A stretch of 64,000 bases of DNA from the NCBI RefSeq assembly GCF_004634385.1, contig NZ_CP037895.1, positions 434,001 through 498,000 of the forward strand. The letters run 5' to 3'. The notes beneath the pieces were generated by a model. That model was given only the letters and a program-made list of their open reading frames with translations. It did no database searches and was not told the DNA's origin. The translations under genes were made by a program, and so were the position numbers. Below, piece by piece: positions 1 through 64,000 of the stretch. The stretch's first letter is position 1, and every line of letters begins with the position of its first letter. This stretch comes from Thermaerobacter sp. FW80 (lineage in GTDB: Bacteria > Bacillota > Sulfobacillia > Thermaerobacterales > Thermaerobacteraceae).

Positions 1-1058
1 GCCTCCCGGTCCCGCCGCGAGCGCAGCGGCGGGTTCATCTTCCAGTGGGGGTGGAACCCGGCCGCCGCCACGTCCTCGTCGCAGAGCAGCAGGTGGTGGG
101 GCGTGACCTCCACGGTCACCGGGATGCCCCGCGCCTTGCCCCAGCGCACCAGATCCAAGGTGGCGGCGGCGCTGGCGTGGAGCACGTGCAGGCGCGCCCC
201 CGCCCGCTCGGCCAGCAGCAGGTCCCGGGCCACCATCACCGTCTCGGCGGTGTCCGGGATGCCGGGCATCCCCGCGGCCGCCGCCACCGCCCCGGCATGC
301 ATGGCGCCGCCAGCGCTGAGCTCCGGTTCCTCGGCATGGACCAGGACGGGCAGCCCCGCCGCCGCCGCCCCCTCCAGCACCCGCGCCATGACGCCGGCCC
401 GCGCGATGGGCCGGCCGTCGTCGGTGACGGCCACCGCCCCCGCCGCCTTCAGGGCGCCGTAGGGGGCGGGCTCGTCCCCGGCCAGGCCGCGGGTGGCGGC
501 GGCCACGACGTGGACGCGCACCGGCGCCTCGGCCGCGGCCTTCATGGCGAGCCATTCCACGCGGATGGCGTCGTCCAGCGGCGGGCGGGTGTTGGGCATG
601 CAGGCCACCGCCGTGAAGCCCCCCGCCGCCGCCGCGGCGCCGCCCGTCGCCAGCGTCTCCTTGTGGGTCTCACCGGGCGTGCGCAGGTGGACGTGGGGGT
701 CGATGAGCCCGGGCACCACCCAGAGCCCGCGGGCGTCGAGGACGTGGACCGAAGGGGATGCGCCGGTCGACCCGGCGGGTGCGACGGCGGCAGCCCGGGC
801 CGGCCGCCCGTCCCCGTCGGCTCCCCGTGCGCGGCGGGTGCCGATCCCGCCGGCGGCGGGGGCGGCAGGGGCCGGTTCGTCGGATGGGCTCGGAGGAGCC
901 GATCCGCCGGGGACCGTCACCCGGGCGACCGCCTCCGCGTTCGGCAAGGGCGCGCCGGCGTAGACGATGCGTCCCGCCTCGATCACCACGTCGCCGGGAC
1001 CGTCCAGGCCCTGGCTGGGGTCGATCACCCGGCCGCCGCGGATCCACAGGCGCGTCAT
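1..1058 (-). CDS. pyrC: Dihydroorotase, C-terminus cut by window edge
   Basis: Zn-dependent amidohydrolase that cyclises carbamoyl-aspartate to dihydroorotate in pyrimidine synthesis. The minus strand is open from an ATG at 1058 to the window edge (about 352 codons). The metal-binding DPHVHLRTPGE motif lies near residue 120 and MPNTRPPLD follows it; both are typical of PyrC. A Pro/Ala-rich insert of about 50 residues precedes the metal motif and is unusual. GGAGGTGG about 8 bases upstream is a good ribosome site. The ATG overlaps the pyrB stop (ATGA), so translation is probably coupled. Further pyr genes would be expected beyond position 1. Confidence 0.93.
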   Translation of the reverse strand, partial: MTRLWIRGGRVIDPSQGLDGPGDVVIEAGRIVYAGAPLPNAEAVARVTVPGGSAPPSPSDEPAPAAPAAGGIGTRRARGADGDGRPARAAAVAPAGSTGASPSVHVLDARGLWVVPGLIDPHVHLRTPGETHKETLATGGAAAAAGGFTAVACMPNTRPPLDDAIRVEWLAMKAAAEAPVRVHVVAAATRGLAGDEPAPYGALKAAGAVAVTDDGRPIARAGVMARVLEGAAAAGLPVLVHAEEPELSAGGAMHAGAVAAAAGMPGIPDTAETVMVARDLLLAERAGARLHVLHASAAATLDLVRWGKARGIPVTVEVTPHHLLLCDEDVAAAGFHPHWKMNPPLRSRRDRE

Positions 1059-2437
1059 CGGCGGCCCACCTCCGCCCCGGCCCGCCCCCGGCCGTTGGCC
1101 ACGACCGGCCTGCGGGCCCCGGCCGCGCATTCCGGCGGGGCCACAGCGACGCCGCCCGCCTCCGCGCGGTGCGACTCCGCACGCTGACCTGCCGCCGCCC
1201 ATGGGGCCTCCGCGGCGCGTTCGTCCGCCCCAAGGCGTTCGGCTGCTCCGGAACCGGACGGTTCGTCCTCGTCCCCGGCGGGTCCGTCCTCACCACCCGC
1301 GGGCTCGTCCACCGCTCCTTCCGGACGAACCGGCCCCAGGGCCCACTCCAGCACGGCCATGCGCGCCGCCACGCCGCAGCGCACCTGGTCTTCGACGACG
1401 CAACGCGGGTCGTCCATCACCGCGGGGTCGAGCTCGATGCCGCGGTTCACCGGGCCGGGGTGCATCAGGATGGCATCGGGCCGGGCCCGTTCCAGTTGCC
1501 GGGGGCCGATGCCCCAGCCGCGGCGGTATTCCCCCAGGTCGGGCAGCACCCCCGCCAGGCGCTCCCGCTGGATCCGCAAGGCCATCACCACGTCGGCCGC
1601 GTCCAGGGCCTCGTCGAGGCAGGTCGTGACGGTCACGCCCGGGCAGGGCGGGGCCGCGGGCACGAGGCCGGGAGGACCGCAGAGCCAGACCTCGGCACCC
1701 AGCCGCGCCAGCAACAGGGCGTTGGACCGCGCCACCCGGCTGTGGCGCACGTCGCCGACGATGGCGACCTTGAGCCCTGCCAGTCGCCCCTTGTGGCGGA
1801 GGATGGCCAGGGCGTCCAGGAGGGCCTGGGTCGGGTGCTCGCCGGTGCCGTCGCCGGCGTTGATCACCGGGACGCCGAGCACCGTCGCCGCGTACGCCGC
1901 GGCCCCCGTCACGGGGTGACGCAGGATCACCGCGTCGAACCCGAGGGCCTCGCAGGTGCGCAAGGTGTCGCGCAGCCCCTCGCCCTTCTGCACGCTGCTG
2001 CGCGCCACGGGCAGGTCGAAGGGGGCCGCGCCCAGCAGATGGGCGGCCACGTGGAAGGATTGGGCGGTGCGGGTGCTGTTCTCGTAGAAGAGGGTGACGA
2101 TGCGGCGGCCGGCCAGGGGAGCGGAGGTGAGCGGTCGTCCGCCGCCGCGCTCCAGGGCGGCCAGCATCCGCCGGGCGCGGCTCAGGAGGTCTTCCAGGTC
2201 GGCGATCGACAGGGCGGCGATGCCGGTGAGGGAACGGGAACGCCCCGCGGACCCGGAGCGGACCAGGGCGGATGGATCGGGGTGGATGGATCGCCCCGGC
2301 CCATGGAGGGGTCGTTCAAGAGTCCCCCCGTCCCCGGGCGCGGCGACGCCGGCCGTCTTCGCCACCGGCGCCGGGCCGGGTCGCTGCGGCAACCGTGCGG
2401 CGGGCCAAATGGACTGGGGCGTCGTCCCGGCTGGCAC
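1055..2437 (-). CDS. pyrB: Aspartate carbamoyltransferase catalytic subunit
   Basis: Condenses carbamoyl phosphate with aspartate. Visible signatures are the carbamoyl-phosphate loop FYENSTRTAQSF (near residue 120), HPTQALLD, and MHPGPVNRG near the end of the fold. The domain starts near residue 70 (LTGIAALSIADLEDLL) and ends near 380, leaving a Pro/Glu/Ala-rich tail of about 80 residues that carries two copies of the GGTTCGTCC word. The start is uncertain. The GTG at 2437 is chosen because GGGAGG lies 7 bases upstream and it is the first good site after the leader terminator; a GTG at 2365 is an alternative. There is no ATG close to the domain. It lies upstream of pyrC with a 4-base overlap. 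Confidence 0.9.
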   Translation of the reverse strand: MPAGTTPQSIWPAARLPQRPGPAPVAKTAGVAAPGDGGTLERPLHGPGRSIHPDPSALVRSGSAGRSRSLTGIAALSIADLEDLLSRARRMLAALERGGGRPLTSAPLAGRRIVTLFYENSTRTAQSFHVAAHLLGAAPFDLPVARSSVQKGEGLRDTLRTCEALGFDAVILRHPVTGAAAYAATVLGVPVINAGDGTGEHPTQALLDALAILRHKGRLAGLKVAIVGDVRHSRVARSNALLLARLGAEVWLCGPPGLVPAAPPCPGVTVTTCLDEALDAADVVMALRIQRERLAGVLPDLGEYRRGWGIGPRQLERARPDAILMHPGPVNRGIELDPAVMDDPRCVVEDQVRCGVAARMAVLEWALGPVRPEGAVDEPAGGEDGPAGDEDEPSGSGAAERLGADERAAEAPWAAAGQRAESHRAEAGGVAVAPPECAAGARRPVVANGRGRAGAEVGRR

Positions 2438-2472
2438 GATCTCGCCTCCCGATCGCCCCGTCCCGCAGGCAC

Positions 2473-2501
2473 AAAAAAACTTCTTGCCCGCCGGCAAGAA
2501 G
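2473..2501 (-). terminator. Attenuator terminator in the pyr leader
   Basis: On the minus strand CTTCTTGCC pairs with GGCAAGAAG around a CGGG-type loop and is followed directly by seven T residues. It lies between the pyr promoter and the pyrB start, where only an attenuator makes sense. Confidence 0.85.
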
Positions 2502-2644
2502 TCGCTGGTGGCAGCGCGGCGCGGCGCCTCACGAACCCCGCCGGTCCTGCCCCGGCCCGCCGGCTGTGCCGGCGCCACCGGTTGCCCCGGCACCGCCGCC
2601 CGGCACCTGGCCGGGCGGCCTGGGCCGCGCCACCCGTATGGCTC

Positions 2645-2672
2645 CTTACCGGCCTCACGGGACCAGTTTAAA
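2645..2672 (-). promoter_or_regulatory. PyrR-binding RNA element of the pyr leader
   Basis: The minus-strand RNA reads UUUAAACUGGUCCCGUGAGG and continues with CCGGUAAGG. This closely matches the PyrR anti-antiterminator consensus (UCCNGNGAGGY within a stem), which in Bacillus lies at the same place in pyr leaders. By family knowledge, PyrR bound to UMP stabilises this stem and lets the downstream terminator at 2473-2501 form. The pyrR gene is not in the window. Confidence 0.75.
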
Positions 2673-2695
2673 GGGGCGTTTTTTGCTCGGGGCCA

Positions 2696-2724
2696 ATGCT
2701 AGCACGAGCGATTGGGGCTGTCAA
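2696..2724 (-). promoter_or_regulatory. pyr operon promoter
   Basis: Minus-strand TTGACA (2719-2724) and TAGCAT (2696-2701) are separated by exactly 17 bases, a near-consensus sigma-A promoter. Transcription would begin just before the PyrR element. Confidence 0.85.
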
Positions 2725-2986
2725 GACGAAAAGGCCGGCCAGCTGACGCAGCGCCCGCACCCGCTCGCGGTCCGCGAGGCCGTCGTGCGGGGTGGCAGCG
2801 AGTCTGGGTGTCCCGGTGACCAAGGGTCGCTGCGGCGTGGTGGATTACGCAGCGTTCTGCAGCAGCACAGGACGCGCAACCGCTCGGCGTCGTCGACCAC
2901 GGACGGGACACCCCCACGGTGCCCTCTGCGGGTCGCCCGGCGACATCCAACGCAACCTGGAAACCGCCCAGGCCAGGATAGGCATA
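2725..2986. other. Intergenic gap between ATPase gene and pyr promoter
   Basis: No convincing coding sequence was seen on either strand. The stretch near 2980-3030 is unusually AT-rich for this DNA and covers the last codons of the ATPase reading frame. Confidence 0.5.
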
Positions 2987-5797
2987 TTACACTTTGCCTA
3001 TTTTGCTTAGAAATCGAAATGGCGATTTGATTTCCCAACGGCCGCCCGTGTCACCGAAGGCACGACGGCTACCCCGCGGTCCGCCCTCCACCGTCCCCGC
3101 CCGCAGCACCCGAACCGCGTTCAGCACTGCCAGCAGGGCGACGCCGACGTCGGCGAAGACCGCCTCCCACAGGGTGGCCCCGCCCACGGCACCCAGGACG
3201 GCGAACGCCGCCTTGACGCCCAGCGCCAGGGCGACGTTCTGCAGCACCACCCGGCGGGTGGCGCGGGCGACGGTGACCGCCGCGGCCAGGCGCCCGGGGT
3301 CGTCATCCATGATCACCACGTCGGCCGCCTCGATGGCGGCGTCGGAGCCGAGCCCGCCCATGGCGACCCCCACCGCGGCCCGTGCCAGGACCGGGGCGTC
3401 GTTGATCCCGTCGCCCACGAAGGCCACGGCCGGCCGGCCCCGCCGCGACAGCCACCCGTCCAACCCGGGCGCGCGCCGGCCCCGCCGCGACCATCACCCA
3501 TCCGCCCTCGGCTCGTGCCGGCCCAGCCGCTCCAGCTGCTCCAGGGCAGCCACCTTCTCATCGGGCAGCAGCCCGGCCCGTACCTCGTCGAGGCTCAAGG
3601 CGGCCGCCACCGCCCGGGCCACCTCGGGCCGGTCGCCCGTCAGCATGACCTGCCGCCGGATGCCGAGGCGTCGCAGGGCCCGGATGGCCTCCACCGAGCC
3701 GGGCTTCAGCCGATCGGCGATGACGATCCGCCCCACCAGCCGGCCGTCGACGGCGACCAGGACCTCGGTGCCGCCCGGACCGTCCGCCGCACCGTCCGTC
3801 TCCGTACCGACGCGGCAGCGGCCGACCCCCTTCCCCGACCGCGCCTCCGACGCTGCGGGAGGCGGGGGCGCCGTCCCCGGCTCAACCCTCCGCGGTCCGC
3901 CTTCACCGCGGCTCCCGGCAGCACCGGCGATGGCGCGAGCGCCACCGGAGGGAGCACCACCGGAAGCCTTGGCACCGCCAAACCCGCTCGCCTCTCCTGC
4001 CACCCCGGTCACGCCACCATCGCGCCCCTCGGCGCAACCGCCTCCCGTTGGGCACCCGCTCACCGCGACAGCGCCCGCGGGGGCAGGGAACCTCAGCCCG
4101 AGCCGCTCGCCGTCTGCCAGGTCGACCCCCTCTTGCCGGAGGAACCGGGCGCTGCCGACCCACACCCGGTGACCGTCCACCCGGGCGCGCACGCCCCGCC
4201 CGGCCAGTTCCTCCACCTCCGCGACGCGACCCGGATCCACCGGCCGGCCGTAGGCACGGGCGATGGCGGCGGCGATGGGATGTCCCGACGCCGCCTCGGC
4301 GTGGGCCGCGAGTTCCACCACCCGCTCGGGTGTCGTCCCGTCACAGGCGCGGACGGCCACCACCTCGTATTCGCCCCGGGTCAAGGTGCCCGTCTTGTCC
4401 CAGACCACCGCATCCAGCCGCGCCAGCGCATCCAGGTAGTGGGCGCCCTTCACCAGCACGCCCTGCCGCGAGGCCGCCCCCAAACCCGCGAAGTAGCCCA
4501 GGGGCACCGACAAGACCAGAGCGCAGGGGCAAGCGATCACCAGCAGGACCAGCGCCCGCCGCACCGCCTCGCCCCACCCCATCCCGGGCACCACGAGCGG
4601 CGGCACCACGGCCAGGGCCACGGCCACCGCCACCACCGCGGGGGTGTAGTACCGCGCGAAGGTGGTGATGAAGCGCTCGGTGGGCGCCTTGCGCGCAGCC
4701 GCCCGCTCCACCAGCTCCAGGACCCGCACCACCTGGGACGCGCCGAAGGGCCGGCTCACGCGCACGGTCAGGACGCCACGGACGTTCACCATGCCGGCCA
4801 GGACCTCGTCGCCGGGTTCGACCCGCCGGGGCACCGCCTCGCCCGTCAGGGCCGACGTGTCCACGAAGGACGAACCGGCCGTCACCCGACCGTCCAGCGG
4901 GATCCGCTCCCCCGGCCGCACCTCGATCGCCTCGCCCACCGCCACGGCGGCGGGGTCCACCGTCTCCAGCACCCCACCCCGGCGGACGCGGGCGAACTCG
5001 GGGCGCAGGTCCAGGAGGGCGCGGATGGACCGGCGGGAGCGCTGCACGGCCAGGTCCTGGAAGAACTCGCCCACGGTGTAGAAGAGCATCACGGCCACCG
5101 CCTCCGGCAGTTCGCGCAGGGCGATGGCCCCCAGGGTGGCCGCGGTCATGAGGAAGTTCTCGTCGAAGACCTCCCCGCGCCGGAGGTTGCGCAGGGCGGC
5201 GGTCAGCACGCCGCGGCCGACGCCGAGGTAGACCGCCAGCAGGACGGCGTCCGCCAGCAACCCCAGCGGCGTCCCGGCGAACCGCCGATGGACGAGCGCC
5301 GCGGCGGCGAAGAGCACCGTGGCGAGCCCGAGCGCCGCCAGGCGCCGCCGCATCGCCCGGCGTTCGTCCGCTTCCGCGTCGCCGACGGCCCCCGCGCCCC
5401 GGTGCGCCCCCTCCCGCAGTCCGGCTCCGCCGGCCGGCGCGGCCGCCGCGGCCCCTTGGGCCGGTTCGTCCCGCATCGCGAAGCACGGACCGCCCCCGCC
5501 GGCCGGGCGATCCCCCAACCGGGTGGACGAACCGGCCTCCGTCGCCGCGCCACCGCGCTCCCGGCCCGGCGCGGCAGGACGGTCCAGCAGCCGGGCGCCC
5601 GGCTCCACCCGGGCGACGATGGCCCGGGCCCGCTCGAGCCCGTCGGGCGGCAGCAGCACCGCGCCCGTGGCGACGTCGACGGTGGCATCTTCGAAGCCCG
5701 GCTCCCGGCGCAGCGCGTCCTCGATGCGCTGGGCGCAGCGGGCGCAGTCCACGCCGACCAGCGGGTAGGCTTGCAGCGTCCGATTGGGCAAGTCCAT
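2987..5797 (-). pseudogene. Zn/Cd/Pb P1B-type ATPase interrupted by in-frame TGA
   Basis: Heavy-metal efflux ATPase of the CadA/ZntA group. From the ATG at 5797 it shows an HMA domain (GVDCARC), transmembrane helices, the IACPCALVLSVPLG metal site and the DKTGTLT phosphorylation site. After codon 767 the frame meets TGA (3494-3496). The same frame then continues for 168 codons with VGDGINDAP and the last two membrane helices (ADVGVALLAVLNAVRVLR). Without that part the hinge and ATP site are lost, so the 767-residue product should be inactive unless the stop is read through or is a sequence error. The stop lies in a 42-base tandem duplication in a nonconserved linker. A Gly/Ala-rich linker of about 100 residues is also inserted in the nucleotide-binding region. 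Confidence 0.85.
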
Positions 5798-5953
5798 CGA
5801 CGTCCCTTCCGCCGACGTCCCCGCAGCGGCCAATCGCATACGTCCCCCCAGCGGCAGCCCGCGCCGTCCGATCCGGTCCGATCGGGGCGCGGGGACCCCC
5901 GGCGTGCGACCACGCTGCCCATGCCGCCTGGGCGCCGGCAAGCCGTCCGGCGG

Positions 5954-6322
5954 TCAGCGGTCTTCCGCGTAGTGCTCCTGGGCGACCTGGATCAGCCGCA
6001 GCACGTGGTCATCGGCCAGCGAATAGTAGACGTTCTTGCCCTCCCGCCGGTACTTGACCAGCCGCATGGCCCTCAGCAGGCGCAGGTGGTGCGAGACGGC
6101 GGGCAGGGACAGATCCAGCAGGGTCGCCAGGTCGCACACGCAGAGTTCCGCCTCCGCCAGCACGTAGACGATCTTGGTCCGCGTCTCGTCGGCCAGCACC
6201 CCGAACAGCTCGGACAGGCCGGCCACCTCCAGCAGCCGGTCCCGCAGACGGGCGACCTGCTCCGCGTGGGGGTCGAAGCGAAGGCACACGTCCCGCCGCG
6301 CCGCGTCGGGTTGGACGCTCAC
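5954..6322 (-). CDS. ArsR/SmtB-family metal-sensing repressor, CadC-like
   Basis: Winged-helix repressor expected to release DNA when Zn, Cd or Pb binds. ELCVCDLA is the CXC metal site of the CadC group, LSLPAVSHHLRLLR is the recognition helix, and REGKNVYYSL is the wing. The N-terminal Cys in RRDVCLRF also fits CadC. The chosen GTG at 6322 has GGAGGG 7 bases upstream and gives 122 residues, the usual CadC length. An ATG at 6394 in the same frame lacks a good ribosome site. It precedes the P-type ATPase on the same strand and probably controls it. Confidence 0.88.
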   Translation of the reverse strand: MSVQPDAARRDVCLRFDPHAEQVARLRDRLLEVAGLSELFGVLADETRTKIVYVLAEAELCVCDLATLLDLSLPAVSHHLRLLRAMRLVKYRREGKNVYYSLADDHVLRLIQVAQEHYAEDR

Positions 6323-6378
6323 CGGGGAACCCTCCAGACCGCAGGCCGCGGCGCCCCGCGCACCTGCGCAACCTGTCA

Positions 6379-6394
6379 ATGATTCCACAATCAT
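6379..6394. promoter_or_regulatory. Probable ArsR operator (inverted repeat)
   Basis: ATGATT-CCAC-AATCAT is a perfect 6-base inverted repeat just downstream of the promoter at 6407-6435. A second related half-site (ATCAT...ATGAT) spans 6390-6411. The position over the transcription start fits repression by the adjacent ArsR protein; the assignment is inferred. Confidence 0.55.
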
Positions 6395-6406
6395 CGAATC
6401 GTTTTC

Positions 6407-6435
6407 ATGATAGGTCGGCCCCTCGGGTCGGTCAA
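6407..6435 (-). promoter_or_regulatory. Promoter of arsR-ATPase unit
   Basis: Minus-strand TTGACC (6430-6435) and TATCAT (6407-6412) have a 17-base spacer. This AT-rich island stands out from its surroundings. Confidence 0.7.
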
Positions 6436-6589
6436 CGGGCGAAACGCGTCCGCACCGGCCCGCGGTTCGCCCCACCCGGAGGGGGGCCCCTACCCCCGGA
6501 CGCAAACTCTCAGCACCGGCGTCCGCCCGCTGGCCGTGGGAGGCGATCGACAGGCGGACCCTGGCGGCGGAGGCCATCGACGGGCGGTG

Positions 6590-7195
6590 CTAGACCGGGA
6601 TGGGCCGGTGCCCGCCGGTGCGGCGGGCGATGCGGGCGAAGTAGAAGCGGTGGAGGTTGCCCTCCCGCTGGTGGACGCAACGCAGGCCGAGGCGAGCGGC
6701 GATGCGCTCGAACTGGCCGTAGTAGAAGGCGTGCCACCGGTTGCGGTCGATGCCGAAGCGGGCCAGCAGGTCGTCGTCGGTGGGCGGCGGCTCCAGCTCC
6801 AGGCGGGCGATGCCCCCCTCGTCCCGAACCGTCACCACCCGGTCGCCCCCCGCCGTGACCATCTGGGCCAGGGCCTGGGCGAACTCCCATCCCGAGCAGT
6901 GGCGCAGGGGCTCCCACGTCTTCGCCACCCGATCGCCCAGGTACCGCGCCAGATCGTCCGGCCCCTCCCCCCGTTCCTCGGCGTACCGGAGAAACAGCAT
7001 CAGGTACCCGCGCAGGTTGGCACGGGCGATGAGGAGTTGCTGCTCCAGGGCGGCGGGGTCGGGCTGGGCTCCGGGCGACGTGCCGGGCTGAGGGTCCACC
7101 GTCTCACCCGCGGCCGGCGGCTTGAAGCGACGTGCCGCGGCCACGGCCCCATTGTAAGGCAAGGCCGGCCGCCGTCGCCAAGGGGAAGCCGGCAT
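6590..7195 (-). CDS. Hypothetical protein
   Basis: Family not recognised. After a nonconserved N-terminus of about 45 residues it looks like a soluble helical protein: an ALEQQLLIARANLRGYLMLFLRY helix, a middle segment with GGDRVVTVRDEGG beta-like strands, and an aromatic C-terminal part (WHAFYYGQFERIAARLGL). No signal peptide or membrane segment is visible. A TACAAT-like box at about 7155 may be the promoter, in which case the true start lies downstream of the 7195 start given here. Confidence 0.6.
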   Translation of the reverse strand: MPASPWRRRPALPYNGAVAAARRFKPPAAGETVDPQPGTSPGAQPDPAALEQQLLIARANLRGYLMLFLRYAEERGEGPDDLARYLGDRVAKTWEPLRHCSGWEFAQALAQMVTAGGDRVVTVRDEGGIARLELEPPPTDDDLLARFGIDRNRWHAFYYGQFERIAARLGLRCVHQREGNLHRFYFARIARRTGGHRPIPV

Positions 7196-7304
7196 CTCAG
7201 CGACTGCGCCCTCGCCTTCCCCTCGTCCTCCCGGCGTCCTGCCGGCGGAGCCCTGCCGGGGCCATGGGAGCGGCGCGTCGGCGGCCCGAGGGGACCCGCT
7301 GCGG

Positions 7305-9452
7305 CTACGGGTGAGCCTGGGAGCGATCCCCCGGCGCGGGCGAACCGCCTTCAGGCGCCGGCGACCCGCCCCACCGCTGGATCACGCCGTCCGCCCCCGC
7401 CTCGCCGGCCCAGAAGTCCGCCAGGGGCGGGCGCACCTGCCGGCCCACGTCCTCGTGCTCGGGGCCGGGCGCCCCCGGCGCCACGGGATAGGCGACGGCC
7501 AGGCGCTGCCAGCGGCCGCGGGCGTCCCGGTTCCAGATGCCCAGCACCAGGTGCTCCAACTGCCGCCGGTACATCGCTGGCAGGGGGCTCTCGGCCCGCC
7601 AGGCCGCCAGCGAGGTGACGTCGGCGGGCACCGCCAGCAGCCGCCGGGTCAACACGTCGGTCCGCCACCGGCTGAGGAACCGGGCCAGTTCCACCGCAGC
7701 CTGGGTGTGGTCATCCCCCCGGTACCGGTTCTGCCGGAAGACCATCAGCCCCCCGACCTCCAGCAGCGCCGGCCGCGGCGCGCCCTCGGGCACCGGAGGC
7801 GGCAGCAGCACCAACCCCTCGGCATCCGGCGGGACCAGCGGCTCCCCGCGCCGCGGGTCGCCGGCGGAGGGAAGGCCGCCGGTCACGCGCCCGGAGGGTT
7901 CGACCTGCGGTGGCGGCGGCAGGGGCCAGCGCTCGGGCACGGCGGCATCGCCGTCCGCCGCGTCGGCTGCGGAGCCCCCTTCCCCACCGCCGCCGGCGCG
8001 GCCGCCTCGGGTCAGGGGCGGCACGGGCAGCGTACCCGGGCGAGGAGGCGGGGGTTCCTCCAACCGGCGCGGCACCAGCCCGGTCTCCCGCTCCAGCAGC
8101 CACCGGCCCAGGGCGGGGGTGAACCCCCCTGCCATCACCGCCGGGTCGTCTCCGGCCAGCCACTCGGCGGCTGCCGCCTCCATCACCGGCTCGAGCAGCC
8201 GGTGCTCCCGCAGGCGCTCCAGCCACGCCAGCGCCGCCCGCCCTTCCGGGCCCGCCCAGAGAACGGCGCCCGAGGGAGCCAGGGGCGAGGCCACGCCGCG
8301 CACCCGCAGCAGCTGCTCGAGGGGAAGATCCGCCCGCCCCACCCACAGGGTCAGGCCCGGGCCCTGCCCGGCCGGCGTGTCCGCCTGCCCAGCACCGGGT
8401 CGCGCCCCCGGCGATTGCGGGGTCCCGGACGGCGCGCCCTGGGATTCCGCACCGCCAGGGCCGGGTTCGTCCCCAGGAAGGCCGGCCAGGCGGTCGACGT
8501 CCGCATAGGTCCACCCCGTCAGGGCCAGGGCGTTGGGGTCAAGGCCCGCCTCTCGCACCCGGCCGACCCGCACCCACCACGTGTGGGGCGCCACCCAGCG
8601 CGGCCAGACCCAAAGGCGCCGGTCCGCCTGATAGAGGGCGAGGGCGGTGGGGTTGTACCAGCGCCGCTCCGCGCGGCCCAGGTAGGGGTTGAGGGGCACC
8701 TGCAGCGGGTGCCGGACCAGCAGCGCGCTGCCCCACCCGCCGAAGACGTCGGGCGGCTTGCCATCGGCCAGCGCCCGCTGTAGCCGGGCGGCCGCCTCCC
8801 GGGCGGGGATCCACTCCACCCGCACGCGAACGTTCGGGAACTGGCGGGCAAAGGCCCGCAGGGCCTGGTCCAGGTACTCCCGGTGGGTGAAGGGCCCCGG
8901 CCCCTCCAGCGGAGGAACCGGCGGGGGCTGGCCGCGGCGGGTCAGGGCGTTCGGACCGCGGCGCCCCGGCCCCTGGACGGCGCCCTGGCTGGCGGGCGTC
9001 CTCCCCCCTGGGGCCGACGGGCCGACGGGCGGCGCATCCCGCGGGCCCCCGGCGTCGGGTCCGTCCGGGGAACCCGGCCCGGAGGCCGAGCCCGGGCCCT
9101 GCGGCGCGCCCCGCGGCCCCGGGTCGCCCTCCCCCTGGCCGGATGCCTTGCCCTGGGGACCGTAGAGGGGCTCGGGGCTCGGGCCCTCCGGCAGCCGCAA
9201 GGGGTCCGGGAGGACGGCGACGGGCAGCTCCGTCTCCCACAGCACGACCTCGTAGGTCTTCTCGGGATCGAGCGGCACCGGTCGGTACCGTGCCCAGGGA
9301 TCCCCCCGGCGCTGGAGCCAGAGGCCGAACGCGCCGGCCGCCACGACCAGCAGGGCCGCCACGCCCACCACTAGCGCGATCCGCTGGCCCCGCGGGCGCC
9401 CGCCGCGGGGCCCCGACGGCGAGCCCGGAGCCTGGTTCCTCCCGGATGCCAT
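7305..9452 (-). CDS. Membrane-anchored extracellular solute-binding-like protein
   Basis: The N-terminus has about 20 polar and basic residues and then one membrane helix (IALVVGVAALLVVAAGAFGLWL), so the body lies outside the cell. The sequence around residues 190-300 (REYLDQALRAFARQFPNVRV, then DVFGGWGSALL) resembles family 1 ABC solute-binding proteins, which read alpha/beta lobes in this order. The C-terminal part (AAVELARFLSRW) also fits. Three Gly/Pro/Arg-rich linkers interrupt the lobes; one carries the GGTTCGTCC word. No permease or ATPase is adjacent, so substrate and transport role are unknown. Confidence 0.65.
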   Translation of the reverse strand: MASGRNQAPGSPSGPRGGRPRGQRIALVVGVAALLVVAAGAFGLWLQRRGDPWARYRPVPLDPEKTYEVVLWETELPVAVLPDPLRLPEGPSPEPLYGPQGKASGQGEGDPGPRGAPQGPGSASGPGSPDGPDAGGPRDAPPVGPSAPGGRTPASQGAVQGPGRRGPNALTRRGQPPPVPPLEGPGPFTHREYLDQALRAFARQFPNVRVRVEWIPAREAAARLQRALADGKPPDVFGGWGSALLVRHPLQVPLNPYLGRAERRWYNPTALALYQADRRLWVWPRWVAPHTWWVRVGRVREAGLDPNALALTGWTYADVDRLAGLPGDEPGPGGAESQGAPSGTPQSPGARPGAGQADTPAGQGPGLTLWVGRADLPLEQLLRVRGVASPLAPSGAVLWAGPEGRAALAWLERLREHRLLEPVMEAAAAEWLAGDDPAVMAGGFTPALGRWLLERETGLVPRRLEEPPPPRPGTLPVPPLTRGGRAGGGGEGGSAADAADGDAAVPERWPLPPPPQVEPSGRVTGGLPSAGDPRRGEPLVPPDAEGLVLLPPPVPEGAPRPALLEVGGLMVFRQNRYRGDDHTQAAVELARFLSRWRTDVLTRRLLAVPADVTSLAAWRAESPLPAMYRRQLEHLVLGIWNRDARGRWQRLAVAYPVAPGAPGPEHEDVGRQVRPPLADFWAGEAGADGVIQRWGGSPAPEGGSPAPGDRSQAHP

Positions 9453-9509
9453 GGCTTCGCCTCCCGTCGCCGGTGGCCGACGGTCGGATCCCCACCGGCC
9501 GCCGGTCGC

Positions 9510-10208
9510 CTACGGTCGGAACCCCACCAGCCGCTGCAGCGCCGCGTCCGCGACCCCGTCGGGATCCAGCCCGAACCACCACTCCGCGCCCGTCACCGCC
9601 TGTTCCGTGGCCCCTCCGTAGACGCCGTCGGCCACCCCGGGATCGAACCCGACGGCGCGCAGGGCCAGCTGGAGCAGGACCACGTCCTGGCCCACCGCCC
9701 CGCGCCGGTAGACGGGCAGCTTGTAGTAGACCTCGGTGGTACCGGTGATCTTGACGGGCGTGCCCACCTTGACCAGGTCGTCCAGGGTCATGACGTCCTC
9801 GTTGAACATGCGGATGCACCCGAGGCTGGCGTAGGTGCCGATGGAGCCGGGGTTGTTCGTCCCGTGGATGCCGTAGGAACCCCAGGGTGTGCTGAGTCCG
9901 AACCAGCGGGCGCCGAAGGGGCCGCCCGGCCAGTGGGCGATGTCCGTCACCCGCCACTCCCCCACCGGCGAAGGCTCGCCGGGCCGACCCGCGGCGACGG
10001 GGTAGGTCTTGACGGGCCGGCCGTTGCGGTAGACGGTGAGCTTGCGCGCGTCGATGTCGATGACCACGAGGACGTCGTCGGCCGCCGCCACGGCCGACCG
10101 CCCTCCCTGGAAGGCCAGTCCCGCCACGGCGGCCCACCAGCGGAGGAACCGCCAGTACGCGGTCCGAGCGTCCTCCCGCTCGCCGCAGACGGGGCCACCG
10201 CCCGCCAT
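9510..10208 (-). CDS. L,D-transpeptidase (YkuD) with peptidoglycan-binding domain
   Basis: Cross-links peptidoglycan stem peptides or anchors proteins outside the membrane. The YkuD active site is clear: HGTNNPGSIGTYASLGCIRM supplies the His and catalytic Cys. A PG-binding repeat follows (VVLLQLALRAVGFDPGVADG). The ATG at 10208 gives a plausible secretion signal (RFLRWWAAVAGLAFQGG). A second, better signal peptide (MARRLGRFLLGCLVLAGALL, ATG 10297) lies in another frame directly upstream with a good ribosome site. Two G6 runs lie between them, so a frameshift is possible. Confidence 0.82.
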   Translation of the reverse strand: MAGGGPVCGEREDARTAYWRFLRWWAAVAGLAFQGGRSAVAAADDVLVVIDIDARKLTVYRNGRPVKTYPVAAGRPGEPSPVGEWRVTDIAHWPGGPFGARWFGLSTPWGSYGIHGTNNPGSIGTYASLGCIRMFNEDVMTLDDLVKVGTPVKITGTTEVYYKLPVYRRGAVGQDVVLLQLALRAVGFDPGVADGVYGGATEQAVTGAEWWFGLDPDGVADAALQRLVGFRP

Positions 10209-10642
10209 CCCCCCGCCGGCCTGGTGCCCCCCACCCAGAGGAGGGCGCCGGCGAGCACGAGGCACCCCAGCAAGAACCGCCCCAGGCGGCGCGCCATCCG
10301 CGACCCCCCAATGGCATTCCGATACGACTCCTGCGGGGCAGGCCGCCCACGGCGACGGCCACGGCCCGCGCGGTGTGCCCGCGGGGTCGCGATCGTGCGT
10401 CCATGGACCCGCCTCCGCCACGCCCCCGCGTCGGGACCGGCCCAGGCTAGGCTATGCGGTGGGAGCTTGGGGTAGAAGGGCAGGAGGGGCAAGGCAGGCC
10501 TCGGTCGGGGGCGGCGGGGCCGGCCAGCGGCGCCGGTCAGCCACCCTCCCGGCCTTGCAGCGGCGCATGGCAGCCGCGCCGTGGAGGCTCGGCGAGGAGG
10601 GCGAGAAGGCGAGAGAGCGTCGGGCGGCGAGATGGTCCTCGG
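10209..10642. other. Gap upstream of L,D-transpeptidase
   Basis: 10209-10297 may encode an out-of-frame signal peptide for the transpeptidase. From 10300 to 10642 I see no supported gene or RNA. Confidence 0.4.
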
Positions 10643-11194
10643 TCAGCCGAGCAGCTCCGACAGTCGACAAGAGAACCCCGGCAGGACCGGCTCTTCGATG
10701 ACCGCGTCGGCACCCGACCAGGTCCGGGGTTCCCCTTCCTGCCCATGACGCGTAAGGGTCCTGGCCTCGAGATCGACGACCCACACCGCCCGCACCCCCG
10801 CCGCAAGGTACTGGGCGACCTTACGGCCGATCTCCGGCTCCGAGGCATCGTGGACCTCGACGACGAGCGCGGGCACCACGGCGGGGAACCCCCTCTCGTC
10901 CCCGATGCGCGCCACCTGCTCCGCGGTGAAGTAGGCCACGTCGGGCGCGCGCAGGGTGTGCACGGGCTCCTTGCGCAGGAGGATGCCCAGCTCGTTGGTG
11001 ATCACCTCCCCGCCGAGCCGCCGTTCCTCGACGAAATTCCCAAGGAGCCGAGCGATCCGGGTGACCACGCGGTTGTGGCGCCAGCCCGCGGGGGTCATGA
11101 TGACCAGCTCCCCCTCGTCGATCTCGTAGCGCCACCCGTCCGGCAGCCGCTCGAGCTCCTCGGCCGTCCACGGCTTGCGCGTCGCGGTGGCCAT
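10643..11194 (-). CDS. Uma2-family (DUF820) putative endonuclease
   Basis: Members have a PD-(D/E)XK nuclease-like fold, but their biological role is unclear. Visible core: WRYEIDEGELVIM, APDVAYF, then PALVVEVHDASE and KVAQYLAAGVRAVWVVD, the usual order of the putative catalytic Asp/Glu/Lys residues. The ATG at 11194 has GGAGGAGG about 6 bases upstream, and the product is 183 residues, the family norm. It stands alone between the L,D-transpeptidase and the patatin gene. Confidence 0.85.
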   Translation of the reverse strand: MATATRKPWTAEELERLPDGWRYEIDEGELVIMTPAGWRHNRVVTRIARLLGNFVEERRLGGEVITNELGILLRKEPVHTLRAPDVAYFTAEQVARIGDERGFPAVVPALVVEVHDASEPEIGRKVAQYLAAGVRAVWVVDLEARTLTRHGQEGEPRTWSGADAVIEEPVLPGFSCRLSELLG

Positions 11195-11295
11195 GGCTGC
11201 ACCTCCTCCGCAGCCTGCATCATCGAGATCATCGCAGGGGACCGCTCGCACCGGGGTGCCGTGCATCCCACTCGCAGCGGATCGCAGCGGATCCT

Positions 11296-12237
11296 TCACG
11301 TCACCGCCTGCCCCGACGCCGCCTCCGGTGCCGCGGGGTGGAGCAGGCGCTCCAGATCGGCGAGGGCTTCGCGCAGGGCCCGGGCGCCCGCCTCGATGCA
11401 CTCGGGGACGCGATGCAGATCGGTGAGTTCGACATCCGGGAGATCCGGCTGCAGCACCAGGTCCGCGAAGCGCTCCAGCTTGAACCCGGCCAGATCACGG
11501 GCCATCAGGTCGAAGGCCTGGCCCAGGTAGTCCAGCAAGCCGGCCGGCTCGCGGCGCCGGCGGGCGGAGACGTCGACCGCCACGACGACCCGGGCGCCCA
11601 GGGCCCGCGCCGCCTCCGCCGGCACCTTGTCCTTCACCGCGCCGTCGACGAGGATGTAGGGCCCCATCCGCTTGGGCTCGAAGATCCCGGGGATCGCGAT
11701 GCTGGCGCGCACCGCCGCGGCCAGACTGCCCTTGTCCACGACGATGGCAGCGGGCATCGCCCGCTGCACCCGCTCGCGGTAGGCCGGGGGGCAGAACACC
11801 ACCGCCCGACCGGACCGGACGTCGGCGGCCATGATCCCCACCGGCCGCTGGAGCTGCTCGAGCCGTGCGCCGCGCGTCCAGAGCCCGAACAAGCGCTCGA
11901 GCTTCTGCCCCTGGATCACGCCCTGGGGCACGGGCCGCCGCGGACGCCAGCGCAGCCGCAGGACCTGGGCGATGACCGCCAGCACCGAGCCCCAGGTGAG
12001 GTTGGAATCGTAGAGTTCGACGGAACGGAGGCGGCGCGAGACCTCTTCCATCTGGGCCGGCGTCCAGCCACACGCCCAGAGGGCCGCCAGGATGGCGCCG
12101 CTCGAGGTCCCGGTGACCACGTCCGGCGCGTACCCGGCATCCTGCAGCGCCCGCAGCACCCCGACGTGGGCCAACCCGCGCAGGCCGCCGCCCCCAAGGG
12201 CGAGGCCGAGCTCCATGGGCTCCTGTTGGCCGCTCAT
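11296..12237 (-). CDS. Patatin-like phospholipase family protein
   Basis: Predicted acyl hydrolase with a Ser-Asp dyad. The oxyanion loop is GGGGLRGLAHVG (residue 16 on), the nucleophile elbow GTSSG follows at about residue 43, and the catalytic Asp is in LVDGAVKDKVP. The layout matches the bacterial RssA/YlbK group (about 310 residues). The ATG at 12237 has GGAGGG 7 bases upstream. No signal peptide is seen; a cytosolic or membrane-surface role is likely. Confidence 0.88.
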   Translation of the reverse strand: MSGQQEPMELGLALGGGGLRGLAHVGVLRALQDAGYAPDVVTGTSSGAILAALWACGWTPAQMEEVSRRLRSVELYDSNLTWGSVLAVIAQVLRLRWRPRRPVPQGVIQGQKLERLFGLWTRGARLEQLQRPVGIMAADVRSGRAVVFCPPAYRERVQRAMPAAIVVDKGSLAAAVRASIAIPGIFEPKRMGPYILVDGAVKDKVPAEAARALGARVVVAVDVSARRRREPAGLLDYLGQAFDLMARDLAGFKLERFADLVLQPDLPDVELTDLHRVPECIEAGARALREALADLERLLHPAAPEAASGQAVT

Positions 12238-12610
12238 GGCGCGCCCTCCCAACGCCCGTTCCGACCGTCCCCCGTAGGGGAACTCGCGCGATGGCCTGCC
12301 GCCCCTGCCCACGATCCGCCTACCCTGGCCCACGATCCGACTGCCTTACGTAAGAGATTACCTGAAGAGATTACCTGAAGTCGCTCGCCTGCGGCCGTCG
12401 CACGATCCTGGCCGCCATCGCCCCCTCTCCCCGCCGCCGCCGTCGGCCCGTGTCCCCGCGGCCATCGCCACGCGACGCCCGCGGCGTCGCCCGGCGACCC
12501 CGCCCTCGCCAGGCTCGCTGGTCGACGGGGGTCGGCGATGCCCATGGCCTCGGCGATCCTCGCCGGCCCTCCCCGAGCGGCCCCCGCCGGCCACGGGTCC
12601 TCCTCTGGCC
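12238..12610. other. Gap with a 13-base tandem repeat
   Basis: AAGAGATTACCTG occurs twice head to tail at 12352-12377 in an AT-rich island of otherwise GC-rich, noncoding DNA. It may be part of the patatin promoter region. No gene is supported here. Confidence 0.5.
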
Positions 12611-14590
12611 TCAACGGGCCCGCGCCAGGGTCCGGTCGAGCACGGTGGCGAACATGGCCGCGCCCCGCTCCGCCCGGATCCGACTGTTGGTGTGGGCCCC
12701 CACCTCGATCAGCAGCGTCCGCGGCCCCAGGTCCTGGTTGTAGTTCCCCCGCCCGTAGTAGATGCCCTTGACCAGGCCGGGGAAGCTGCGGTCCGCCTCC
12801 GCCTTCAGGCGCCGGGCGAAGGCCAGGTTCGTCCGGTGGAAGGGGTTCTCGCGCCCCACCACCAACCGGATCTGGGTCACCGGCTCCCCCTTGACCACCT
12901 CCCGGTAGAACTCGGGCGGCGTCGCGTCCCGATGGACGTCCAGCAGGACCAGCGGATTCTTGGGCAGCATCTTCAGGGCGGTGCGCCGCGACCGCCGGTA
13001 GGCGCCGCGGTCGTGGGGCAGGTGGAGGGCCTCCGACTTCACCACCCGAAAACCGTGCTGCGCCAGCTCCCGGCCGAGGACGTCCCCGACCCGGTGGATC
13101 CCGCCGCGCCCGTTGACGCTGGCCGTCCCGTCCGTCGGGATGTACGACTCGTCGTTGTGGGTGTGGTAGATCCCGATGAACCCCTCGCCCCTGGGCTGCG
13201 GACGAACCGGCGACGGGTCGACCACCTTCTGGAACAGCGCCCCCAGGGGCAGGGCGTTGGCCAGGGCCGCGGGACCGGGCCGGGGTCCCGGCCCCCGTCC
13301 CGGGAGCGGGTCGAGGGCGCCATGGTTCGCCGCCGCACCGACGCCCCCCGTCGGCGTTCCCCAGGGATCCGGGATGAGGCCGGCCGGGGCCGCCCGCCAG
13401 ACGGAGAAGAGGGAGGGCGGCGTCCACCGAACCCGCGGCGAGGCGAAGGCGTCGGGCCCGGTGGGCGCGCCGCCTACGCCGGCATCCGCCCCCGCCGCCG
13501 GGCCGTCCGGACCTGGGGCCGGGGTCCCCGGGCCCGTCGCGCGCGCAGGGCCCGTCTCGGGCGCCCCCGGCCCCCTCGGGCTGGGGGCGCCGGTTCGTCC
13601 GGCGAGGGTTCCGTCGGCCGGGGCCAGCAGCGCCCGGGCGTAGGCGATGGCGCCCTCGACCCGCACGATGCGGTACCAGCGGTCGGCGGCGTCGATCCAG
13701 ATGTCGCCCACCTGCATGACGCGGGACGAGACCAGGAGCAGGCGCTCCGTGCCGACCTCGCGGAGCTCCATGGGCGCGTCGACCAGCTCGTCGCCCGTGG
13801 GTTGCTGAAACCGCGGGCCTAGCCAGGCCGTGACCGCCACCACGACCAGGGCGAGGGCAGCCAGCAGCCACGAGGCGGCGGGCGAGGGGGCCACCCCTTG
13901 CTCCGCCACCGAGGGCGGCGGTGCCGGCCGCGCCTTGCCCCGCCGCCATGGTGCCCGGCGCGCGAGCCACTCGCGGATCTCGCCGACGCCTTCGGCCAAG
14001 GCCACGGCGCCCACGCTGGCCAGGACCACCGCGTCGAAGACGCCGCCTCCCCCCAGGTTGACCCAGGCGCCGGGGATGCCGCGCAGGCTGTTGGTGACCG
14101 CTCCAATGAGATCGACCAGCAACACGCCCAGGGTGGCGGCGATGAAGGCCGCACGGCGAGAGCGGCCCGCCAGGTAGCCGAAGAGCGCGGCCACCACCAC
14201 CGGGCTCCAGAGGGGATCCATCAGCCACCAGCGTCCCCCGCCCGGGTCGCTGGGGAGGAACCAGTCGGTGGCGTACACCGCCGCGGCGGTCCAGAGGGAG
14301 GCGACCAGGGCCCGGCGGCGCTCGAAGGCGTGGTCGGTGGTCAGCAGCAGATAGAGCGCCACCGCCGCCGGCACGAGGGCACCGCCGGGGTCGATCCGGA
14401 CCCCAGGGCCCAGCGCCATCTCCGGCAAGAAGGTACCCGCGATCATCGCGCCGAGCAGGGCAAGGGCCGTGCTCTTGCTGAGCCGCATGCGGTCCAGGAC
14501 CTGATGGACCACCCCCATCAGGACCAGGACCGCCAGTCCGACCAGCAGTGCCGTCGTGCCGCTGAACAACCCGCGCTCCACCTCCGCCAT
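12611..14590 (-). CDS. DUF1614 membrane domain fused to SpoIIP-type amidase
   Basis: The N-terminal 230 residues carry about 7 membrane helices with the DUF1614 pattern (SKSTALALLGAMIAG, then a conserved Gly-rich NLGGGGVFDAVVL loop). One more helix lies near residue 255. After a Pro/Gly linker holding two GGTTCGTCC words, the C-terminal 210 residues match SpoIIP, the amidase/endopeptidase of engulfment: GIYHTHNDESYIPTDG, LLDVHRDA, LIEVGAHTNS. These supply the metal-binding His/Glu residues. Normal SpoIIP has a single membrane anchor, so this fusion is unusual. The start is uncertain because the ribosome site is weak. Confidence 0.82.
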   Translation of the reverse strand: MAEVERGLFSGTTALLVGLAVLVLMGVVHQVLDRMRLSKSTALALLGAMIAGTFLPEMALGPGVRIDPGGALVPAAVALYLLLTTDHAFERRRALVASLWTAAAVYATDWFLPSDPGGGRWWLMDPLWSPVVVAALFGYLAGRSRRAAFIAATLGVLLVDLIGAVTNSLRGIPGAWVNLGGGGVFDAVVLASVGAVALAEGVGEIREWLARRAPWRRGKARPAPPPSVAEQGVAPSPAASWLLAALALVVVAVTAWLGPRFQQPTGDELVDAPMELREVGTERLLLVSSRVMQVGDIWIDAADRWYRIVRVEGAIAYARALLAPADGTLAGRTGAPSPRGPGAPETGPARATGPGTPAPGPDGPAAGADAGVGGAPTGPDAFASPRVRWTPPSLFSVWRAAPAGLIPDPWGTPTGGVGAAANHGALDPLPGRGPGPRPGPAALANALPLGALFQKVVDPSPVRPQPRGEGFIGIYHTHNDESYIPTDGTASVNGRGGIHRVGDVLGRELAQHGFRVVKSEALHLPHDRGAYRRSRRTALKMLPKNPLVLLDVHRDATPPEFYREVVKGEPVTQIRLVVGRENPFHRTNLAFARRLKAEADRSFPGLVKGIYYGRGNYNQDLGPRTLLIEVGAHTNSRIRAERGAAMFATVLDRTLARAR

Positions 14591-14639
14591 CGGCACCCGT
14601 GCCGACCTCGGACCGTCTGCGCTGCCGTCCCCGCGGGAC

Positions 14640-15110
14640 GCCCGCGCGCACCCTGGACCCGCCGCGTATCGCCCGCCGCCGCGCGTCGACGCCACCCCTG
14701 GACCGTTTGCGCGCACCGGTGGCCCCGGGGCGTCCGAGGCAACCCTGAACCGTTTGTGCGCACCGGTCACCGCGGGACGTCCGGGGCAACCCGGGACCGT
14801 CCGCGCATCGCAGCGGGGCGTCCGCGTCACTCTTGGCCCGTCCGCGTGCCCCGGCCGCCACGGAGCGGCCGGGGCGAGCCCAGGCGCCCGCGCCCCCGGG
14901 TCGTTCGCGCGCACCGGTCGCCGCGGGGCGCCGAGGCAGCCCCAGGCCGCCGCAGCAGCGGCAGCCGTCCCCCGGCGGTCCGGGCGCCGCGACCTGGCGC
15001 GGGCGCAGCCCCGGGAGCTGGGCGCAGCAGCGGCAGCCGTCCCCCGGCGGTCCGGGCGCCGGGTGGCCGCGCCCGGGCGCCGCCCTCGGAACGATGTGGC
15101 GGGCCGGGTC
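14640..15110. repeat. Degenerate tandem repeat field
   Basis: Units of about 48 bases built on GGACCGTTTGCGCGCACCGG recur three to four times at 14690-14850. A 36-base direct repeat beginning GCAGCAGCGGCAGCCGTCC occurs twice (about 14953 and 15026). No reading frame explains them, so the gap 14591-15685 upstream of the SpoIIP fusion appears noncoding. Confidence 0.65.
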
Positions 15111-15685
15111 CCCGCACCGACCCTCGCCGTCCGGGCGCAGCCCGGAGACCACCACGGACTCCCCCGGGAGGCCGGGCTGGGCGACCGGGCCGAGGCGAGG
15201 ACCCCCACGGTGCCGGTGCCGCCTGGGTCTGGGGCGCCTGGGGGGCCCGACGGCGGCGACGGCGGCCGCGGCGGCGACGTGGTGCTGGTGGTCGACCCGT
15301 CCCTGACCACATGGGCCCTGGGCGGGCCCGGCCCCGGTGCGATCGGTGTCCGGCGACGAACCGGCCCTGGGCGGGCCACGCCCCGCTGCGGTTGACACCG
15401 GGGGACGAGCCGCCCCGGGGCCGGCCGCGCCGCGGTGCGGTCGGCCATAGCATGCCACCCTGGTTCCTGTGGCTTGTGCCGGCGCCGACGTCGCGTCGGC
15501 GCCCCAGGGGACGGTGCCGGAACCGGATCGCGAGGAAGATGGGGGAGGTGCCTGCGAGGGTGCGCCGGGGTCCGACGCCGGGAACCATGGTGTGTGCCGG
15601 AGGGCCCGACTTGCAGGTCTCGCGCCGCCGTGCAACCCTGCCGGTCAGGTCCTCACCCGAAGGCCAAGATACGACCTCCACCCGA

Positions 15686-15715
15686 TTGGGCAGCGCTCTG
15701 CAAGGATGCTATTTT
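15686..15715 (+). promoter_or_regulatory. Extended -10 promoter for the 15.7 kb RNA
   Basis: TTGGGC (15686-15691) and TGCTATTTT (-10 at 15710-15715) are separated by 18 bases. The AT-rich -10 stands out locally. Confidence 0.5.
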
Positions 15716-15721
15716 GACCTT

Positions 15722-15865
15722 GCAACCGGGCACGACACCCGGCCCGGTTGCCACCGATAAGCGGTCAAACCGCTGTCGGTACACCCCTCTCGCGGGCGGC
15801 CGCACCGCCCCGTGACGCATCCCCCAGACGCAACAAGCCTCCGGGAGGAGGCTTGTTGCGTTTTT
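15722..15865 (+). ncRNA. Candidate structured RNA of unknown family
   Basis: About 144 nt between a promoter and a very strong terminator, with no downstream gene on this strand, so it is not an mRNA leader. Hairpin 1: GCAACCGGGC (15722-15731) pairs perfectly with GCCCGGTTGC (15742-15751). Hairpin 2: ACCGA..AGCGGT (15753-15765) pairs with ACCGCT..TCGGT (15769-15780) around a CAA loop. A GC-rich third stem lies at about 15790-15813. I could not match it to SRP RNA, 6S, tmRNA or a known riboswitch. Confidence 0.55.
15828..15865 (+). terminator. Strong intrinsic terminator
   Basis: Fifteen perfect base pairs (ACGCAACAAGCCTCC with its complement), a GGGA tetraloop and a TTTTT tail. Confidence 0.92.
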
Positions 15866-15944
15866 CGTGACGGATTTCACAAGTCGAGTGCCTGCAGGGC
15901 GCGGCCGTCGGACCGCCCGCCTGGACCGGTCGCCGTGACCCGGC

Positions 15945-16763
15945 CTACCACCGCGATAAGAGGAACATCACGGCCATCGCCCCCGCCATGGCGACGGCGA
16001 AGGCCCACTGCGCCTCGCCGCGGCGCCGGCGCGCCCCGGGCACCAACCGCCCCCCCGCCAGGCCCGCCAGGATCAGCCCCGCGGCGGCCGCACGCAGCAC
16101 CAGGGTCCACGCCACCCAGAGGGCATCGGCCGGCAGGCTCGCCGCGACCACCGGCGGCAACCCGGCCACCACACCCGCGGCCAGCAGCCGCCGCCGCGGT
16201 GGCCGCCGGCCTTCGGCCAGCAGCAGGCCGACGCCCCATCCCAGCGCCGCCCGCATGGCCGCCAGGGCCACCGCACGGCCCACGGCCAAGCCCCCGGTCT
16301 CCAGCGCCGCTCGTACGGTCCACGCCCCGGCGGCCCCGTCAAGGCCGAGGGCGATGGCCCACGTCCACCCGACGCGGCGCCCGACCCGCCCGCCTGGCCG
16401 CATCCAGCCCAGGTACGCCGGGATCAGAAAGGCGCCCAGGAAGGCGGCGTGCAACCAGGCCGCCGGCAGCCAACCCGGCCCGTCGAGGCCGAGCCCGAGC
16501 GTCGCCACGAGATTCGCCATCCACAGGTGGGTGAAGAATCCAGCGGCCAGGCCGCGACCGCCCGCGGCGCCGGCCGGCCCCGTGCGCGGCGTCGCCTGCG
16601 CGCCCGTTGGACCGGCCTGCCCGCCGGGGCGGCGGGGAGTCAGGCGGGAGAGGGAGAGGGCGAGGCCGACGGCCACGGGGAGGGCATGGAGGAGGGCGAC
16701 CCAAGCGACGGCCGCCAGGGGGGACCACCAGCTGCCCACCGGGACCTCGATCAATCGCGCCAC
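15945..16763 (-). CDS. Polytopic membrane protein, function unknown
   Basis: 272 residues with about seven to eight hydrophobic segments, starting at WWSPLAAVAWVALLHALPVA and ending with AMAGAMAVMFLLSRW. The GTG at 16763 has GCGAGG a few bases upstream. A Pro/Gly/Ala linker splits the first and second helices. No family motif is recognised. Confidence 0.65.
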   Translation of the reverse strand: MARLIEVPVGSWWSPLAAVAWVALLHALPVAVGLALSLSRLTPRRPGGQAGPTGAQATPRTGPAGAAGGRGLAAGFFTHLWMANLVATLGLGLDGPGWLPAAWLHAAFLGAFLIPAYLGWMRPGGRVGRRVGWTWAIALGLDGAAGAWTVRAALETGGLAVGRAVALAAMRAALGWGVGLLLAEGRRPPRRRLLAAGVVAGLPPVVAASLPADALWVAWTLVLRAAAAGLILAGLAGGRLVPGARRRRGEAQWAFAVAMAGAMAVMFLLSRW

Positions 16764-17079
16764 CGTCCTCGCCCGGCGACGGGGGCCGGGAGGCCACCGC
16801 CGCCGTCCGGCGACGCCCCGGCCGCCGGGGGCGGCGGCCGGGGACGCTCGCGCGCTCACGTTCGAACATGTTACCACAGGGCGGGCTCTGGGGCCGTGCC
16901 CGCCCCCCGGTCGGGGGTCCCGGCGGCGACCCGGGGACGGGCGACCCCTCCCGCCATCGCCGGGACGGCCCGCCTCCCATCCGCGGGTCCCGGACCTTGG
17001 CCGTCGGCTTCTGCCCCCCGGGGGCCATTGGTAGAATTCGCGGTGGAGGGGACCAATCGACGCCCGGAGGGGATGACCC
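16764..17079. other. Divergent gap
   Basis: It holds overlapping palindromes GTTCGAAC and AACATGTT near 16860-16872 and a weak TTCTGC-N17-TAGAAT box (17009-17037) facing the plus-strand gene. No gene is seen. Confidence 0.4.
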
Positions 17080-17520
17080 ATGCAGAACGTCTCGGCCCGC
17101 CTCGACGAGACCCTCTTCCGGCAAACCATCGAGGAGCTCGAGCGGCGCCGCGTCACCGGGACGGCCTTCGACCGCCTGGTCGACGACGCCCCCGAAGGCC
17201 AGATGGGACCGCGCATCGCCCGGCTGCGCGAGGCGCTGGAGGCCCGGTTCGGCCCGCCCCGGGTCGACGACGACGCCCAGCGGCCCAACTTCCGCTTCCT
17301 GTTCGAGCTGTCGCCCAACACGTCGTACGTGGAGCTCGGGACGGAGGACGGGCGCAGGGTCTACGTCGACTTCTTGACGACCCACCTCTTCATGCGCTCG
17401 ATCACGCCGAGCAAGGAGACGTGCCGGGCCCTCTGGCTGCCGGCCTACGTGCAGGACGCCATCGCCGAGCTCAAGCGGATCGCCCTCGAGGCCGGGGCGC
17501 TGGACCGGCCCGCTGCCTGA
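17080..17520 (+). CDS. Hypothetical small protein
   Basis: 146 residues, soluble, charged N-terminal helix (LDETLFRQTIEELERRR), then a beta-rich middle (FRFLFELSPNTSYVELGTEDGRRVYVDFL) and a C-terminal helix. GGAGGGGATGACCC precedes the ATG. Codon use looks typical of the host. Family not recognised. Confidence 0.75.
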   Translation: MQNVSARLDETLFRQTIEELERRRVTGTAFDRLVDDAPEGQMGPRIARLREALEARFGPPRVDDDAQRPNFRFLFELSPNTSYVELGTEDGRRVYVDFLTTHLFMRSITPSKETCRALWLPAYVQDAIAELKRIALEAGALDRPAA

Positions 17521-17941
17521 ACGCCTCCGGCCCCGGGAGCGCGGGCGGGGCCGGAAGCGTCCCGGCCCCCCACACCCCCGGACGAACCCGGCCGGCCGCC
17601 GGCGGCTCCCGCGTCGGGCAGGGAGTCGGGCAGGGAATCGCCGCCCCTCCCGGGCCGCGAACGCGATGGGCACCTGCCCGCCGCTTGCGGACTCGCTCCG
17701 CCATCCCTGTCGGCGTAGCGCTCCCGGTCCGCGGACTCGATGGGCACCCGATCGCCGTGGACGACCCGTTGCTGGAAGCCGGGCATCGCCGTCGCCGTCC
17801 CCACCCCGGTGGTGGACATCGCCGACGGGGCGCGCCGGTAGCCGGGCGCAAGCCCCACCGCCCCTCCCCCGCGGCGGCCGGGCGCCGTGCCCGCCCCTCC
17901 CGCGCGAGCGGTGGGAGGCGCCACGAGGAGGCGGACGCACC
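17521..17941. other. Gap between hypothetical gene and ccdA
   Basis: GC-rich DNA containing one GGACGAACC word at 17580 in a region with no gene. Nothing else is supported. Confidence 0.4.
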
Positions 17942-18787
17942 ATGACGGGCGCCGAATCGCCGTTGGCGGCTCAGGTCACGGTGGGCATCGCCCTGCTGGC
18001 GGGGATGGCCTACTTCTTCTCCCCGTGCGTCTGGCCGCTCTACCCGGCCTACCTGGCCTGGCTGGGCGGCACGGGTCCGGCCCCCGCCGGCCTCGACGTC
18101 CCCGGCGCCCCCCCACCGGCGGACGAACCCGGCCCGCGGGGTCCCCGGCCCGGGGCGGGCCGGGGACCCCGCGCCGGCGGCGGCCACCGGCGGTGGGCCT
18201 GGTCCCGGCGCCTCGCCGGCGCGGCGGGCTTCGTCGTCGGCCTCGGCCTCGTCTTCATGGCCCTGGGGGCCAGCCTCTCGGCCTTGGGCGCGCTGCTGGT
18301 GGCCTACCGTACCACGCTGGAGCGGGTCGCTGGCGTCCTCATCGCCACCTTCGGGCTGCAGATGCTGGGGATCCTGCGCTGGAGGTGGCTGCAGCGGGAG
18401 TGGCGCGTCGGCTGGGCAGCGCCCCGCGGCGCGGGAGGGTTCCTGCCGGGCGTGCTGATGGGCGCCGCCTTCGGCATGGGCTGGACGCCCTGCGTCGGCC
18501 CCGTGCTGGGGTCGATCCTGCTGCTGGCGAGCTCCACCGCCACCGTCTGGCAGGGCGTGCTGCTGCTGGCCGCCTTCACCGTCGGGTTCGCGGTGCCCTT
18601 CCTCTCCCTGGCCGTGCTGCTCGATCGCCTGGAGCCCGGCTGGCTGCGCCGGGGCGGTGCCGCCCTGCCGTGGATCGAACGGGCCAGCGGCGCCGCCCTG
18701 GTGGTGCTGGGGGTGCTGGTGTTCACCGGGCAGCTGGCCCGTCTCTCCTCGTGGCTCTGGTACACCGTGGCTCCCTGGGGCGGATGA
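17942..18787 (+). CDS. ccdA: CcdA/DsbD-type thiol-disulfide transporter
   Basis: Moves reducing equivalents across the membrane for cytochrome c maturation. Six or so membrane helices, with a Cys in the first helix (YFFSPCVWPLYPAYL) and one in the symmetric position (GMGWTPCVGPVLGSI), the redox pair of the family. A charged Pro/Gly linker (residues about 45-85) sits after helix 1; it carries a GGACGAACC word. GAGGAGG precedes the ATG. Length 281 is longer than the usual 230-240 because of the linker. It works with the CcmF/CcmH proteins encoded at 41.7-44.6 kb. Confidence 0.88.
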   Translation: MTGAESPLAAQVTVGIALLAGMAYFFSPCVWPLYPAYLAWLGGTGPAPAGLDVPGAPPPADEPGPRGPRPGAGRGPRAGGGHRRWAWSRRLAGAAGFVVGLGLVFMALGASLSALGALLVAYRTTLERVAGVLIATFGLQMLGILRWRWLQREWRVGWAAPRGAGGFLPGVLMGAAFGMGWTPCVGPVLGSILLLASSTATVWQGVLLLAAFTVGFAVPFLSLAVLLDRLEPGWLRRGGAALPWIERASGAALVVLGVLVFTGQLARLSSWLWYTVAPWGG

Positions 18788-19075
18788 CCGCAGCCGATCC
18801 CGATCCTGCGCCCCCGAAACCGCCTCGCAGGCGGCCGTGGCCCGACCGCTTCGCGGTCACCGCTGTTCCGACCGCCTCCCTGGCGCCCGGGGCCCGCTGG
18901 CGCGGCGGTCCGTATCCCGACGACACGCGAAACGGGCCTTGCCGCCGCCCGCCCGGAGGTCGGGTCGATGGTCGCCAAGGCCCGCAGCCCCTTTTCGATC
19001 CCACGTTCCTTCCGCCGATCGATACCGGTGGAACACCGCCCGCCGTCCCGGCGGGACGGACGGGGGAGGCACGGC

Positions 19076-19399
19076 TCAGACCCGGGGCGCCGGCTGGAAG
19101 GCGTCGGCCCGGCCGGCCGGCCAGTTGGCCGTCCCGTAGGCGGGGGCCGGCGCACCGCGGGTCACGTCCGCGGGGGGCAGGGTCCCGCCCCGCTGCGCCA
19201 GCTGCTGCTCGGCCAGGGCGATCATGCGCCGGACCATGTGGCCGCCCACGGCACCCGTCAGCCGGGTGGGCATGTCACCCCAGTACCCGTCGGGAGGAAT
19301 CTGGATGCCCAGCTCCCGCGCCACCTCGTACTTGAACTGGTCCAGGGCCCGCGCAGCCCCCGGGACCAGATGCCGGTTGCCCTGCTGCCCACGAGCCAA
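19076..19399 (-). CDS. Alpha/beta-type small acid-soluble spore protein
   Basis: Binds and protects DNA in the dormant spore. The core ALDQFKYEVARELGI and the motif TRLTGAVGGHMVRRMIALAE match the SASP family, including the Glu-Leu-Gly-type germination protease region. It starts at TTG (19399) with GGAGGTGA upstream. The tail of about 35 residues is longer than usual. It marks the organism as a spore former and would be expressed from a forespore sigma promoter; a CATATTA box lies upstream near 19455. Confidence 0.9.
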   Translation of the reverse strand: MARGQQGNRHLVPGAARALDQFKYEVARELGIQIPPDGYWGDMPTRLTGAVGGHMVRRMIALAEQQLAQRGGTLPPADVTRGAPAPAYGTANWPAGRADAFQPAPRV

Positions 19400-19488
19400 G
19401 GCCTGTCACCTCCTCCCGAGGCCCGTGTCCTTTTGCCGAGGCTGGCAGTCGTAATATGATCCGTCGCGCGGGACCTCACGCCGGCAAG

Positions 19489-19644
19489 TCATGGCAGGCG
19501 CCCTGGCCCCGCCTGCCGACCGGCCAGCCAGCGGCAAAAGTCGGCCAGGTCGTGGCGGTACTCGAGGAGGCTTGCGGTTTGCATGCCCCGCTCGACCCGC
19601 TTCGTCTCCAAGTGCTGTTCAGCCCTCTCGGGGAGAAGGCTCAC
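19489..19644 (-). CDS. Possible 51-residue protein downstream of vapC
   Basis: GTG start with GGAGG about 10 bases upstream. The product reads like a real small helical protein (ERAEQHLETKRVERG, then LLEYRHDLADFCRWLAG). It could equally be the remnant of a larger gene. No family recognised. Confidence 0.35.
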   Translation of the reverse strand: MSLLPERAEQHLETKRVERGMQTASLLEYRHDLADFCRWLAGRQAGPGRLP

Positions 19645-19678
19645 AGGAAAAGAGCCTCCGTTCGCCCGGATCGGCAGA

Positions 19679-20104
19679 TCAGACGATTTCGTCCGGTGTG
19701 GCGGCCTTGGCGCCCAATGCGAGGATGTCGTCCGCGTCCACGGTGCAGACGGCCCCGCCCTGATCCTCCGCCAGGGCCGCCAGCAGGCAGTCGACGAAGG
19801 CCTTGTCGGAGCGCATCCAGAAGGTGACGGCCTGCTCGAGGGCCTCCTGAGGGTGCACGGTACGCACTCCCGGGGCGCTGAGGATGAGCAGTAGGTACTC
19901 GGCCGTTTCGTGGCGGGACCATCCAAAGCGCCGGGTCAGCACGTAGGCGACCTCGTGGAGCACCGTCGCATCGACCCAACCTTCGATCGTGCCCGCTTCG
20001 AGCGCGGCGAGCACCTTCCGGCAGGCCTCGCTGTGGGCATCCCGCAGCTGGGCGTGGATGAAGATGTTGCTGTCGAGCCAGACCGCTCCTGGTCGGCTAG
20101 GCAT
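19679..20104 (-). CDS. vapC: VapC-like PIN-domain toxin
   Basis: Putative Mg-dependent RNase of a type II toxin-antitoxin pair. Acidic residues of the PIN site: the first Asp in VWLDSNIFIHA, Glu in HEVAYVL, Asp in SDKAFVDCLLAALA and the last pair in CTVDADDIL. 141 residues is normal. Its ATG overlaps the end of the antitoxin gene by 8 bases. Confidence 0.87.
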   Translation of the reverse strand: MPSRPGAVWLDSNIFIHAQLRDAHSEACRKVLAALEAGTIEGWVDATVLHEVAYVLTRRFGWSRHETAEYLLLILSAPGVRTVHPQEALEQAVTFWMRSDKAFVDCLLAALAEDQGGAVCTVDADDILALGAKAATPDEIV

Positions 20105-20432
20105 CGCGTGTTACGGCCACCTCGCGACGGGCGCCATTGCTGCGGTTTTGCGGGGTCTCGATGGCCTCGGCGGCCAGCGCGCGCTCCATCTCCTCCCGGG
20201 CCGAGCGCATGTCGAACCCCGCGGCGTCGACCCGCGGGAAGTCCAGCAGGGACCGTCGCGAGAGCACGCGCACCTCAAAGTGTCCCGGGCCCCGCTCTTC
20301 CAGAAGCAGGACATCCCCAGGCTTGATGCCCACCGCCTTGCGGAAGGCTGCGGGGAGCGTCAGCTGGCCTCGGCCCTGCACCCGTACGACCGCCACGGCT
20401 CGCCGCCCCCTTTTCATCCTTGTCGCCGCCAT
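20097..20432 (-). CDS. vapB: AbrB/SpoVT-type antitoxin paired with VapC
   Basis: The swapped-hairpin DNA-binding domain is clear: VRVQGRGQLTLPAAFRKAVGIKPGDVLLL. The C-terminal half (SAREEMERALAAEAIE) would wrap the toxin. GGAGGGTGG lies before the ATG at 20432. Such pairs usually repress their own promoter. Confidence 0.85.
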   Translation of the reverse strand: MAATRMKRGRRAVAVVRVQGRGQLTLPAAFRKAVGIKPGDVLLLEERGPGHFEVRVLSRRSLLDFPRVDAAGFDMRSAREEMERALAAEAIETPQNRSNGARREVAVTRDA

Positions 20433-20809
20433 TGTACCACCCTCCAGGGTGACTGCAATAGAACGGTTCAACATCGAGTATGCACATTTGCTGCAAAAAG
20501 ATTCTCCCACAGCAGGCGGGTCAGCTCCCGGTCGGCCCAGTGGGCGAGCCACCGGCGGGACCGGTCCCGGTCGAAGCCGGCCAGGTCCGCGCCGGTACGC
20601 AGCGGGCCTTGCGGTTTGCAGGCCCTAAAGCACGACAAACTCCCTTATGCCATGTTCCAGTGGCGGGTGTGCACGCGAGGACAGCGGGGGGTCGCCCGGA
20701 AGCTCTTGGCCCAGGCGAAGGACTCGGGGCTTCCCGGAGCTCTTGGCCCAGGCGAAGGACTCGGGGCTTCGCGGTTCAAGGGCGGCCACAGCGATCCTGC
20801 CGTGCTCTG
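20433..20809. other. Gap upstream of vapB, with possible small ORF
   Basis: A 56-codon minus-strand frame (20468-20638, TTG start) has coding-like composition (GADLAGFDRDRSRRWLAHWA, then RELTRLLWENLF) but no ribosome site. It may be a gene remnant. A 37-base tandem duplication follows at 20698-20771. Confidence 0.35.
20698..20771. repeat. 37-base tandem duplication
   Basis: Two head-to-tail copies of a unit containing CTCTTGGCCCAGGCGAAGGA differ at only two or three positions, which suggests recent slippage or unequal exchange. Confidence 0.75.
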
Positions 20810-21115
20810 CTAGGCTGAATGACCGTCCTCGTCCGCGCGTCCGCGCCCGTCGTCGGCCTCCCGGCGCGTCGCGTCCGCGCCCCCGGCGGAACGGCCGGGT
20901 TCGTCCCCCCCGGTGAGGACGTTCTCCGCCGCCGTGAAGGTGTCGCCGCCCAGGGTGGGGCGCCGGGGGTTCACGGGACGGCCGGGCACCGGACGCGGGC
21001 GCGACGGGACGTCGGTGGGCAGACCCGCCCGGGTGCCCGCGCGGTTGATGGCCCAGAGGGCGAGGACCCCGACGACCAGCAACCCGAGGATCAGGAGCAC
21101 GCCGGCGTTCTCCAT
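20810..21115 (-). CDS. Small single-pass membrane protein
   Basis: 101 residues: MENAGVLLILGLLVVGVLAL is a single membrane helix with its N-terminus probably outside, followed by a polar, disordered tail carrying a GGTTCGTCC word. GGAGG precedes the ATG at 21115. Function unknown. Confidence 0.6.
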   Translation of the reverse strand: MENAGVLLILGLLVVGVLALWAINRAGTRAGLPTDVPSRPRPVPGRPVNPRRPTLGGDTFTAAENVLTGGDEPGRSAGGADATRREADDGRGRADEDGHSA

Positions 21116-21230
21116 GGCACGGCCTCCTCCGTCGCGGTTGTCCGCGGAGAGCATGCCCCGGTGGGCCGGGGGGAATGTGCCATAATGTCCCCGGAGCTCC
21201 GCACCACGGGGAAGACGGCGACGAAGGGGG

Positions 21231-22142
21231 ATGGAGCCCTTGGAAGTGGGCATCCTCGGCGTCCCCATGGACCTCGGGAGCAGCCGCCGGGGAACCGACA
21301 TGGGGCCCAGCGCCATCCGCTACGCGCGGCTGACCGACGCGCTGCGCCAGGTGGGGCATCGGGTGCGCGATCTGGGCAACCTGGAGGTCCCGGTGGCCGA
21401 GAGCCTGGATGCGGGCAACCCGCGCCTCAAGCACATCGAGGCCATCGAGCCGGTGTGGCGGCTCCTGGCCGACCGGGTGGCGCGCCTGGCGGGGGAGGGG
21501 CGGGTGCCGCTGGTGCTGGGCGGCGACCACAGCCTGGCCGTGGGGACCATCGGCGGGCTGCTGGCCGCCGGCTGGGACGACCTGGGGGTGCTCTGGTTCG
21601 ACGCCCACGCCGACTTCAACGACCCGGCCACCACCCCGTCGGGGAACGTCCACGGGATGCCGGTTGCGTGCATCGTCGGCCATGGGACGCCCGAGCTGCT
21701 GGCCCACACCCGCTGGCTGCCGCGGTACCTGCCCGCCCGGCGCCTAGTGATGATCGGCCTGCGGGACGTCGACCCGGGCGAACGGGAGAAGCTGCGCCGG
21801 AGCGGCATCGTCACCTACACCATGCAGCAGATCGACGAGCTGGGGATCGCGGAGGTCACCCGCCGCGCCCTCCAGCACCTGGACGGCGAAGGGGTGCGGC
21901 GGCTGTACGTCAGCTTCGACGTGGACGTGGTCGACCCCGACGTGGCGCCGGGGGTGGGCACGCCGGTGGTCGGCGGGCTGACCTACCGCGAGTCCCACCT
22001 GGCCATGGAGATCGTGGCGGAGAGCGGCCTGCTGGCCGGCATGGAGGTCGTCGAGGTCAACCCGATCCGCGACGTGCTGAACCGCACCGCCGAGGTGGCG
22101 GTGGCCCTGATCGCCTCAGCCTTCGGCAAGCGCATCCTCTGA
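21231..22142 (+). CDS. rocF: Arginase
   Basis: Hydrolyses arginine to ornithine and urea with a binuclear Mn centre. The metal motifs are complete: [34 protein letters not shown]. The N-terminal [20 protein letters not shown] is the arginase rather than agmatinase form. Length of 303 residues is standard. The ATG at 21231 follows a GGGGG run; a TTG four codons in is an alternative. Confidence 0.93.
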
Positions 22143-22521
22143 GCCCGCCCTCCGACCGATCCATCCCGCCCGATCCCCGGGAAGTGGTAGAGTAGGGCAT
22201 GGAGCGTGACCGGGGTGGACGGGCCTGCTGCACGCGGTGCGCGCGACCCGGTCCCGGTGTCCCGTGAGATCCCCGGTGCCCCGTCCGATGCGGGCAGCCC
22301 CGCGCCAGGAGCCGGGGGGCGGCTCTGGCTGGCCGGCGCACGGCCCTGCCCGGATCCCGACGCCCCAAGGGCAGCCCGGATCCCCGGGGGCGGGTGGGGC
22401 AGGGTCCCGGTCGGGGACCGAACCGGCCGGCGGCCAGGTCCCGGGACACCGCGCACCGGCGACGGGCCGTCGTCGCGGCCCGGCCGCGGTCCGAGCCCCG
22501 GGAAGGCGAGGGGGGTCTACG
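22143..22521. other. Gap between arginase and SelW genes
   Basis: GC-rich DNA with no supported gene or terminator. Confidence 0.4.
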
Positions 22522-22767
22522 GTGGACGAACGCATCCCGGTGCGCATCGAGTACTGCACGTCGTGAGGGTACCTGCCGCGAGCCGCCCGTGTGGCGGAAG
22601 AGATCCTCGCCGCGTACCCGGATCGCGTGGCCTCGGTGACGCTGGTCCCCTCGTCGGGCGGCCGGTTCATCGTCACCGCCGGGGATCGGGAGGTCTTCAA
22701 CAAGGCGGAGACGGGCCGGTTCCCCGAGGAGGGCGAGATCAGGCGGCGGATGGCGGAGATGTGGTAG
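22522..22767 (+). CDS. SelW/Rdx-family selenoprotein with in-frame TGA as Sec
   Basis: Small thioredoxin-fold redox protein. From a GTG at 22522 the frame gives VRIEYCTS, then TGA (22564-22566), then GYLPRAARVAEEILAAYPDR and on through VPSSGGRFIV to a TAG at 22765. The family motif is CXXC or CXXU followed by a hydrophobic-Arg-Ala segment, so the TGA lies exactly at the Sec position. Reading it as Sec gives 81 residues, typical for Rdx proteins. G-rich DNA precedes the start. A normal gene caller would miss it because each half looks like noise. Confidence 0.85.
22583..22597 (+). promoter_or_regulatory. Candidate bacterial SECIS hairpin
   Basis: CCGCC-CGUGU-GGCGG forms a small stem with a GU in the apical loop, beginning 16 bases after the TGA inside the coding frame. 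This distance and loop fit bacterial SECIS elements bound by SelB. The stem is short, so the call is tentative. Confidence 0.5.
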
Positions 22768-22805
22768 GGCAGGGTAGCCATCGCCCGACAGGCGATGGGG
22801 CGCGG

Positions 22806-22900
22806 GCAGGGGTTGCCCTCCCCGGCAGGCGACGGGACCCGGGCAGGGCAACCCCTGCTCCGCAGGCGACGGGGCCGGCATCGCCGGCCCCGTCGCCTGC
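22806..22900. repeat. Nested palindromes (REP-like)
   Basis: A perfect 18-base inverted repeat (GCAGGCGACGGGGCCGGC, loop ATC, 22862-22900) lies next to a perfect 14-base inverted repeat (22806-22819 with 22845-22858). The word GGCAGGCGACGGG recurs in both. There is no T tract, so this is not a clean intrinsic terminator. Confidence 0.75.
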
Positions 22901-22959
22901 CGGGCAACCGGGCGATCCGCCGCGTGCCAGCGAGCCGCCCCATGACGGCGGGCCGCGGC

Positions 22960-23087
22960 CGCAGCGGACCGGCCCGGGCGGGCCGAGTCGCCGCAGCGGA
23001 CCAGCCCGGCCGGATCGCAATCCCGCAGCGGACCAGTCCGGCCGGATCGCGCCGCCGCAGCGAACCAGCCCGGGCGGCCCGCGCCGC
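22960..23087. repeat. Four tandem 32-base units
   Basis: Units begin CGCAGCGGACC and differ at a few positions each. No coding frame is supported across them. Confidence 0.75.
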
Positions 23088-23253
23088 CATGGCGGACCCG
23101 ACCGCGCGGGCCGCATGAGCCCGCGCGTTTACGACGGCCGACGGCCGGGCTGGCGTCCGCCGCCCACCTCGCCGGCGGACGCCGGCCCGCGGGATCCGGT
23201 GGGGGCGCACTCCCTGCCGCGGCGACCCCTGCCCAGCGGCCGCGGACGGCACC

Positions 23254-23343
23254 GGCCACGGCCGGCCCTGGGCCTGCGCCCGCTGGCCACCCCTCGGGGC
23301 CGGGGTTCGGGCCAGGCGAGGCCACGGCCGGCCCTGGGCCTGC
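23254..23343. repeat. 24-base direct repeat, two copies
   Basis: GGCCACGGCCGGCCCTGGGC plus four bases occurs at 23254 and 23320. Together with the repeats above it fills the gap 22768-23403, where no gene is seen. Confidence 0.6.
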
Positions 23344-23403
23344 CCGCGTCCGCAACACCGCCGCCTCCTTCCGCCGGCCCGTCGCATCCCGGGCGCCCGC
23401 GCC

Positions 23404-24807
23404 TCAGTCCGGGCGCTCCGCGGCCCCGGCGCCGGCGCCCCGCGGCCCCCCCTCGCCCCGCCCTGCCACCGCCGCCAGGACCCGGCGGTCGAGGGAGGCC
23501 ATGGCCAGCCGCTCCAGGTCCGCGAGCCGAACCCAGGTGATGGTCTCCGCCGCCCACTCCGCGGTCGCCGCGGCGCACGCCCGCAACGGCCGCGCCGGCG
23601 CCGGCGACGGCGACGGCTCCCCCCCTTCGCCCGCGGAACCCCACGGGGCGAGGCCCTCGGCCACCGCCGCCCCGTCGGACCCCGTCGGCACCCGGGGCGG
23701 AGCCGGTTCGTGCGCGGTGGAGGGGTCCCCCGCCGCCGGCCGGCCAGCCGGCCGCGACGCCCCGCACCCACCCTGGGGCCGGCCCCGCCCACCCGCCGGT
23801 CCGCCGGCTGGCCCATCGGGGCGTTCCCCGGCGTCGTCCGCCAGGAACAGGCGCCAGTGCCACCGTCGATGGCTGAAGTCCCACCGTCCCTGGAGGGTCT
23901 CGCGCCGCCAACGCAGCGGTCGTCCCACGGCCGCCTCCAGGGCCGCCGCCAGCCGGTCCCGGGCCTCGAGCCACCCCTCCCCGTCGCGCCGGCGCGTGTA
24001 CGGGAGCGCCCACAGCCCGGCGAGCAACCCCTCCTGCGGCCGCCGCACCACCGCCACCCGCCCGTTCACCCGGCACCAGGCGATGGCCACGTCCTCCTCC
24101 ACCCAGCGGCCGGAGCGCCGCCGCACCGGCCAGGCCTCGGGGTCGCCGGTGCGCGCGGCGACGCACAGCTCCGCCAGCGGGCAGTCGCCGCAGCCGGGCC
24201 GCCGGGGGCGGCACACCGTGGCGCCCAGCTCCATCACCGCCTGGTTTAGCGCCCCGGGCCGCGGCCCGTCCACCAGGCGCCGCGCCAGGTCGTGCAACCG
24301 CCGCCGCCCGGCCGCCTGGTCGGCCGGTTCGTCCACCCCGAACACCCGGGCGAGGACCCGCTGGGCGTTGCCGTCGACGGCGGGCACGGGCAGGTCGAAG
24401 GCGATGCTCAGGACCGCGCCGGCGGTGTAGTCGCCGACCCCGGGCAGCGCTCGGACGGCTTCGGGATCCGGAGGAACCTGCCCGCCGTAACGCTCCACCA
24501 GGACGCGGGCCGCCTGGTGCAGCTGGCGGGCCCTGCGGTAGTAGCCCAGCCCCTGCCAGAGGCGGAGCACCTCGTCCTCGGAGGCCGCCGCCAGATGGGA
24601 GGCCGACGGGAATCGCTGGAGAAAGCGAACGTAGTATGGCAGGACCGTCTCCACCCGGGTCTGCTGGAGCATGACCTCCGACACCAGCACGGCGTAGGGA
24701 TCCCGGGTGCGCCGCCAGGGAAGATCTCGGCGGTGACGGTCATACCAATGGATCAGCCGGGAGCGGACCGCCTCCAGGTCCGGTCCCCGCATTGGAGCGT
24801 CGTTCAT
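23404..24807 (-). CDS. mutY: A/G-specific adenine DNA glycosylase
   Basis: Removes adenine mispaired with 8-oxoguanine. The helix-hairpin-helix LPGVGDYTAGAVLSIAF ends with the catalytic-region Asp (VPAVDGNAQRVL). The 4Fe-4S cluster is C-X6-C-X2-C-X5-C (CRPRRPGCGDCPLAELC). The C-terminal NUDIX-like domain that recognises oxoG (WDFSHRRWHWRLFL) is split by a Pro/Gly-rich insert of about 90 residues. The ATG at 24807 shares its CATG with the start of lepB on the other strand; an ATG at 24792 is an alternative. No good ribosome site is visible for either. Confidence 0.9.
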   Translation of the reverse strand: MNDAPMRGPDLEAVRSRLIHWYDRHRRDLPWRRTRDPYAVLVSEVMLQQTRVETVLPYYVRFLQRFPSASHLAAASEDEVLRLWQGLGYYRRARQLHQAARVLVERYGGQVPPDPEAVRALPGVGDYTAGAVLSIAFDLPVPAVDGNAQRVLARVFGVDEPADQAAGRRRLHDLARRLVDGPRPGALNQAVMELGATVCRPRRPGCGDCPLAELCVAARTGDPEAWPVRRRSGRWVEEDVAIAWCRVNGRVAVVRRPQEGLLAGLWALPYTRRRDGEGWLEARDRLAAALEAAVGRPLRWRRETLQGRWDFSHRRWHWRLFLADDAGERPDGPAGGPAGGRGRPQGGCGASRPAGRPAAGDPSTAHEPAPPRVPTGSDGAAVAEGLAPWGSAGEGGEPSPSPAPARPLRACAAATAEWAAETITWVRLADLERLAMASLDRRVLAAVAGRGEGGPRGAGAGAAERPD

Positions 24808-25330
24808 GGCCCGATTCCGCACGCTAGGACGCGTTCTCATGGAACTGCTGCAAACCCTGGTCCTCTCCCTGCTGCTGGCCCTGGCGATCCGCGCCTTCGT
24901 GGCCGAGTCCTTCGTCGTGCAGGGGCACTCCATGGAGCCCACCCTCCACCACGGCGAGCGCGTGCTGGTGGTGAAGCTGGGCATCCGCTGGCGGGAACCC
25001 CAGCCGGGGGAGATCGTGGTCTTCCGCCCGCCCCAGCAGCCGGGCGGCGAGTACATCAAGCGGGTGATCGCCGGCCCCGGCTCCGTCGTCGCCCTGGACG
25101 ACGGCCGCGTGATCCGCGACGGCGTGGTCCTGGAGGAGCCCTACGTGGTGTACGACGACCGGTCGGACCTGCCGCCCCTGGAGGTGCCGCCGGGGACCGT
25201 GTTCGTGCTCGGGGACAACCGCCCCAGCAGCTACGACAGCCGTTCCTTCGGCCCCGTGCCGGTGGACCGGCTGGACGGCCGGGCGGTGCTGGTCTTCTGG
25301 CCGCTGGGGCGCATCCGCTGGTTGCGTTGA
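24806..25330 (+). CDS. lepB: Type I signal peptidase
   Basis: Cleaves secretory signal peptides on the outer face of the membrane. One N-terminal membrane helix (LQTLVLSLLLALAIRAFVAE), the Ser of VVQGHSMEPTL, the Lys of YIKRVIAGPG and the GDNRPSSYDSR box are all present, in the Gram-positive SipS arrangement. 174 residues is normal. GGAG lies 9 bases before the ATG. Confidence 0.93.
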   Translation: MARFRTLGRVLMELLQTLVLSLLLALAIRAFVAESFVVQGHSMEPTLHHGERVLVVKLGIRWREPQPGEIVVFRPPQQPGGEYIKRVIAGPGSVVALDDGRVIRDGVVLEEPYVVYDDRSDLPPLEVPPGTVFVLGDNRPSSYDSRSFGPVPVDRLDGRAVLVFWPLGRIRWLR

Positions 25331-25401
25331 CGGCCTCGCGCGGGTCGCGTCGTCGAGTGGACCGCGCATGGCGTCGACCGCGCGGACGAACGCGGCACCG
25401 C

Positions 25402-25869
25402 TCAGCCGAAGCGGGGCGGCCCCCCACCCAGGCGCCGGCGCCGCTCCGGCGGCCGGGCGCCCAGGGTCGCGCCGGCCAGGGCCAGCAGCAGCCCCGCGAT
25501 CCACGCGGGCTGGGAGCCAAGCAGCGCCAGCAGGAGCGCCGGGGCCGTGGGCGCGGCACCGGTCGCCGGGTCGACGCGGACGATGCCGCGCACGGCGGCC
25601 AGGAGGGCCAACGCCGCCACCCCCGCCCACACCACGGCAACGGGGATCCGCAGCCAGGCACTCCGGCCGTCCATCCACCGGCCCCAACCCATGGCCAGGA
25701 TGCCGTACGCCCCGGTCGCCCCCAACAGGGCCACCGCCAAGGCCGGCCAGGCCAGCTGCGGGAAGGCCTCGCCGCCCTGGCGAACCACCGGCTCCAGCAC
25801 GGCGCGGGTCGCGGCCAGCCCCGCAAGCCAGACCACCACCGACAACACCAAGCGGAGGATCGCCGCCAC
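25402..25869 (-). CDS. Four-helix membrane protein, unknown
   Basis: 155 residues with four hydrophobic segments (the first RLVLSVVVWLAGLAATRAVL) and a basic Gly/Pro tail. The GTG at 25869 lies behind repeated GGAGG. No family recognised. Confidence 0.55.
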   Translation of the reverse strand: MAAILRLVLSVVVWLAGLAATRAVLEPVVRQGGEAFPQLAWPALAVALLGATGAYGILAMGWGRWMDGRSAWLRIPVAVVWAGVAALALLAAVRGIVRVDPATGAAPTAPALLLALLGSQPAWIAGLLLALAGATLGARPPERRRRLGGGPPRFG

Positions 25870-26216
25870 GTCCTCCCTCCTCCCGGCTGCCTCATTCCCC
25901 GCCGCGAGCGGCCACTCCTCCTGTCACTGCCTGGAACCGCAGAGCTGGAACCGCAGAGCCCCTCTCTGCCATGTCCGCCCGGGCCCCGGTCATACCGCCC
26001 CGCGAGTCCGCCGCCACGAAGAGTGCCCCGTCTGCCATGTCCGCCCGAGCCCCTGCATAGCATGGCTACGACGGCCGTCGACCCGGCCGCCGGTACGGGG
26101 GCGGCCGTCGGCCGGTGCCGTCCGACCGACCGCGGGCTGGTCGCCGCGAGGGCCGTGGGGGCCGCGACCGGGAACGGCGACGCCACAGCCCTCGCAGCCC
26201 CGAAGGAGGGATCTCC
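25870..26216. other. Divergent gap with short direct repeats
   Basis: CTGGAACCGCAGAG occurs twice head to tail near 25930, and CTGCCATGTCCGCCCG occurs twice (near 25966 and 26032). The spacing suggests a regulatory or recombination history; no gene is supported. Confidence 0.45.
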
Positions 26217-28724
26217 GTGGCACCGTACGGCCCACCCGCTCCCATCGCTGAAGACCCTCGGGCGCCCGACCCCGCCGTCCCGGCCGGAACCCGCGGGGCC
26301 GCCCTGCGCCCGCCGGGGCCGCGCAGCGCGGACGGCGGGAGCCGGCGCCCGGTGCCCCTCGCTTCCGCCGTCCCCTCCCCCCGCGGCGACGCGGCAGGCG
26401 AGGCCCTACCCCTGGTCCTCGTCCCCTTGGCGGATCGCTCCCGGGCGAGGACATCGGAGCGACGGAAGGCGCCCGCTGCGGATTGGGGGTGGTTCGCCGC
26501 CGCCGGCGCGGTCCTGACGGTGGTCGGGCTCTACCTCAGCCTCGCCGCCGCAGTGCGCGACCCGGGCGCCCCGCCCTCCCGGCATCCGTTGCTGGCCGTT
26601 GGGGCGGCCCTGCCCGCCGCGGGGCTCGGGCTGCTGGCGGTGCGGTGGGCGGCCCAAGCCGTCGCGGGCCGCCTGTCCCACCGCAGCGAAGCCCCCGCGG
26701 CGTCGGGACGGCCCAGCCGTCCCGACGCCGCACCCTGCGGCCGCGACGCTGAACCCGGCCGTCCCGACGCCGCACCCGCCCGCCCCAGAGCGGCGCCCGG
26801 CGGCACGCGCCGGTTCGTCCTGGCGGGGATCGGCCTCGCCGGCTACGGCCTGGCCGCGTCCGCGTGGCTCGGCGGGAGTGGCTCCGCCCCGCTGCCGGCC
26901 CTGGGCACGGAGCTGTGGACGCTGCCCGGGCTCGGGGTGCTGATGGCCGCCGTCCTCGCCGCCCTGATCGCGGGTGACGTCGCCGCCCCGCCGGGCACCG
27001 ACGACCCCTGGCGCGCGGTCCAGCGCTGGACCTGCCACGGCGCCGCCCTGGCGCTCGGCCTGGCCGCCCTCGCCCCGTGGGAGTTCGCCGCCCTGCCCGC
27101 GGACCATCCCGTCCACCGCCTGCCGCCGACGGCCTTCGTCCTGGGGTCGGTGGTCCTCTCCGCCTGGGTCCTGGCCCATGCCGCGTCGTCGGCCCGTCGA
27201 CCGGCCGACGCACCGGCGGCCGCCGCGTCCTACGCCGTGCTCCGCACCGGCATCATGCTGGCGCTGGCCGGCAAGGCCGAGACGCCAGCCCCCGCCCAGC
27301 CCGTCATCCTGTCCAGCCTGCTCTGGCTGGTGCCGGGCGGACGCGGTGCCCTCGCCCGCCGCGCCCGCCCGCAGACGACCCTGCGCCGGTGGGGTGCCGC
27401 GGCGCGGGAGCTGGCCTTGGCCGTCGCCGTCGCGGCGTTGTTCGGGGCCGTCCACGCCGCCCTCCTCGGGCTGACCGGTCGCTGGGACGCCGGTCCCGTC
27501 CCGGCGGGTCTCCATGGGGCCGCGTCGACGCCGCTGGGGTGGGCCGCGCTCGCCGCCCTCGCCGGCCTGGCGGGCGCCGCCGCCGGCAGCTTGACGGCCG
27601 CCGTCAGCCGCTGGTGCCTCACCGCGACACCGGCCGGCGCGGACGCGACGGCGCCGCCCGCGGTGGTGACGATGCGCGCCGCGAGCCCAGGGGCCTCCCG
27701 CGCCGGCGGCAAGCCCGGCGCCGCCCCGGCCGACGGGCCAGCTGGGACCTCCGCGCCCCCGCCGGCCGGAGAGCCGTCCCCGGCCGGCCAAGCGTCCGCG
27801 GACGCCCCTGGGGATCCGTCCCGGCCGGCGTCCCTGGGGCAGGCGCCGCGGGCGCCCGTCGCCCCCGGCGGCGGGCCGCCCCGGCCCCTGCTCCCCCGGT
27901 GGGCTCCGCGCCCTGTCCTGCCCCAGCCCGCCCCTGGTGCCTCGACCGGCACCGCGGCCAGGGCCGCGCCCTCCCCGGCCCACCGGCCCACCGACGGCGC
28001 GGACGAAGCCCCCGGCGGGAGCGGCTCGGTCCAGGGGCGGAGCGGGGGTGGCGCCGTCCCCAGCCGTCGCCTCCGCCGGCGCCCCGCCCGTCGGTCCGGT
28101 GCGGCCCGCGACCGGGGATCCGCTGCCGCAGGCGGGGGTGCAGACACGGCCGGTTCCCCGACCGCGCCCGCATCCCCTCCGCCGACCGCGCCAGCCGCAC
28201 CGCTGACGCCGGTCGCGCCGGCTGCACCGGTCGCGCCAGCTGCATCGGTAGCGCCGCCTGCACCGGTCGCGCCAGCCGAACGGGACGCCGTCCGTTCGCC
28301 TGCGCCGCCCAGCGCACCACCCGTGCCGGCCGACATCGGCTCGCCACCGTCCCCGACCGCGCCACCCGCGCCGACCGGCGCCCGTTCGTCGACGCCCGCG
28401 TCCGCGCCTCCGTCGATCGCTCCGCCGGCCTGCACTTGCCCACCGCCCCCGCCGCCGGCGACGGCGTCCGGCGCCCCGAGCCTCGGGCGGGTGGTGCGAC
28501 CCACCTGGGCGGGCTGGAAGACCGCCTTCGCTGCCCGCGGCGCCGGGGCATCGGCCCCTCGCCGTCCCGAGCCGTCCGGCAGGGCGGGCGGCCCCCACGC
28601 CGCCCGCGGCGACGCCCGCGGCGGCGAGCGAAGCCCGCGCCCCTTCGGGGCTGCCGCCACCGGGCGGCCGGTTCTTCCCGGACGAACCGGCCCCTCGCCT
28701 GCGCGGCCGCGGCACCCAGGCTGA
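26217..28724 (+). CDS. Large membrane protein with long disordered C-terminus
   Basis: GTG start with GGAGGG about 8 bases upstream. Residues about 85-480 hold eight or so membrane helices (WGWFAAAGAVLTVVGLYLSL to LAALAGLAGAAAGSLTAAV). The last 340 residues are Pro/Ala/Arg-rich low complexity with runs such as APAAPVAPAASVAPPAPVAP, so the tail may be poorly conserved or may be overcalled. Two GGTTCGTCC words occur, one at a helix start and one in the tail. Function unknown. Confidence 0.55.
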   Translation: MAPYGPPAPIAEDPRAPDPAVPAGTRGAALRPPGPRSADGGSRRPVPLASAVPSPRGDAAGEALPLVLVPLADRSRARTSERRKAPAADWGWFAAAGAVLTVVGLYLSLAAAVRDPGAPPSRHPLLAVGAALPAAGLGLLAVRWAAQAVAGRLSHRSEAPAASGRPSRPDAAPCGRDAEPGRPDAAPARPRAAPGGTRRFVLAGIGLAGYGLAASAWLGGSGSAPLPALGTELWTLPGLGVLMAAVLAALIAGDVAAPPGTDDPWRAVQRWTCHGAALALGLAALAPWEFAALPADHPVHRLPPTAFVLGSVVLSAWVLAHAASSARRPADAPAAAASYAVLRTGIMLALAGKAETPAPAQPVILSSLLWLVPGGRGALARRARPQTTLRRWGAAARELALAVAVAALFGAVHAALLGLTGRWDAGPVPAGLHGAASTPLGWAALAALAGLAGAAAGSLTAAVSRWCLTATPAGADATAPPAVVTMRAASPGASRAGGKPGAAPADGPAGTSAPPPAGEPSPAGQASADAPGDPSRPASLGQAPRAPVAPGGGPPRPLLPRWAPRPVLPQPAPGASTGTAARAAPSPAHRPTDGADEAPGGSGSVQGRSGGGAVPSRRLRRRPARRSGAARDRGSAAAGGGADTAGSPTAPASPPPTAPAAPLTPVAPAAPVAPAASVAPPAPVAPAERDAVRSPAPPSAPPVPADIGSPPSPTAPPAPTGARSSTPASAPPSIAPPACTCPPPPPPATASGAPSLGRVVRPTWAGWKTAFAARGAGASAPRRPEPSGRAGGPHAARGDARGGERSPRPFGAAATGRPVLPGRTGPSPARPRHPG

Positions 28725-29093
28725 CGTCCTGCGAGCCCGCGCCCGCCCCCGGGTGCGAAGCGCACTGGCGCGACCCGCCGCGGCGGGCGGGGGAGGAGCC
28801 GCCCGCCCCCGCCCCGCCCCCAGGCGCGGGGCCCGGGCGCCAACCCCGGTGCGGCCCCCTCGGCGCGGCGGGGAGGTGCATCCTCACCGGGTGCCGGGCG
28901 CTGCGGCGGGCCCTGCGCAGCCGCGAGCGACAGCCGGTGACCGTCGTCGGCATCCCTCGACGCGCGCCTGCCCCTTTCGCCAGCCATCGCCCCTGCAGCC
29001 CGCGTCCTTTCGTCCCGTTTCGAACGAGGATCGCCGGGGTGGAAGGGGAATCCAAGGTCGGTGGGACAAGGTCGCAGCGAGGAGGGATCCCCG
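28725..29093. other. Gap before metalloprotease
   Basis: Very GC-rich in the first half and more balanced near 28980-29060. No gene is seen; the promoter of the protease gene is probably in the second half. Confidence 0.4.
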
Positions 29094-31349
29094 ATGGAAC
29101 GTCGGCCCGGACGCTCCCGATGCCGCCGCCTCGCTCCGTGGGTCGCCCTGGCGGTGGCCGCGTGGGCGGTGGCCGGCTGGTCCGCCCTGGCTCCCGCGGG
29201 CGCCGCCCTGGCGGCCGCAGGCGACGACGGCGTCGGTCAGGGCCCTGGCCCCCGCACCCCGGCGGTCACGGCGGCCGGCCCCGCCGACCCCGAACCGGTG
29301 GACGTCGGCCCGCAGATCCGTCACAAGCTCTTCCCGGTCCAGCGTAAGGGCGCGGTGGTCGGCGTCGAGCCCCAGGGGGGCCTGCGGGCGCGCGCCGCCT
29401 CCGCCGCGTACGAGCCGGTGCCCGGCACGCGCCGGACCTTCTTCACCCTCGACTACGCCCGCGGGGTCTACGTGCCCACGGTGTTCACCCTGCGCGGCGT
29501 GAGCGAGCACGCCGAGGTGTGGGTCGCCGACGACCTGGCCTTCCCGGCGGGCGACCCGCGCAACGACCGGGTCCAGGTCACCGACGAGCAGGTCGCCTAC
29601 CTGCTGGACGAGTACGAGGACAACATCCGCCCCAAGGAGGAGGCCTTCTTCGGCCCGTGGGACGTCCACGACGGATCCCAGGCGCTGCTGGCCGAATGGG
29701 GCTACGTGCCGCCCGGCTACTACACGTCCGCCGACGGCAAGGCCCGGGACATCATCCTGGTGGAGAACGTCAAGGACGAGAACTACTTCGACCCGACCTA
29801 CCCCTCCTACGTGGCCGGGTTTTACTCCTCGGCCTACGAGGCGTACATGGACCGCAACATCGTGACCCTGGACGCCTTCGACTGGGCCCAGCGCCTCGGC
29901 CCCGACGACGCCCCCTGGCGCCGCGATCCGGCCACCGGCCGACCCCACCTCTATGAGGCCACCCTGGCCCACGAGCTCCAGCACCTGATCCACGACGACT
30001 ACGACAGCGACGAGGACACGTGGGTCAACGAGGGCATCTCGGACTTCGCCGAGTTCCTGGTCGGCTACGGGCATCCCGACAGCCACGTGGACTGGTTCCT
30101 GGACAACCCGGAGAACTCGCTGACCGCCTGGGGCGACCAGGGCGATCGCCAGATCCTGGCGGACTACGGCGTCGCCTACCTCTTCCAGCTGTACCTGCAC
30201 GACCGGTTCGGCCCCGAGGTGATCCGCCGCCTGGTGGCCCACCCCGCCAACGGCAGCCGGGGCGTGGACGCGGTGCTGGCCGAACTGGGCGTCCGGGATC
30301 GCTTCCCCTCCCTCTACCGGGACTTCCAGGTGGCGATCCTGGCCGCGGGCCGCGAGCGCGCCGCGGACCGCTACGCCTTCGCGAGCATCGACCTCCGGCG
30401 GTTCGGCAGCCACGGCGGGGTCAACCTGGATGCGGCCACCTACGGCGACGGCGTCGTGGCGGGCTGGGCCACCGACGTCGCCGCCACCTGGAGCCGCACC
30501 GACGGCCGCGCCACGCGGGTGGCGTTCAACGGCGACGACTACCTGCCCATCCCGTGGACGGCGGTGACGGCGCCCGCCGGGGGCGACGGCGACGCCCTCT
30601 GGAGCGGCTCGGGTGACCTGCTCGACCACTGGCTGGTGCTCTCCCTGGACCTGCGGCAGGCCTCCGGCAGCACCTTGCGCTTCGACCACCTGTACGACAT
30701 CGAGACCGGGTGGGACTACGGCTTCGTGCAGGTCTCCACCGACGGCGGCGCCACCTGGACCAGCCTGGCCAACGCCAACACCACCGACGTGGTCGATCCC
30801 AACGCCCATCCGCGGGTGCGGGAGAACCTGCCCGGCTTCACCGGTTCGTCCGGCGGGTGGCGCCACGAGACCTTCGACCTCTCGGCCTACGACGGCCGGC
30901 GGGTCCTCCTGGCCTTCCGCTACGTCACCGACTGGGCGGTGGCCGGCAACGACGACGACCCGAGCAACGACGGCTGGTTCATCGACAACGTGACCGTCCA
31001 GGCGGGGGATCGGGTGATCGCCGGGCCGTTCGACGGCAGCAGCCTGGAGGGCTTCCTAAGCCTCGGCGAGGCCACCGGCCAGCCGGTCCAGTACCTGGTC
31101 ACCGTAGTCGACCTCGAGCGCAACGGCAAGGTGCAGGCCCGGGACTTCCGCCTCCGGAGCAAGCCCGGGCAGGAGGACCTGAACGCCTTGCAGGCCACGC
31201 TGGGTCGGGGCAACGCCGAGCGCCAGCTGGTGCTGGTCACCCACCTGACCCCCGATGACTCCGGCACCGCGGTCCACTACCAGCTGGAGCTGGGATCCCC
31301 CGGACGCCGGCCCGGGAGCGATCGGGGCCACGGCGGCGGCCGGCGCTGA
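29094..31349 (+). CDS. Secreted zinc metalloprotease (HExxH)
   Basis: A signal peptide (ALAVAAWAVAGWSALAPAGA) is followed by a propeptide-like stretch. The catalytic region LAHELQHLIHDDYDSDEDTW gives the zinc His residues and Glu, and NEGISDFAEFLV supplies the probable third ligand, as in gluzincin-type peptidases. A C-terminal beta-sandwich region (GFVQVSTDGGATWTSL, then DNVTV) resembles adhesion modules of immune-inhibitor-A-like proteins. GGAGGG lies 7 bases before the ATG at 29094. Peptidase family (M6-like or M30-like) is not certain. Confidence 0.8.
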   Translation: MERRPGRSRCRRLAPWVALAVAAWAVAGWSALAPAGAALAAAGDDGVGQGPGPRTPAVTAAGPADPEPVDVGPQIRHKLFPVQRKGAVVGVEPQGGLRARAASAAYEPVPGTRRTFFTLDYARGVYVPTVFTLRGVSEHAEVWVADDLAFPAGDPRNDRVQVTDEQVAYLLDEYEDNIRPKEEAFFGPWDVHDGSQALLAEWGYVPPGYYTSADGKARDIILVENVKDENYFDPTYPSYVAGFYSSAYEAYMDRNIVTLDAFDWAQRLGPDDAPWRRDPATGRPHLYEATLAHELQHLIHDDYDSDEDTWVNEGISDFAEFLVGYGHPDSHVDWFLDNPENSLTAWGDQGDRQILADYGVAYLFQLYLHDRFGPEVIRRLVAHPANGSRGVDAVLAELGVRDRFPSLYRDFQVAILAAGRERAADRYAFASIDLRRFGSHGGVNLDAATYGDGVVAGWATDVAATWSRTDGRATRVAFNGDDYLPIPWTAVTAPAGGDGDALWSGSGDLLDHWLVLSLDLRQASGSTLRFDHLYDIETGWDYGFVQVSTDGGATWTSLANANTTDVVDPNAHPRVRENLPGFTGSSGGWRHETFDLSAYDGRRVLLAFRYVTDWAVAGNDDDPSNDGWFIDNVTVQAGDRVIAGPFDGSSLEGFLSLGEATGQPVQYLVTVVDLERNGKVQARDFRLRSKPGQEDLNALQATLGRGNAERQLVLVTHLTPDDSGTAVHYQLELGSPGRRPGSDRGHGGGRR

Positions 31350-31417
31350 TCGCCAAGCCCACCCTCCCGGGCGCCAAGCCGCCCGGGCCGGAACGCGTCA
31401 TGTCGCCATGTCGCCCC

Positions 31418-31457
31418 GCGGCGGGGCACGCCGGTGCACACCGGTGTGCCCCGCCGC
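31418..31457. terminator. Long hairpin after the protease gene
   Basis: GCGGCGGGGCAC pairs with GTGCCCCGCCGC, with a further near-palindromic core. It lacks a T tract, so termination is plausible but unproven. Confidence 0.45.
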
Positions 31458-31575
31458 CTTCCTGCGTCCCGGTGGCGCATGGTCGCCCTGGCCCAGCGGG
31501 ACGCCGCGCCAGCGGTCCCCATGGCGGCGGGCCGCCTTCGTCCGACCACGGCTCGAACGCTATAAAAGGAAGACG

Positions 31576-32727
31576 ATGGGCAAGGACGCGGAGGCACCCA
31601 ACCGAACCGGTCCCCGCCCGCGCGACCGCGCGGCCGTCCGAGCCCAGGTCCCGGGCTGGCTGCCCGTGGTCGACGTGGCCCGGGGCTTGAGCGTCAGCCT
31701 GGTGGTGCTCGGCCACACGACGCTCCCCGCTTGGCTCAACGGGCCGCTGAGCACCGTCCGGTTGCCCTTCCTGTTCTTCATCTCTGGTTACCTGTTCAAC
31801 TGGGATCGCTACCGCGAGCGACCCCTGCGCCTCGTGCGGCAACGGGCGCGGCGGCTGTTGATCCCGTATGCCACGGCGGGCCTGCTCACCTTCGTGTTCT
31901 GGCTCCTGGTGCGGCGGCCCCTGGAGCCGGCGGCCGCCGCCATCCCCTGGCATCGGCCGGTGTGGGGCTGGCTCTATGGCAGCAGCCACGCCGACTGGAT
32001 GGCCTTCAACCTGCCGCTGTGGTATCTGCCGGCCTCCTTCTGCGGCCAGCTGTCGTTCTGGCTGCTGCTGCGCGCCGTCAGCGGGCGTCCTCCGGCGGTG
32101 CAGGCCGTCGCGGCGCTGGGGGCGGGCGTCGCGGGGGTGCTGATCGGGCAGCGCGTGCACCTGCCCTGGGCGGCGGACGTGGCCCTGGCGGCCCAGCCCT
32201 TCTTCTGGGCGGGATGGTTCCTCCGGCAGGCGGCCCGGCGCGACTGGCTCGAGCACCCCGCTGCCCTGGTCGCGGCCCTGGGGGTCTGGGCAGCGGCCCT
32301 GGCCCTCAACGGTCCCGTGGCGGTGAACACCCGCGCCTACGGCGAGCCGCTGTGGTTCTACCTCGGCGGTTGGGCGGCCTGCCTCGTCGCCGTGCGGCTG
32401 GCGAGGGCACTGGCCGCGTGGCCCCTCCCGCGGGCCGTCTTCGGCTACCTGGGGCGGCACTCCATGGTGGTGCTGGGCTTCCACGTGGGCCTGGCGTTCC
32501 CGCTCCTGTCCCTGCTGCTGCACGTCGCCGTGGGCGACCCGCGGCTCGACCTCTGGGGCGTCTACTGGCTGGGGGGCCTCGCCATGACGGCGGTGCTGGC
32601 GAAGCTGGCCGAGCGCTTCCCCCGGCTGGCGCTCTGGCTCGAGGGGGTGCCCGCCTTCCCCAGCGGATCCCGCAGCCCCCAGCCGTCGGCCGGCGGCGAC
32701 AAGGCACCCCATCGCGTCACGGCCTAG
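31576..32727 (+). CDS. Acyltransferase family 3 membrane protein
   Basis: Transfers acyl groups to extracellular sugars or polymers in this family. About ten membrane helices; the conserved start VVDVARGLSVSLVVLGHTTL with the essential His, then LPFLFFISGYLFNW and a late FGYLGRHSMVVLGFH segment are diagnostic. AAAGGA precedes the ATG, with a TATAAA box at 31561. Substrate unknown. Confidence 0.87.
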   Translation: MGKDAEAPNRTGPRPRDRAAVRAQVPGWLPVVDVARGLSVSLVVLGHTTLPAWLNGPLSTVRLPFLFFISGYLFNWDRYRERPLRLVRQRARRLLIPYATAGLLTFVFWLLVRRPLEPAAAAIPWHRPVWGWLYGSSHADWMAFNLPLWYLPASFCGQLSFWLLLRAVSGRPPAVQAVAALGAGVAGVLIGQRVHLPWAADVALAAQPFFWAGWFLRQAARRDWLEHPAALVAALGVWAAALALNGPVAVNTRAYGEPLWFYLGGWAACLVAVRLARALAAWPLPRAVFGYLGRHSMVVLGFHVGLAFPLLSLLLHVAVGDPRLDLWGVYWLGGLAMTAVLAKLAERFPRLALWLEGVPAFPSGSRSPQPSAGGDKAPHRVTA

Positions 32728-32809
32728 CCGGCCCGGCCCGATCGACCCGTCTAACGACCCGTCTCGGTCACGGCGCACCGCGTCACCGCCGGCCCACCCG
32801 GGCCACGGC

Positions 32810-32937
32810 CGAGCCCCGGCTCACGCCCTGGTCGCTCCGGCTCAGGCCCTGGCCGCTCGGGTCACGGCGTGGCCGCCCCGTTCACAGCCGCGCCGCCTGG
32901 GTCACAGCCGCGCCGCCTCCGTGACGCGCCGCCTGGG
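32810..32937. repeat. Degenerate tandem repeat of about 20 bases
   Basis: Six to seven units of the pattern GGTCACGGCGTGGCCGCCC follow each other and run up to the stop of the adjacent minus-strand gene. They fill the gap 32728-32937. Confidence 0.65.
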
Positions 32938-33957
32938 TCACGAGCTGGCCGCCTCCCGCCAGCGCGCCGCGGAGGCCTGCAGCGCCTCCTCGTCGTCGAG
33001 CTCCAGCACCACGGGGCCCCGGAAGCCTGCGCCCCGTAGCACCGCCACCAGCGCCCGCAGCGGCAGGTGGCCTGCGCCCAGGGGCAGGTGGGCCCGCCCC
33101 AGCCTGCCCGCCCCCGCCCCCGGCTCCGGCGGCGTTCGTCCCGCGGTCGGCGGGCCGGGCTGGACTGCCATCGGCGGCGCCGCGCGCGCCGGGACCGGCG
33201 GGGGCACGGCGTCGTGGAGGTGCACGCCGCGCAGCCGAGGCCCCACGCGGGCGCACAGGACCAGGGGGTCGTCGCCGTTGCTGATGGCGTGGCCGACGTC
33301 CAGGCAGACGGCGACCCCGGCCTCCCGGCAAACCGCCTCGAAGAGCGGCCACGGCACGCCCTCCAGGTTCTCCAGGGCGACGGCGGCGGCGCCCTCGGGC
33401 GGAGCCTCCGCCAGGATCCGCCGGAGCGCCGCCACCAGGCGCGCGGCCAGCTGGTCCAACAGGGCGGGCCGGTCGGCCGCAGGGGTGGCCTGCACCAGCG
33501 CTTGGGTGGCGTGGTTCGCGGGATGGACGGCGGCCAGCTGGGGCCGCAGGGGCGCGGTGGCCCGGAGCGCGGTGACCACGGAGGTCACGCTGCCCTCCCA
33601 CACGGCGGCATCCAGCGCGGTCAGGTCGGGCCATGCGTAGGGCAGGTGGACCGTGGCCGCCAGCCCCTCGGCCGCCAGGATCGCCGCCGCCTCGGCCCAG
33701 GGGGCGGGGACCGCGTAGCGCGGGTCCAGCACGCAGGCGTCGGCGTGGAACTCCAGGGCCTCGGCGCCTTGCGCCCGGCGGCGCCGGGCTTCGTCGCGCA
33801 ACGCCTGGAGGAAGCGATCCGGATCCTCGGGCCGGTGGTGACGGCGCCACAGCGAACGGCATGGCAGGGAAAGCGGCGGCGTCGCTGGAGCGGACGAACC
33901 CGGCCCGCCGGGTCCGGCGCCGTCGCCTTGCCCGTGGATGGGGCCCGGCACGGGCAT
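32938..33957 (-). CDS. Sugar phosphate isomerase/epimerase-like TIM-barrel protein
   Basis: AP endonuclease-family barrel. Visible metal-ligand strands: AVALENLEG (Glu), VCLDVGHAISN (Asp, His), VHLHDAV (His) and the final VVLELDDEEAL (Glu). A Pro-rich insert of about 40 residues lies between the last two strands, and the N-terminal 35 residues are disordered with a GGACGAACC word. The start at 33957 is weakly supported. Substrate unknown. Confidence 0.72.
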   Translation of the reverse strand: MPVPGPIHGQGDGAGPGGPGSSAPATPPLSLPCRSLWRRHHRPEDPDRFLQALRDEARRRRAQGAEALEFHADACVLDPRYAVPAPWAEAAAILAAEGLAATVHLPYAWPDLTALDAAVWEGSVTSVVTALRATAPLRPQLAAVHPANHATQALVQATPAADRPALLDQLAARLVAALRRILAEAPPEGAAAVALENLEGVPWPLFEAVCREAGVAVCLDVGHAISNGDDPLVLCARVGPRLRGVHLHDAVPPPVPARAAPPMAVQPGPPTAGRTPPEPGAGAGRLGRAHLPLGAGHLPLRALVAVLRGAGFRGPVVLELDDEEALQASAARWREAASS

Positions 33958-34109
33958 CTCCCCCAAAGCTCCGGTTACACGCCTCCTGCCGCCCCGGGAC
34001 GAGGGCCCACGACCCGCCCGGCCCGGGGCCAGCCCGATCCCGGCTCCGGCCGCCGGGCGTCGGTGCGCCGAGCCACCGGCGGCGGGGCGACGGCGCGACG
34101 AAACGAAGA

Positions 34110-34500
<391 letters not shown>

Positions 34501-34648
34501 CACAAACCGGTTGGAGTTGTAGCGGGATGACCACCGCCATTCTACGGATCCGGACCGCCGCGCTCAAGGTGGCCCCGCGCCAGCTCCGTCGGGACGAACC
34601 AGCCGCCGGATCCCGTCCCCGCCGCGCCCGCCCCCGTGCCCGTCGGCC

Positions 34649-35068
34649 CTATCCGGGCGCGGCCCCCTGGTCGATGCCGCGGTTGGCGAGCCGGTCGGCC
34701 TCCCGGTTGCGCTCCCGCGGCACGTGGATGAAGCGCACGGCGTCGAAGCACGCGGCCAGCTCCCGCACCCGGTGGTAGAGGGGCTTGAGCCCCTCGTGCT
34801 TGACGCGGTACTCGCCGTTGAGCTGACGCACCATGAGCTCGCTGTCGGAGTACACGTCGAGGCGGCGCGCGCCGCGCGCCAGCGCCCGCTCGAGGCCGGC
34901 GATCAGCGCCGTGTACTCCGCCACGTTGTTGGTGGCCGTGCCGATGTAGCGCGCCAGCTGCTCCGCCACCTGGCCATGGGGATCGATGAGGACGACGCCG
35001 ATGCCGGCCGGCCCCGGGTTTCCCCGCGCCGCGCCGTCCGTGTGCAGTCGCCACGGGCCCTCGCCCAC
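34649..35068 (-). CDS. Ribonuclease HI-family protein
   Basis: Degrades the RNA strand of RNA-DNA hybrids. The acidic residues are visible: Asp in LHTDGAARGNPGPAG, Glu in NNVAEYTALIAGLE, Asp in DVYSDSELMVRQL and the last Asp in READRLAN. This is the short archaeal/Bacillus YpdQ-like form. The GTG at 35068 is preferred over a TTG at 35074 because AGGAGG lies 5 bases from it. Confidence 0.9.
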   Translation of the reverse strand: MGEGPWRLHTDGAARGNPGPAGIGVVLIDPHGQVAEQLARYIGTATNNVAEYTALIAGLERALARGARRLDVYSDSELMVRQLNGEYRVKHEGLKPLYHRVRELAACFDAVRFIHVPRERNREADRLANRGIDQGAAPG

Positions 35069-35132
35069 ACGCAACCCTCCTCGCCCGTCCCTGCCCGTCC
35101 TCGGTGCGGCCCGCCCCCTGGTGCGTCCCGCG

Positions 35133-36179
35133 CTAGTTCGGCGCGGGCGTCGCGTCGGCCACCCCCGCCAGCCGCCCCACCTCGCGGAGGAAGGCGAGCC
35201 ATGCCGCCGCGCGCCGGCGAGACGCCACCGCCCGTTGCGTCGAACCTGGGTTCATCTGCAGGGCGCGCCGCCACAGTCGACCGAGCTCGTCCAACCATCG
35301 CGCCAGCTGCGGGTGCGGCCCGCCCCGCTCCGCGACCAGCAGGGCAGGGCCGACGCGCGCCACCGCCTCCCGCGGGTCCACGCCGCTGCGGCGCGCCAGG
35401 GCGGCCAGCGCCAGGGCCGCCGCCGAGGTGGCGCCGTCCCACAGCCAGACGAACGCAGGTTCGTCCGAGATGTCGAACCAAGCCTCTGCCGGTGCAGGCT
35501 CCCCCTTCGGGTGCGGGGACGCTGCCGCCCCGCCGCCCGTCGGTCCCCCTCCCTCGCCCGGCGGCGGCACGCCGCGGCCGACGACCCGGCCGCGGATGAC
35601 CACGTAGGTGTGGCGCCCCTCGGTGACCAACCCCTCGCCCTCGAGCGCGATCCAGAGGGTCCATCGGCCAGGCGGCGCCGGGGGATGCCCGGCCCCGCTG
35701 TCGCGGCCGGCGGGACCGGCGGTTGGCGCCGGGGAGGCTGCCCGGGGGATCGCTGCCAGCGCCGGCAGGCGCAGGGCGTCGGCGCCGCGCGTCGGCTGGA
35801 GGACGATCCGGGTGCCGGGGAGGAGCCGCGGCGCGCCGTCCCGCAGGATGGCGGCGATGGTCTTGCCGTGGAGTCCGGCGACGACCACGGCGTCGGCCTC
35901 GCCGGGCGCCAGGGGCTCGAGCCCCGCCCCCTGGCGGAGTTCGACCGCCCCCTCGACGCCGGCTGCCCGCACCACGCGGCGGGCGGCCTCCAGGGGCGCG
36001 CGGCGCAGGTCGGTAGCGATGGCGCGTTGCGCCTGGCCCCGCAGGATCGCCGCCGCGGGCAGGTAGCCGTGGTCCGTGCCGACGTCGGCCAGCACCCGGG
36101 CGCGGCCGACGGCCGCCAGGACCGCCTCCAGGCGCGGTCCCAGCCGGTCCCATCGGCGCCGCCCGGTGGTCGGGTTCAC
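35133..36179 (-). CDS. trmK: tRNA (adenine-22 N1) methyltransferase
   Basis: SAM-dependent class I methyltransferase; LADVGTDHGYLPAAAIL is the SAM motif specific to TrmK. GLHGKTIAAIL and VLQPTRGADALRLPAL follow as in the family. A Pro/Gly-rich insertion of about 40 residues interrupts the catalytic domain, and the C-terminal helical part is longer than usual. It starts at GTG 36179; an in-frame TAG two codons upstream excludes longer starts. Confidence 0.85.
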   Translation of the reverse strand: MNPTTGRRRWDRLGPRLEAVLAAVGRARVLADVGTDHGYLPAAAILRGQAQRAIATDLRRAPLEAARRVVRAAGVEGAVELRQGAGLEPLAPGEADAVVVAGLHGKTIAAILRDGAPRLLPGTRIVLQPTRGADALRLPALAAIPRAASPAPTAGPAGRDSGAGHPPAPPGRWTLWIALEGEGLVTEGRHTYVVIRGRVVGRGVPPPGEGGGPTGGGAAASPHPKGEPAPAEAWFDISDEPAFVWLWDGATSAAALALAALARRSGVDPREAVARVGPALLVAERGGPHPQLARWLDELGRLWRRALQMNPGSTQRAVASRRRAAAWLAFLREVGRLAGVADATPAPN

Positions 36180-36544
36180 CGTCTACACGACCCCGCTCCC
36201 ATGGTTTGTCGGCCGCCTCGGCATCCCGCTTCCCGGCCCCCCTTCCGTCGCGCGACGGGCGGACCCGACGCGTCGGAGGCGGCCCGGTGCGACGCGTCCC
36301 GCTCCGCGGCTTGCCCACGGCGTGCCGCGCCCGCCCGTAAGGGGGCATGCCGCGCCCTCGGATCGCCGGCGCGCCGGGCGCCCGTCGGGGGTGGCAGGCA
36401 CCGGGCAATCCGGGCCTTCGAGGAGCCCCTGGACCCCGCCTGCTTCTGCCATGTCGCCCATGCCGCAGCGCCTTCCTTGCCGCTGCCGAGCCGCCGCTGC
36501 TATCATGGGCACGCAAGGGGCGAACCCGCAAAGGGGGCTTTCCC
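36180..36544. other. Divergent gap trmK-ttuB
   Basis: It contains the ttuB promoter at its right end. The rest shows no gene. Confidence 0.45.
36477..36506 (+). promoter_or_regulatory. Promoter of ttuB
   Basis: TTGCCG (36477-36482), 18-base spacer, extended TGCTATCAT (-10 at 36501-36506). Confidence 0.6.
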
Positions 36545-36748
36545 ATGAAGGTCACCGTCCCGATCCCCGTGCGCAAGGTGTACGAGATCAAGGGCCCCAA
36601 GCGCGTCAAGGAGATCCTGGACGAACTCGGCCTGCCCTACGAGTCGGTGATCGTGATCTACGAGAAGCGGCTCTTGACGCCGGATGCGCGGGTGCCGGAC
36701 GACGCCGAGATCGAGGTGCGGCCGGCCATCTCGGGTGGGGGCCGCTGA
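36545..36748 (+). CDS. ttuB: TtuB-like ubiquitin-fold sulfur carrier
   Basis: 67 residues of the ThiS/MoaD beta-grasp type: VKEILDELGLPYESVIVIYE, then DDAEIEVRPAISGGGR. As a thiocarboxylate it should deliver sulfur to TtuA. The adjacent ttuA supports TtuB over ThiS or MoaD. The C-terminus is GGGR rather than the free Gly-Gly required for adenylation, so an Arg must be trimmed or the carrier works differently. GGGGG precedes the ATG. Confidence 0.8.
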   Translation: MKVTVPIPVRKVYEIKGPKRVKEILDELGLPYESVIVIYEKRLLTPDARVPDDAEIEVRPAISGGGR

Positions 36749-36984
36749 GGGGACGCCGTCGGGCGGCGCCGGCGGCGGATGCATCGCCGGCGTCGCACGG
36801 GCCGACTTCGTCACCGGCTCCGTCGCCCTTCGCGGGGTCGGACGGGTCGGCGCGAGCGCCGCGGCCGCGAGCCGCGGTGGCTCCCACCGGGTCCCGCCGT
36901 AGGCTCTGACTGGCGGCCGGCCGTTCCGGCCCGTTCCGGTCCGTCCCGACCCGTTCCCGCCGCCGGGGAAAGGAGGTGGCGTCG

Positions 36985-37899
36985 ATGAAGTGCACCAAGT
37001 GCGGCGAACAGGCGGTGGTGCCGATCCGCCGGCACAACGCCGCCTTCTGCACCGAGCACTTCTTCGAGTACTTCGACAACCAGGTCCAGCGGGCCATCAA
37101 AGAGCACCGCATGTTCACCCACGACGACAAGATCCTGGTGGCGGTCTCCGGCGGCAAGGACAGCCTAGCCATCTGGGACGTGCTGCTGCGCCTCGGGTAC
37201 GAGGCCCATGGCCTGTACATCGACCTGGGCATCGGGGAGTACTCCAAGCGCTCCACGGAGAAGGTGCGCAAGTTCGCGGAGGAGCGCGACGCGGTCCTCC
37301 GCATCGTCTCGGTGGAGGAGGAGTACGGCCTGGGCACCACCGAGCTGGCGCGCAAGGCCGGCCGTCCCGCCTGCTCGGCGTGCGGCCTGAACAAGCGGTA
37401 CATCTTCAACCGCGAGGCCCTGGAGGGCGGCTACGACGTCCTGGTCACCGGGCACAACCTGGACGACGAGGCGGCCACCCTGCTGGGCAACGTGCTGCAC
37501 TGGAACACCGGGTACCTGGCGCGGCAGTCGCCGGTGCTGGAGGCCACCGCGCCCAATCTGGTGAAGAAGGTCAAGCCCCTGTACCGGCTGACGGAACGCG
37601 AGATCGCCTCCTACGCGGTGCTGCGGGGCATCGACTACATCGTCGAGGAGTGCCCCATGGCCAAGGGCGCCAAATCCATCCAGTACAAGCACATCCTCAA
37701 CCAGCTGGAGGAGCTGTCCCCGGGCGCCAAGGCGCGCTTCCTCTTCGGGTTCCTCGAGCATGGGCGACCGCACTTCCAGGAGGAGCGCGAACGGGTCGAG
37801 GTCCGGCCGTGCCGGGTGTGCGGCCAGCCTACGACCGCCGAGGTATGCGCCCACTGCCGCATGCTCCAGCGGGTCGGGGTGGCGGTGGCCGGCGACTGA
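36985..37899 (+). CDS. ttuA: tRNA-5-methyluridine(54) 2-sulfurtransferase
   Basis: Makes 2-thioribothymidine at tRNA position 54, a thermophile modification. An N-terminal zinc knuckle (MKCTKCGEQ, then FCTEHF), the PP-loop SGGKDS at residues 55-60, ACSACGLNKRY and EECPMAKG (probable Fe-S cysteines) and a C-terminal zinc knuckle (CRVCGQPT, CAHC) occur in the TtuA order. AGGAGG lies 8 bases before the ATG. 236 bases separate it from ttuB. Confidence 0.93.
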   Translation: MKCTKCGEQAVVPIRRHNAAFCTEHFFEYFDNQVQRAIKEHRMFTHDDKILVAVSGGKDSLAIWDVLLRLGYEAHGLYIDLGIGEYSKRSTEKVRKFAEERDAVLRIVSVEEEYGLGTTELARKAGRPACSACGLNKRYIFNREALEGGYDVLVTGHNLDDEAATLLGNVLHWNTGYLARQSPVLEATAPNLVKKVKPLYRLTEREIASYAVLRGIDYIVEECPMAKGAKSIQYKHILNQLEELSPGAKARFLFGFLEHGRPHFQEERERVEVRPCRVCGQPTTAEVCAHCRMLQRVGVAVAGD

Positions 37900-38022
37900 G
37901 GACCGGCCCGGCGCCCCGAAGGCCGTGGGCCGGCCCGGTGCGCGAAGGCCTGCGCGGCGCGCTCCCATGCCGGCATCGGGTGCAAACCCGACCGCGAGTC
38001 CCATCGGGCGGAACCGTCGCCT

Positions 38023-38054
38023 GGCGCCTCGGTCGACGCGCGAGGCGCCTTTTT
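38023..38054 (+). terminator. Intrinsic terminator after ttuA
   Basis: GGCGCCTCG pairs with CGAGGCGCC and is followed by TTTTT. Confidence 0.9.
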
Positions 38055-38214
38055 CGTGCGGGGCCCTCGCCGCGATGGCGGTGGGCCCTCTTCGTCCTTG
38101 CCCGTCCTTGCCCTCCGTCTGGCCGTCCGAGCCGGAGGGCGCGGCGCCCGCCTCGCGGTCGCCGACGGGGTCGCCCCCGGCAGGCGGGGCACCCTATGCG
38201 CGGGGGTGAGTCCG

Positions 38215-38439
38215 ATGCCCCGCACGGGGGAGGAACCCGGCCCGGGCGTCTACACCTGCACGCGGTGCGGCCAGACGGTGCGGTTGGACGACGCCGGGGA
38301 TCGCCTGCCGCCGTGCCCCGATTGCCGCAACACCGAGTTCGTCCGCGCAGGGACGGACCCGGCGGCGGCCGGGGTCAGCGCCCGCGTCGCCCCCTCGGAG
38401 CGGGAGGAGGAGGAGACCGGCCGCGCCCCGCGCCGTTGA
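38215..38439 (+). CDS. Small zinc-ribbon protein
   Basis: 74 residues. Two CXXC knuckles (YTCTRCGQTVRL and LPPCPDCRNTEFVRAG) form a rubredoxin-like zinc ribbon; the tail is charged and disordered. GGGGGTGAG precedes the ATG. Role unknown; such proteins often act as adaptors. Confidence 0.78.
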   Translation: MPRTGEEPGPGVYTCTRCGQTVRLDDAGDRLPPCPDCRNTEFVRAGTDPAAAGVSARVAPSEREEEETGRAPRR

Positions 38440-38464
38440 GCACCCAGTCGGCCGTGTGCAATGC

Positions 38465-38497
38465 AAGGGGCCGGCAGGCCAAGCCTGCCGGCCCCTT
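38465..38497. terminator. Hairpin between convergent genes
   Basis: A perfect 15-base inverted repeat (AAGGGGCCGGCAGGC, loop CAA) between the zinc-ribbon gene and the tRNA. Its A and T flanks are short, so it could act in both directions. Confidence 0.65.
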
Positions 38498-38514
38498 GGT
38501 GGGCGGGACGAGGA

Positions 38515-38589
38515 TGGAGCGGGAGACGGGAATCGAACCCGCGGCCTTCACCTTGGGAGGGTGACGCTCTACCACTGAGCTACTCCCGC
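38515..38589 (-). tRNA. tRNA-Gly (anticodon CCC), CCA encoded
   Basis: On the minus strand GCGGGAG pairs with CTCCCGC, the D arm is GCTCAGTGGTAGAGC, the anticodon loop CTCCCAA gives CCC, and the T arm GCGGGTTCGAATCCCGT is standard. TCCA ends the gene. Confidence 0.97.
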
Positions 38590-38735
38590 GTGTTGAGCTC
38601 CTTCCGCATGTCCCGAGACACCGTCTTCGGTCCTCGGTCGCCCGGGTGCGTCGGCTCACCTGGAACAATCCCCTGCATCGACCGGCTGGCGGCCGGCACC
38701 CGGAGCGGCGCCCATCTCGTCGCGGCGCAGCCCTA

Positions 38736-38764
38736 ATCATAGCGCAGGCCCCGACGAAAGGCAA
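38736..38764 (-). promoter_or_regulatory. Promoter upstream of tRNA-Gly
   Basis: Minus-strand TTGCCT (38759-38764), 17-base spacer, TATGAT (38736-38741). It lies 147 bases before the tRNA, leaving a leader in which no gene was seen. Confidence 0.65.
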
Positions 38765-38943
38765 CCCGGCGCGATCACTCGACTGCATCAAGCTTCGGTA
38801 GGCGTCAGCCCGGTCCACGGTCTTGTCATGCCACGAAAAGGACCGCCAGATGGCGGAGCGCCCGGACCCACTCGCGGTCAGCGTGGGGCCCGTGCAGCGC
38901 CGGGATCCGTGCCCGAAGCCGCGTCCTCAATCCGCTGCGTTGA

Positions 38944-39351
38944 GAGGCTGGTCCCGGACAACCGACCTTACGGGATGGATACCAGGTGGTGGCGCCCCCC
39001 CCCCCCCCCCGGGTCGCCGAATGCCGCCTGCAGATCGAGGCCCGGGTCGACCGGTGGTATCCCCTTGGAGACGCGGCGTGGATCGTGGTGGTCGAGGCGG
39101 TGCGAGTCCACGCCCATCCGGAGATCGTCGCAGGGCCACATCACATCGACCCGCGGGCCTGGCGACCGCTGATCTACAATTTCCGGCACTACTTCGAGCT
39201 GGGGCGGGAACTGGGCCGCACCTTCCGCGCCGACACGCCGGGCCGGTGCGCCGGCGCAGAAGGGGGTGCAGGCCGGGAACCGGGTGGCGCTGCCCCGGGT
39301 CCCCGTCCGACCGCCCTGAGAGCGCGGCCGCCCGGCTGCCCGGCGTCGTAG
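38944..39351 (+). pseudogene. Flavin reductase-like fragment with C16 tract
   Basis: The frame VAECRLQIEARVDRWYPLGD continuing to RPLIYNFRHYFELGRELGRT matches the C-terminal half of flavin reductase/FMN-binding proteins. The N-terminal half (about 100 residues) is absent: the frame closes at a TGA at 38941, and no matching sequence was seen upstream in other frames. Sixteen consecutive C residues (38995-39010) encode PPPPP where relatives usually have about two Pro. It is probably a truncated pseudogene; expression from GTG 38986 cannot be excluded. Confidence 0.65.
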
Positions 39352-39417
39352 GAGCCCAGCCCGCTGGCGTCGTAGGATGACCACGGCGGTACCAACCGGT
39401 CGAAGGAGGCCTCCAGA

Positions 39418-40308
39418 TTGAGCGAGCCGGTCGTCGACGTGCTCTGGACGGCAGACGAGGCCGAGCGCCACGCCTTCGCGCCCGGCGAGGCAGCAGCCTT
39501 CCTGGACATCTTGCGCGCCACCACCACGATGACCGCCGCCCTGGCCGCGGGGGCCCGCGCCGTCGTGGCCGTGGCCGATCCCGCCAAGGCCCTCGTGTTG
39601 CGGGAACGCCTCACGCCCGCCCCCCTCCTGGCCGGGGAGGAGCGGATGGAACGCCGGCCGGGGTTCGATCTCGGGAACTCCCCTCGCGAGTTCACCGCCG
39701 AGCGGGTCACGGGCCGCACCCTGGTGATGTGCACCACCAACGGTACCCGGGCCGCCGTCGCATCCCTGCGCGGTGGGTGTCGCCGGCTGTTCGCCGCGTC
39801 GCTGCGCAACCGGGCGGCCACCGCCCGCGCGTTGCTGGCCGACCCCAGCGTCGACCGGATCACCCTGATCTGCGCGGGCACCCACGGCCGCTTCTCCCTG
39901 GACGACGCCATCGGCGCCGGGGCGGTGATCGAGGCGCTGATCGGCGCTCCCGGCAGCGCAACCCACCGACCCGAGCCGACCGCCCCGTCCGGGGCGGCGG
40001 TGACACCCCCGGCGGCCGCCCGCCCGCCGACCGGCCCCCGACCGTGCCGCCTCTCCGACGCCGCCGTCGCCGCCCTGCAGCTCTGGCAGACCGCACGGCC
40101 CCGGCTGGCCGAGGCCCTGGCCGGCTGCCGGCACGGGCGCCTGCTGGTAGAGGCGGGGTTCGCGGCCGACCTCCCGGTGGCCGCCGCCGTGGACGCCGCG
40201 GATTTCGCCATCGCCTGGCAGCCCGCGCCCGACATGCCGGAGGATGTCGGCGGCGGCTGGTTCGTCCCGACGCATTTCCCGGGAAATCGACGGACCGGCG
40301 ATCGCTGA
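39418..40308 (+). CDS. comB: 2-phosphosulfolactate phosphatase (ComB family)
   Basis: Family enzymes dephosphorylate 2-phosphosulfolactate in coenzyme M-like pathways; in bacteria the true role is often unclear. FLDILRATTTMTAALAAGA, then LLAGEERMERRPGFDLGNSP and LVMCTTNGTRA are the family blocks. A Pro-rich insert lies near residue 190, and the C-terminus ends at a GGTTCGTCC word. It starts at TTG 39418 with GGAGG 8 bases upstream. Confidence 0.87.
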   Translation: MSEPVVDVLWTADEAERHAFAPGEAAAFLDILRATTTMTAALAAGARAVVAVADPAKALVLRERLTPAPLLAGEERMERRPGFDLGNSPREFTAERVTGRTLVMCTTNGTRAAVASLRGGCRRLFAASLRNRAATARALLADPSVDRITLICAGTHGRFSLDDAIGAGAVIEALIGAPGSATHRPEPTAPSGAAVTPPAAARPPTGPRPCRLSDAAVAALQLWQTARPRLAEALAGCRHGRLLVEAGFAADLPVAAAVDAADFAIAWQPAPDMPEDVGGGWFVPTHFPGNRRTGDR

Positions 40309-40589
40309 CCGCCGTCGCGGGGCGGGCGCGTCCGGCCGCGGAAAGGCTGACACGCATCCCCCAGGGCACCGGACCCGGCCGCCAGGGTCACCCGGGCGGC
40401 ATCGGGGCCGACGGCGGGATCGCTGGCGTCCGCAGGCCGCGCGCCCCTCCCCGGCTCCCCGACGGCCGCACCCCGGGCTCCCTCGGCGGAACCGTCCAGG
40501 TGGCAAGGCGGTCCGCGCTGCATGACCCGGGGGCCCGAGCGCGGTGGGGGGCTGCCGGTGGGGCTGCCGGTGCCCTCGGGCGCGGGCCG

Positions 40590-41543
40590 TCAGCTGTCCC
40601 CCAAGGCCCGGTCCAGCTCCCGCAGCCAGCGGATCTCGTCGGCGTACTCCAGCTCGCGGTCCACCGGCGTCTCCAGCAACATGGGCAGCGCTCGCAGGCG
40701 GGGGTGCCGGAGCAGGTTGGCGAATCCCTCCCGCCCGATGGCCCCTTGCCCGACCTTCTCGTGGCGGTCGCGCCGGCTGCCGCACGGGAACTTGCTGTCG
40801 TTGACATGGAGGGCCCGGACCCGCCCCCACCCCACCGCGCGGTCCACGTCGTCCACCAGCCGATCGACGGCGGCGGGGTCGCGCCAGTCGTAGCCGGCCG
40901 CGAAGAGATGACAGGTGTCCAGGCAGACGCCAACCCGCTCCGGCCACCCCAACCCGTCCAGGATCGCGCGGAGCTCCTCCAGCCGGCCGCCGATCTCGGT
41001 GCCCTGACCCGACATGGTCTCCAAGAGCAGCCAGGGGGCGCCGGGTTCGTCCAACAGGGGGAGCACCGGCTCGATGGCGGCGACGACGCGGCGGATCCCG
41101 TCGGCGGGATCCCCCTCCACATAGCTGCCGGGGTGGGTCACGGCGGCATCCGCCCCCACCCAGCGGCAGCGTTCCAGGTCTTCCTGCAGGACCCGGCGGG
41201 CGAACGCATAGGCCTGGGCCTTGGGCGAGGCGAGGTTGACCGTGTACGGGATGTGGGCGATCACGAAGCGCAGGCCCACCGCGTCCCGCTGCCGCAGCCA
41301 CTCGGCGCGCTCCGCCTCGTCCACCTGGCGCTGGGCCCCGCCCCGGGGATTGCGCGGGAAGAACTGCAGCGCGTTGGCCGCCACCTGGGATGCCACCCGC
41401 GCCGCCGTCGGGAAGCCCTTGGCGACGGAGAGGTGGCATCCCACCACCAGCGGCGAATGGGTGGGCGCGGCGCCACCGCTGGCCGCGCCGGCCGTGGGGG
41501 ACGGGGTCTGCGGGTCCGCTCCGGCAATGCCCTGTTCGATCAA
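40590..41543 (-). CDS. nfo: Deoxyribonuclease IV (AP endonuclease)
   Basis: Cuts abasic sites with three Zn ions. ALQFFPRNPRG, HIPYTVNLASP, VTHPGSYVEGD, LLETMSGQGTEIGG, VGVCLDTCHLFAAGYD, HVNDSKFPCGSRRDRHEKVG and LLETPVD hold the complete metal-ligand set. About 40 residues of extra N-terminus. Starts at TTG 41543 with GGAGG upstream. Confidence 0.94.
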   Translation of the reverse strand: MIEQGIAGADPQTPSPTAGAASGGAAPTHSPLVVGCHLSVAKGFPTAARVASQVAANALQFFPRNPRGGAQRQVDEAERAEWLRQRDAVGLRFVIAHIPYTVNLASPKAQAYAFARRVLQEDLERCRWVGADAAVTHPGSYVEGDPADGIRRVVAAIEPVLPLLDEPGAPWLLLETMSGQGTEIGGRLEELRAILDGLGWPERVGVCLDTCHLFAAGYDWRDPAAVDRLVDDVDRAVGWGRVRALHVNDSKFPCGSRRDRHEKVGQGAIGREGFANLLRHPRLRALPMLLETPVDRELEYADEIRWLRELDRALGDS

Positions 41544-41751
41544 GGATGGCGCCTCCTCCCGGGCGGCCGCCCGCGCGAAGGTCGGCCCCGGCGACCGCGG
41601 TGGGTCTGGGACCCGGACGCCGGGGCCACAGGTCCGGCGCCGTGCCGGGCGGCGGGCGGCGTGCGTCGCGCGGTACCCTGCCTACGGTGGCCTTCGGTGC
41701 GTTCCGTTGGCTGCACCTCGCCGACAGGGGGCAGGGGCCCTATCGGCACGT

Positions 41752-43926
41752 CTACGGCGCCGGGACCCGGGGCCCGGCCCCGGCCTGGGCCAGGGCGTCG
41801 ATCTCCGCCGCCACCCTGCGCTCCGCCTCGGACCATCCGCTGAGCGCCGCCGTGGCGGCGGCCACCAGGCCCTGGCGCAGCCGGGCGTAGTCGGCGGCGC
41901 CGATCTTGCCCACGCGGTAGTCGTACTCCAGCTCGGCCAGCTCGGCCATCACCCGGGCGCGCACCGACGCCATGGCCGGGCGCGGCCACAGCGAGAACAG
42001 CGTCCCCGCCACCAGCAGGTAGCCCCCGACCCAGACCCAGGCCACCATGGGGTTGAGGTAGAACTCGAAGCCGGCGGTCTCCCCCTCCCAGCCGCCCAGG
42101 ACCACGTAGAGGTCGCGGCTCCACGAGGTGAGCATGGCCACCTCCGGCGTGGCCCCCATGGTCTCGGCGAACGCTGGGTAGAACCGGCGTTCGGGTTGCA
42201 GCCGCCCGACCACCTGTCCGTCCCGGGAGACCGTGAGGTCGGCGTACACGGCCGGGACGCCTTCGGAGATCCGCTCGCCCAGGCCGTGGTACGTGATGGT
42301 GAACCCGCCCATGGTGTAGCTCTCGCCCGGCGCGAGGCCCACCGCCTGGACCTGCTGGTAGCCGTACATGCCCGTCAGGCCGATCATCACTAGGACCACG
42401 CCCAGGTGGACCACGTAGCCGCCGTAGCGGCGCGGGTTGCGGTTGAGCATCTGCCAGAAGCCGCGGAGGGAGCGGTCGCCGGTGGCCGCGACCCGCGCGG
42501 CGTAGGCCGCCGCCACGTCCGCCAGGGTGGCCGTGGCGACGAAGAAGGCGATGGCGAACCCGGCCACGATGGGGGCCTCGCGCAGCCCCAAGGCGAACAG
42601 CGCCACCGCCAGGGCCAGCGCGCCCAGGGTCGGCAGCGCCAGCATCTGGCGCACCCGCGGCCACGAGGCCCGCCGCCAGGCGAGCACCGGCGCCACGCCC
42701 ATCAGGACCATCATGGCGAAGAACAGCGGGACGCCGACCCAGTTGAAGAAGGGCGGCCCCACCGACACCTGGACCCCGAAGAGCGGCGTCACCAGCGGCA
42801 GGATCGTGCCCCAGAAGACGGCGAAGGTCAGCCCCGCCAAGAGGAGGTTGTTCAGGAGGAACCCGGTCTCCTTGGAAAACGCCGACTCGGGCCGGCGTTC
42901 GTCGGCCAGCAGCGGCGCCCGGTCGATCAGCAGGTACGCCGTCACCGCCAGCACCAGGCCCAGGAAGCCGAGGAACCAGGGGCTGGTGGGCGAGGTGATG
43001 AAGGCGTGGACGGACGAGAGGATGCCGCTGCGGGTGATGAACGTGCCGAAGATGGTCAAGAGGAAGATGAAGACCGCCAGCCCCACGTTCCACCGCTTCA
43101 GCATGCCGCGCTTCTCCTGCACCAGCGACGAGTGGATGAAGGCGGTGGCCAGCAGCCACGGCATCAGGGCCGCGTTCTCCACCGGATCCCATGCCCAGAC
43201 CCCGCCCCAGCCGAGCTCGGTGTAGGCCCACCGGGCGCCGATGAGGATGCCGATGGAGAGGAAGAGCCACGCCAGCAGCGTCCACCGCCGCGTCACCCGG
43301 ATCCAGGCGTCCCCCGCGTTGCGGGTCCACAGGGCGGCCACGGCGAAGGCGAAGGGCACGGCCATGCCGACGTAGCCCAGATACAGGGTCAGGGGGTGGG
43401 AGACCATCCACGGGTTCTGCAGCAGGGGGTTCATCCCCCGTCCGTCGCTGGGCGGATCGGGCAGCACCGCGAAGGGGCTGGCCACCACCGCCACCTGCAG
43501 GGCGAAGAAGGCGGCGACGCCGCCCAGGGTGCCCAGGGCGTAGGGCAGCAAGGTGGGCACGGCCTGCCGCGCCGTGAACGCGACGGCCGCGGTGTAGCCG
43601 CTCAACAGCCACAGCCAGAACAGCAGCGAGCCCTCCTGACCGGACCAGAGGGCGCTGATCTTGTACGGGATCGGCATGTACCGGCTCGACTGGCTGGCGA
43701 CGTAGCGGAAGGAGAAGTCGTCGGTGAAGAGGGCGTGGACCAGGATCGCGACGGCGACGGTGACGGCGCCGAACAGGGCGGCCGCCAGCCACCGGGCGGG
43801 CGGCAGGAAGCGCAGCCGCCAGCGGTAGCGCCCTTCGAGGGGCGCCCACGCCGCCAGCGCCACGGCCAGCCCCAGGGCGAGCACCGTCGAGGCATGTCCC
43901 ACCTGGGCCATCGGGTTCGACCTCAC
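41752..43926 (-). CDS. ccmF: Cytochrome c heme lyase subunit CcmF
   Basis: Polytopic heme-handling protein of cytochrome c maturation. The heme motif GGVWAWDPVENAALMPW and conserved His residues (HALFTDDFSF, GTFITRSGILSSVHAF) are clear across about 14 helices. The last 75 residues after the final helix form a soluble helical tail (AELAELEYDYRVGKIGAADY) not part of ordinary CcmF. It starts at GTG 43926, overlapping the ccmH stop as GTGA, which supports coupled translation. Confidence 0.93.
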   Translation of the reverse strand: MRSNPMAQVGHASTVLALGLAVALAAWAPLEGRYRWRLRFLPPARWLAAALFGAVTVAVAILVHALFTDDFSFRYVASQSSRYMPIPYKISALWSGQEGSLLFWLWLLSGYTAAVAFTARQAVPTLLPYALGTLGGVAAFFALQVAVVASPFAVLPDPPSDGRGMNPLLQNPWMVSHPLTLYLGYVGMAVPFAFAVAALWTRNAGDAWIRVTRRWTLLAWLFLSIGILIGARWAYTELGWGGVWAWDPVENAALMPWLLATAFIHSSLVQEKRGMLKRWNVGLAVFIFLLTIFGTFITRSGILSSVHAFITSPTSPWFLGFLGLVLAVTAYLLIDRAPLLADERRPESAFSKETGFLLNNLLLAGLTFAVFWGTILPLVTPLFGVQVSVGPPFFNWVGVPLFFAMMVLMGVAPVLAWRRASWPRVRQMLALPTLGALALAVALFALGLREAPIVAGFAIAFFVATATLADVAAAYAARVAATGDRSLRGFWQMLNRNPRRYGGYVVHLGVVLVMIGLTGMYGYQQVQAVGLAPGESYTMGGFTITYHGLGERISEGVPAVYADLTVSRDGQVVGRLQPERRFYPAFAETMGATPEVAMLTSWSRDLYVVLGGWEGETAGFEFYLNPMVAWVWVGGYLLVAGTLFSLWPRPAMASVRARVMAELAELEYDYRVGKIGAADYARLRQGLVAAATAALSGWSEAERRVAAEIDALAQAGAGPRVPAP

Positions 43927-44588
43927 CGCCCCTTCCTGGGTGTCGACACCGGGTGTCGGCCGTCACATCCACCGGCGGACCTCGTCATCCAGGGGCGCCG
44001 CGGGCGCCCGCTCGTCGTGGGAAGCGGCCTCGCCCGTCCTCGCCGTCCGGTCCAGCCGGCCGTCGTCCGGGGGGCCTGGGGGGAGGGGGCGCCGCGGACG
44101 GCCGGTTCGTCCCTGCTGGCGACCGCGGCCGGCCGGGAAGGCACATCCGGGGGGCTGGCCGCCGCGGGGGCCGCGCCGGCCGACAGCCCACCGAGGTCCG
44201 GCCGGCGGCCGCGCCACCACCAGACCAGCACGCCGGCGCCGGCGGCGACGGCCAGGAAGGGGCCGGCCCAACCGAGAAGATACCAGCCGTGGCGGGGCGG
44301 CATGTACACCACCCAGGCGCCGTAGCGGTCGGCGAAGGTCTGGAGGATCTCGTCCCGGCTGCGGCCCTGGGCCAGCATCCGGCGGATCTCCTGGCGCATC
44401 TGGAGGGCGACCGCCGAGTTGGAGTCGGCCACGGACTGGCCCTCGCACACGGGGCAGCGCAGCGCCCGTTCCAGGGACCGCGCCTCCCGCTCCAGGGGAT
44501 CCGCTTGCCCCAGGTGCCACGCCAGCCACGGCGCCAGGACCAGCGTGGCCGCCAGGACGACGATCCACGGCCAGGACGGGCGCGACAC
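43923..44588 (-). CDS. ccmH: Cytochrome c maturation protein CcmH
   Basis: Membrane-anchored thiol protein that reduces the apocytochrome haem-binding cysteines. LRCPVCEGQSVADSNSAVAL contains the CXXC, and MRQEIRRMLAQGRSRDEILQ plus YGAWVVYMPP complete the domain, between two membrane helices. The 75-residue Pro/Arg tail is nonconserved and carries a GGTTCGTCC word. The GTG at 44588 is chosen (GAGG upstream); a TTG at 44609 is possible. Confidence 0.9.
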   Translation of the reverse strand: MSRPSWPWIVVLAATLVLAPWLAWHLGQADPLEREARSLERALRCPVCEGQSVADSNSAVALQMRQEIRRMLAQGRSRDEILQTFADRYGAWVVYMPPRHGWYLLGWAGPFLAVAAGAGVLVWWWRGRRPDLGGLSAGAAPAAASPPDVPSRPAAVASRDEPAVRGAPSPQAPRTTAGWTGRRGRARPLPTTSGRPRRPWMTRSAGGCDGRHPVSTPRKGR

Positions 44589-45002
44589 GGTCCTCACCCC
44601 GCCCACCAATGTAACCTAGCCCCGCGCCTCCCGCCACCGGCCTCGGCCCGATGGCGGCCCACGGTCGTGGCGCCCCCGCCCAACGGGGGCGACGGGCGGC
44701 ATGGGGCGGACGGCACGGGAACCCTCCCAGGTGCGGGGCCCCCGGGCGGGGCGGCCGGCCCAGGGGGCCGGCGGTACTCGCCTCCGGCTCCCGGGGAGCG
44801 CCAGCCTGTGGTGGTGGGCACGGTGGTGGTACAAGGTGGAAGGGGCCGGGAAGGAGCGGGATGTCACCCGACGATGGGCCGCGACGGAGACCGATCCCAG
44901 CCGGGCCAGGGGTCCGGACACCCGGGGGTAGGGGCCGACGCCCCGCGTCGTCCGCTATCACCGGCCAGACGGGCGCCGTCCCCGCCCGGGAGTCACCCGG
45001 GG
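44589..45002. other. Gap ccmH-DUF1405 with 32-base direct repeat
   Basis: CACCCGGGGGTRGGGGCCGR plus twelve more bases occurs at 44919 and again at 44994, the second copy covering the start of the next gene. No gene is seen in the gap. Confidence 0.5.
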
Positions 45003-45635
45003 GTGGGGGCCGGCGCCCCGCGTCGACCGGGGCGCCGGCTGGCGGCGGCCGCGCTGGCCTGGCTCGGGCGCCTTCCCGCCAGCCGCCCTGCCACGGCGCT
45101 GCTGGTCCTGGTCAACGCCGTGGGCTCCATCTGGGGGTTCTGGTGGTATCGCGACCAGCTCCTCGCCACCCCGGCGTGGCAGTGGCCCGTGGTCCCCGAC
45201 TCGCCCACGGCCTCGACCCTCTTCACGATGGTGCTGGTGCTGCAGCTGGCGCGTCGGCCCGTCCCGGCCCTGGCTTCCTGGGCCTACCTGGTGATGATCA
45301 AGTACGGCCTCTGGACGGTGGTGGTCCTGGGCGGCTACGCGCTGCGGGCGGGCTTCGTCGACGGCGAGGCCGCACTGCTCATCGCCTCCCACGCCGGCAT
45401 GGCCCTCGAGGCGCTGCTCTACCTCCGCGCCTACCCCGGTTCGCTGCGCGGAGTGGGGGCGGCCACGGCGTGGAGCCTGTTCAACGACGCCGTCGACTAC
45501 CTGGCCGGGTTGCATCCCACGCTGCCCGGCCCCGAGGTGTGGGGGCTGGCGGCCGCCTCTGCGCCCCTGCTCACCGGACTGGGCGCCGCCGCCGTGCTTC
45601 ACGGGGCCCGACGGGCCCGGCCGGCGGGGCCCTGA
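45003..45635 (+). CDS. DUF1405 membrane protein (YpjA-like)
   Basis: About 210 residues with six membrane helices. VLVNAVGSIWGFWWYRDQL, WPVVPDSPTASTLFTMVL and HAGMALEALLYL match the DUF1405/YpjA pattern of Firmicutes. Function unknown. The start is uncertain: GTG 45003 lies inside a direct repeat and lacks a strong ribosome site. Confidence 0.75.
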   Translation: MGAGAPRRPGRRLAAAALAWLGRLPASRPATALLVLVNAVGSIWGFWWYRDQLLATPAWQWPVVPDSPTASTLFTMVLVLQLARRPVPALASWAYLVMIKYGLWTVVVLGGYALRAGFVDGEAALLIASHAGMALEALLYLRAYPGSLRGVGAATAWSLFNDAVDYLAGLHPTLPGPEVWGLAAASAPLLTGLGAAAVLHGARRARPAGP

Positions 45636-45658
45636 GGCCGGCGCTCGGCCGCCGAGCG

Positions 45659-45790
45659 GCGGCCCGCTGGTGGGCGCGGTGGCGCGCTGGCGTGTGGGCG
45701 GCCCTCCGGTGGGCGCGATGGCGCGTCGGCGCGTGGGCGGCCCGCCGGCGCGCGCGGTGGCGCCGTCGGCGTGTGGGCGGCCCGCCGCTG
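45659..45790. repeat. Tandem 39-base repeat, three and a half copies
   Basis: Units begin GCGGCCCG and contain GGCGCGNTGGCGCG with a GTGTGG end. The gap 45636-46255 is otherwise GC-rich and gene-free; a looser CCCCGCCGGCACGCC-type repetition continues to about 46240. Confidence 0.7.
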
Positions 45791-46255
45791 GGCCGGCCGC
45801 GGCACGCTGGCGCGGGGGCGGCCTCGTGGCGGGCGGGCGGCGGTACGCCCATGCCCTGCCCCTGCCCGCGCCCCGCGCCACCGCCACCTCCTGGGACCAC
45901 CGCCTGGGCCTTGCCGCCCGCCCCGGCATGGCGAGGGCCGGCAGCCGCCGGCTGCCGGCCCTCGCCCGGCACCCTCCCCGGGATGTGCCTCATCGCACCA
46001 GCGGCAAGGGTCCGCGGCGGACCCCGGCCCTCCGTTGGCGTGCGTGGCGCCAGGCCTGCGCCCACCCCCCACCGTCGTCCGCATGGCCTGCCCGCCGCCA
46101 CGCCCCGCCCGTCGACCCGCCACCGCGCCCGGCACCCCGTCCCTTGGCCCGCCACCAATAGCCAAAGCCCATGCCCCGCCGGCACGCCCCCTGGCACGCC
46201 ACCACGCCACAGGCACCCCATGGCCCGCCGGCGCGCCCCATGGGGTGAGGCCGTC

Positions 46256-47107
46256 TCACCGGGCGAAGACGTGGTTGCCGATCCTGGCGGTCACCTCGAG
46301 GGCGCAGAGGAACCCGCCGCCCCCCTCGCCGCAGCGCTGCCGCGCCGGGTTGTAGAAGTAGAGCGCCCCGTTGGACGGATCCCGGCCGGCCAGGGCGTCC
46401 CGGGCCGCCCGCAGGGCGGCGGAACTCGGCCGGATCTGCGGGATCCGCTCCGCCGCCGTCGGGAATTGACCCGGCTGGTAGATCACGGCCCGGACGGAGT
46501 CCGGGAACCGCGGGCTCCGAACCCGGTTGAGGATCACCGCCGCGACGGCCACCTTCCCCTCATACGGCTCGCCACCGGCCTCGATCTGGACGATGCGGGC
46601 CAGCAGCTGCAGCTCGTCGAGCCGGACGGCGACGCGGTCGGCGGCGGTGCGACGGCCGGCCGAGGCGGTGCGCGCCGAGGCCCGACGGGCTTCCGCCTTG
46701 GGGGCGGCGGCCCGTGCAGCCGCCTCCGCCTTGCGGACGGCCTGCCGCCGAGCCTGCTCGCGTTGGCGCGCAGCCTCCCGACGGCGGGCCTCCTCCTGCT
46801 GACGCAACCGCGCCAGCCGCTCCCGTCGCGCCCGTTCCTCCCACCGCGCCGTCCACATCCGCCGGCCCAGGGCGAGCTTGTGGCGGCGCTCCACCTCGGC
46901 CGCCCGCAGCGCCGCCCGGCTCTCCGCCGCCTCGCGGTGGACCTCGGCCCGCTGCTCCACCGACGGCACCGGCGCCGCCGGCCCGTGGGCCTGCACGTCG
47001 TGGCGCGGCGCCACGGCGGTGAAGGCCCAGAGCAGCATGCCCGTCCACACGCCTGCCTGCAACAGCTTCGCCGGTCGTGCATCCGCGCGTGGGTCGCTGT
47101 GGCTCAT
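46256..47107 (-). CDS. SleB/CwlJ-type cell wall hydrolase with coiled coil
   Basis: Peptidoglycan hydrolase domain used in spore-cortex breakdown. The catalytic domain is at the C-terminus: LLARIVQIEAGGEPYEGKVA with the active Glu, then VAAVILNRV and GALYFYNP. It follows one N-terminal membrane helix and a 100-residue Arg/Ala/Glu coiled coil (residues about 60-160). The ATG at 47107 lies only 9 bases after a -10 box and has no ribosome site, so the mRNA may be nearly leaderless. Confidence 0.88.
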   Translation of the reverse strand: MSHSDPRADARPAKLLQAGVWTGMLLWAFTAVAPRHDVQAHGPAAPVPSVEQRAEVHREAAESRAALRAAEVERRHKLALGRRMWTARWEERARRERLARLRQQEEARRREAARQREQARRQAVRKAEAAARAAAPKAEARRASARTASAGRRTAADRVAVRLDELQLLARIVQIEAGGEPYEGKVAVAAVILNRVRSPRFPDSVRAVIYQPGQFPTAAERIPQIRPSSAALRAARDALAGRDPSNGALYFYNPARQRCGEGGGGFLCALEVTARIGNHVFAR

Positions 47108-47116
47108 GGCGCGGTG

Positions 47117-47145
47117 ATAGTAACAGATGTGTAACAGAAATGCAA
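47117..47145 (-). promoter_or_regulatory. Promoter of the wall hydrolase gene
   Basis: Minus-strand TTGCAT (47140-47145), 17-base spacer, TACTAT (47117-47122), in an AT-rich island. Confidence 0.75.
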
Positions 47146-47267
47146 GAGGCGGGTGTCGCAATCGTTACACCCGGGCGGTGGGCGTCCGTCCTCGGGCGGG
47201 AGTTTGCAGGATTGTTGCGCGTTCCGTTACGGGACGATGACAGCCCCCGAGGACGGCCGCCGGCCGG

Positions 47268-48731
47268 TCACGAGGGCTGCCAGCCTGCGGGGAGGCCCAG
47301 CATGGCCCGGAACGCGTCGGCCAACTCGGCCGGCGCCGCCAGCAGGACGTACTTGGCCTGCTCGCGGAAGTTGCGGGCGATGTTGGGGGCCAGCACCGAG
47401 ACCTCGGGATCGGCGGTGGTGTAGACGCGGTCGCCCGCCACCACGGGCACCTCGAAGAAGAGCTCCTTGCCGCCGCCGACGATGTCCACCAGCAGGTGGT
47501 GCTCCTCCACGGGCCGCGCCAGGCGGCGCGCCAGGGCGCGACAGGCGTCGCGGGACCACGCCTCCCGCTCCCAGTAGCCCGCTCGCACCAGGTCGCGGAT
47601 CTCCGTGCCGTACTCGCCCGCCAGGGCGCGGGGGTAGCTGAGGCGGGCCACCCGCTTGTACAGCCGGCGGCCGGCGCCCGTCAGGCGCTCCACGAGGTCG
47701 CGGGTGACCGGGTGGGGCACGCCCCGGAGGAGGGCCAGGGCCTGCTCGTCATCGAGGTCGATGAAGTCGTCGATGGCGAAGGCACCAGCCCGCAGGGCCT
47801 CGGTCAGCGCCCTGCGCAGCATGGCGGCGGCGATGCGTCCCGTGTGGTGCCAGTAGACGTCCCGGTACATGATGTAGGACGCGAAGATCAGGGTCTCCAC
47901 GGCGGAGATGCCCTTGGGCGTCACCCCGACCCCCATGCCGTCGGGCGTCCAGCACACCGCGTCCAGCAGCCGCTGGTAGTCGATGCCGCGCCCGTACGGG
48001 ACGCCGATGTGCTCGCTGTCGCGGGCCAGATAGTCCAGCCGATCCGGGTTGATGGGACCCGCCAGCAGGTTGGCCAGGCGCGCCGTGGCCGCGTCGCCCG
48101 GGGCCGGTTCCTCCCGGATCACCTGGCAGACGCGGGCCGGATCGACCCCCCAGAGGTCGGTCAGGATCTGGCGGATCTCCGGGTTCTCGCGGATGATGGC
48201 CGCACCCCGCTCCTCGTGGCGGGGGAGCCGGCCGGCCAGCACCGGGTCGTCGTCGGGGATCTCCTCGATGGTGTGGGAGAAGGGGTAGTGCCCCACGTCG
48301 TGCAGCAGCGCCGCCACCAGGAAGGTCGCCACGTCGTCGGGCGTGAGGAGGTCACCGCCCCTCCCCTCCCCGGGTGCGTCGGCGCCGTCCGCCCCTCCCG
48401 GCGCGTCGGGCACGTCGTCGCCACCCCGCCCGGTGCGCCGCGATCGCGTCAGCAGGGCCAGCACGAGCCGCCGCGCCATCTCGTAGGTCCCGAGGGAGTG
48501 CTCGAAGCGGGTGTGGACGGCGCCGGGATAGACCAGATAGGACGGACCCGTCTGACGAACCCGGCGCAGCCGCTGGAAGGCCGCACTGTCCACCAGGGCT
48601 CGCAACCGGCGGGTGGTGGGGATGTTGCCGGTCACCGGGATGCGGATGGGCGGGAGCTGGCGGTCCCATCCCACCAGCTCCGGCACCTCGGCCGGATCCC
48701 ACGTGATCGGCCCGGTCCGCGTCGACGCCAT
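47268..48731 (-). CDS. HD-superfamily phosphohydrolase (dNTPase/SAMHD1-like)
   Basis: The HD site is complete: HTRFEHSLGTYEMA supplies the first His, LLHDVGHYPFSHTIE the HD pair, and PDRLDYLARDS the final Asp. This arrangement is typical of YwfO/SAMHD1-like proteins that hydrolyse dNTPs; substrate not determined. A Gly/Asp-rich insert of about 35 residues sits between the first two motifs. The ATG at 48731 has its GGAGG 14 bases away, so the start is uncertain. Confidence 0.88.
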   Translation of the reverse strand: MASTRTGPITWDPAEVPELVGWDRQLPPIRIPVTGNIPTTRRLRALVDSAAFQRLRRVRQTGPSYLVYPGAVHTRFEHSLGTYEMARRLVLALLTRSRRTGRGGDDVPDAPGGADGADAPGEGRGGDLLTPDDVATFLVAALLHDVGHYPFSHTIEEIPDDDPVLAGRLPRHEERGAAIIRENPEIRQILTDLWGVDPARVCQVIREEPAPGDAATARLANLLAGPINPDRLDYLARDSEHIGVPYGRGIDYQRLLDAVCWTPDGMGVGVTPKGISAVETLIFASYIMYRDVYWHHTGRIAAAMLRRALTEALRAGAFAIDDFIDLDDEQALALLRGVPHPVTRDLVERLTGAGRRLYKRVARLSYPRALAGEYGTEIRDLVRAGYWEREAWSRDACRALARRLARPVEEHHLLVDIVGGGKELFFEVPVVAGDRVYTTADPEVSVLAPNIARNFREQAKYVLLAAPAELADAFRAMLGLPAGWQPS

Positions 48732-48929
48732 GACGAGATCCGTCCCCTCCTCCCCCTCGACGGGGTGGGACCGCAGCCGGTGGGGGCGCGGGCCTCCAAG
48801 GTCTAGGCCTGGGCCTGGCCCGCCGCCGCGCCGGTGCACCGGGCCCCGGCGCGGCGCCCTTGCCCGCAGTGAACGGCACGCCCGCGGCGCACGGCGCGCC
48901 CGCGGCTCGCGACATGCCGCTCCGGCCCC

Positions 48930-49838
48930 TCACCCCCCACCGCCGGTGCCGTCGGCTTCGCCGCCGGCCGCGCCCGCTGCCTCGGGGCCTGCCGCCGTCG
49001 CGGGGTCCGTCCCCACGCCGACCCACTCCACCCGGCCGTCGGCGTAGTGCTCTCGCTTCCAGATGGGCGCCCGCACCTTCAGCGCGTCGATGGCGTAGCG
49101 GGCGGCGGCGAAGGCATCCGGCCGGTGGGGCGCCGCGGCGGCCACCACCACGCTGGCCTCGCCGATGGCCACCGGGCCCGTGCGATGGCCGATGGCGACC
49201 CGCACGCCGGGCCAGCGGGCCTCGGCCTCCGCTCCGATGCGCGCCAGCTCCTCGGCCGCCATGGGGAGGTACGCCTCGTACTCCAGGCGCCGCGTCTCCC
49301 GCGGGCCGGTGAACCGGCGCGTGATGCCGACGAAGAGCACCACGGCCCCGTGGTCGTCCCGGGCGACGGCGCGGAACAGCTCGTCCAGCGACAGGGGCGC
49401 GGCGGTGACGAAGAAACGGCCGTCCTGGCCGGCGGTGATCCGCCCCGCCCCGCCACGGCCCGGGGCGGCGACCTCCGCGGCGCCGGGATCCGCGGCTCCG
49501 CCGCTGACCGGTGGGATCAGGGCCACCTCGTCGCCGTCACGAAGGGGCACCTCTGGATCGGCGTAGCGCCCGTTGACGGCCAGGCGACACAGCTCGAGGA
49601 GACCGCGCTGGGCCGGGTTGCGACGGGCCAGTTCGTCCCGCACCGTGGCCGCCCGGGCGCCGCCGGGCACGACCAGCTCCAGCTGCCGGGTGCCCAACCG
49701 CTCGGCGACCACGGCGAACAGGCGCACCCGCACCCGGAGCGACCGGGACGAACCGGCCGACGCGGCGCCCGGCTTCGCGGGCTGCCCCTCCCGGGCCGCC
49801 GCCCAGCCTGCGGTGGAGGACCCCGACGGCTGCGTCAT
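48930..49838 (-). CDS. MoaD-MoaE fusion (molybdopterin synthase)
   Basis: Residues about 35-115 are MoaD (VRVRLFAVVAERLG to VALIPPVSGG); residues about 130-280 are MoaE (GAVVLFVGITRRFTG, RVAIGHRTGPVAIGEASVVV, PIWKREHYADG with the catalytic Lys). The MoaD Gly-Gly is followed by a linker instead of a free C-terminus. In mycobacterial MoaX a similar fusion is cleaved to become active. The N-terminal tail carries a GGACGAACC word. GAGGAGGGA precedes the ATG. Confidence 0.92.
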   Translation of the reverse strand: MTQPSGSSTAGWAAAREGQPAKPGAASAGSSRSLRVRVRLFAVVAERLGTRQLELVVPGGARAATVRDELARRNPAQRGLLELCRLAVNGRYADPEVPLRDGDEVALIPPVSGGAADPGAAEVAAPGRGGAGRITAGQDGRFFVTAAPLSLDELFRAVARDDHGAVVLFVGITRRFTGPRETRRLEYEAYLPMAAEELARIGAEAEARWPGVRVAIGHRTGPVAIGEASVVVAAAAPHRPDAFAAARYAIDALKVRAPIWKREHYADGRVEWVGVGTDPATAAGPEAAGAAGGEADGTGGGG

Positions 49839-50283
49839 CGTCCGTCCCTCCTCGCCCTCGCCGCCCCGGTCACGCCGGACGCACCGGGCGCGAGGGTTCG
49901 CCGACGCATCCCGTCCCCTCGGAGGCGGATCCCGTCGGCAGGCACACGCATCCTACGCAAAACGCGGCGCACCCTCTCGAATGCGAAACGCAGGGCCATC
50001 CCCTCGAAATGGTAGCATCTTTGGGACGCCGGCCACGAGCCCCGCCCGTCGGCCGGCCACCGTCCGCAGCTGCTCGGCGTGGGCCCGGGCCTCGTGCTCG
50101 GGCCCGAGGACCACCGCGATCTCGCCGTTCTGGGCTCGGCGTGGGCCCGGGCTTCGTGTCGGCCCTGTTATCCTATAGAGGGCCCCTTCCCGCATGCGAT
50201 AGGGCCCTTCCCGCATCCGCCCGACCCAGGTCGCGGTACCCGTTCCGCGATGGGGACACTCCGGGTCGCCGAGGTGATGGGCT
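49839..50283. other. Divergent gap moaDE-rtcB with direct repeats
   Basis: A 32-base near-identical repeat starting GCTCGGCGTGGGCCCGGGC lies at 50072 and 50134. A shorter GGCCCTTCCCGCAT repeat lies near 50181 and 50202, next to an AT-rich TTATCCTATAGA box that may be the rtcB promoter. No gene is seen. Confidence 0.5.
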
Positions 50284-51714
50284 GTGCGCATCGAGCGCGA
50301 CGGGCCGTATCGCTACCGCATCCCCCGTCAGGGGGCCATGCGGGTCGACGCCGTCTTCTACGCGTCGCCCGACATCGCCCGCGACCTCAAGGCGGAGGGC
50401 GACCAGTCCCTGCACCAGCTGGTCAACGTGGCGACCCTACCGGGCATCGTCGAGCCGGCCGTCGCCTTGCCCGACATCCATTGGGGCTACGGCTTCCCCA
50501 TCGGCGGGGTGGCCGCCTTCGACCCGCGCCGGGGTGGGGTGGTGAGCCCGGGGGGCGTCGGCTTCGACATCAATTGCGGGGTGCGGCTGCTCTGCAGCGA
50601 CCTGACGCGGGAGGAGCTGGAACCCCGCAAGGAGGCGCTGGCCGATGCGCTGTTCCGGCTGGTGCCGGCCGGCGTCGGCTCCGAACGACGCGAGCTGCGC
50701 CTCACGGCCGCGGACTGGCCGCGCCTGTTGACCCGTGGCGCCGGCTGGGCGGTGGAGCAGGGCCTGGGCGATCCGGGCGATCTGGAATGCATCGAATCCG
50801 GGGGCGCCCTGCCAGGGGCCGATCCCGACCGGGTCTCGCCGCGGGCCCTGGAACGGGGCGGTTCGCAACTGGGAACTCTGGGCAGCGGCAACCACTTCCT
50901 CGAGGTTCAATATGTCGAACACGTCTACGATCCGGAGGCGGCTGAGGCCTTCGGCCTCTTCCCCGGGCAGGTGACGGTGCTGATCCACACCGGGTCCCGC
51001 GGCCTCGGCCACCAGGTGTGCCAGGACTTCGTCGACCGCATGCTGGCGGCCGCGCGGCGCCACGGCATCGAGCTGCCCGACCGGCAGCTGGCGGCGGCTC
51101 CCATCGAGAGCCCCGAGGGGCAGGGGTACCTCGGGGCCATGGCCGCGGCGGCCAACTTCGCCTTCGCCAACCGGCAGGTGATCACCGCCTACGCCCGCGA
51201 GGCCTTTACGCGGGCCGGCTTCGGGCCGGGTTCGACCCGCTTGCGGGTCCTCTACGATCTGGCCCACAACAACGCCAAGTGGGAGGAACACGGCGGCCGC
51301 CGGGTGCTGGTCCACCGCAAGGGCGCGACCCGCGCCTTCGGCCCCGGCCACCCCGACGTGCCCGCCCGCTACCGCGCCGTCGGCCAGCCGGTGCTGGTCC
51401 CGGGCGACATGGGGCGGTACTCGTACGTCCTGGCCGGCACCGAGGGCGCCATGGCGGAGACCTTCGGGTCCAGCTGCCACGGCGCCGGCCGCCGGTTGAG
51501 CCGCAGCCAGGCCAAGAAGGTGGCGCGCCAGCGGGACGCGGTGGGCGAGCTGGCGCGCCGGGGGATCCTGGTGCGGGCCGCCACCCGTGCCACCGTGGAC
51601 GAGGAGATCCCCGAGGCCTACAAGGACGTGGCCGACGTGGTCGAGGCGGTGGAGGGCGCCGGCCTCGGCCGGCGGGTGGCGCGGCTGCGGCCGCTGATCG
51701 TGGTCAAGGGATAG
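50284..51714 (+). CDS. rtcB: RNA-splicing ligase RtcB
   Basis: Joins 2',3'-cyclic phosphate (or 3'-phosphate) and 5'-OH RNA ends using GTP and Mn. GFDINCGVRLL holds the metal Cys, GSGNHFLEVQY the GTP/Mn residues, IHTGSRGLGHQV follows, and SSCHGAGRRLSR contains the His that is guanylated. 476 residues is standard. It starts at GTG 50284 with GAGGTGAT upstream and precedes its activator archease by 26 bases. Confidence 0.95.
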   Translation: MRIERDGPYRYRIPRQGAMRVDAVFYASPDIARDLKAEGDQSLHQLVNVATLPGIVEPAVALPDIHWGYGFPIGGVAAFDPRRGGVVSPGGVGFDINCGVRLLCSDLTREELEPRKEALADALFRLVPAGVGSERRELRLTAADWPRLLTRGAGWAVEQGLGDPGDLECIESGGALPGADPDRVSPRALERGGSQLGTLGSGNHFLEVQYVEHVYDPEAAEAFGLFPGQVTVLIHTGSRGLGHQVCQDFVDRMLAAARRHGIELPDRQLAAAPIESPEGQGYLGAMAAAANFAFANRQVITAYAREAFTRAGFGPGSTRLRVLYDLAHNNAKWEEHGGRRVLVHRKGATRAFGPGHPDVPARYRAVGQPVLVPGDMGRYSYVLAGTEGAMAETFGSSCHGAGRRLSRSQAKKVARQRDAVGELARRGILVRAATRATVDEEIPEAYKDVADVVEAVEGAGLGRRVARLRPLIVVKG

Positions 51715-51740
51715 GTGCGTCCGCCGGGAGGGCCTCGACG

Positions 51741-52397
51741 ATGACGCGGAAGCCGTTTCTAACCGGACCCCATGGGCCCGGGGATGGCCCCGGACCTCGC
51801 GCTGCCCCGGTCGTCACCCGATGGGGCTACCTGGATCACACCGCCGACGTCGCCTTCTGGGCGGAGGCACCCGACCTGCCGGCCCTCTTCCACGCCGCCA
51901 CGGAAGCCGTTCTCGGCCTCCTCTTGGAGCGTCCGCCCCGGCTGGTGCAGGGCCACCCGGACCGGCCGTCGCCGGTGCCGCGCGGCGAGCCCGGGATCCG
52001 GCCGCCCTCCACGGCCCCCGGCGGAGGGGAGCCCAGGCCGGCGGGTCCGGACGGCAGGCTCCAGCCGTTGGAGGCACGCCTCACGGCCCCGGACCTGGAG
52101 GGCCTGCTGGTGGGGTGGATCAACGAGCTGCTCTACTGGGTCCAGGACCGGCGGCTGGTGCCCGTCGCCCTGGCCCTGGACCCGGTCCCGGGGGACGACG
52201 GGTGGGCGCTCGCGGCGCGGGGGTGGGGCACCCCGCTGGACGTCGAGGCCATGGGCTGGCAAGGCGAGATCAAGGCGGCCACGTATCACCAGCTCGAGAT
52301 CGCCCGGCTCGCCGACGGCGACCGCGGCGGCGATGGCCGCCACGCCGGGGCCACCCCCGGGGGCGGCTGGCGGGCCCGGGTGGTCCTGGACGTCTGA
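51741..52397 (+). CDS. Archease
   Basis: Activates multiple turnover of RtcB. YLDHTADVAFWAEAPDLPAL and EIKAATYHQLEIA are the conserved archease blocks with metal-binding Asp and His residues. A Pro-rich insert of about 30 residues lies in the middle, and both termini are extended, giving 218 instead of about 140 residues. GGGAGGG precedes the ATG. Confidence 0.92.
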   Translation: MTRKPFLTGPHGPGDGPGPRAAPVVTRWGYLDHTADVAFWAEAPDLPALFHAATEAVLGLLLERPPRLVQGHPDRPSPVPRGEPGIRPPSTAPGGGEPRPAGPDGRLQPLEARLTAPDLEGLLVGWINELLYWVQDRRLVPVALALDPVPGDDGWALAARGWGTPLDVEAMGWQGEIKAATYHQLEIARLADGDRGGDGRHAGATPGGGWRARVVLDV

Positions 52398-52452
52398 GCG
52401 GATGGATGCGCCTCCGCCCCGGCTGCCGACGCGACCCCGACCTCGACGGCCG

Positions 52453-54285
52453 CTAGACCAGCCGCCCGCGCAGACGCGAGCTGACCGCGTCGACCACCAG
52501 GACCGTGGCCAGGATCCCGAGCAGCACCATGCCGACGTTCTCCCAGTTGCGCAGCTGGACGTTGAAGATCAGCGAGGTGCCGATGCCGCCCGCGCCGATG
52601 ACGCCGACCACCGTCGCGGCCCGGATGTTGATCTCGAAGCGGTAGAGGGCGTACGAGAGGAACTCCGGGAGCACCTGGGGCAACACGCCGTGGCGGAAGG
52701 TCAACAGCGGCGACGCCCCCACGGCCTGCAGGGCCTCGATGGGATCGCGGTCCACGGCCTCCACCGCCTCGGCATACAGCTTGCCGACGGTGCCGATGGA
52801 GTGGAGCCCGACCGCCAGGACGCCGGCGAAGGGCGACGGCCCGACGGCCGCCATGAACACGATGGCCAGCACCAGCTCGGGGAAGGTGCGGATCGCGTCC
52901 AAGACCCCCTTGCCCACCACCGCGGCCGTCGCTGCCACGTTGCGCGCGGCCAGGAAGCCGAAGGGGATGGCGATCACCGCGGCGATCAAGGTGCCGAGGA
53001 ACGCGATCTGCAGGCTCTCGGCGACCCCCTCGAAGACCTTCCCCGCGTAGTCCCAATTGGGCGAGAGCAGTCCGCGGAAGACGGGCCCCGCGTCGCCGAC
53101 CAGGGCGAAGTCCATCCCGCGGAGCGCCCAGCCGTAGAGGGCCACCAGCGCCCCGATGCCCAGCCCGACCCGCCACCACGGCCGCCGCGGCGGCGGGGGC
53201 CAAGACGGCGGGCGGGACGACGAAGCGGTCCCAGTCCCCCCCGAACCCTGCCTGCCCGCCGCCGTCGCAGCGGCCCCAGTCCCCGCGTCGCCCGCGACCT
53301 CGGCCGGACGCGTGGGTTGGACCGCGGCCCCGTCCCGGGGAAGCGCGGCGCCCTGGGGCCATCGCGCCAGGCCGGGTTCCTCCGCCAGGACCACCCGGTC
53401 GCCGGCGCCCGGCGCGGCGGCCCCCTCCACCAGCCGCTGCCGCCACCGGGTGCTGATCCAGTCGACCAGCACCACCAGCGCGAAGAGCATGATCACGATG
53501 GCCATCAGCCGGTCGTACCGGAAGAACGTCAGCTGGGTCATCATCGTGGAGCCGATGCCGCCGGCGCCGACCAGACCGAGGACGGTGGAGGTGCGCAGGT
53601 TGATCTCGAACATGAACAGGGTGTAGGCGATGAAGTGCGGCAACACCTGGGGGACCACCGCGTAGACGACCCGCGCCAGGCGGGAGGCGCCCACCGCGTC
53701 GAGGGCCTCCAGGGGGCCGGGGTCGATGGCCTCCACGGACTCGCTGACCAGCTTGGCCACGATGCCGGTGGAGAAGAGGGTCAGGGCCAACACGCCGGCG
53801 GTGGGACCGATGCCGACGGCCGGCACCAGCAGCGCGGCCCACACCAGGTCGGGGATGGAGCGGACCAGGTTCATCACCGCGCGGGAGACCTGGTACAGCC
53901 ACCCCGTGCCGGCCACGTTGCGGGCCGCCAGCAGGCTCAGCGGCACCGCCAGGATGGCGCCCAGGGTGGTCCCCAGCAGGGCGAGCCGCAAGGTCTCCAG
54001 CAGTGGACCCAGCGTCTCGGGCAGGTACTCCCACTCGGGCGGCCACATGCGACGCAGCATGCGGCCGACGGTGTCGATGCCCTCCCACAGGCTGCGGAGG
54101 TTGACATCGGTGCCGGCGGAGCTCCACAGGTAGAGGACGACCAGCACCACCAACCAGAAGACGGTCTCGACCCGCCCGCGCAGGGCACGAGCCCAGGCCG
54201 GCCGGCCAGGGCCGCTGGGGCCCGGATCGGGGTCGGCCGCCGCTCCCCTGGGACTCGTCCCGCCCACGTCCCGCGGCGCCGTCAC
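52453..54285 (-). CDS. phnE: Phosphonate-type ABC permease, two PhnE units fused
   Basis: 610 residues made of two homologous permeases in one chain. Each half has six helices and an EAL/ExxxAxG-type coupling loop ([21 protein letters not shown] and [20 protein letters not shown]). Each half also shows a [13 protein letters not shown]-like segment. A 70-residue Pro/Gly linker joins them. Normally PhnE works as a dimer or as two genes. It starts at GTG 54285, overlapping the phnC stop. Confidence 0.9.
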
Positions 54286-55142
54286 CGGCGGTCCCCCTCC
54301 CCCTGGGCGGGCACGGCACCGACGGCGCCCTGGCCCGTACCCAGCGCCACCCCTTCGGCGCCGCCCCGGAAGTCCTCCGCGCGGACCGGCCGCCCGTAGA
54401 TCTCCTCGAAGGTCCTCTCGGTCACCGTCGCTGCGGGACCGTCGAAGACCACCTCGCCGTTGCGCATGCCGATGATGCGGTCGGCGTACGTCAGGGCCAG
54501 GTCGATGAAGTGCAGGTTGACGATGGTGGTGATCCCGTCCTCCCGGTTGATGCGGCGCAGGTCGCGCATCACCGCGTGGGAGGTGGGCGGATCGAGGCTC
54601 GCCACGGGTTCGTCGGCCAGGATGATCTTGGGACGCTGGCAGAGGGCCCGGGCGATGGCCACCCGCTGCTGCTGGCCGCCGGACAGCTGGTCGGCGCGCA
54701 CCCACGCCTTGTCGACGATGCCCACGCGCGCCAGGCACTCCAGGGCCAGCTCGACGTCCTCCCGCGGGAACCAGCCCAGCAGCGCCCGCCAGGCGGGGGT
54801 ATGGGCCAAGCGGCCGGCCAGCACGTTCTTGATCACGGACGAGCGCTTGACCAGGTTGAAGGTCTGGAAGATCATGCCGATGCGCGACCGCAGGCGCCGC
54901 AACTCGGGTCCCTTGAGCTTGCCCACGTCGACGCCGTCCACCAGGACCTGGCCCTCGGTGGGTTCGACCAGCCGGTTGATGCACCGGAGCAGCGTGGACT
55001 TGCCGGCACCGCTCAGGCCCACAATGACCACGAACTCGCCCGGGTTGATCTTGAGGGACACGTCCCGCAGCGCCCGCACGCCGCCCGGGTAGACCTTGCT
55101 CACGCGTCGGAACTCGATCAACGGGTTCACCTTGCCGTCCAT
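54282..55142 (-). CDS. phnC: Phosphonate-type ABC transporter ATPase
   Basis: Walker [11 protein letters not shown]-loop FQTFNLV, signature [15 protein letters not shown], Walker [13 protein letters not shown], and switch His in [10 protein letters not shown]. The [13 protein letters not shown] segment is typical of PhnC. The 40-residue tail is nonconserved. It overlaps phnE by GTGA and lies 12 bases after phnD. Confidence 0.94.
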
Positions 55143-55154
55143 GCTCTGCGCCCG

Positions 55155-56096
55155 TCAGTCGGCCAGTTCCTCCAGATCGATGCCCATGTCCTTCGCCACG
55201 CTGCGGATGATGTCGAAGTCGTCATCCTGGGCGTCGGTCAGCCCCTCGATCTCGTAGATGTCGAACAGCACCTTCTTGCCCTCTTCCGTCTGGGCGATCT
55301 TGACGAAGGCGTCGTGGATGCGGCGCTTCAGGTCGTCGCTCAACCAGCTGACCACCGAGATGGTGTCGTTGGGGATGGGATCGCTGTAGGCGATGACCTT
55401 GACCTTGTCCATGACGTCGGGGTAGTCCTTCTGGAGCAGCGTCCGCGCGTCCTCGAAGCTGGCACCGGCGTCCGTCTGCCTGTTGTACACGCTGAGCACG
55501 GCGGCGTCGTGGCTCCCGGCCATCACCGGCTGGATGTCCTTCTCCGGGTCGATGCCGTTGCGCTTGAGCACGTGCGCCGCGAAGAGGTACCCCGAGGTCG
55601 ACGCGGGGTCCACGAAGGCGAACTTCTTCCCCTTCAGCTGCTGCAGGTCGGTGATGCCGCTGTCGGCATGGACGAAGATCTGCGCCCGGTAGCTGTCCTC
55701 CCCCTGGCGGACGGTCTTGAACATCACCTCGACCGGATCGCCGCGGTCCTTGGCGATGACGTAGGCGAAGGGGTTGAGGAACCCGATGTGGACCTGCTCG
55801 GCCGCCATGGCCTCGACGAGGCCGATGAAGTTGGTCGAGACGAAGACCTCGACGGGGATGCCGAGCTCCTTGGAGAGCATCTCCCCCAGCGGCTCCGCCG
55901 TCTCCTGAAGCGTCGTGGCGTTCTGGGACGGGACGAACCCCATCACCAGCTCCTCCGGGTCCTTCGCCTGGGGCTGCCCCTCCTGGCCGCCCTGGCCCTC
56001 CTGCGCCTGCTGGCCGCCGCCACCGCAAGCGGCGAGGACGAAGGAGGCAACCAGGAGCAACGCAACGAGGAGCGACGCGCCTCTGCGCTTCGGCAC
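55155..56096 (-). CDS. phnD: Phosphonate-type substrate-binding lipoprotein
   Basis: A lipobox (SFVLAACGGGG) anchors it outside the membrane. LVMGFVPSQNATTLQETAEP, then VHIGFLNPFAYVIAKDRG and FVDPASTSGYLFAAHVL are PhnD/PtxB signatures. A Gln/Gly spacer follows the Cys. A GGACGAACC word encodes part of GFVPSQ. GTG start at 56096 with GGGGGTGG upstream. Substrate may be phosphonate, phosphite or a related anion. Confidence 0.92.
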   Translation of the reverse strand: MPKRRGASLLVALLLVASFVLAACGGGGQQAQEGQGGQEGQPQAKDPEELVMGFVPSQNATTLQETAEPLGEMLSKELGIPVEVFVSTNFIGLVEAMAAEQVHIGFLNPFAYVIAKDRGDPVEVMFKTVRQGEDSYRAQIFVHADSGITDLQQLKGKKFAFVDPASTSGYLFAAHVLKRNGIDPEKDIQPVMAGSHDAAVLSVYNRQTDAGASFEDARTLLQKDYPDVMDKVKVIAYSDPIPNDTISVVSWLSDDLKRRIHDAFVKIAQTEEGKKVLFDIYEIEGLTDAQDDDFDIIRSVAKDMGIDLEELAD

Positions 56097-56623
56097 CTGC
56101 GGCCCACCCCCTGGAATGGACGCTTGATGGGGCCACCGGCCCGGCCACCGCCGGCGACCCGGCTGCCTCTGCGTCGGGCCCTCCAAGCCCACAAGAGGAT
56201 TATCGACGGAAGCTCCACTTCCTCCCGCCGCGGACGCGAATCTCCTGCCGCGGGCACGAATGCGTGCCGGCCTTCGGACCGCCCCGTTCGGACCGTCCCG
56301 CACGGCGGAGCCGGTGCGCCAGCCTGGCCCGCCGGCCGGCACCGACGGACGCGACGCCGCGACGGATCCCCCGTCGCCGGGCGGATGGCACGATGGCCGA
56401 CCCCGTCTCCCCCAGCCGGCTTGCAGGTCCGCACCGCGCGGTTCGCGGGGGGCCGCCGGCGTCGCCGCGGCGCTGCGCCGGGCGCGATGCCCGTGGTCCT
56501 GGATCGCCACTGCCACTTGCATCAAGTCATCGATCGTTGCTAGAAAGGAGACACCTCGTCCCGCCGGTCCGGCGGATGGTACGGCTCGAACGGCGGCGAG
56601 GTGCCCCAGGACGGAAGCGGGGG
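56097..56623. other. Divergent gap phnD-modA
   Basis: It contains a GATAAT box near 56201 facing phnD and a TTGCAT-N17-CTAGAA box (56517-56545) facing modA, followed by AAAGGAG. No gene is seen; a molybdate or phosphate control site is plausible but not recognised. Confidence 0.45.
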
Positions 56624-57469
56624 ATGGTCGTGTCCTACCGGATCCGCCCGCGCCCGGCCCGCGTCGCCGGCGCGCTCCTCCTCGTGCTCCTGGCCGCTGG
56701 GGGCGTCACCGCCTGTCAGGCCGCACCGAGCTCCCCAGGGCCGGTGCCGGGCCAGGACGCCGCCGCAGCCCGACCGGTGGAGGTGCTGGTGTCGGCCGCC
56801 GCCTCGCTCCAGGACGCCCTGCGCGAGGCCATGGCGGACTTCGGCCGGGATCACCCGGCGATCCGCGTGCGCTTCAACTTCGGCTCCTCGGGGGCCCTGG
56901 CCCAGCAGATCGAGGCCGGAGCGCCGGCCGACGTCTTCATCGCCGCCGGCCAGCAGCCCATGGACCGGCTGGTCGAGAAGGGTCTGGTCGACCGCGACGC
57001 CGTGCGCGTCCTCGCCCGCAACCGCATCGTCCTCATCGTCCCGCGGGGTGAGGCCGGGCGTGTACGGGGGTGGCAGGACCTGACCGCGGAAGAGGTCCGC
57101 CGCATAGCCATCGGCGACCCCGCCCACGTGCCGGCCGGCCAGTACGGCCGCCAGGTGCTGGAGCACCTGGGCCTGTGGGCGAGGGTGAACGCCAAGCTGG
57201 TCCTGGACCAGGACGTGCGGGAGGTGCTCCACCACGTGGCGGCGGGTGAGGCCCAGGCGGGCATCGTGTACCAGACCGACGCGGCCACGTCTGACCGGGT
57301 CGCGGTCGTCGCCGAGGCCCCGCCCGGCAGCCATCGGCCGGTGGTCTATCCCATGGCCGTGCTCAAGGACTCCCGCCACCCCGCCGAGGCCGCGGCCGTG
57401 GTCGAGTTCCTCCTCTCCGCCCGCAGCCAGGCGGTGCTGCAGCGCCACGGCTTCCTGCCGCCGCGCTGA
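56624..57469 (+). CDS. modA: Molybdate-binding lipoprotein ModA
   Basis: Periplasmic-type binding protein of the molybdate ABC importer. Signal peptide with lipobox (LAAGGVTACQA), then VLVSAAASLQDAL, FNFGSSGALAQQIEAGAPAD, IAAGQQPMD and AAGEAQAGIVYQTDA, which carry the oxyanion-binding Ser and Tyr positions. The ATG at 56624 has a weak AAGCGGGGG site. Confidence 0.93.
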   Translation: MVVSYRIRPRPARVAGALLLVLLAAGGVTACQAAPSSPGPVPGQDAAAARPVEVLVSAAASLQDALREAMADFGRDHPAIRVRFNFGSSGALAQQIEAGAPADVFIAAGQQPMDRLVEKGLVDRDAVRVLARNRIVLIVPRGEAGRVRGWQDLTAEEVRRIAIGDPAHVPAGQYGRQVLEHLGLWARVNAKLVLDQDVREVLHHVAAGEAQAGIVYQTDAATSDRVAVVAEAPPGSHRPVVYPMAVLKDSRHPAEAAAVVEFLLSARSQAVLQRHGFLPPR

Positions 57470-57502
57470 GGGAAGCCGAGGCGTGAGGGAAACCGAGGTG
57501 AG

Positions 57503-58204
57503 ATGGTGGACGGCCCGGAGCTCGGGGTCACCCTGCGCATCTCCCTGGCCATCGTCGTCGGCGCCACGGCCCTGGTGGTAGCCGCGGGGCTGCCGCTGGC
57601 GGTGGCGCTGGCCCGGCCGGGGTGGCGGGGCCGGGGCCTCGTGGACATCCTGGTGACCCTGCCGCTGGCCCTGCCCCCCACCGTCCTGGGCTTCTACCTG
57701 CTCCAACTCATCGGCCGCACCGGCCCCGTCGGCTGGCTGACGGAAAGGCTCTTCGGCGGCACCCTGGTCTTCACCCCGGCGGCCGCCGTGCTGGCCGCAG
57801 CCGTGGTGGGCCTCCCCCTCTTCGTGCAACCCGCCCGCGCGGCCCTGGAAGAGGTCCCGGCGGAGGTCCACGAGGCGGCGGCCATCGACGGGGCCACGGG
57901 CTGGGACCACCTGCGCTTCATCACCCTGCCCCTGGCGTGGCGCGGCATCGTCACCGGGGTGCTCCTGGCCTTCACCCGCTCGCTGGGCGAGTTCGGTGCG
58001 ACCCTGATGGTGGCGGGGAACATCCCGGGGTCCACCCAGACGCTGTCCCTGGCCATCTACAGCGCCGTGCAGGCAGGCCGGGAAGACGTGGCCGGGCGGC
58101 TCGCCCTGCTGTTGACCGCCGTCGCGGCCCTGTCCCTCTGGGCGGGCACCCGCTGGCGGCGCAGGGCCCATGGGCCGGCGGCCGAGAGGAGGATGTGGCT
58201 GTGA
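57503..58204 (+). CDS. modB: Molybdate ABC permease ModB
   Basis: Five to six membrane helices; PLALPPTVLGFYLL and the coupling loop EAAAIDGATGWDHLRFITLP followed by TRSLGEFGATLMVAGN are diagnostic. It ends in a GTGA overlap with the regulator gene. No modC ATPase follows. Confidence 0.93.
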   Translation: MVDGPELGVTLRISLAIVVGATALVVAAGLPLAVALARPGWRGRGLVDILVTLPLALPPTVLGFYLLQLIGRTGPVGWLTERLFGGTLVFTPAAAVLAAAVVGLPLFVQPARAALEEVPAEVHEAAAIDGATGWDHLRFITLPLAWRGIVTGVLLAFTRSLGEFGATLMVAGNIPGSTQTLSLAIYSAVQAGREDVAGRLALLLTAVAALSLWAGTRWRRRAHGPAAERRMWL

Positions 58205-59352
58205 GCGGGCGGCTGCGGAACCGGGTGCGGGAGGCGCGGTTTCGCCTGGGGCTCAGCCAGCAGGAGCTGGCGGCGCGGACGGGCGTCACCCGCCAGGCCA
58301 TCGGCGCCATCGAAGCGGGGACGATGGCCCCGTCCGCGGCGGTGGCGCTGCGCCTGGCCCGGGCCCTGGGGTGCCGGGTGGAAGACCTCTTCTGGTTGGA
58401 TGAAGAGCCTCCGGAGATCGAGGCCGAGGTCGTGACGATCGATCCCGGCGAGACGGAGCCGGCCCCAGGACCAACGCCCGTCCGCTGCGCCCTGGCCCGC
58501 GTGGGCGGCCGCTGGGTGGCCCACCCCTTGCGGGGAGAGCGGGCCTTTGCGACGGAGCTGGTCCCCGCCGACGGCCTGGCCCGGCCGGGTTCCTCCCCCC
58601 GGCGCTGGCGGGTGCGCCTGCTGGACCGGCCGGAGGACCTGGCACGAACGGTGGTCATCGCCGGTTGCTCCCCGGAGCTCTCCCTCTGGGCCCGGGCCGC
58701 CGAGACCACCCACCCGGGCCTGCGGGTGCGACGCCTGTTCGCCAACAGCGTCACCGCCCTCCACCTGCTCCGGCAGGGCGCCGTCCACGCGGCCGGCGTC
58801 CACCTGGTGGACCCCACGACGGGGGAGGAGAACGCCCCCTTCGCCCGTCGCCTGCTGGGCGGCCAGCCCGTCGTCCTCGTCCACCTCGGGGTGTGGGAGG
58901 AGGGGCTCGTGGTGGCCCCGGGCAATCCCCTGGGCGTGCGGGGGGTGACCGACCTCGCCCGGCCCGGCGTGGCGATCGTCAACCGCGAGCCGGGCGCGGG
59001 CGCACGGCTGTTACTCGAGCAGTGCCTGGCCCAGGCGGGCGTGCCGCCGGCGGCGGTGGCCGGGTTCGACCGCGAGGTACCCGGCCACCTGGAGGTGGCG
59101 CGGGCCGTCGCCGGCGGACAAGCCGACGCGGGGGTCAGCACGGCGTCGGTGGCGGCCGCCTACGGCCTCGGGTTCGTCCCGTTGCGGGCCGTGCGCTACG
59201 ATCTGGTGGTGCGCCGGGAGTACCTGGACGAACCGGCGGTCCAGGCGCTGCTGGGCACCCTCGACAACCGGTGGGTCCGGGCCCAGCTCGCCGCCCTGGG
59301 CGGCTACGACACGACGCGGACGGGCGAGGTGGTCGCCGAGCTGGCCGGCTAG
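58201..59352 (+). CDS. HTH regulator fused to periplasmic-binding-like domain
   Basis: Residues 1-65 are an XRE-type helix-turn-helix (LGLSQQELAARTGVTRQAIG). The remainder resembles a PBP-like ligand domain (VVIAGCSPELSL, ANSVTALHLLRQGAVHAAGVH, VAIVNREPGAGARLLLEQCL). Such proteins are usually encoded beside molybdate transport genes and are thought to sense molybdate or molybdopterin. Two GGTTCGTCC words lie in opposite orientation 55 bases apart near the end. Translation is coupled to modB. Confidence 0.88.
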   Translation: MSGRLRNRVREARFRLGLSQQELAARTGVTRQAIGAIEAGTMAPSAAVALRLARALGCRVEDLFWLDEEPPEIEAEVVTIDPGETEPAPGPTPVRCALARVGGRWVAHPLRGERAFATELVPADGLARPGSSPRRWRVRLLDRPEDLARTVVIAGCSPELSLWARAAETTHPGLRVRRLFANSVTALHLLRQGAVHAAGVHLVDPTTGEENAPFARRLLGGQPVVLVHLGVWEEGLVVAPGNPLGVRGVTDLARPGVAIVNREPGAGARLLLEQCLAQAGVPPAAVAGFDREVPGHLEVARAVAGGQADAGVSTASVAAAYGLGFVPLRAVRYDLVVRREYLDEPAVQALLGTLDNRWVRAQLAALGGYDTTRTGEVVAELAG

Positions 59353-59503
59353 GTCCGGCACCCGTGCCGCAGCCAGTCAGCGCCGCGACCTGGAGGAACC
59401 CGCCGCCGGTCCATGGGTTCACCCGGGTCGCCTCTCACGCCAACCCGGTCCCCGGAGCCGCCCGTCGCGGCGCCCGCCCGCGCTCCTCGGCCGAGCCCGC
59501 CCT

Positions 59504-60163
59504 TCAGTCCGTCCGCGCGACCCCAGCGGACGCCGGTTCGGGCTGCGGCTCAGGTTCCGGCTGGGGTTGCGGCTCGGGTTGCGGCTGAGGTTGCGGCTCG
59601 GGTTGCGGCTGGGGCTGCGGCTCGGGCTGCGGCTCGGGTTCCGGCGCCGGCCGCGGAGCAGGCTTCTTCGCCTTGGGCTCAGGTGCCGCCACGAACCGCA
59701 CCGCCTTGGCCTTCTTCACCGCGACGACGATCCACTGGCCCTCCCTGGCCTCCAGTCGAGCCTGTACCCGCTTCCAGGTGTACGGGGCCAGGTCGAACCC
59801 CTCGCGCGCCACGACGCGGAAGGCGTACTCGCCGCCGGCGGCGACGATCACGAACCCGTCCTCGTCGGCCACCAGCACCCCTTCCACGGTCTTCGACCGG
59901 GGTGCGGGAGCCTTCTTCCCGGGAGCCTTCCTTTCGGGAGTCTTCTCCCGCTGCTCGGTCCGGTCGCCGTCGTCCCGTTCCTGGTCGTGGCGCGCCTCTG
60001 CCTTCCCATCGACGACGACGGCCTTCCCTCGGGACGACGGGCCCGCGCCGGACTTGGACGACGCGTCCCCGCTGCGCTTGCCGCCCGCCAGGGCCAGGCC
60101 AGCCATGACGCTCACCAGCGTAGCCGCAAGCACAACCACGGCGAGCAGGCGTTTCCGACCCAC
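59504..60163 (-). CDS. Secreted or anchored Pro/Gln-repeat protein
   Basis: An N-terminal membrane/signal segment (LLAVVVLAATLVSVMAGLALA), a charged disordered stretch, one compact beta-rich domain (EGVLVADEDGFVIVAAGGEY, WIVVAVKKAKAVRFV; about 75 residues) and a C-terminal PEPQPQPQP repeat of about 45 residues that probably spans the wall. The GTG at 60163 follows GGGGGTGG. Function unknown. Confidence 0.65.
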   Translation of the reverse strand: MGRKRLLAVVVLAATLVSVMAGLALAGGKRSGDASSKSGAGPSSRGKAVVVDGKAEARHDQERDDGDRTEQREKTPERKAPGKKAPAPRSKTVEGVLVADEDGFVIVAAGGEYAFRVVAREGFDLAPYTWKRVQARLEAREGQWIVVAVKKAKAVRFVAAPEPKAKKPAPRPAPEPEPQPEPQPQPQPEPQPQPQPEPQPQPEPEPQPEPASAGVARTD

Positions 60164-60435
60164 TCTGACCACCCCCGCGGATGATGGAATCGACGATGCC
60201 ACTCACTTCAAAAGATCTTCGGCGCATCCCGCGGGAAGACATGGGCCACAAGTCCCAATTTCGTGGGACCACTCCACGACGCGCGCCCCGGTGGGCCTGG
60301 CAACGGCGCGTCGTTCCGCGTCGTTCGTGGGGGGTGGACGTCCTCTTCTCCCGCCCGGGCCGCAGGACCAGCCGCTGGCCGCACCGCCGTAGTCTGCGGG
60401 GTTGGAGTAAGACTGCAGCATTCGCGAGAGACAAA

Positions 60436-60464
60436 GGGGCCATACCCTGTGCGGGTATGGCCCC
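60436..60464 (-). terminator. Hairpin downstream of tRNA fragment
   Basis: GGGGCCATACCC pairs perfectly with GGGTATGGCCCC; on the minus strand it ends in TTT. It fits an old tRNA terminator. Confidence 0.6.
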
Positions 60465-60503
60465 AAAACGCTTGCCACGCTTGGCCTTCTTTTGTGGGCG
60501 TTC

Positions 60504-60540
60504 GGTGGGCGCGGGAGGACTCGAACCTCCGACCTCTTGA
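60504..60540 (-). pseudogene. 3' fragment of a tRNA gene
   Basis: On the minus strand GGTCGGAGGTTCGAGTCCTC plus CCGCGCCCACC gives a variable loop, a complete T arm and the 3' acceptor strand. No matching GGGCGCG acceptor or D arm lies upstream. It looks like an attachment-site scar or a tRNA cut by insertion. The flanking gap 60164-60794 otherwise holds the left end of the IS110-type element. Confidence 0.6.
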
Positions 60541-62100
60541 ATGTGAGTTCTCGGCCGGTTATCCCCCCTCGTGGGTTATAGTCCAAGCAGGTTTGGACCC
60601 CAATTTTCGCCAAGTTTCGTCAGGGCCGGAGGAGGTCCAATCCCTCCTCGCCGTGCGACGGCCTACGTGAGACCGACCCCTCCGGCACCTGGCGAATTCG
60701 CTACCAAACGGTTGCTAGGGCGTCGTGCCGTGAGCACCGGTTCCACGAGGGCACCGTTGGTGGCGATCGACATCCAGCCCGGGAGGTTTGGAGCATGCTG
60801 CGCGTCGGAATCGACCAGGGCAGCCAACATCACGACGTCTGCCTGGCTCCCGAGGGGCAGGCCCCTTCCTACCTCCGGGTCCCCAACGATGCCGACGGCC
60901 TGCAGGAACTGCTCGCAGCGATCCGGCGTCTGGAGCCGAACCCGGCGCAGGTTCACGTGGCCATCGAAGGTTCGGGGCAGGGGCTATTCGTCGCGGCCCT
61001 GCTCACCGCGGGCTTCCAGGTCTATCCCGTCAACCCCAAGGCGGTGGACCGCTACCGGGACCGCTTCTCCCCGGCCGGCAGCAAGGACGACCGCCGGGAT
61101 GCCCTGGTCCTGGCCGAGATCCTGCGCACGGACCGCCACCGCCTCCAGCCCCTGCGCCTGGAGAGCGAAACCCTACGCCAGCTCCGGGTGGTCTACAGCC
61201 ATCACCAGACCCTGGTGGAAGAACGCACCCGGCTTCTGAATCAGCTCACCGCCTGCCTGCGGGCTTACTACCCGCGGGCCCTGGAGCTGTTTGCCGACCT
61301 GGGCCGGCCGGTGGCCTGGGCCTTTTTGCGCGCCTTCCCGACCCCGGCTCACTTCGCCCGCGCCCGCCGGTCCCGGATCGAGAAGCTGTTGCGCCAGCAC
61401 CGTTACCCTGGCGTCGCCGCCAAGACCGCCGAACTGCTCGAGCTCGCTCGCAAGCCCCAACTCCCGGCCGATCCGGCCACCGTGGCCCTTTGGGCTCGCC
61501 GCATGCTCTTTCTGGTGGATCAGCTCGAAGCCGTTTGCCGCGAGCTCGAGGCCTGTCACCAGCAGTTGGAGACCCTCGTGCAGGCGCACCCGGACGGGGA
61601 TTTGTTTCGATCCATGAAAGGCATCGGCACGGTCCTGGCCGCCGGCCTGATCACCGTCTTCGGGGAGGACCGCCAGGCCGTCCCCAGCGTCCGCCCCGTC
61701 CAATGCCGGTCGGGGACGGCCCCGGTCACCGTCCGCAGCGGCAAGACCGTCCGGGTCCGTTTCCGTCGCGCTTGCAACAAGCAGGCTCGGAACACGGTCC
61801 AGCAGCTCGCCCAGCAGCTCATCCGGCACCACGACTGGGCCCGGGAGATCTACCAGGCCCACCGCGACCGAGGGCGTCACCATCATGAAGCCTTGCGCAT
61901 CGTGGCCCACCACGCCCTCCGGGTCCTCTTCGCCATGTGGCGGGATCGCCGGCCCTACAATGCCGCTGTGTTCGAGACCGCTCGTCGCCAGCGGCAACAG
62001 CCCAAGGCCGCGTAGCGCCCACGGGCACGTTCCTCAGCAGCCGCTTTGTCAAAGATCACATCCCCGACTACGGGGACTTGATCCTAGGGCGTCTCATCCC
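60541..62100 (+). mobile_element. IS110-type insertion sequence (ends approximate)
   Basis: A DEDD transposase gene flanked by about 250 bases of noncoding DNA on the left. IS110 elements lack terminal inverted repeats, so the ends cannot be fixed from one copy. The left noncoding part contains hairpins such as GAGGAGG/CCTCCTC (60629-60649) and is where a bridge RNA would be encoded in the IS110 group. Confidence 0.6.
60795..62015 (+). CDS. IS110-family transposase (DEDD recombinase)
   Basis: RuvC-like N-terminal domain: first Asp in RVGIDQGSQHHD, Glu in VAIEGSGQG, final Asp pair in SPAGSKDDRRDALVLAEIL. C-terminal Tnp20 domain: FRSMKGIGTVLAAGLITVFG, with the Ser of VPSVRPVQCRSGTAPVT as the probable catalytic Ser region. 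406 residues, apparently intact. GGAGG lies 10 bases before the ATG. The reading frame is less extreme in composition than host genes and lacks the GGTTCGTCC word. Confidence 0.92.
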   Translation: MLRVGIDQGSQHHDVCLAPEGQAPSYLRVPNDADGLQELLAAIRRLEPNPAQVHVAIEGSGQGLFVAALLTAGFQVYPVNPKAVDRYRDRFSPAGSKDDRRDALVLAEILRTDRHRLQPLRLESETLRQLRVVYSHHQTLVEERTRLLNQLTACLRAYYPRALELFADLGRPVAWAFLRAFPTPAHFARARRSRIEKLLRQHRYPGVAAKTAELLELARKPQLPADPATVALWARRMLFLVDQLEAVCRELEACHQQLETLVQAHPDGDLFRSMKGIGTVLAAGLITVFGEDRQAVPSVRPVQCRSGTAPVTVRSGKTVRVRFRRACNKQARNTVQQLAQQLIRHHDWAREIYQAHRDRGRHHHEALRIVAHHALRVLFAMWRDRRPYNAAVFETARRQRQQPKAA

Positions 62101-62446
62101 CCTGTGTCCCGGAAAGCCTTGTTCTGCAAGATTTCTTGGCTCTTCAGTGTCCCCGTGCATCCCCGTGCATCAGGACCTTTCCTGCTTCGATTGCAGTAAG
62201 ATTGCAGTCAATTGCAGTCACTCCGACGCCTGGCGCCGCCGCCATAACTTCACTGCTGGTGGGTAGGAAGGAGCGCCGGAAGAACCCGCGACCCCGCCTG
62301 GATCGTACCGGTTGGAAGGCACCCTTAAGGGGGGCGATCATCATGAGGCGGATACAGCCGGTTACAGCCTCCGTTTTTCTCCTCCCGGGTTGCGGGAGCG
62401 ACTTGCAACATTCCCACCGAGTAAAGGCTCTACGGGAGCGGGTGAC
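62016..62446. other. Gap between the two insertion sequences
   Basis: More AT-rich than the rest of the window. ATTGCAGT occurs three times head to tail (62190-62220) and CCCCGTGCAT twice just before. A weak hairpin followed by TTTTT lies at about 62344-62382. No gene is seen. Confidence 0.45.
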
Positions 62447-63860
62447 GTCCTAAACTGTCTGTAAACGCGAAGCGGTCTGGGCTACCATCGGTGGCGTCGG
62501 AAAACTCGCCCCAGCTGGGGCACACCGAGGAGGACCCAGACCTATGTCCAGGATACCACCCAGCCAGCAGTTGGCGGAGCTGGCCCGGCAGCTGGCCGCG
62601 CAGGCCCGGGAGGGTACTGAGGTCGAGGACCTGACCCATGCCCTCGTCCGCCTGGGCGCCCGCAAGCTCATCCAGGAGCTGCTGGAGGCAGAGGTCACGG
62701 AGCTTTTGGGGCGCGGACGCTACGAGCGGCGCGAGCCTGGCCAGGAAGGCGCCCGCAACGGCTACAAGCCGCGGACGCTGCGTTGCGCCGAGGGGCGGCT
62801 CGAGATCGACGTCCCCCAGGTGCGGGGCATGGAGGGACTGTGCCAGCCCACGCTGTGGAGGGCCCTCAAGCGGCGGACGGACGTGCTGGAGCGCCTGGTG
62901 GTGGAGATGTACGCCCGGGGCCTCTCTAGCCGGGACATCGAGGATGCGCTGGCGGAGCTGGCGGGCAGCGAAGCGCCGCTTTTGAGCCGGTCCACCGTGA
63001 GCCGGATCACCGAGGCGCTCCACGAGGAGTTCGAGGCCTTTGCCCAGCGGGACCTGTCAGGCCTCGACGTGGTGTACCTGTTCGCCGACGCCATCTACGA
63101 GTCGCTGCGCCGGCAGGCGGGCTGCCGTGAGGGCATCCTGGTCACCTGGGCCATCTTGAGCGACGGCAGCAAGGTGCTGGTGCACCTGAGCCTGGGCAAC
63201 AAGGAGCGCTACGAGGACTGGCTGGAGCACTTCCGGGATCTGGTGCGCCGGGGGCTGAAGACGCCGCTGACGGTGACGACGGACGGGGCGCCGGGGCTGA
63301 TCCAGGCGGTGGAAGCCATGTGGCCGGAGGCGGAGCGCATCCGCTGCTGGGTGCACAAGATGCGGAACGTGCTGGACAAGGTGCCGGAGGAGGCGCGGCC
63401 CGTGCTCAAGCCCTACCTGGAGGCGATCCGGGACGCACCGGATATCGAGCAGGGCCGGCGGCTGGTGGCCGAGGTGGTGGAGCGGTTCGGGCGGGAGTAT
63501 CCCTCGGCCATGCGGAGCCTGCAGGAGGACCTGGAAGCGAGCCTGGCGCACCTGCGGCTACCCGCCGCCCACCGCAAGCATGTCCGGACCACCAACCTGG
63601 TGGAGCGCAGCTTCGAGGAGGAGCGGCGGCGCGCCAAGGTGATCCCGCGGTTTCGGAGCGAGCGGGAGTGCCTGAAGCTAGTCTTCGCCGTGCTGTGGCG
63701 GGCGAGTGAGCGCTGGCGGCGGGTGCAGTTCAGCGAGCACGAACGAAAGCAGCTGGAGCGCTACATCGAGGAGCGGCAACGGCAAAGAGCGGCGCAGAAA
63801 GAGGTTTCACCCGCTGCCACCGTGGCATGACCCAGACCGCTTTTACAGACAGTTCGGGAC
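62447..63860 (+). mobile_element. IS256-type insertion sequence
   Basis: Imperfect terminal inverted repeats: left GTCCTAAACTGTCTGTAAAC (62447 on) and right GTCCCGAACTGTCTGTAAAA (complement, ending 63860), each followed by a GCGGTCTGGG segment. They enclose one intact transposase gene. No clear target duplication is visible. Confidence 0.85.
62544..63830 (+). CDS. IS256-family (Mutator) transposase
   Basis: 428 residues. DDE residues: Asp in VVYLFADAIYESL, Asp in TVTTDGAPGLIQAV, and Glu in RTTNLVERSFEEERRR; the ERIRCWVHKMRNVLDKVP motif is the Mutator-type C/H signature. The frame is complete, so the element may be active. GAGGAGG precedes the ATG. Confidence 0.95.
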   Translation: MSRIPPSQQLAELARQLAAQAREGTEVEDLTHALVRLGARKLIQELLEAEVTELLGRGRYERREPGQEGARNGYKPRTLRCAEGRLEIDVPQVRGMEGLCQPTLWRALKRRTDVLERLVVEMYARGLSSRDIEDALAELAGSEAPLLSRSTVSRITEALHEEFEAFAQRDLSGLDVVYLFADAIYESLRRQAGCREGILVTWAILSDGSKVLVHLSLGNKERYEDWLEHFRDLVRRGLKTPLTVTTDGAPGLIQAVEAMWPEAERIRCWVHKMRNVLDKVPEEARPVLKPYLEAIRDAPDIEQGRRLVAEVVERFGREYPSAMRSLQEDLEASLAHLRLPAAHRKHVRTTNLVERSFEEERRRAKVIPRFRSERECLKLVFAVLWRASERWRRVQFSEHERKQLERYIEERQRQRAAQKEVSPAATVA

Positions 63861-64000
63861 TTGACCTACTTGCGTGACTCAGCGTGGTCTGGTGTGAGTG
63901 AATGTGACTGGGGCTGACGGGCGAAAGCCCCTGTGGGAGATCATTCTTCCGGCTTCTTCCGGCGAAGGTGGATTAGCGTCTCTGGCTGGCGCCACTGGAT
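63861..64000. other. Right edge of window
   Basis: No gene recognised; it contains a small GGGGCTGACGGGCGAAAGCCCC-type hairpin. Confidence 0.3.

Follow-up and report, generated by a model that had tools for sequence, protein, structure and literature searches.

An in-frame UGA in a predicted SelW-like selenoprotein gene of Thermaerobacter sp. FW80

The gene and its predicted product

The window, that is, the whole stretch of 64,000 nucleotides analysed here, carries on its + strand a SelW-like selenoprotein gene at 22522-22767, which comprises 81 codons plus TAG if one UGA is read as selenocysteine (Sec). The frame starts with GTG at 22522 and stops with TAG at 22765-22767, both read from the window + strand. 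Its 5' codons run from GTG GAC GAA to TAC TGC ACG TCG TGA GGG TAC. A purine-rich tract in the region GGCGAGGGGGG (22507-22516, + strand), read from the sequence preceding the GTG, is a likely ribosome-binding site, and in four close relatives a similar tract is followed by ATG or GTG at the equivalent place.

The sole internal stop in this frame is the TGA of codon 15 (22564-22566, + strand), which occupies the second active-site position of the Rdx/SelW motif, CXXC or CXXU. With TGA written as U, the translation is VDERIPVRIEYCTSUGYLPRAARVAEEILAAYPDRVASVTLVPSSGGRFIVTAGDREVFNKAETGRFPEEGEIRRRMAEMW, so that the motif is C12-T-S-U15, with a putative selenocysteine as residue 15; the C and U columns are both invariant in the alignment. 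The protein belongs to the Rdx family by scores exceeding the curated cut-offs of three models, namely Pfam Rdx (PF10262; 75.3 bits, E 1.2e-20, cut-off 22.6, with the whole protein length covered), NCBIfam NF041051 (100.9 bits, cut-off 88) and TIGR02174, CXXU_selWTH (65.6 bits, cut-off 34.2). In the alignment of relatives, the segment 5' of the TGA is conserved at the protein level together with the remainder. The first-pass annotation had described a hidden gene here, with an 81-codon frame, a single TGA at the CXXC/CXXU site and continuation to TAG. The frame and the family matches bear this out, the alignment with Rdx proteins places U at the CXXU position, and the word hidden is fair, since standard ORF calling ends at the TGA.

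The product is predicted to adopt the thioredoxin-like Rdx fold. An AlphaFold2 model, built with 31 alignment rows, has a mean pLDDT of 92.6 and places a core strand at residues 5-12, then a helix at 18-31, with the CXXU motif following the first strand. The top Foldseek matches of this model are the SelW-related bacterial structures 2obk, 2fa8, 2oka, 2ojl, 2p0g and 3dex (TM ca 0.9, rmsd ca 1 Å), and the next-ranked ones are MIEN1, mouse SelW and thioredoxins.

Some other features of the window can be mentioned here. Just 3' of the gene, the intergenic stretch 22768-23450 holds arrays of G+C-rich repeats, 32 and 37 bases long, in which strong inverted repeats occur, for example 22856-22879 with 22883-22906. 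Further away, on the - strand, lie a bacterial class A RNase P RNA (34111-34495, 270 bits) and a tRNA (38518-38589). The 380 bases upstream of the gene match no known RNA family in Rfam, and a T-box leader, considered for this stretch, was rejected; the hairpin discussed below likewise has no Rfam family, the weak microRNA matches being due to chance.

The hairpin downstream of the UGA

The first-pass annotation had also pointed to a small hairpin with GU in its loop 16 bases past the TGA, and it is found at 22583-22597 (+ strand), within the coding sequence. This putative SECIS element, CCGCC-CGUGU-GGCGG, has a 5-bp stem and a 5-nt loop, begins exactly 16 nt after the UGA, and has a folding energy of -8.8 kcal/mol. 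The published limits for bacterial SECIS elements (PMC13188914) are a loop of 3-9 nt, a stem of 4-16 bp, G in the first two loop positions, a spacing of 16-37 nt to the loop and an MFE <= -7.5. The hairpin lies within all of them, with a loop of 5 nt, a stem of 5 bp, G at position 2, a spacing of 21 nt and the energy given above.

It should be noted that DNA as rich in G+C as this yields hairpins cheaply, and a loose hairpin by itself is thus weak evidence. A loose 5-bp stem with G in the loop follows 195 of the 364 TGA triplets on the window + strand, and the folding energy of the single sequence (71 nt) is unremarkable (z -0.35), with a predicted pairing that differs from the hairpin. The SelW-like TGA is the sole one among these 364 with five Watson-Crick pairs at +17..+31.

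The comparison across relatives points beyond chance. It covers 64 distinct sequences from several phyla, which span close relatives to Desulfobulbales, Neomarinimicrobiota and Campylobacterales, and the stem and loop lie at nucleotides 17-31 past the UGA in all of them with zero gaps. In total, 98.1% of the alignment cells in the stem pair, and the covariation score is 0.484, compared to 0.134 in shuffles (0/500 reach the score) and a maximum of 0.135 in slid controls. RNAalifold recovers the same stem exactly. The pair 18-30 is seen as CG, UA, GC and AU and the pair 19-29 as UA, GC, AU and UG, while loop position 2 is always G. It is the conservation of the TGA and the covariation of the stem in these sequences that go beyond what chance would give.

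As controls, 14 Cys homologues were taken from plasmid records. The number of paired positions, out of 5, is 0-3 in ten of these and 4 in the other four, which include three Azospirillum copies, so that a SECIS element is unprovable from one sequence alone. Two TGA homologues, also from plasmid records, have 5/5 pairs. One of them, on Thermomicrobium roseum plasmid NC_011961.1 (L091, ca 408173-408409), corresponds to WP_012642931.1, which is annotated from a GTG past the in-frame TGA. IRIEYCTSU is encoded 5' of that start, and the TGA is followed by a perfect SECIS-like hairpin, so the annotation appears truncated. The other is a TGA-containing SelW-like gene on Cytobacillus spongiae plasmid NZ_CP089998.1 (L095, ca 370638-370850), which adjoins selD at a place where no gene is listed. 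Elsewhere, two tandem SelW-like UGA genes, ca 315 bases apart and each with its own hairpin, occur at L022 and L028 (G076:C23 and G059:C36).

The pairing may also bear on the encoded residues. The codons joined by the pair 19-29 encode Ala...Ala with G-C, Thr...Val with A-U, and Ser...Glu/Gly with U-A/U-G. The stem may dictate these residue pairs in the first helix across distant bacteria, the cause being RNA pairing and not protein contact, a reading of the alignment that we consider evenly balanced between right and wrong. In any case, the 64 segments, with one fixed register and compensatory changes, are a clear-cut case of an RNA signal embedded in a protein-coding helix.

Selenocysteine machinery and conservation of the UGA

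We now turn to the rest of the genome, an assembly of 3.04 Mb in 3 contigs that is 98.8% complete. A search for the four components of selenocysteine insertion located all of them: selA (583.5 bits), selB (330 bits, or 363.6 bits with a C-terminal piece added, for a cut-off of 242), selD (397 bits) and a single copy of the tRNA-Sec gene selC with anticodon tca (83.9 bits). This gene content supports the first-pass proposal that the organism uses selenocysteine.

The selD gene, which lies outside the window (G000:C1:1820371-1821306, L009), itself contains an in-frame TGA at the catalytic site, GKGGUGCK, as does selD in G001-G004 and in G006. It is thus predicted to be a second selenoprotein gene of this genome, and a UGA at this site is an independent indication of Sec use by the organism; counting the SelW-like gene, decoding of UGA is expected in two genes or more. 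Elsewhere in the genome UGA serves as a normal stop codon: both EF-Tu genes end in it, and a TGA reported within an EF-Tu match proved to be this stop. The best match to formate dehydrogenase alpha in the genome is under the cut-off and has no internal stop. A search for GrdB and PrdB gave no match, but the controls of that search gave no match either. Judging from the gene complement, insertion of selenocysteine at UGA is very probable in this lineage.

The comparison set consists of 151 genomes, this one included. An Rdx match is present in 50 of them and contains TGA in 48, the exceptions being a divergent CXXC protein in G102 and partial matches in G074. The TGA at the site is shared by the four genomes nearest to this one, all separate assemblies, of which three belong to its genus and one to its family. 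Downstream of it, the differences between this genome and G003 number 5/4/19 at codon positions 1/2/3, and a second pairwise example gives 1/4/22. This concentration at third positions indicates that the part past the TGA is translated. The in-frame UGA is conserved at a redox-active position, as in a bacterial selenoprotein gene.

The presence of an Rdx gene with TGA also tracks the Sec machinery. The selA score is over the cut-off in 45/48 of the genomes with such a gene and in 58/103 of the others (Fisher p 1.4e-6, uncorrected for kinship). Within the same order, the TGA-containing Rdx gene, selA and a selD with UGA are all found in G006, and none of the three is found in G005 (97% complete). 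The genomes with the Rdx TGA in which no selA was seen (G104, G121 and G139) are drafts, one of them 78% complete.

Alternative readings, mechanism and relation to known proteins

One rival reading takes the TGA for an error of sequencing, or for a nonsense mutation that recently turned a CXXC gene into a pseudogene. In its favour, TGA differs by a single base from TGC and TGT, and homologues with Cys occur elsewhere. The TGA is shared at this codon, though, by each of the four closest genomes and by 48/151 overall, which makes an error very unlikely. The downstream codon changes preserve the protein and the Sec machinery is complete, which leaves this explanation with hardly any probability. 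Just as improbable is genuine termination at the UGA, with an internal start from which the downstream part would be translated on its own. The Rdx family protein of T. roseum is indeed annotated as starting in frame past its TGA, but a product initiated there would be deprived of strand one and of the two active-site residues. The segment 5' of the TGA shows protein-level conservation together with the remainder, and residues 5-12 form a core strand in the model.

Readthrough of the UGA as Trp or Cys is slightly less remote, although still very improbable. The inserted residue is not decidable from sequence alone; against this reading, UGA is an ordinary stop here, as at the ends of both EF-Tu genes, the hairpin is conserved in the manner of a SECIS element, and tRNA-Sec, SelA and SelB are present. 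We conclude that 22522-22767 is almost certainly a functional SelW-like selenoprotein gene, and we infer that Sec is inserted at residue 15.

In the mechanism that we propose, SelB carrying Sec-tRNA(Sec) would bind the mini-hairpin, starting 16 nt past the UGA, and selenocysteine would be delivered at the UGA in place of termination. The product, a SelW-like selenoprotein of 81 residues, would have a thioredoxin-like fold with CXXU as its active site and would probably act as a small thiol/selenol oxidoreductase in which Cys12-Sec15 cycles between the reduced and the selenenylsulfide forms. A redox function is also what the CXXU motif has suggested for the SelW-like family, whose function is described as unclear (PMC1088965).

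SelW-like bacterial selenoproteins with CXXU have been catalogued previously (PMC1794560, PMC1088965, PMC2398784, PMC13188914), and the present gene is thus a further member from another lineage. The hosts in the 2006 survey include Symbiobacterium thermophilum and Desulfotomaculum reducens (PMC1794560). Among the selenoproteins of the Sargasso Sea and GOS data, the SelW-like family is the most abundant, and it was listed in 2026 as "predicted with high confidence". Our literature search found no paper naming Thermaerobacter together with selenocysteine. The new member leaves the understanding of the family unchanged. It does give an intact gene where a standard ORF call would give a truncated or missing one, and the set of 64 sequences can be used for fixing annotations, such as that of T. 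roseum. It can be added that the catalogues compared give CXXU alone for this family, whereas a SelW-like locus on the - strand of one draft genome (L110, G106:C166:8000-8600) carries a TGA for each of the two active-site residues (EYUTSUGY, a UXXU motif), with one perfect SECIS-like hairpin, CCGCC AGUUU GGCGG; an assembly error is possible in this single draft.

Compared to the catalogued SelW-like bacterial selenoproteins (SELENOW-like, PF10262), the present gene shares the family models, the CXXU motif and a SECIS element in the coding region right past the UGA; the only differences are the host lineage and the G+C richness of its codons, and the mechanism would be alike. The Cys-containing Rdx structures 2obk, 2fa8, 2oka, 2p0g and 3dex have the same fold (TM ca 0.9) at 26-40% identity, but they have Cys where this gene has Sec, and the Cys homologues compared are without the conserved hairpin. 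Mouse selenoprotein W (2npb) is distant in sequence (a weak match, E 0.16) and related in fold (TM 0.62), and its SECIS element, being eukaryotic, sits in the 3' UTR.
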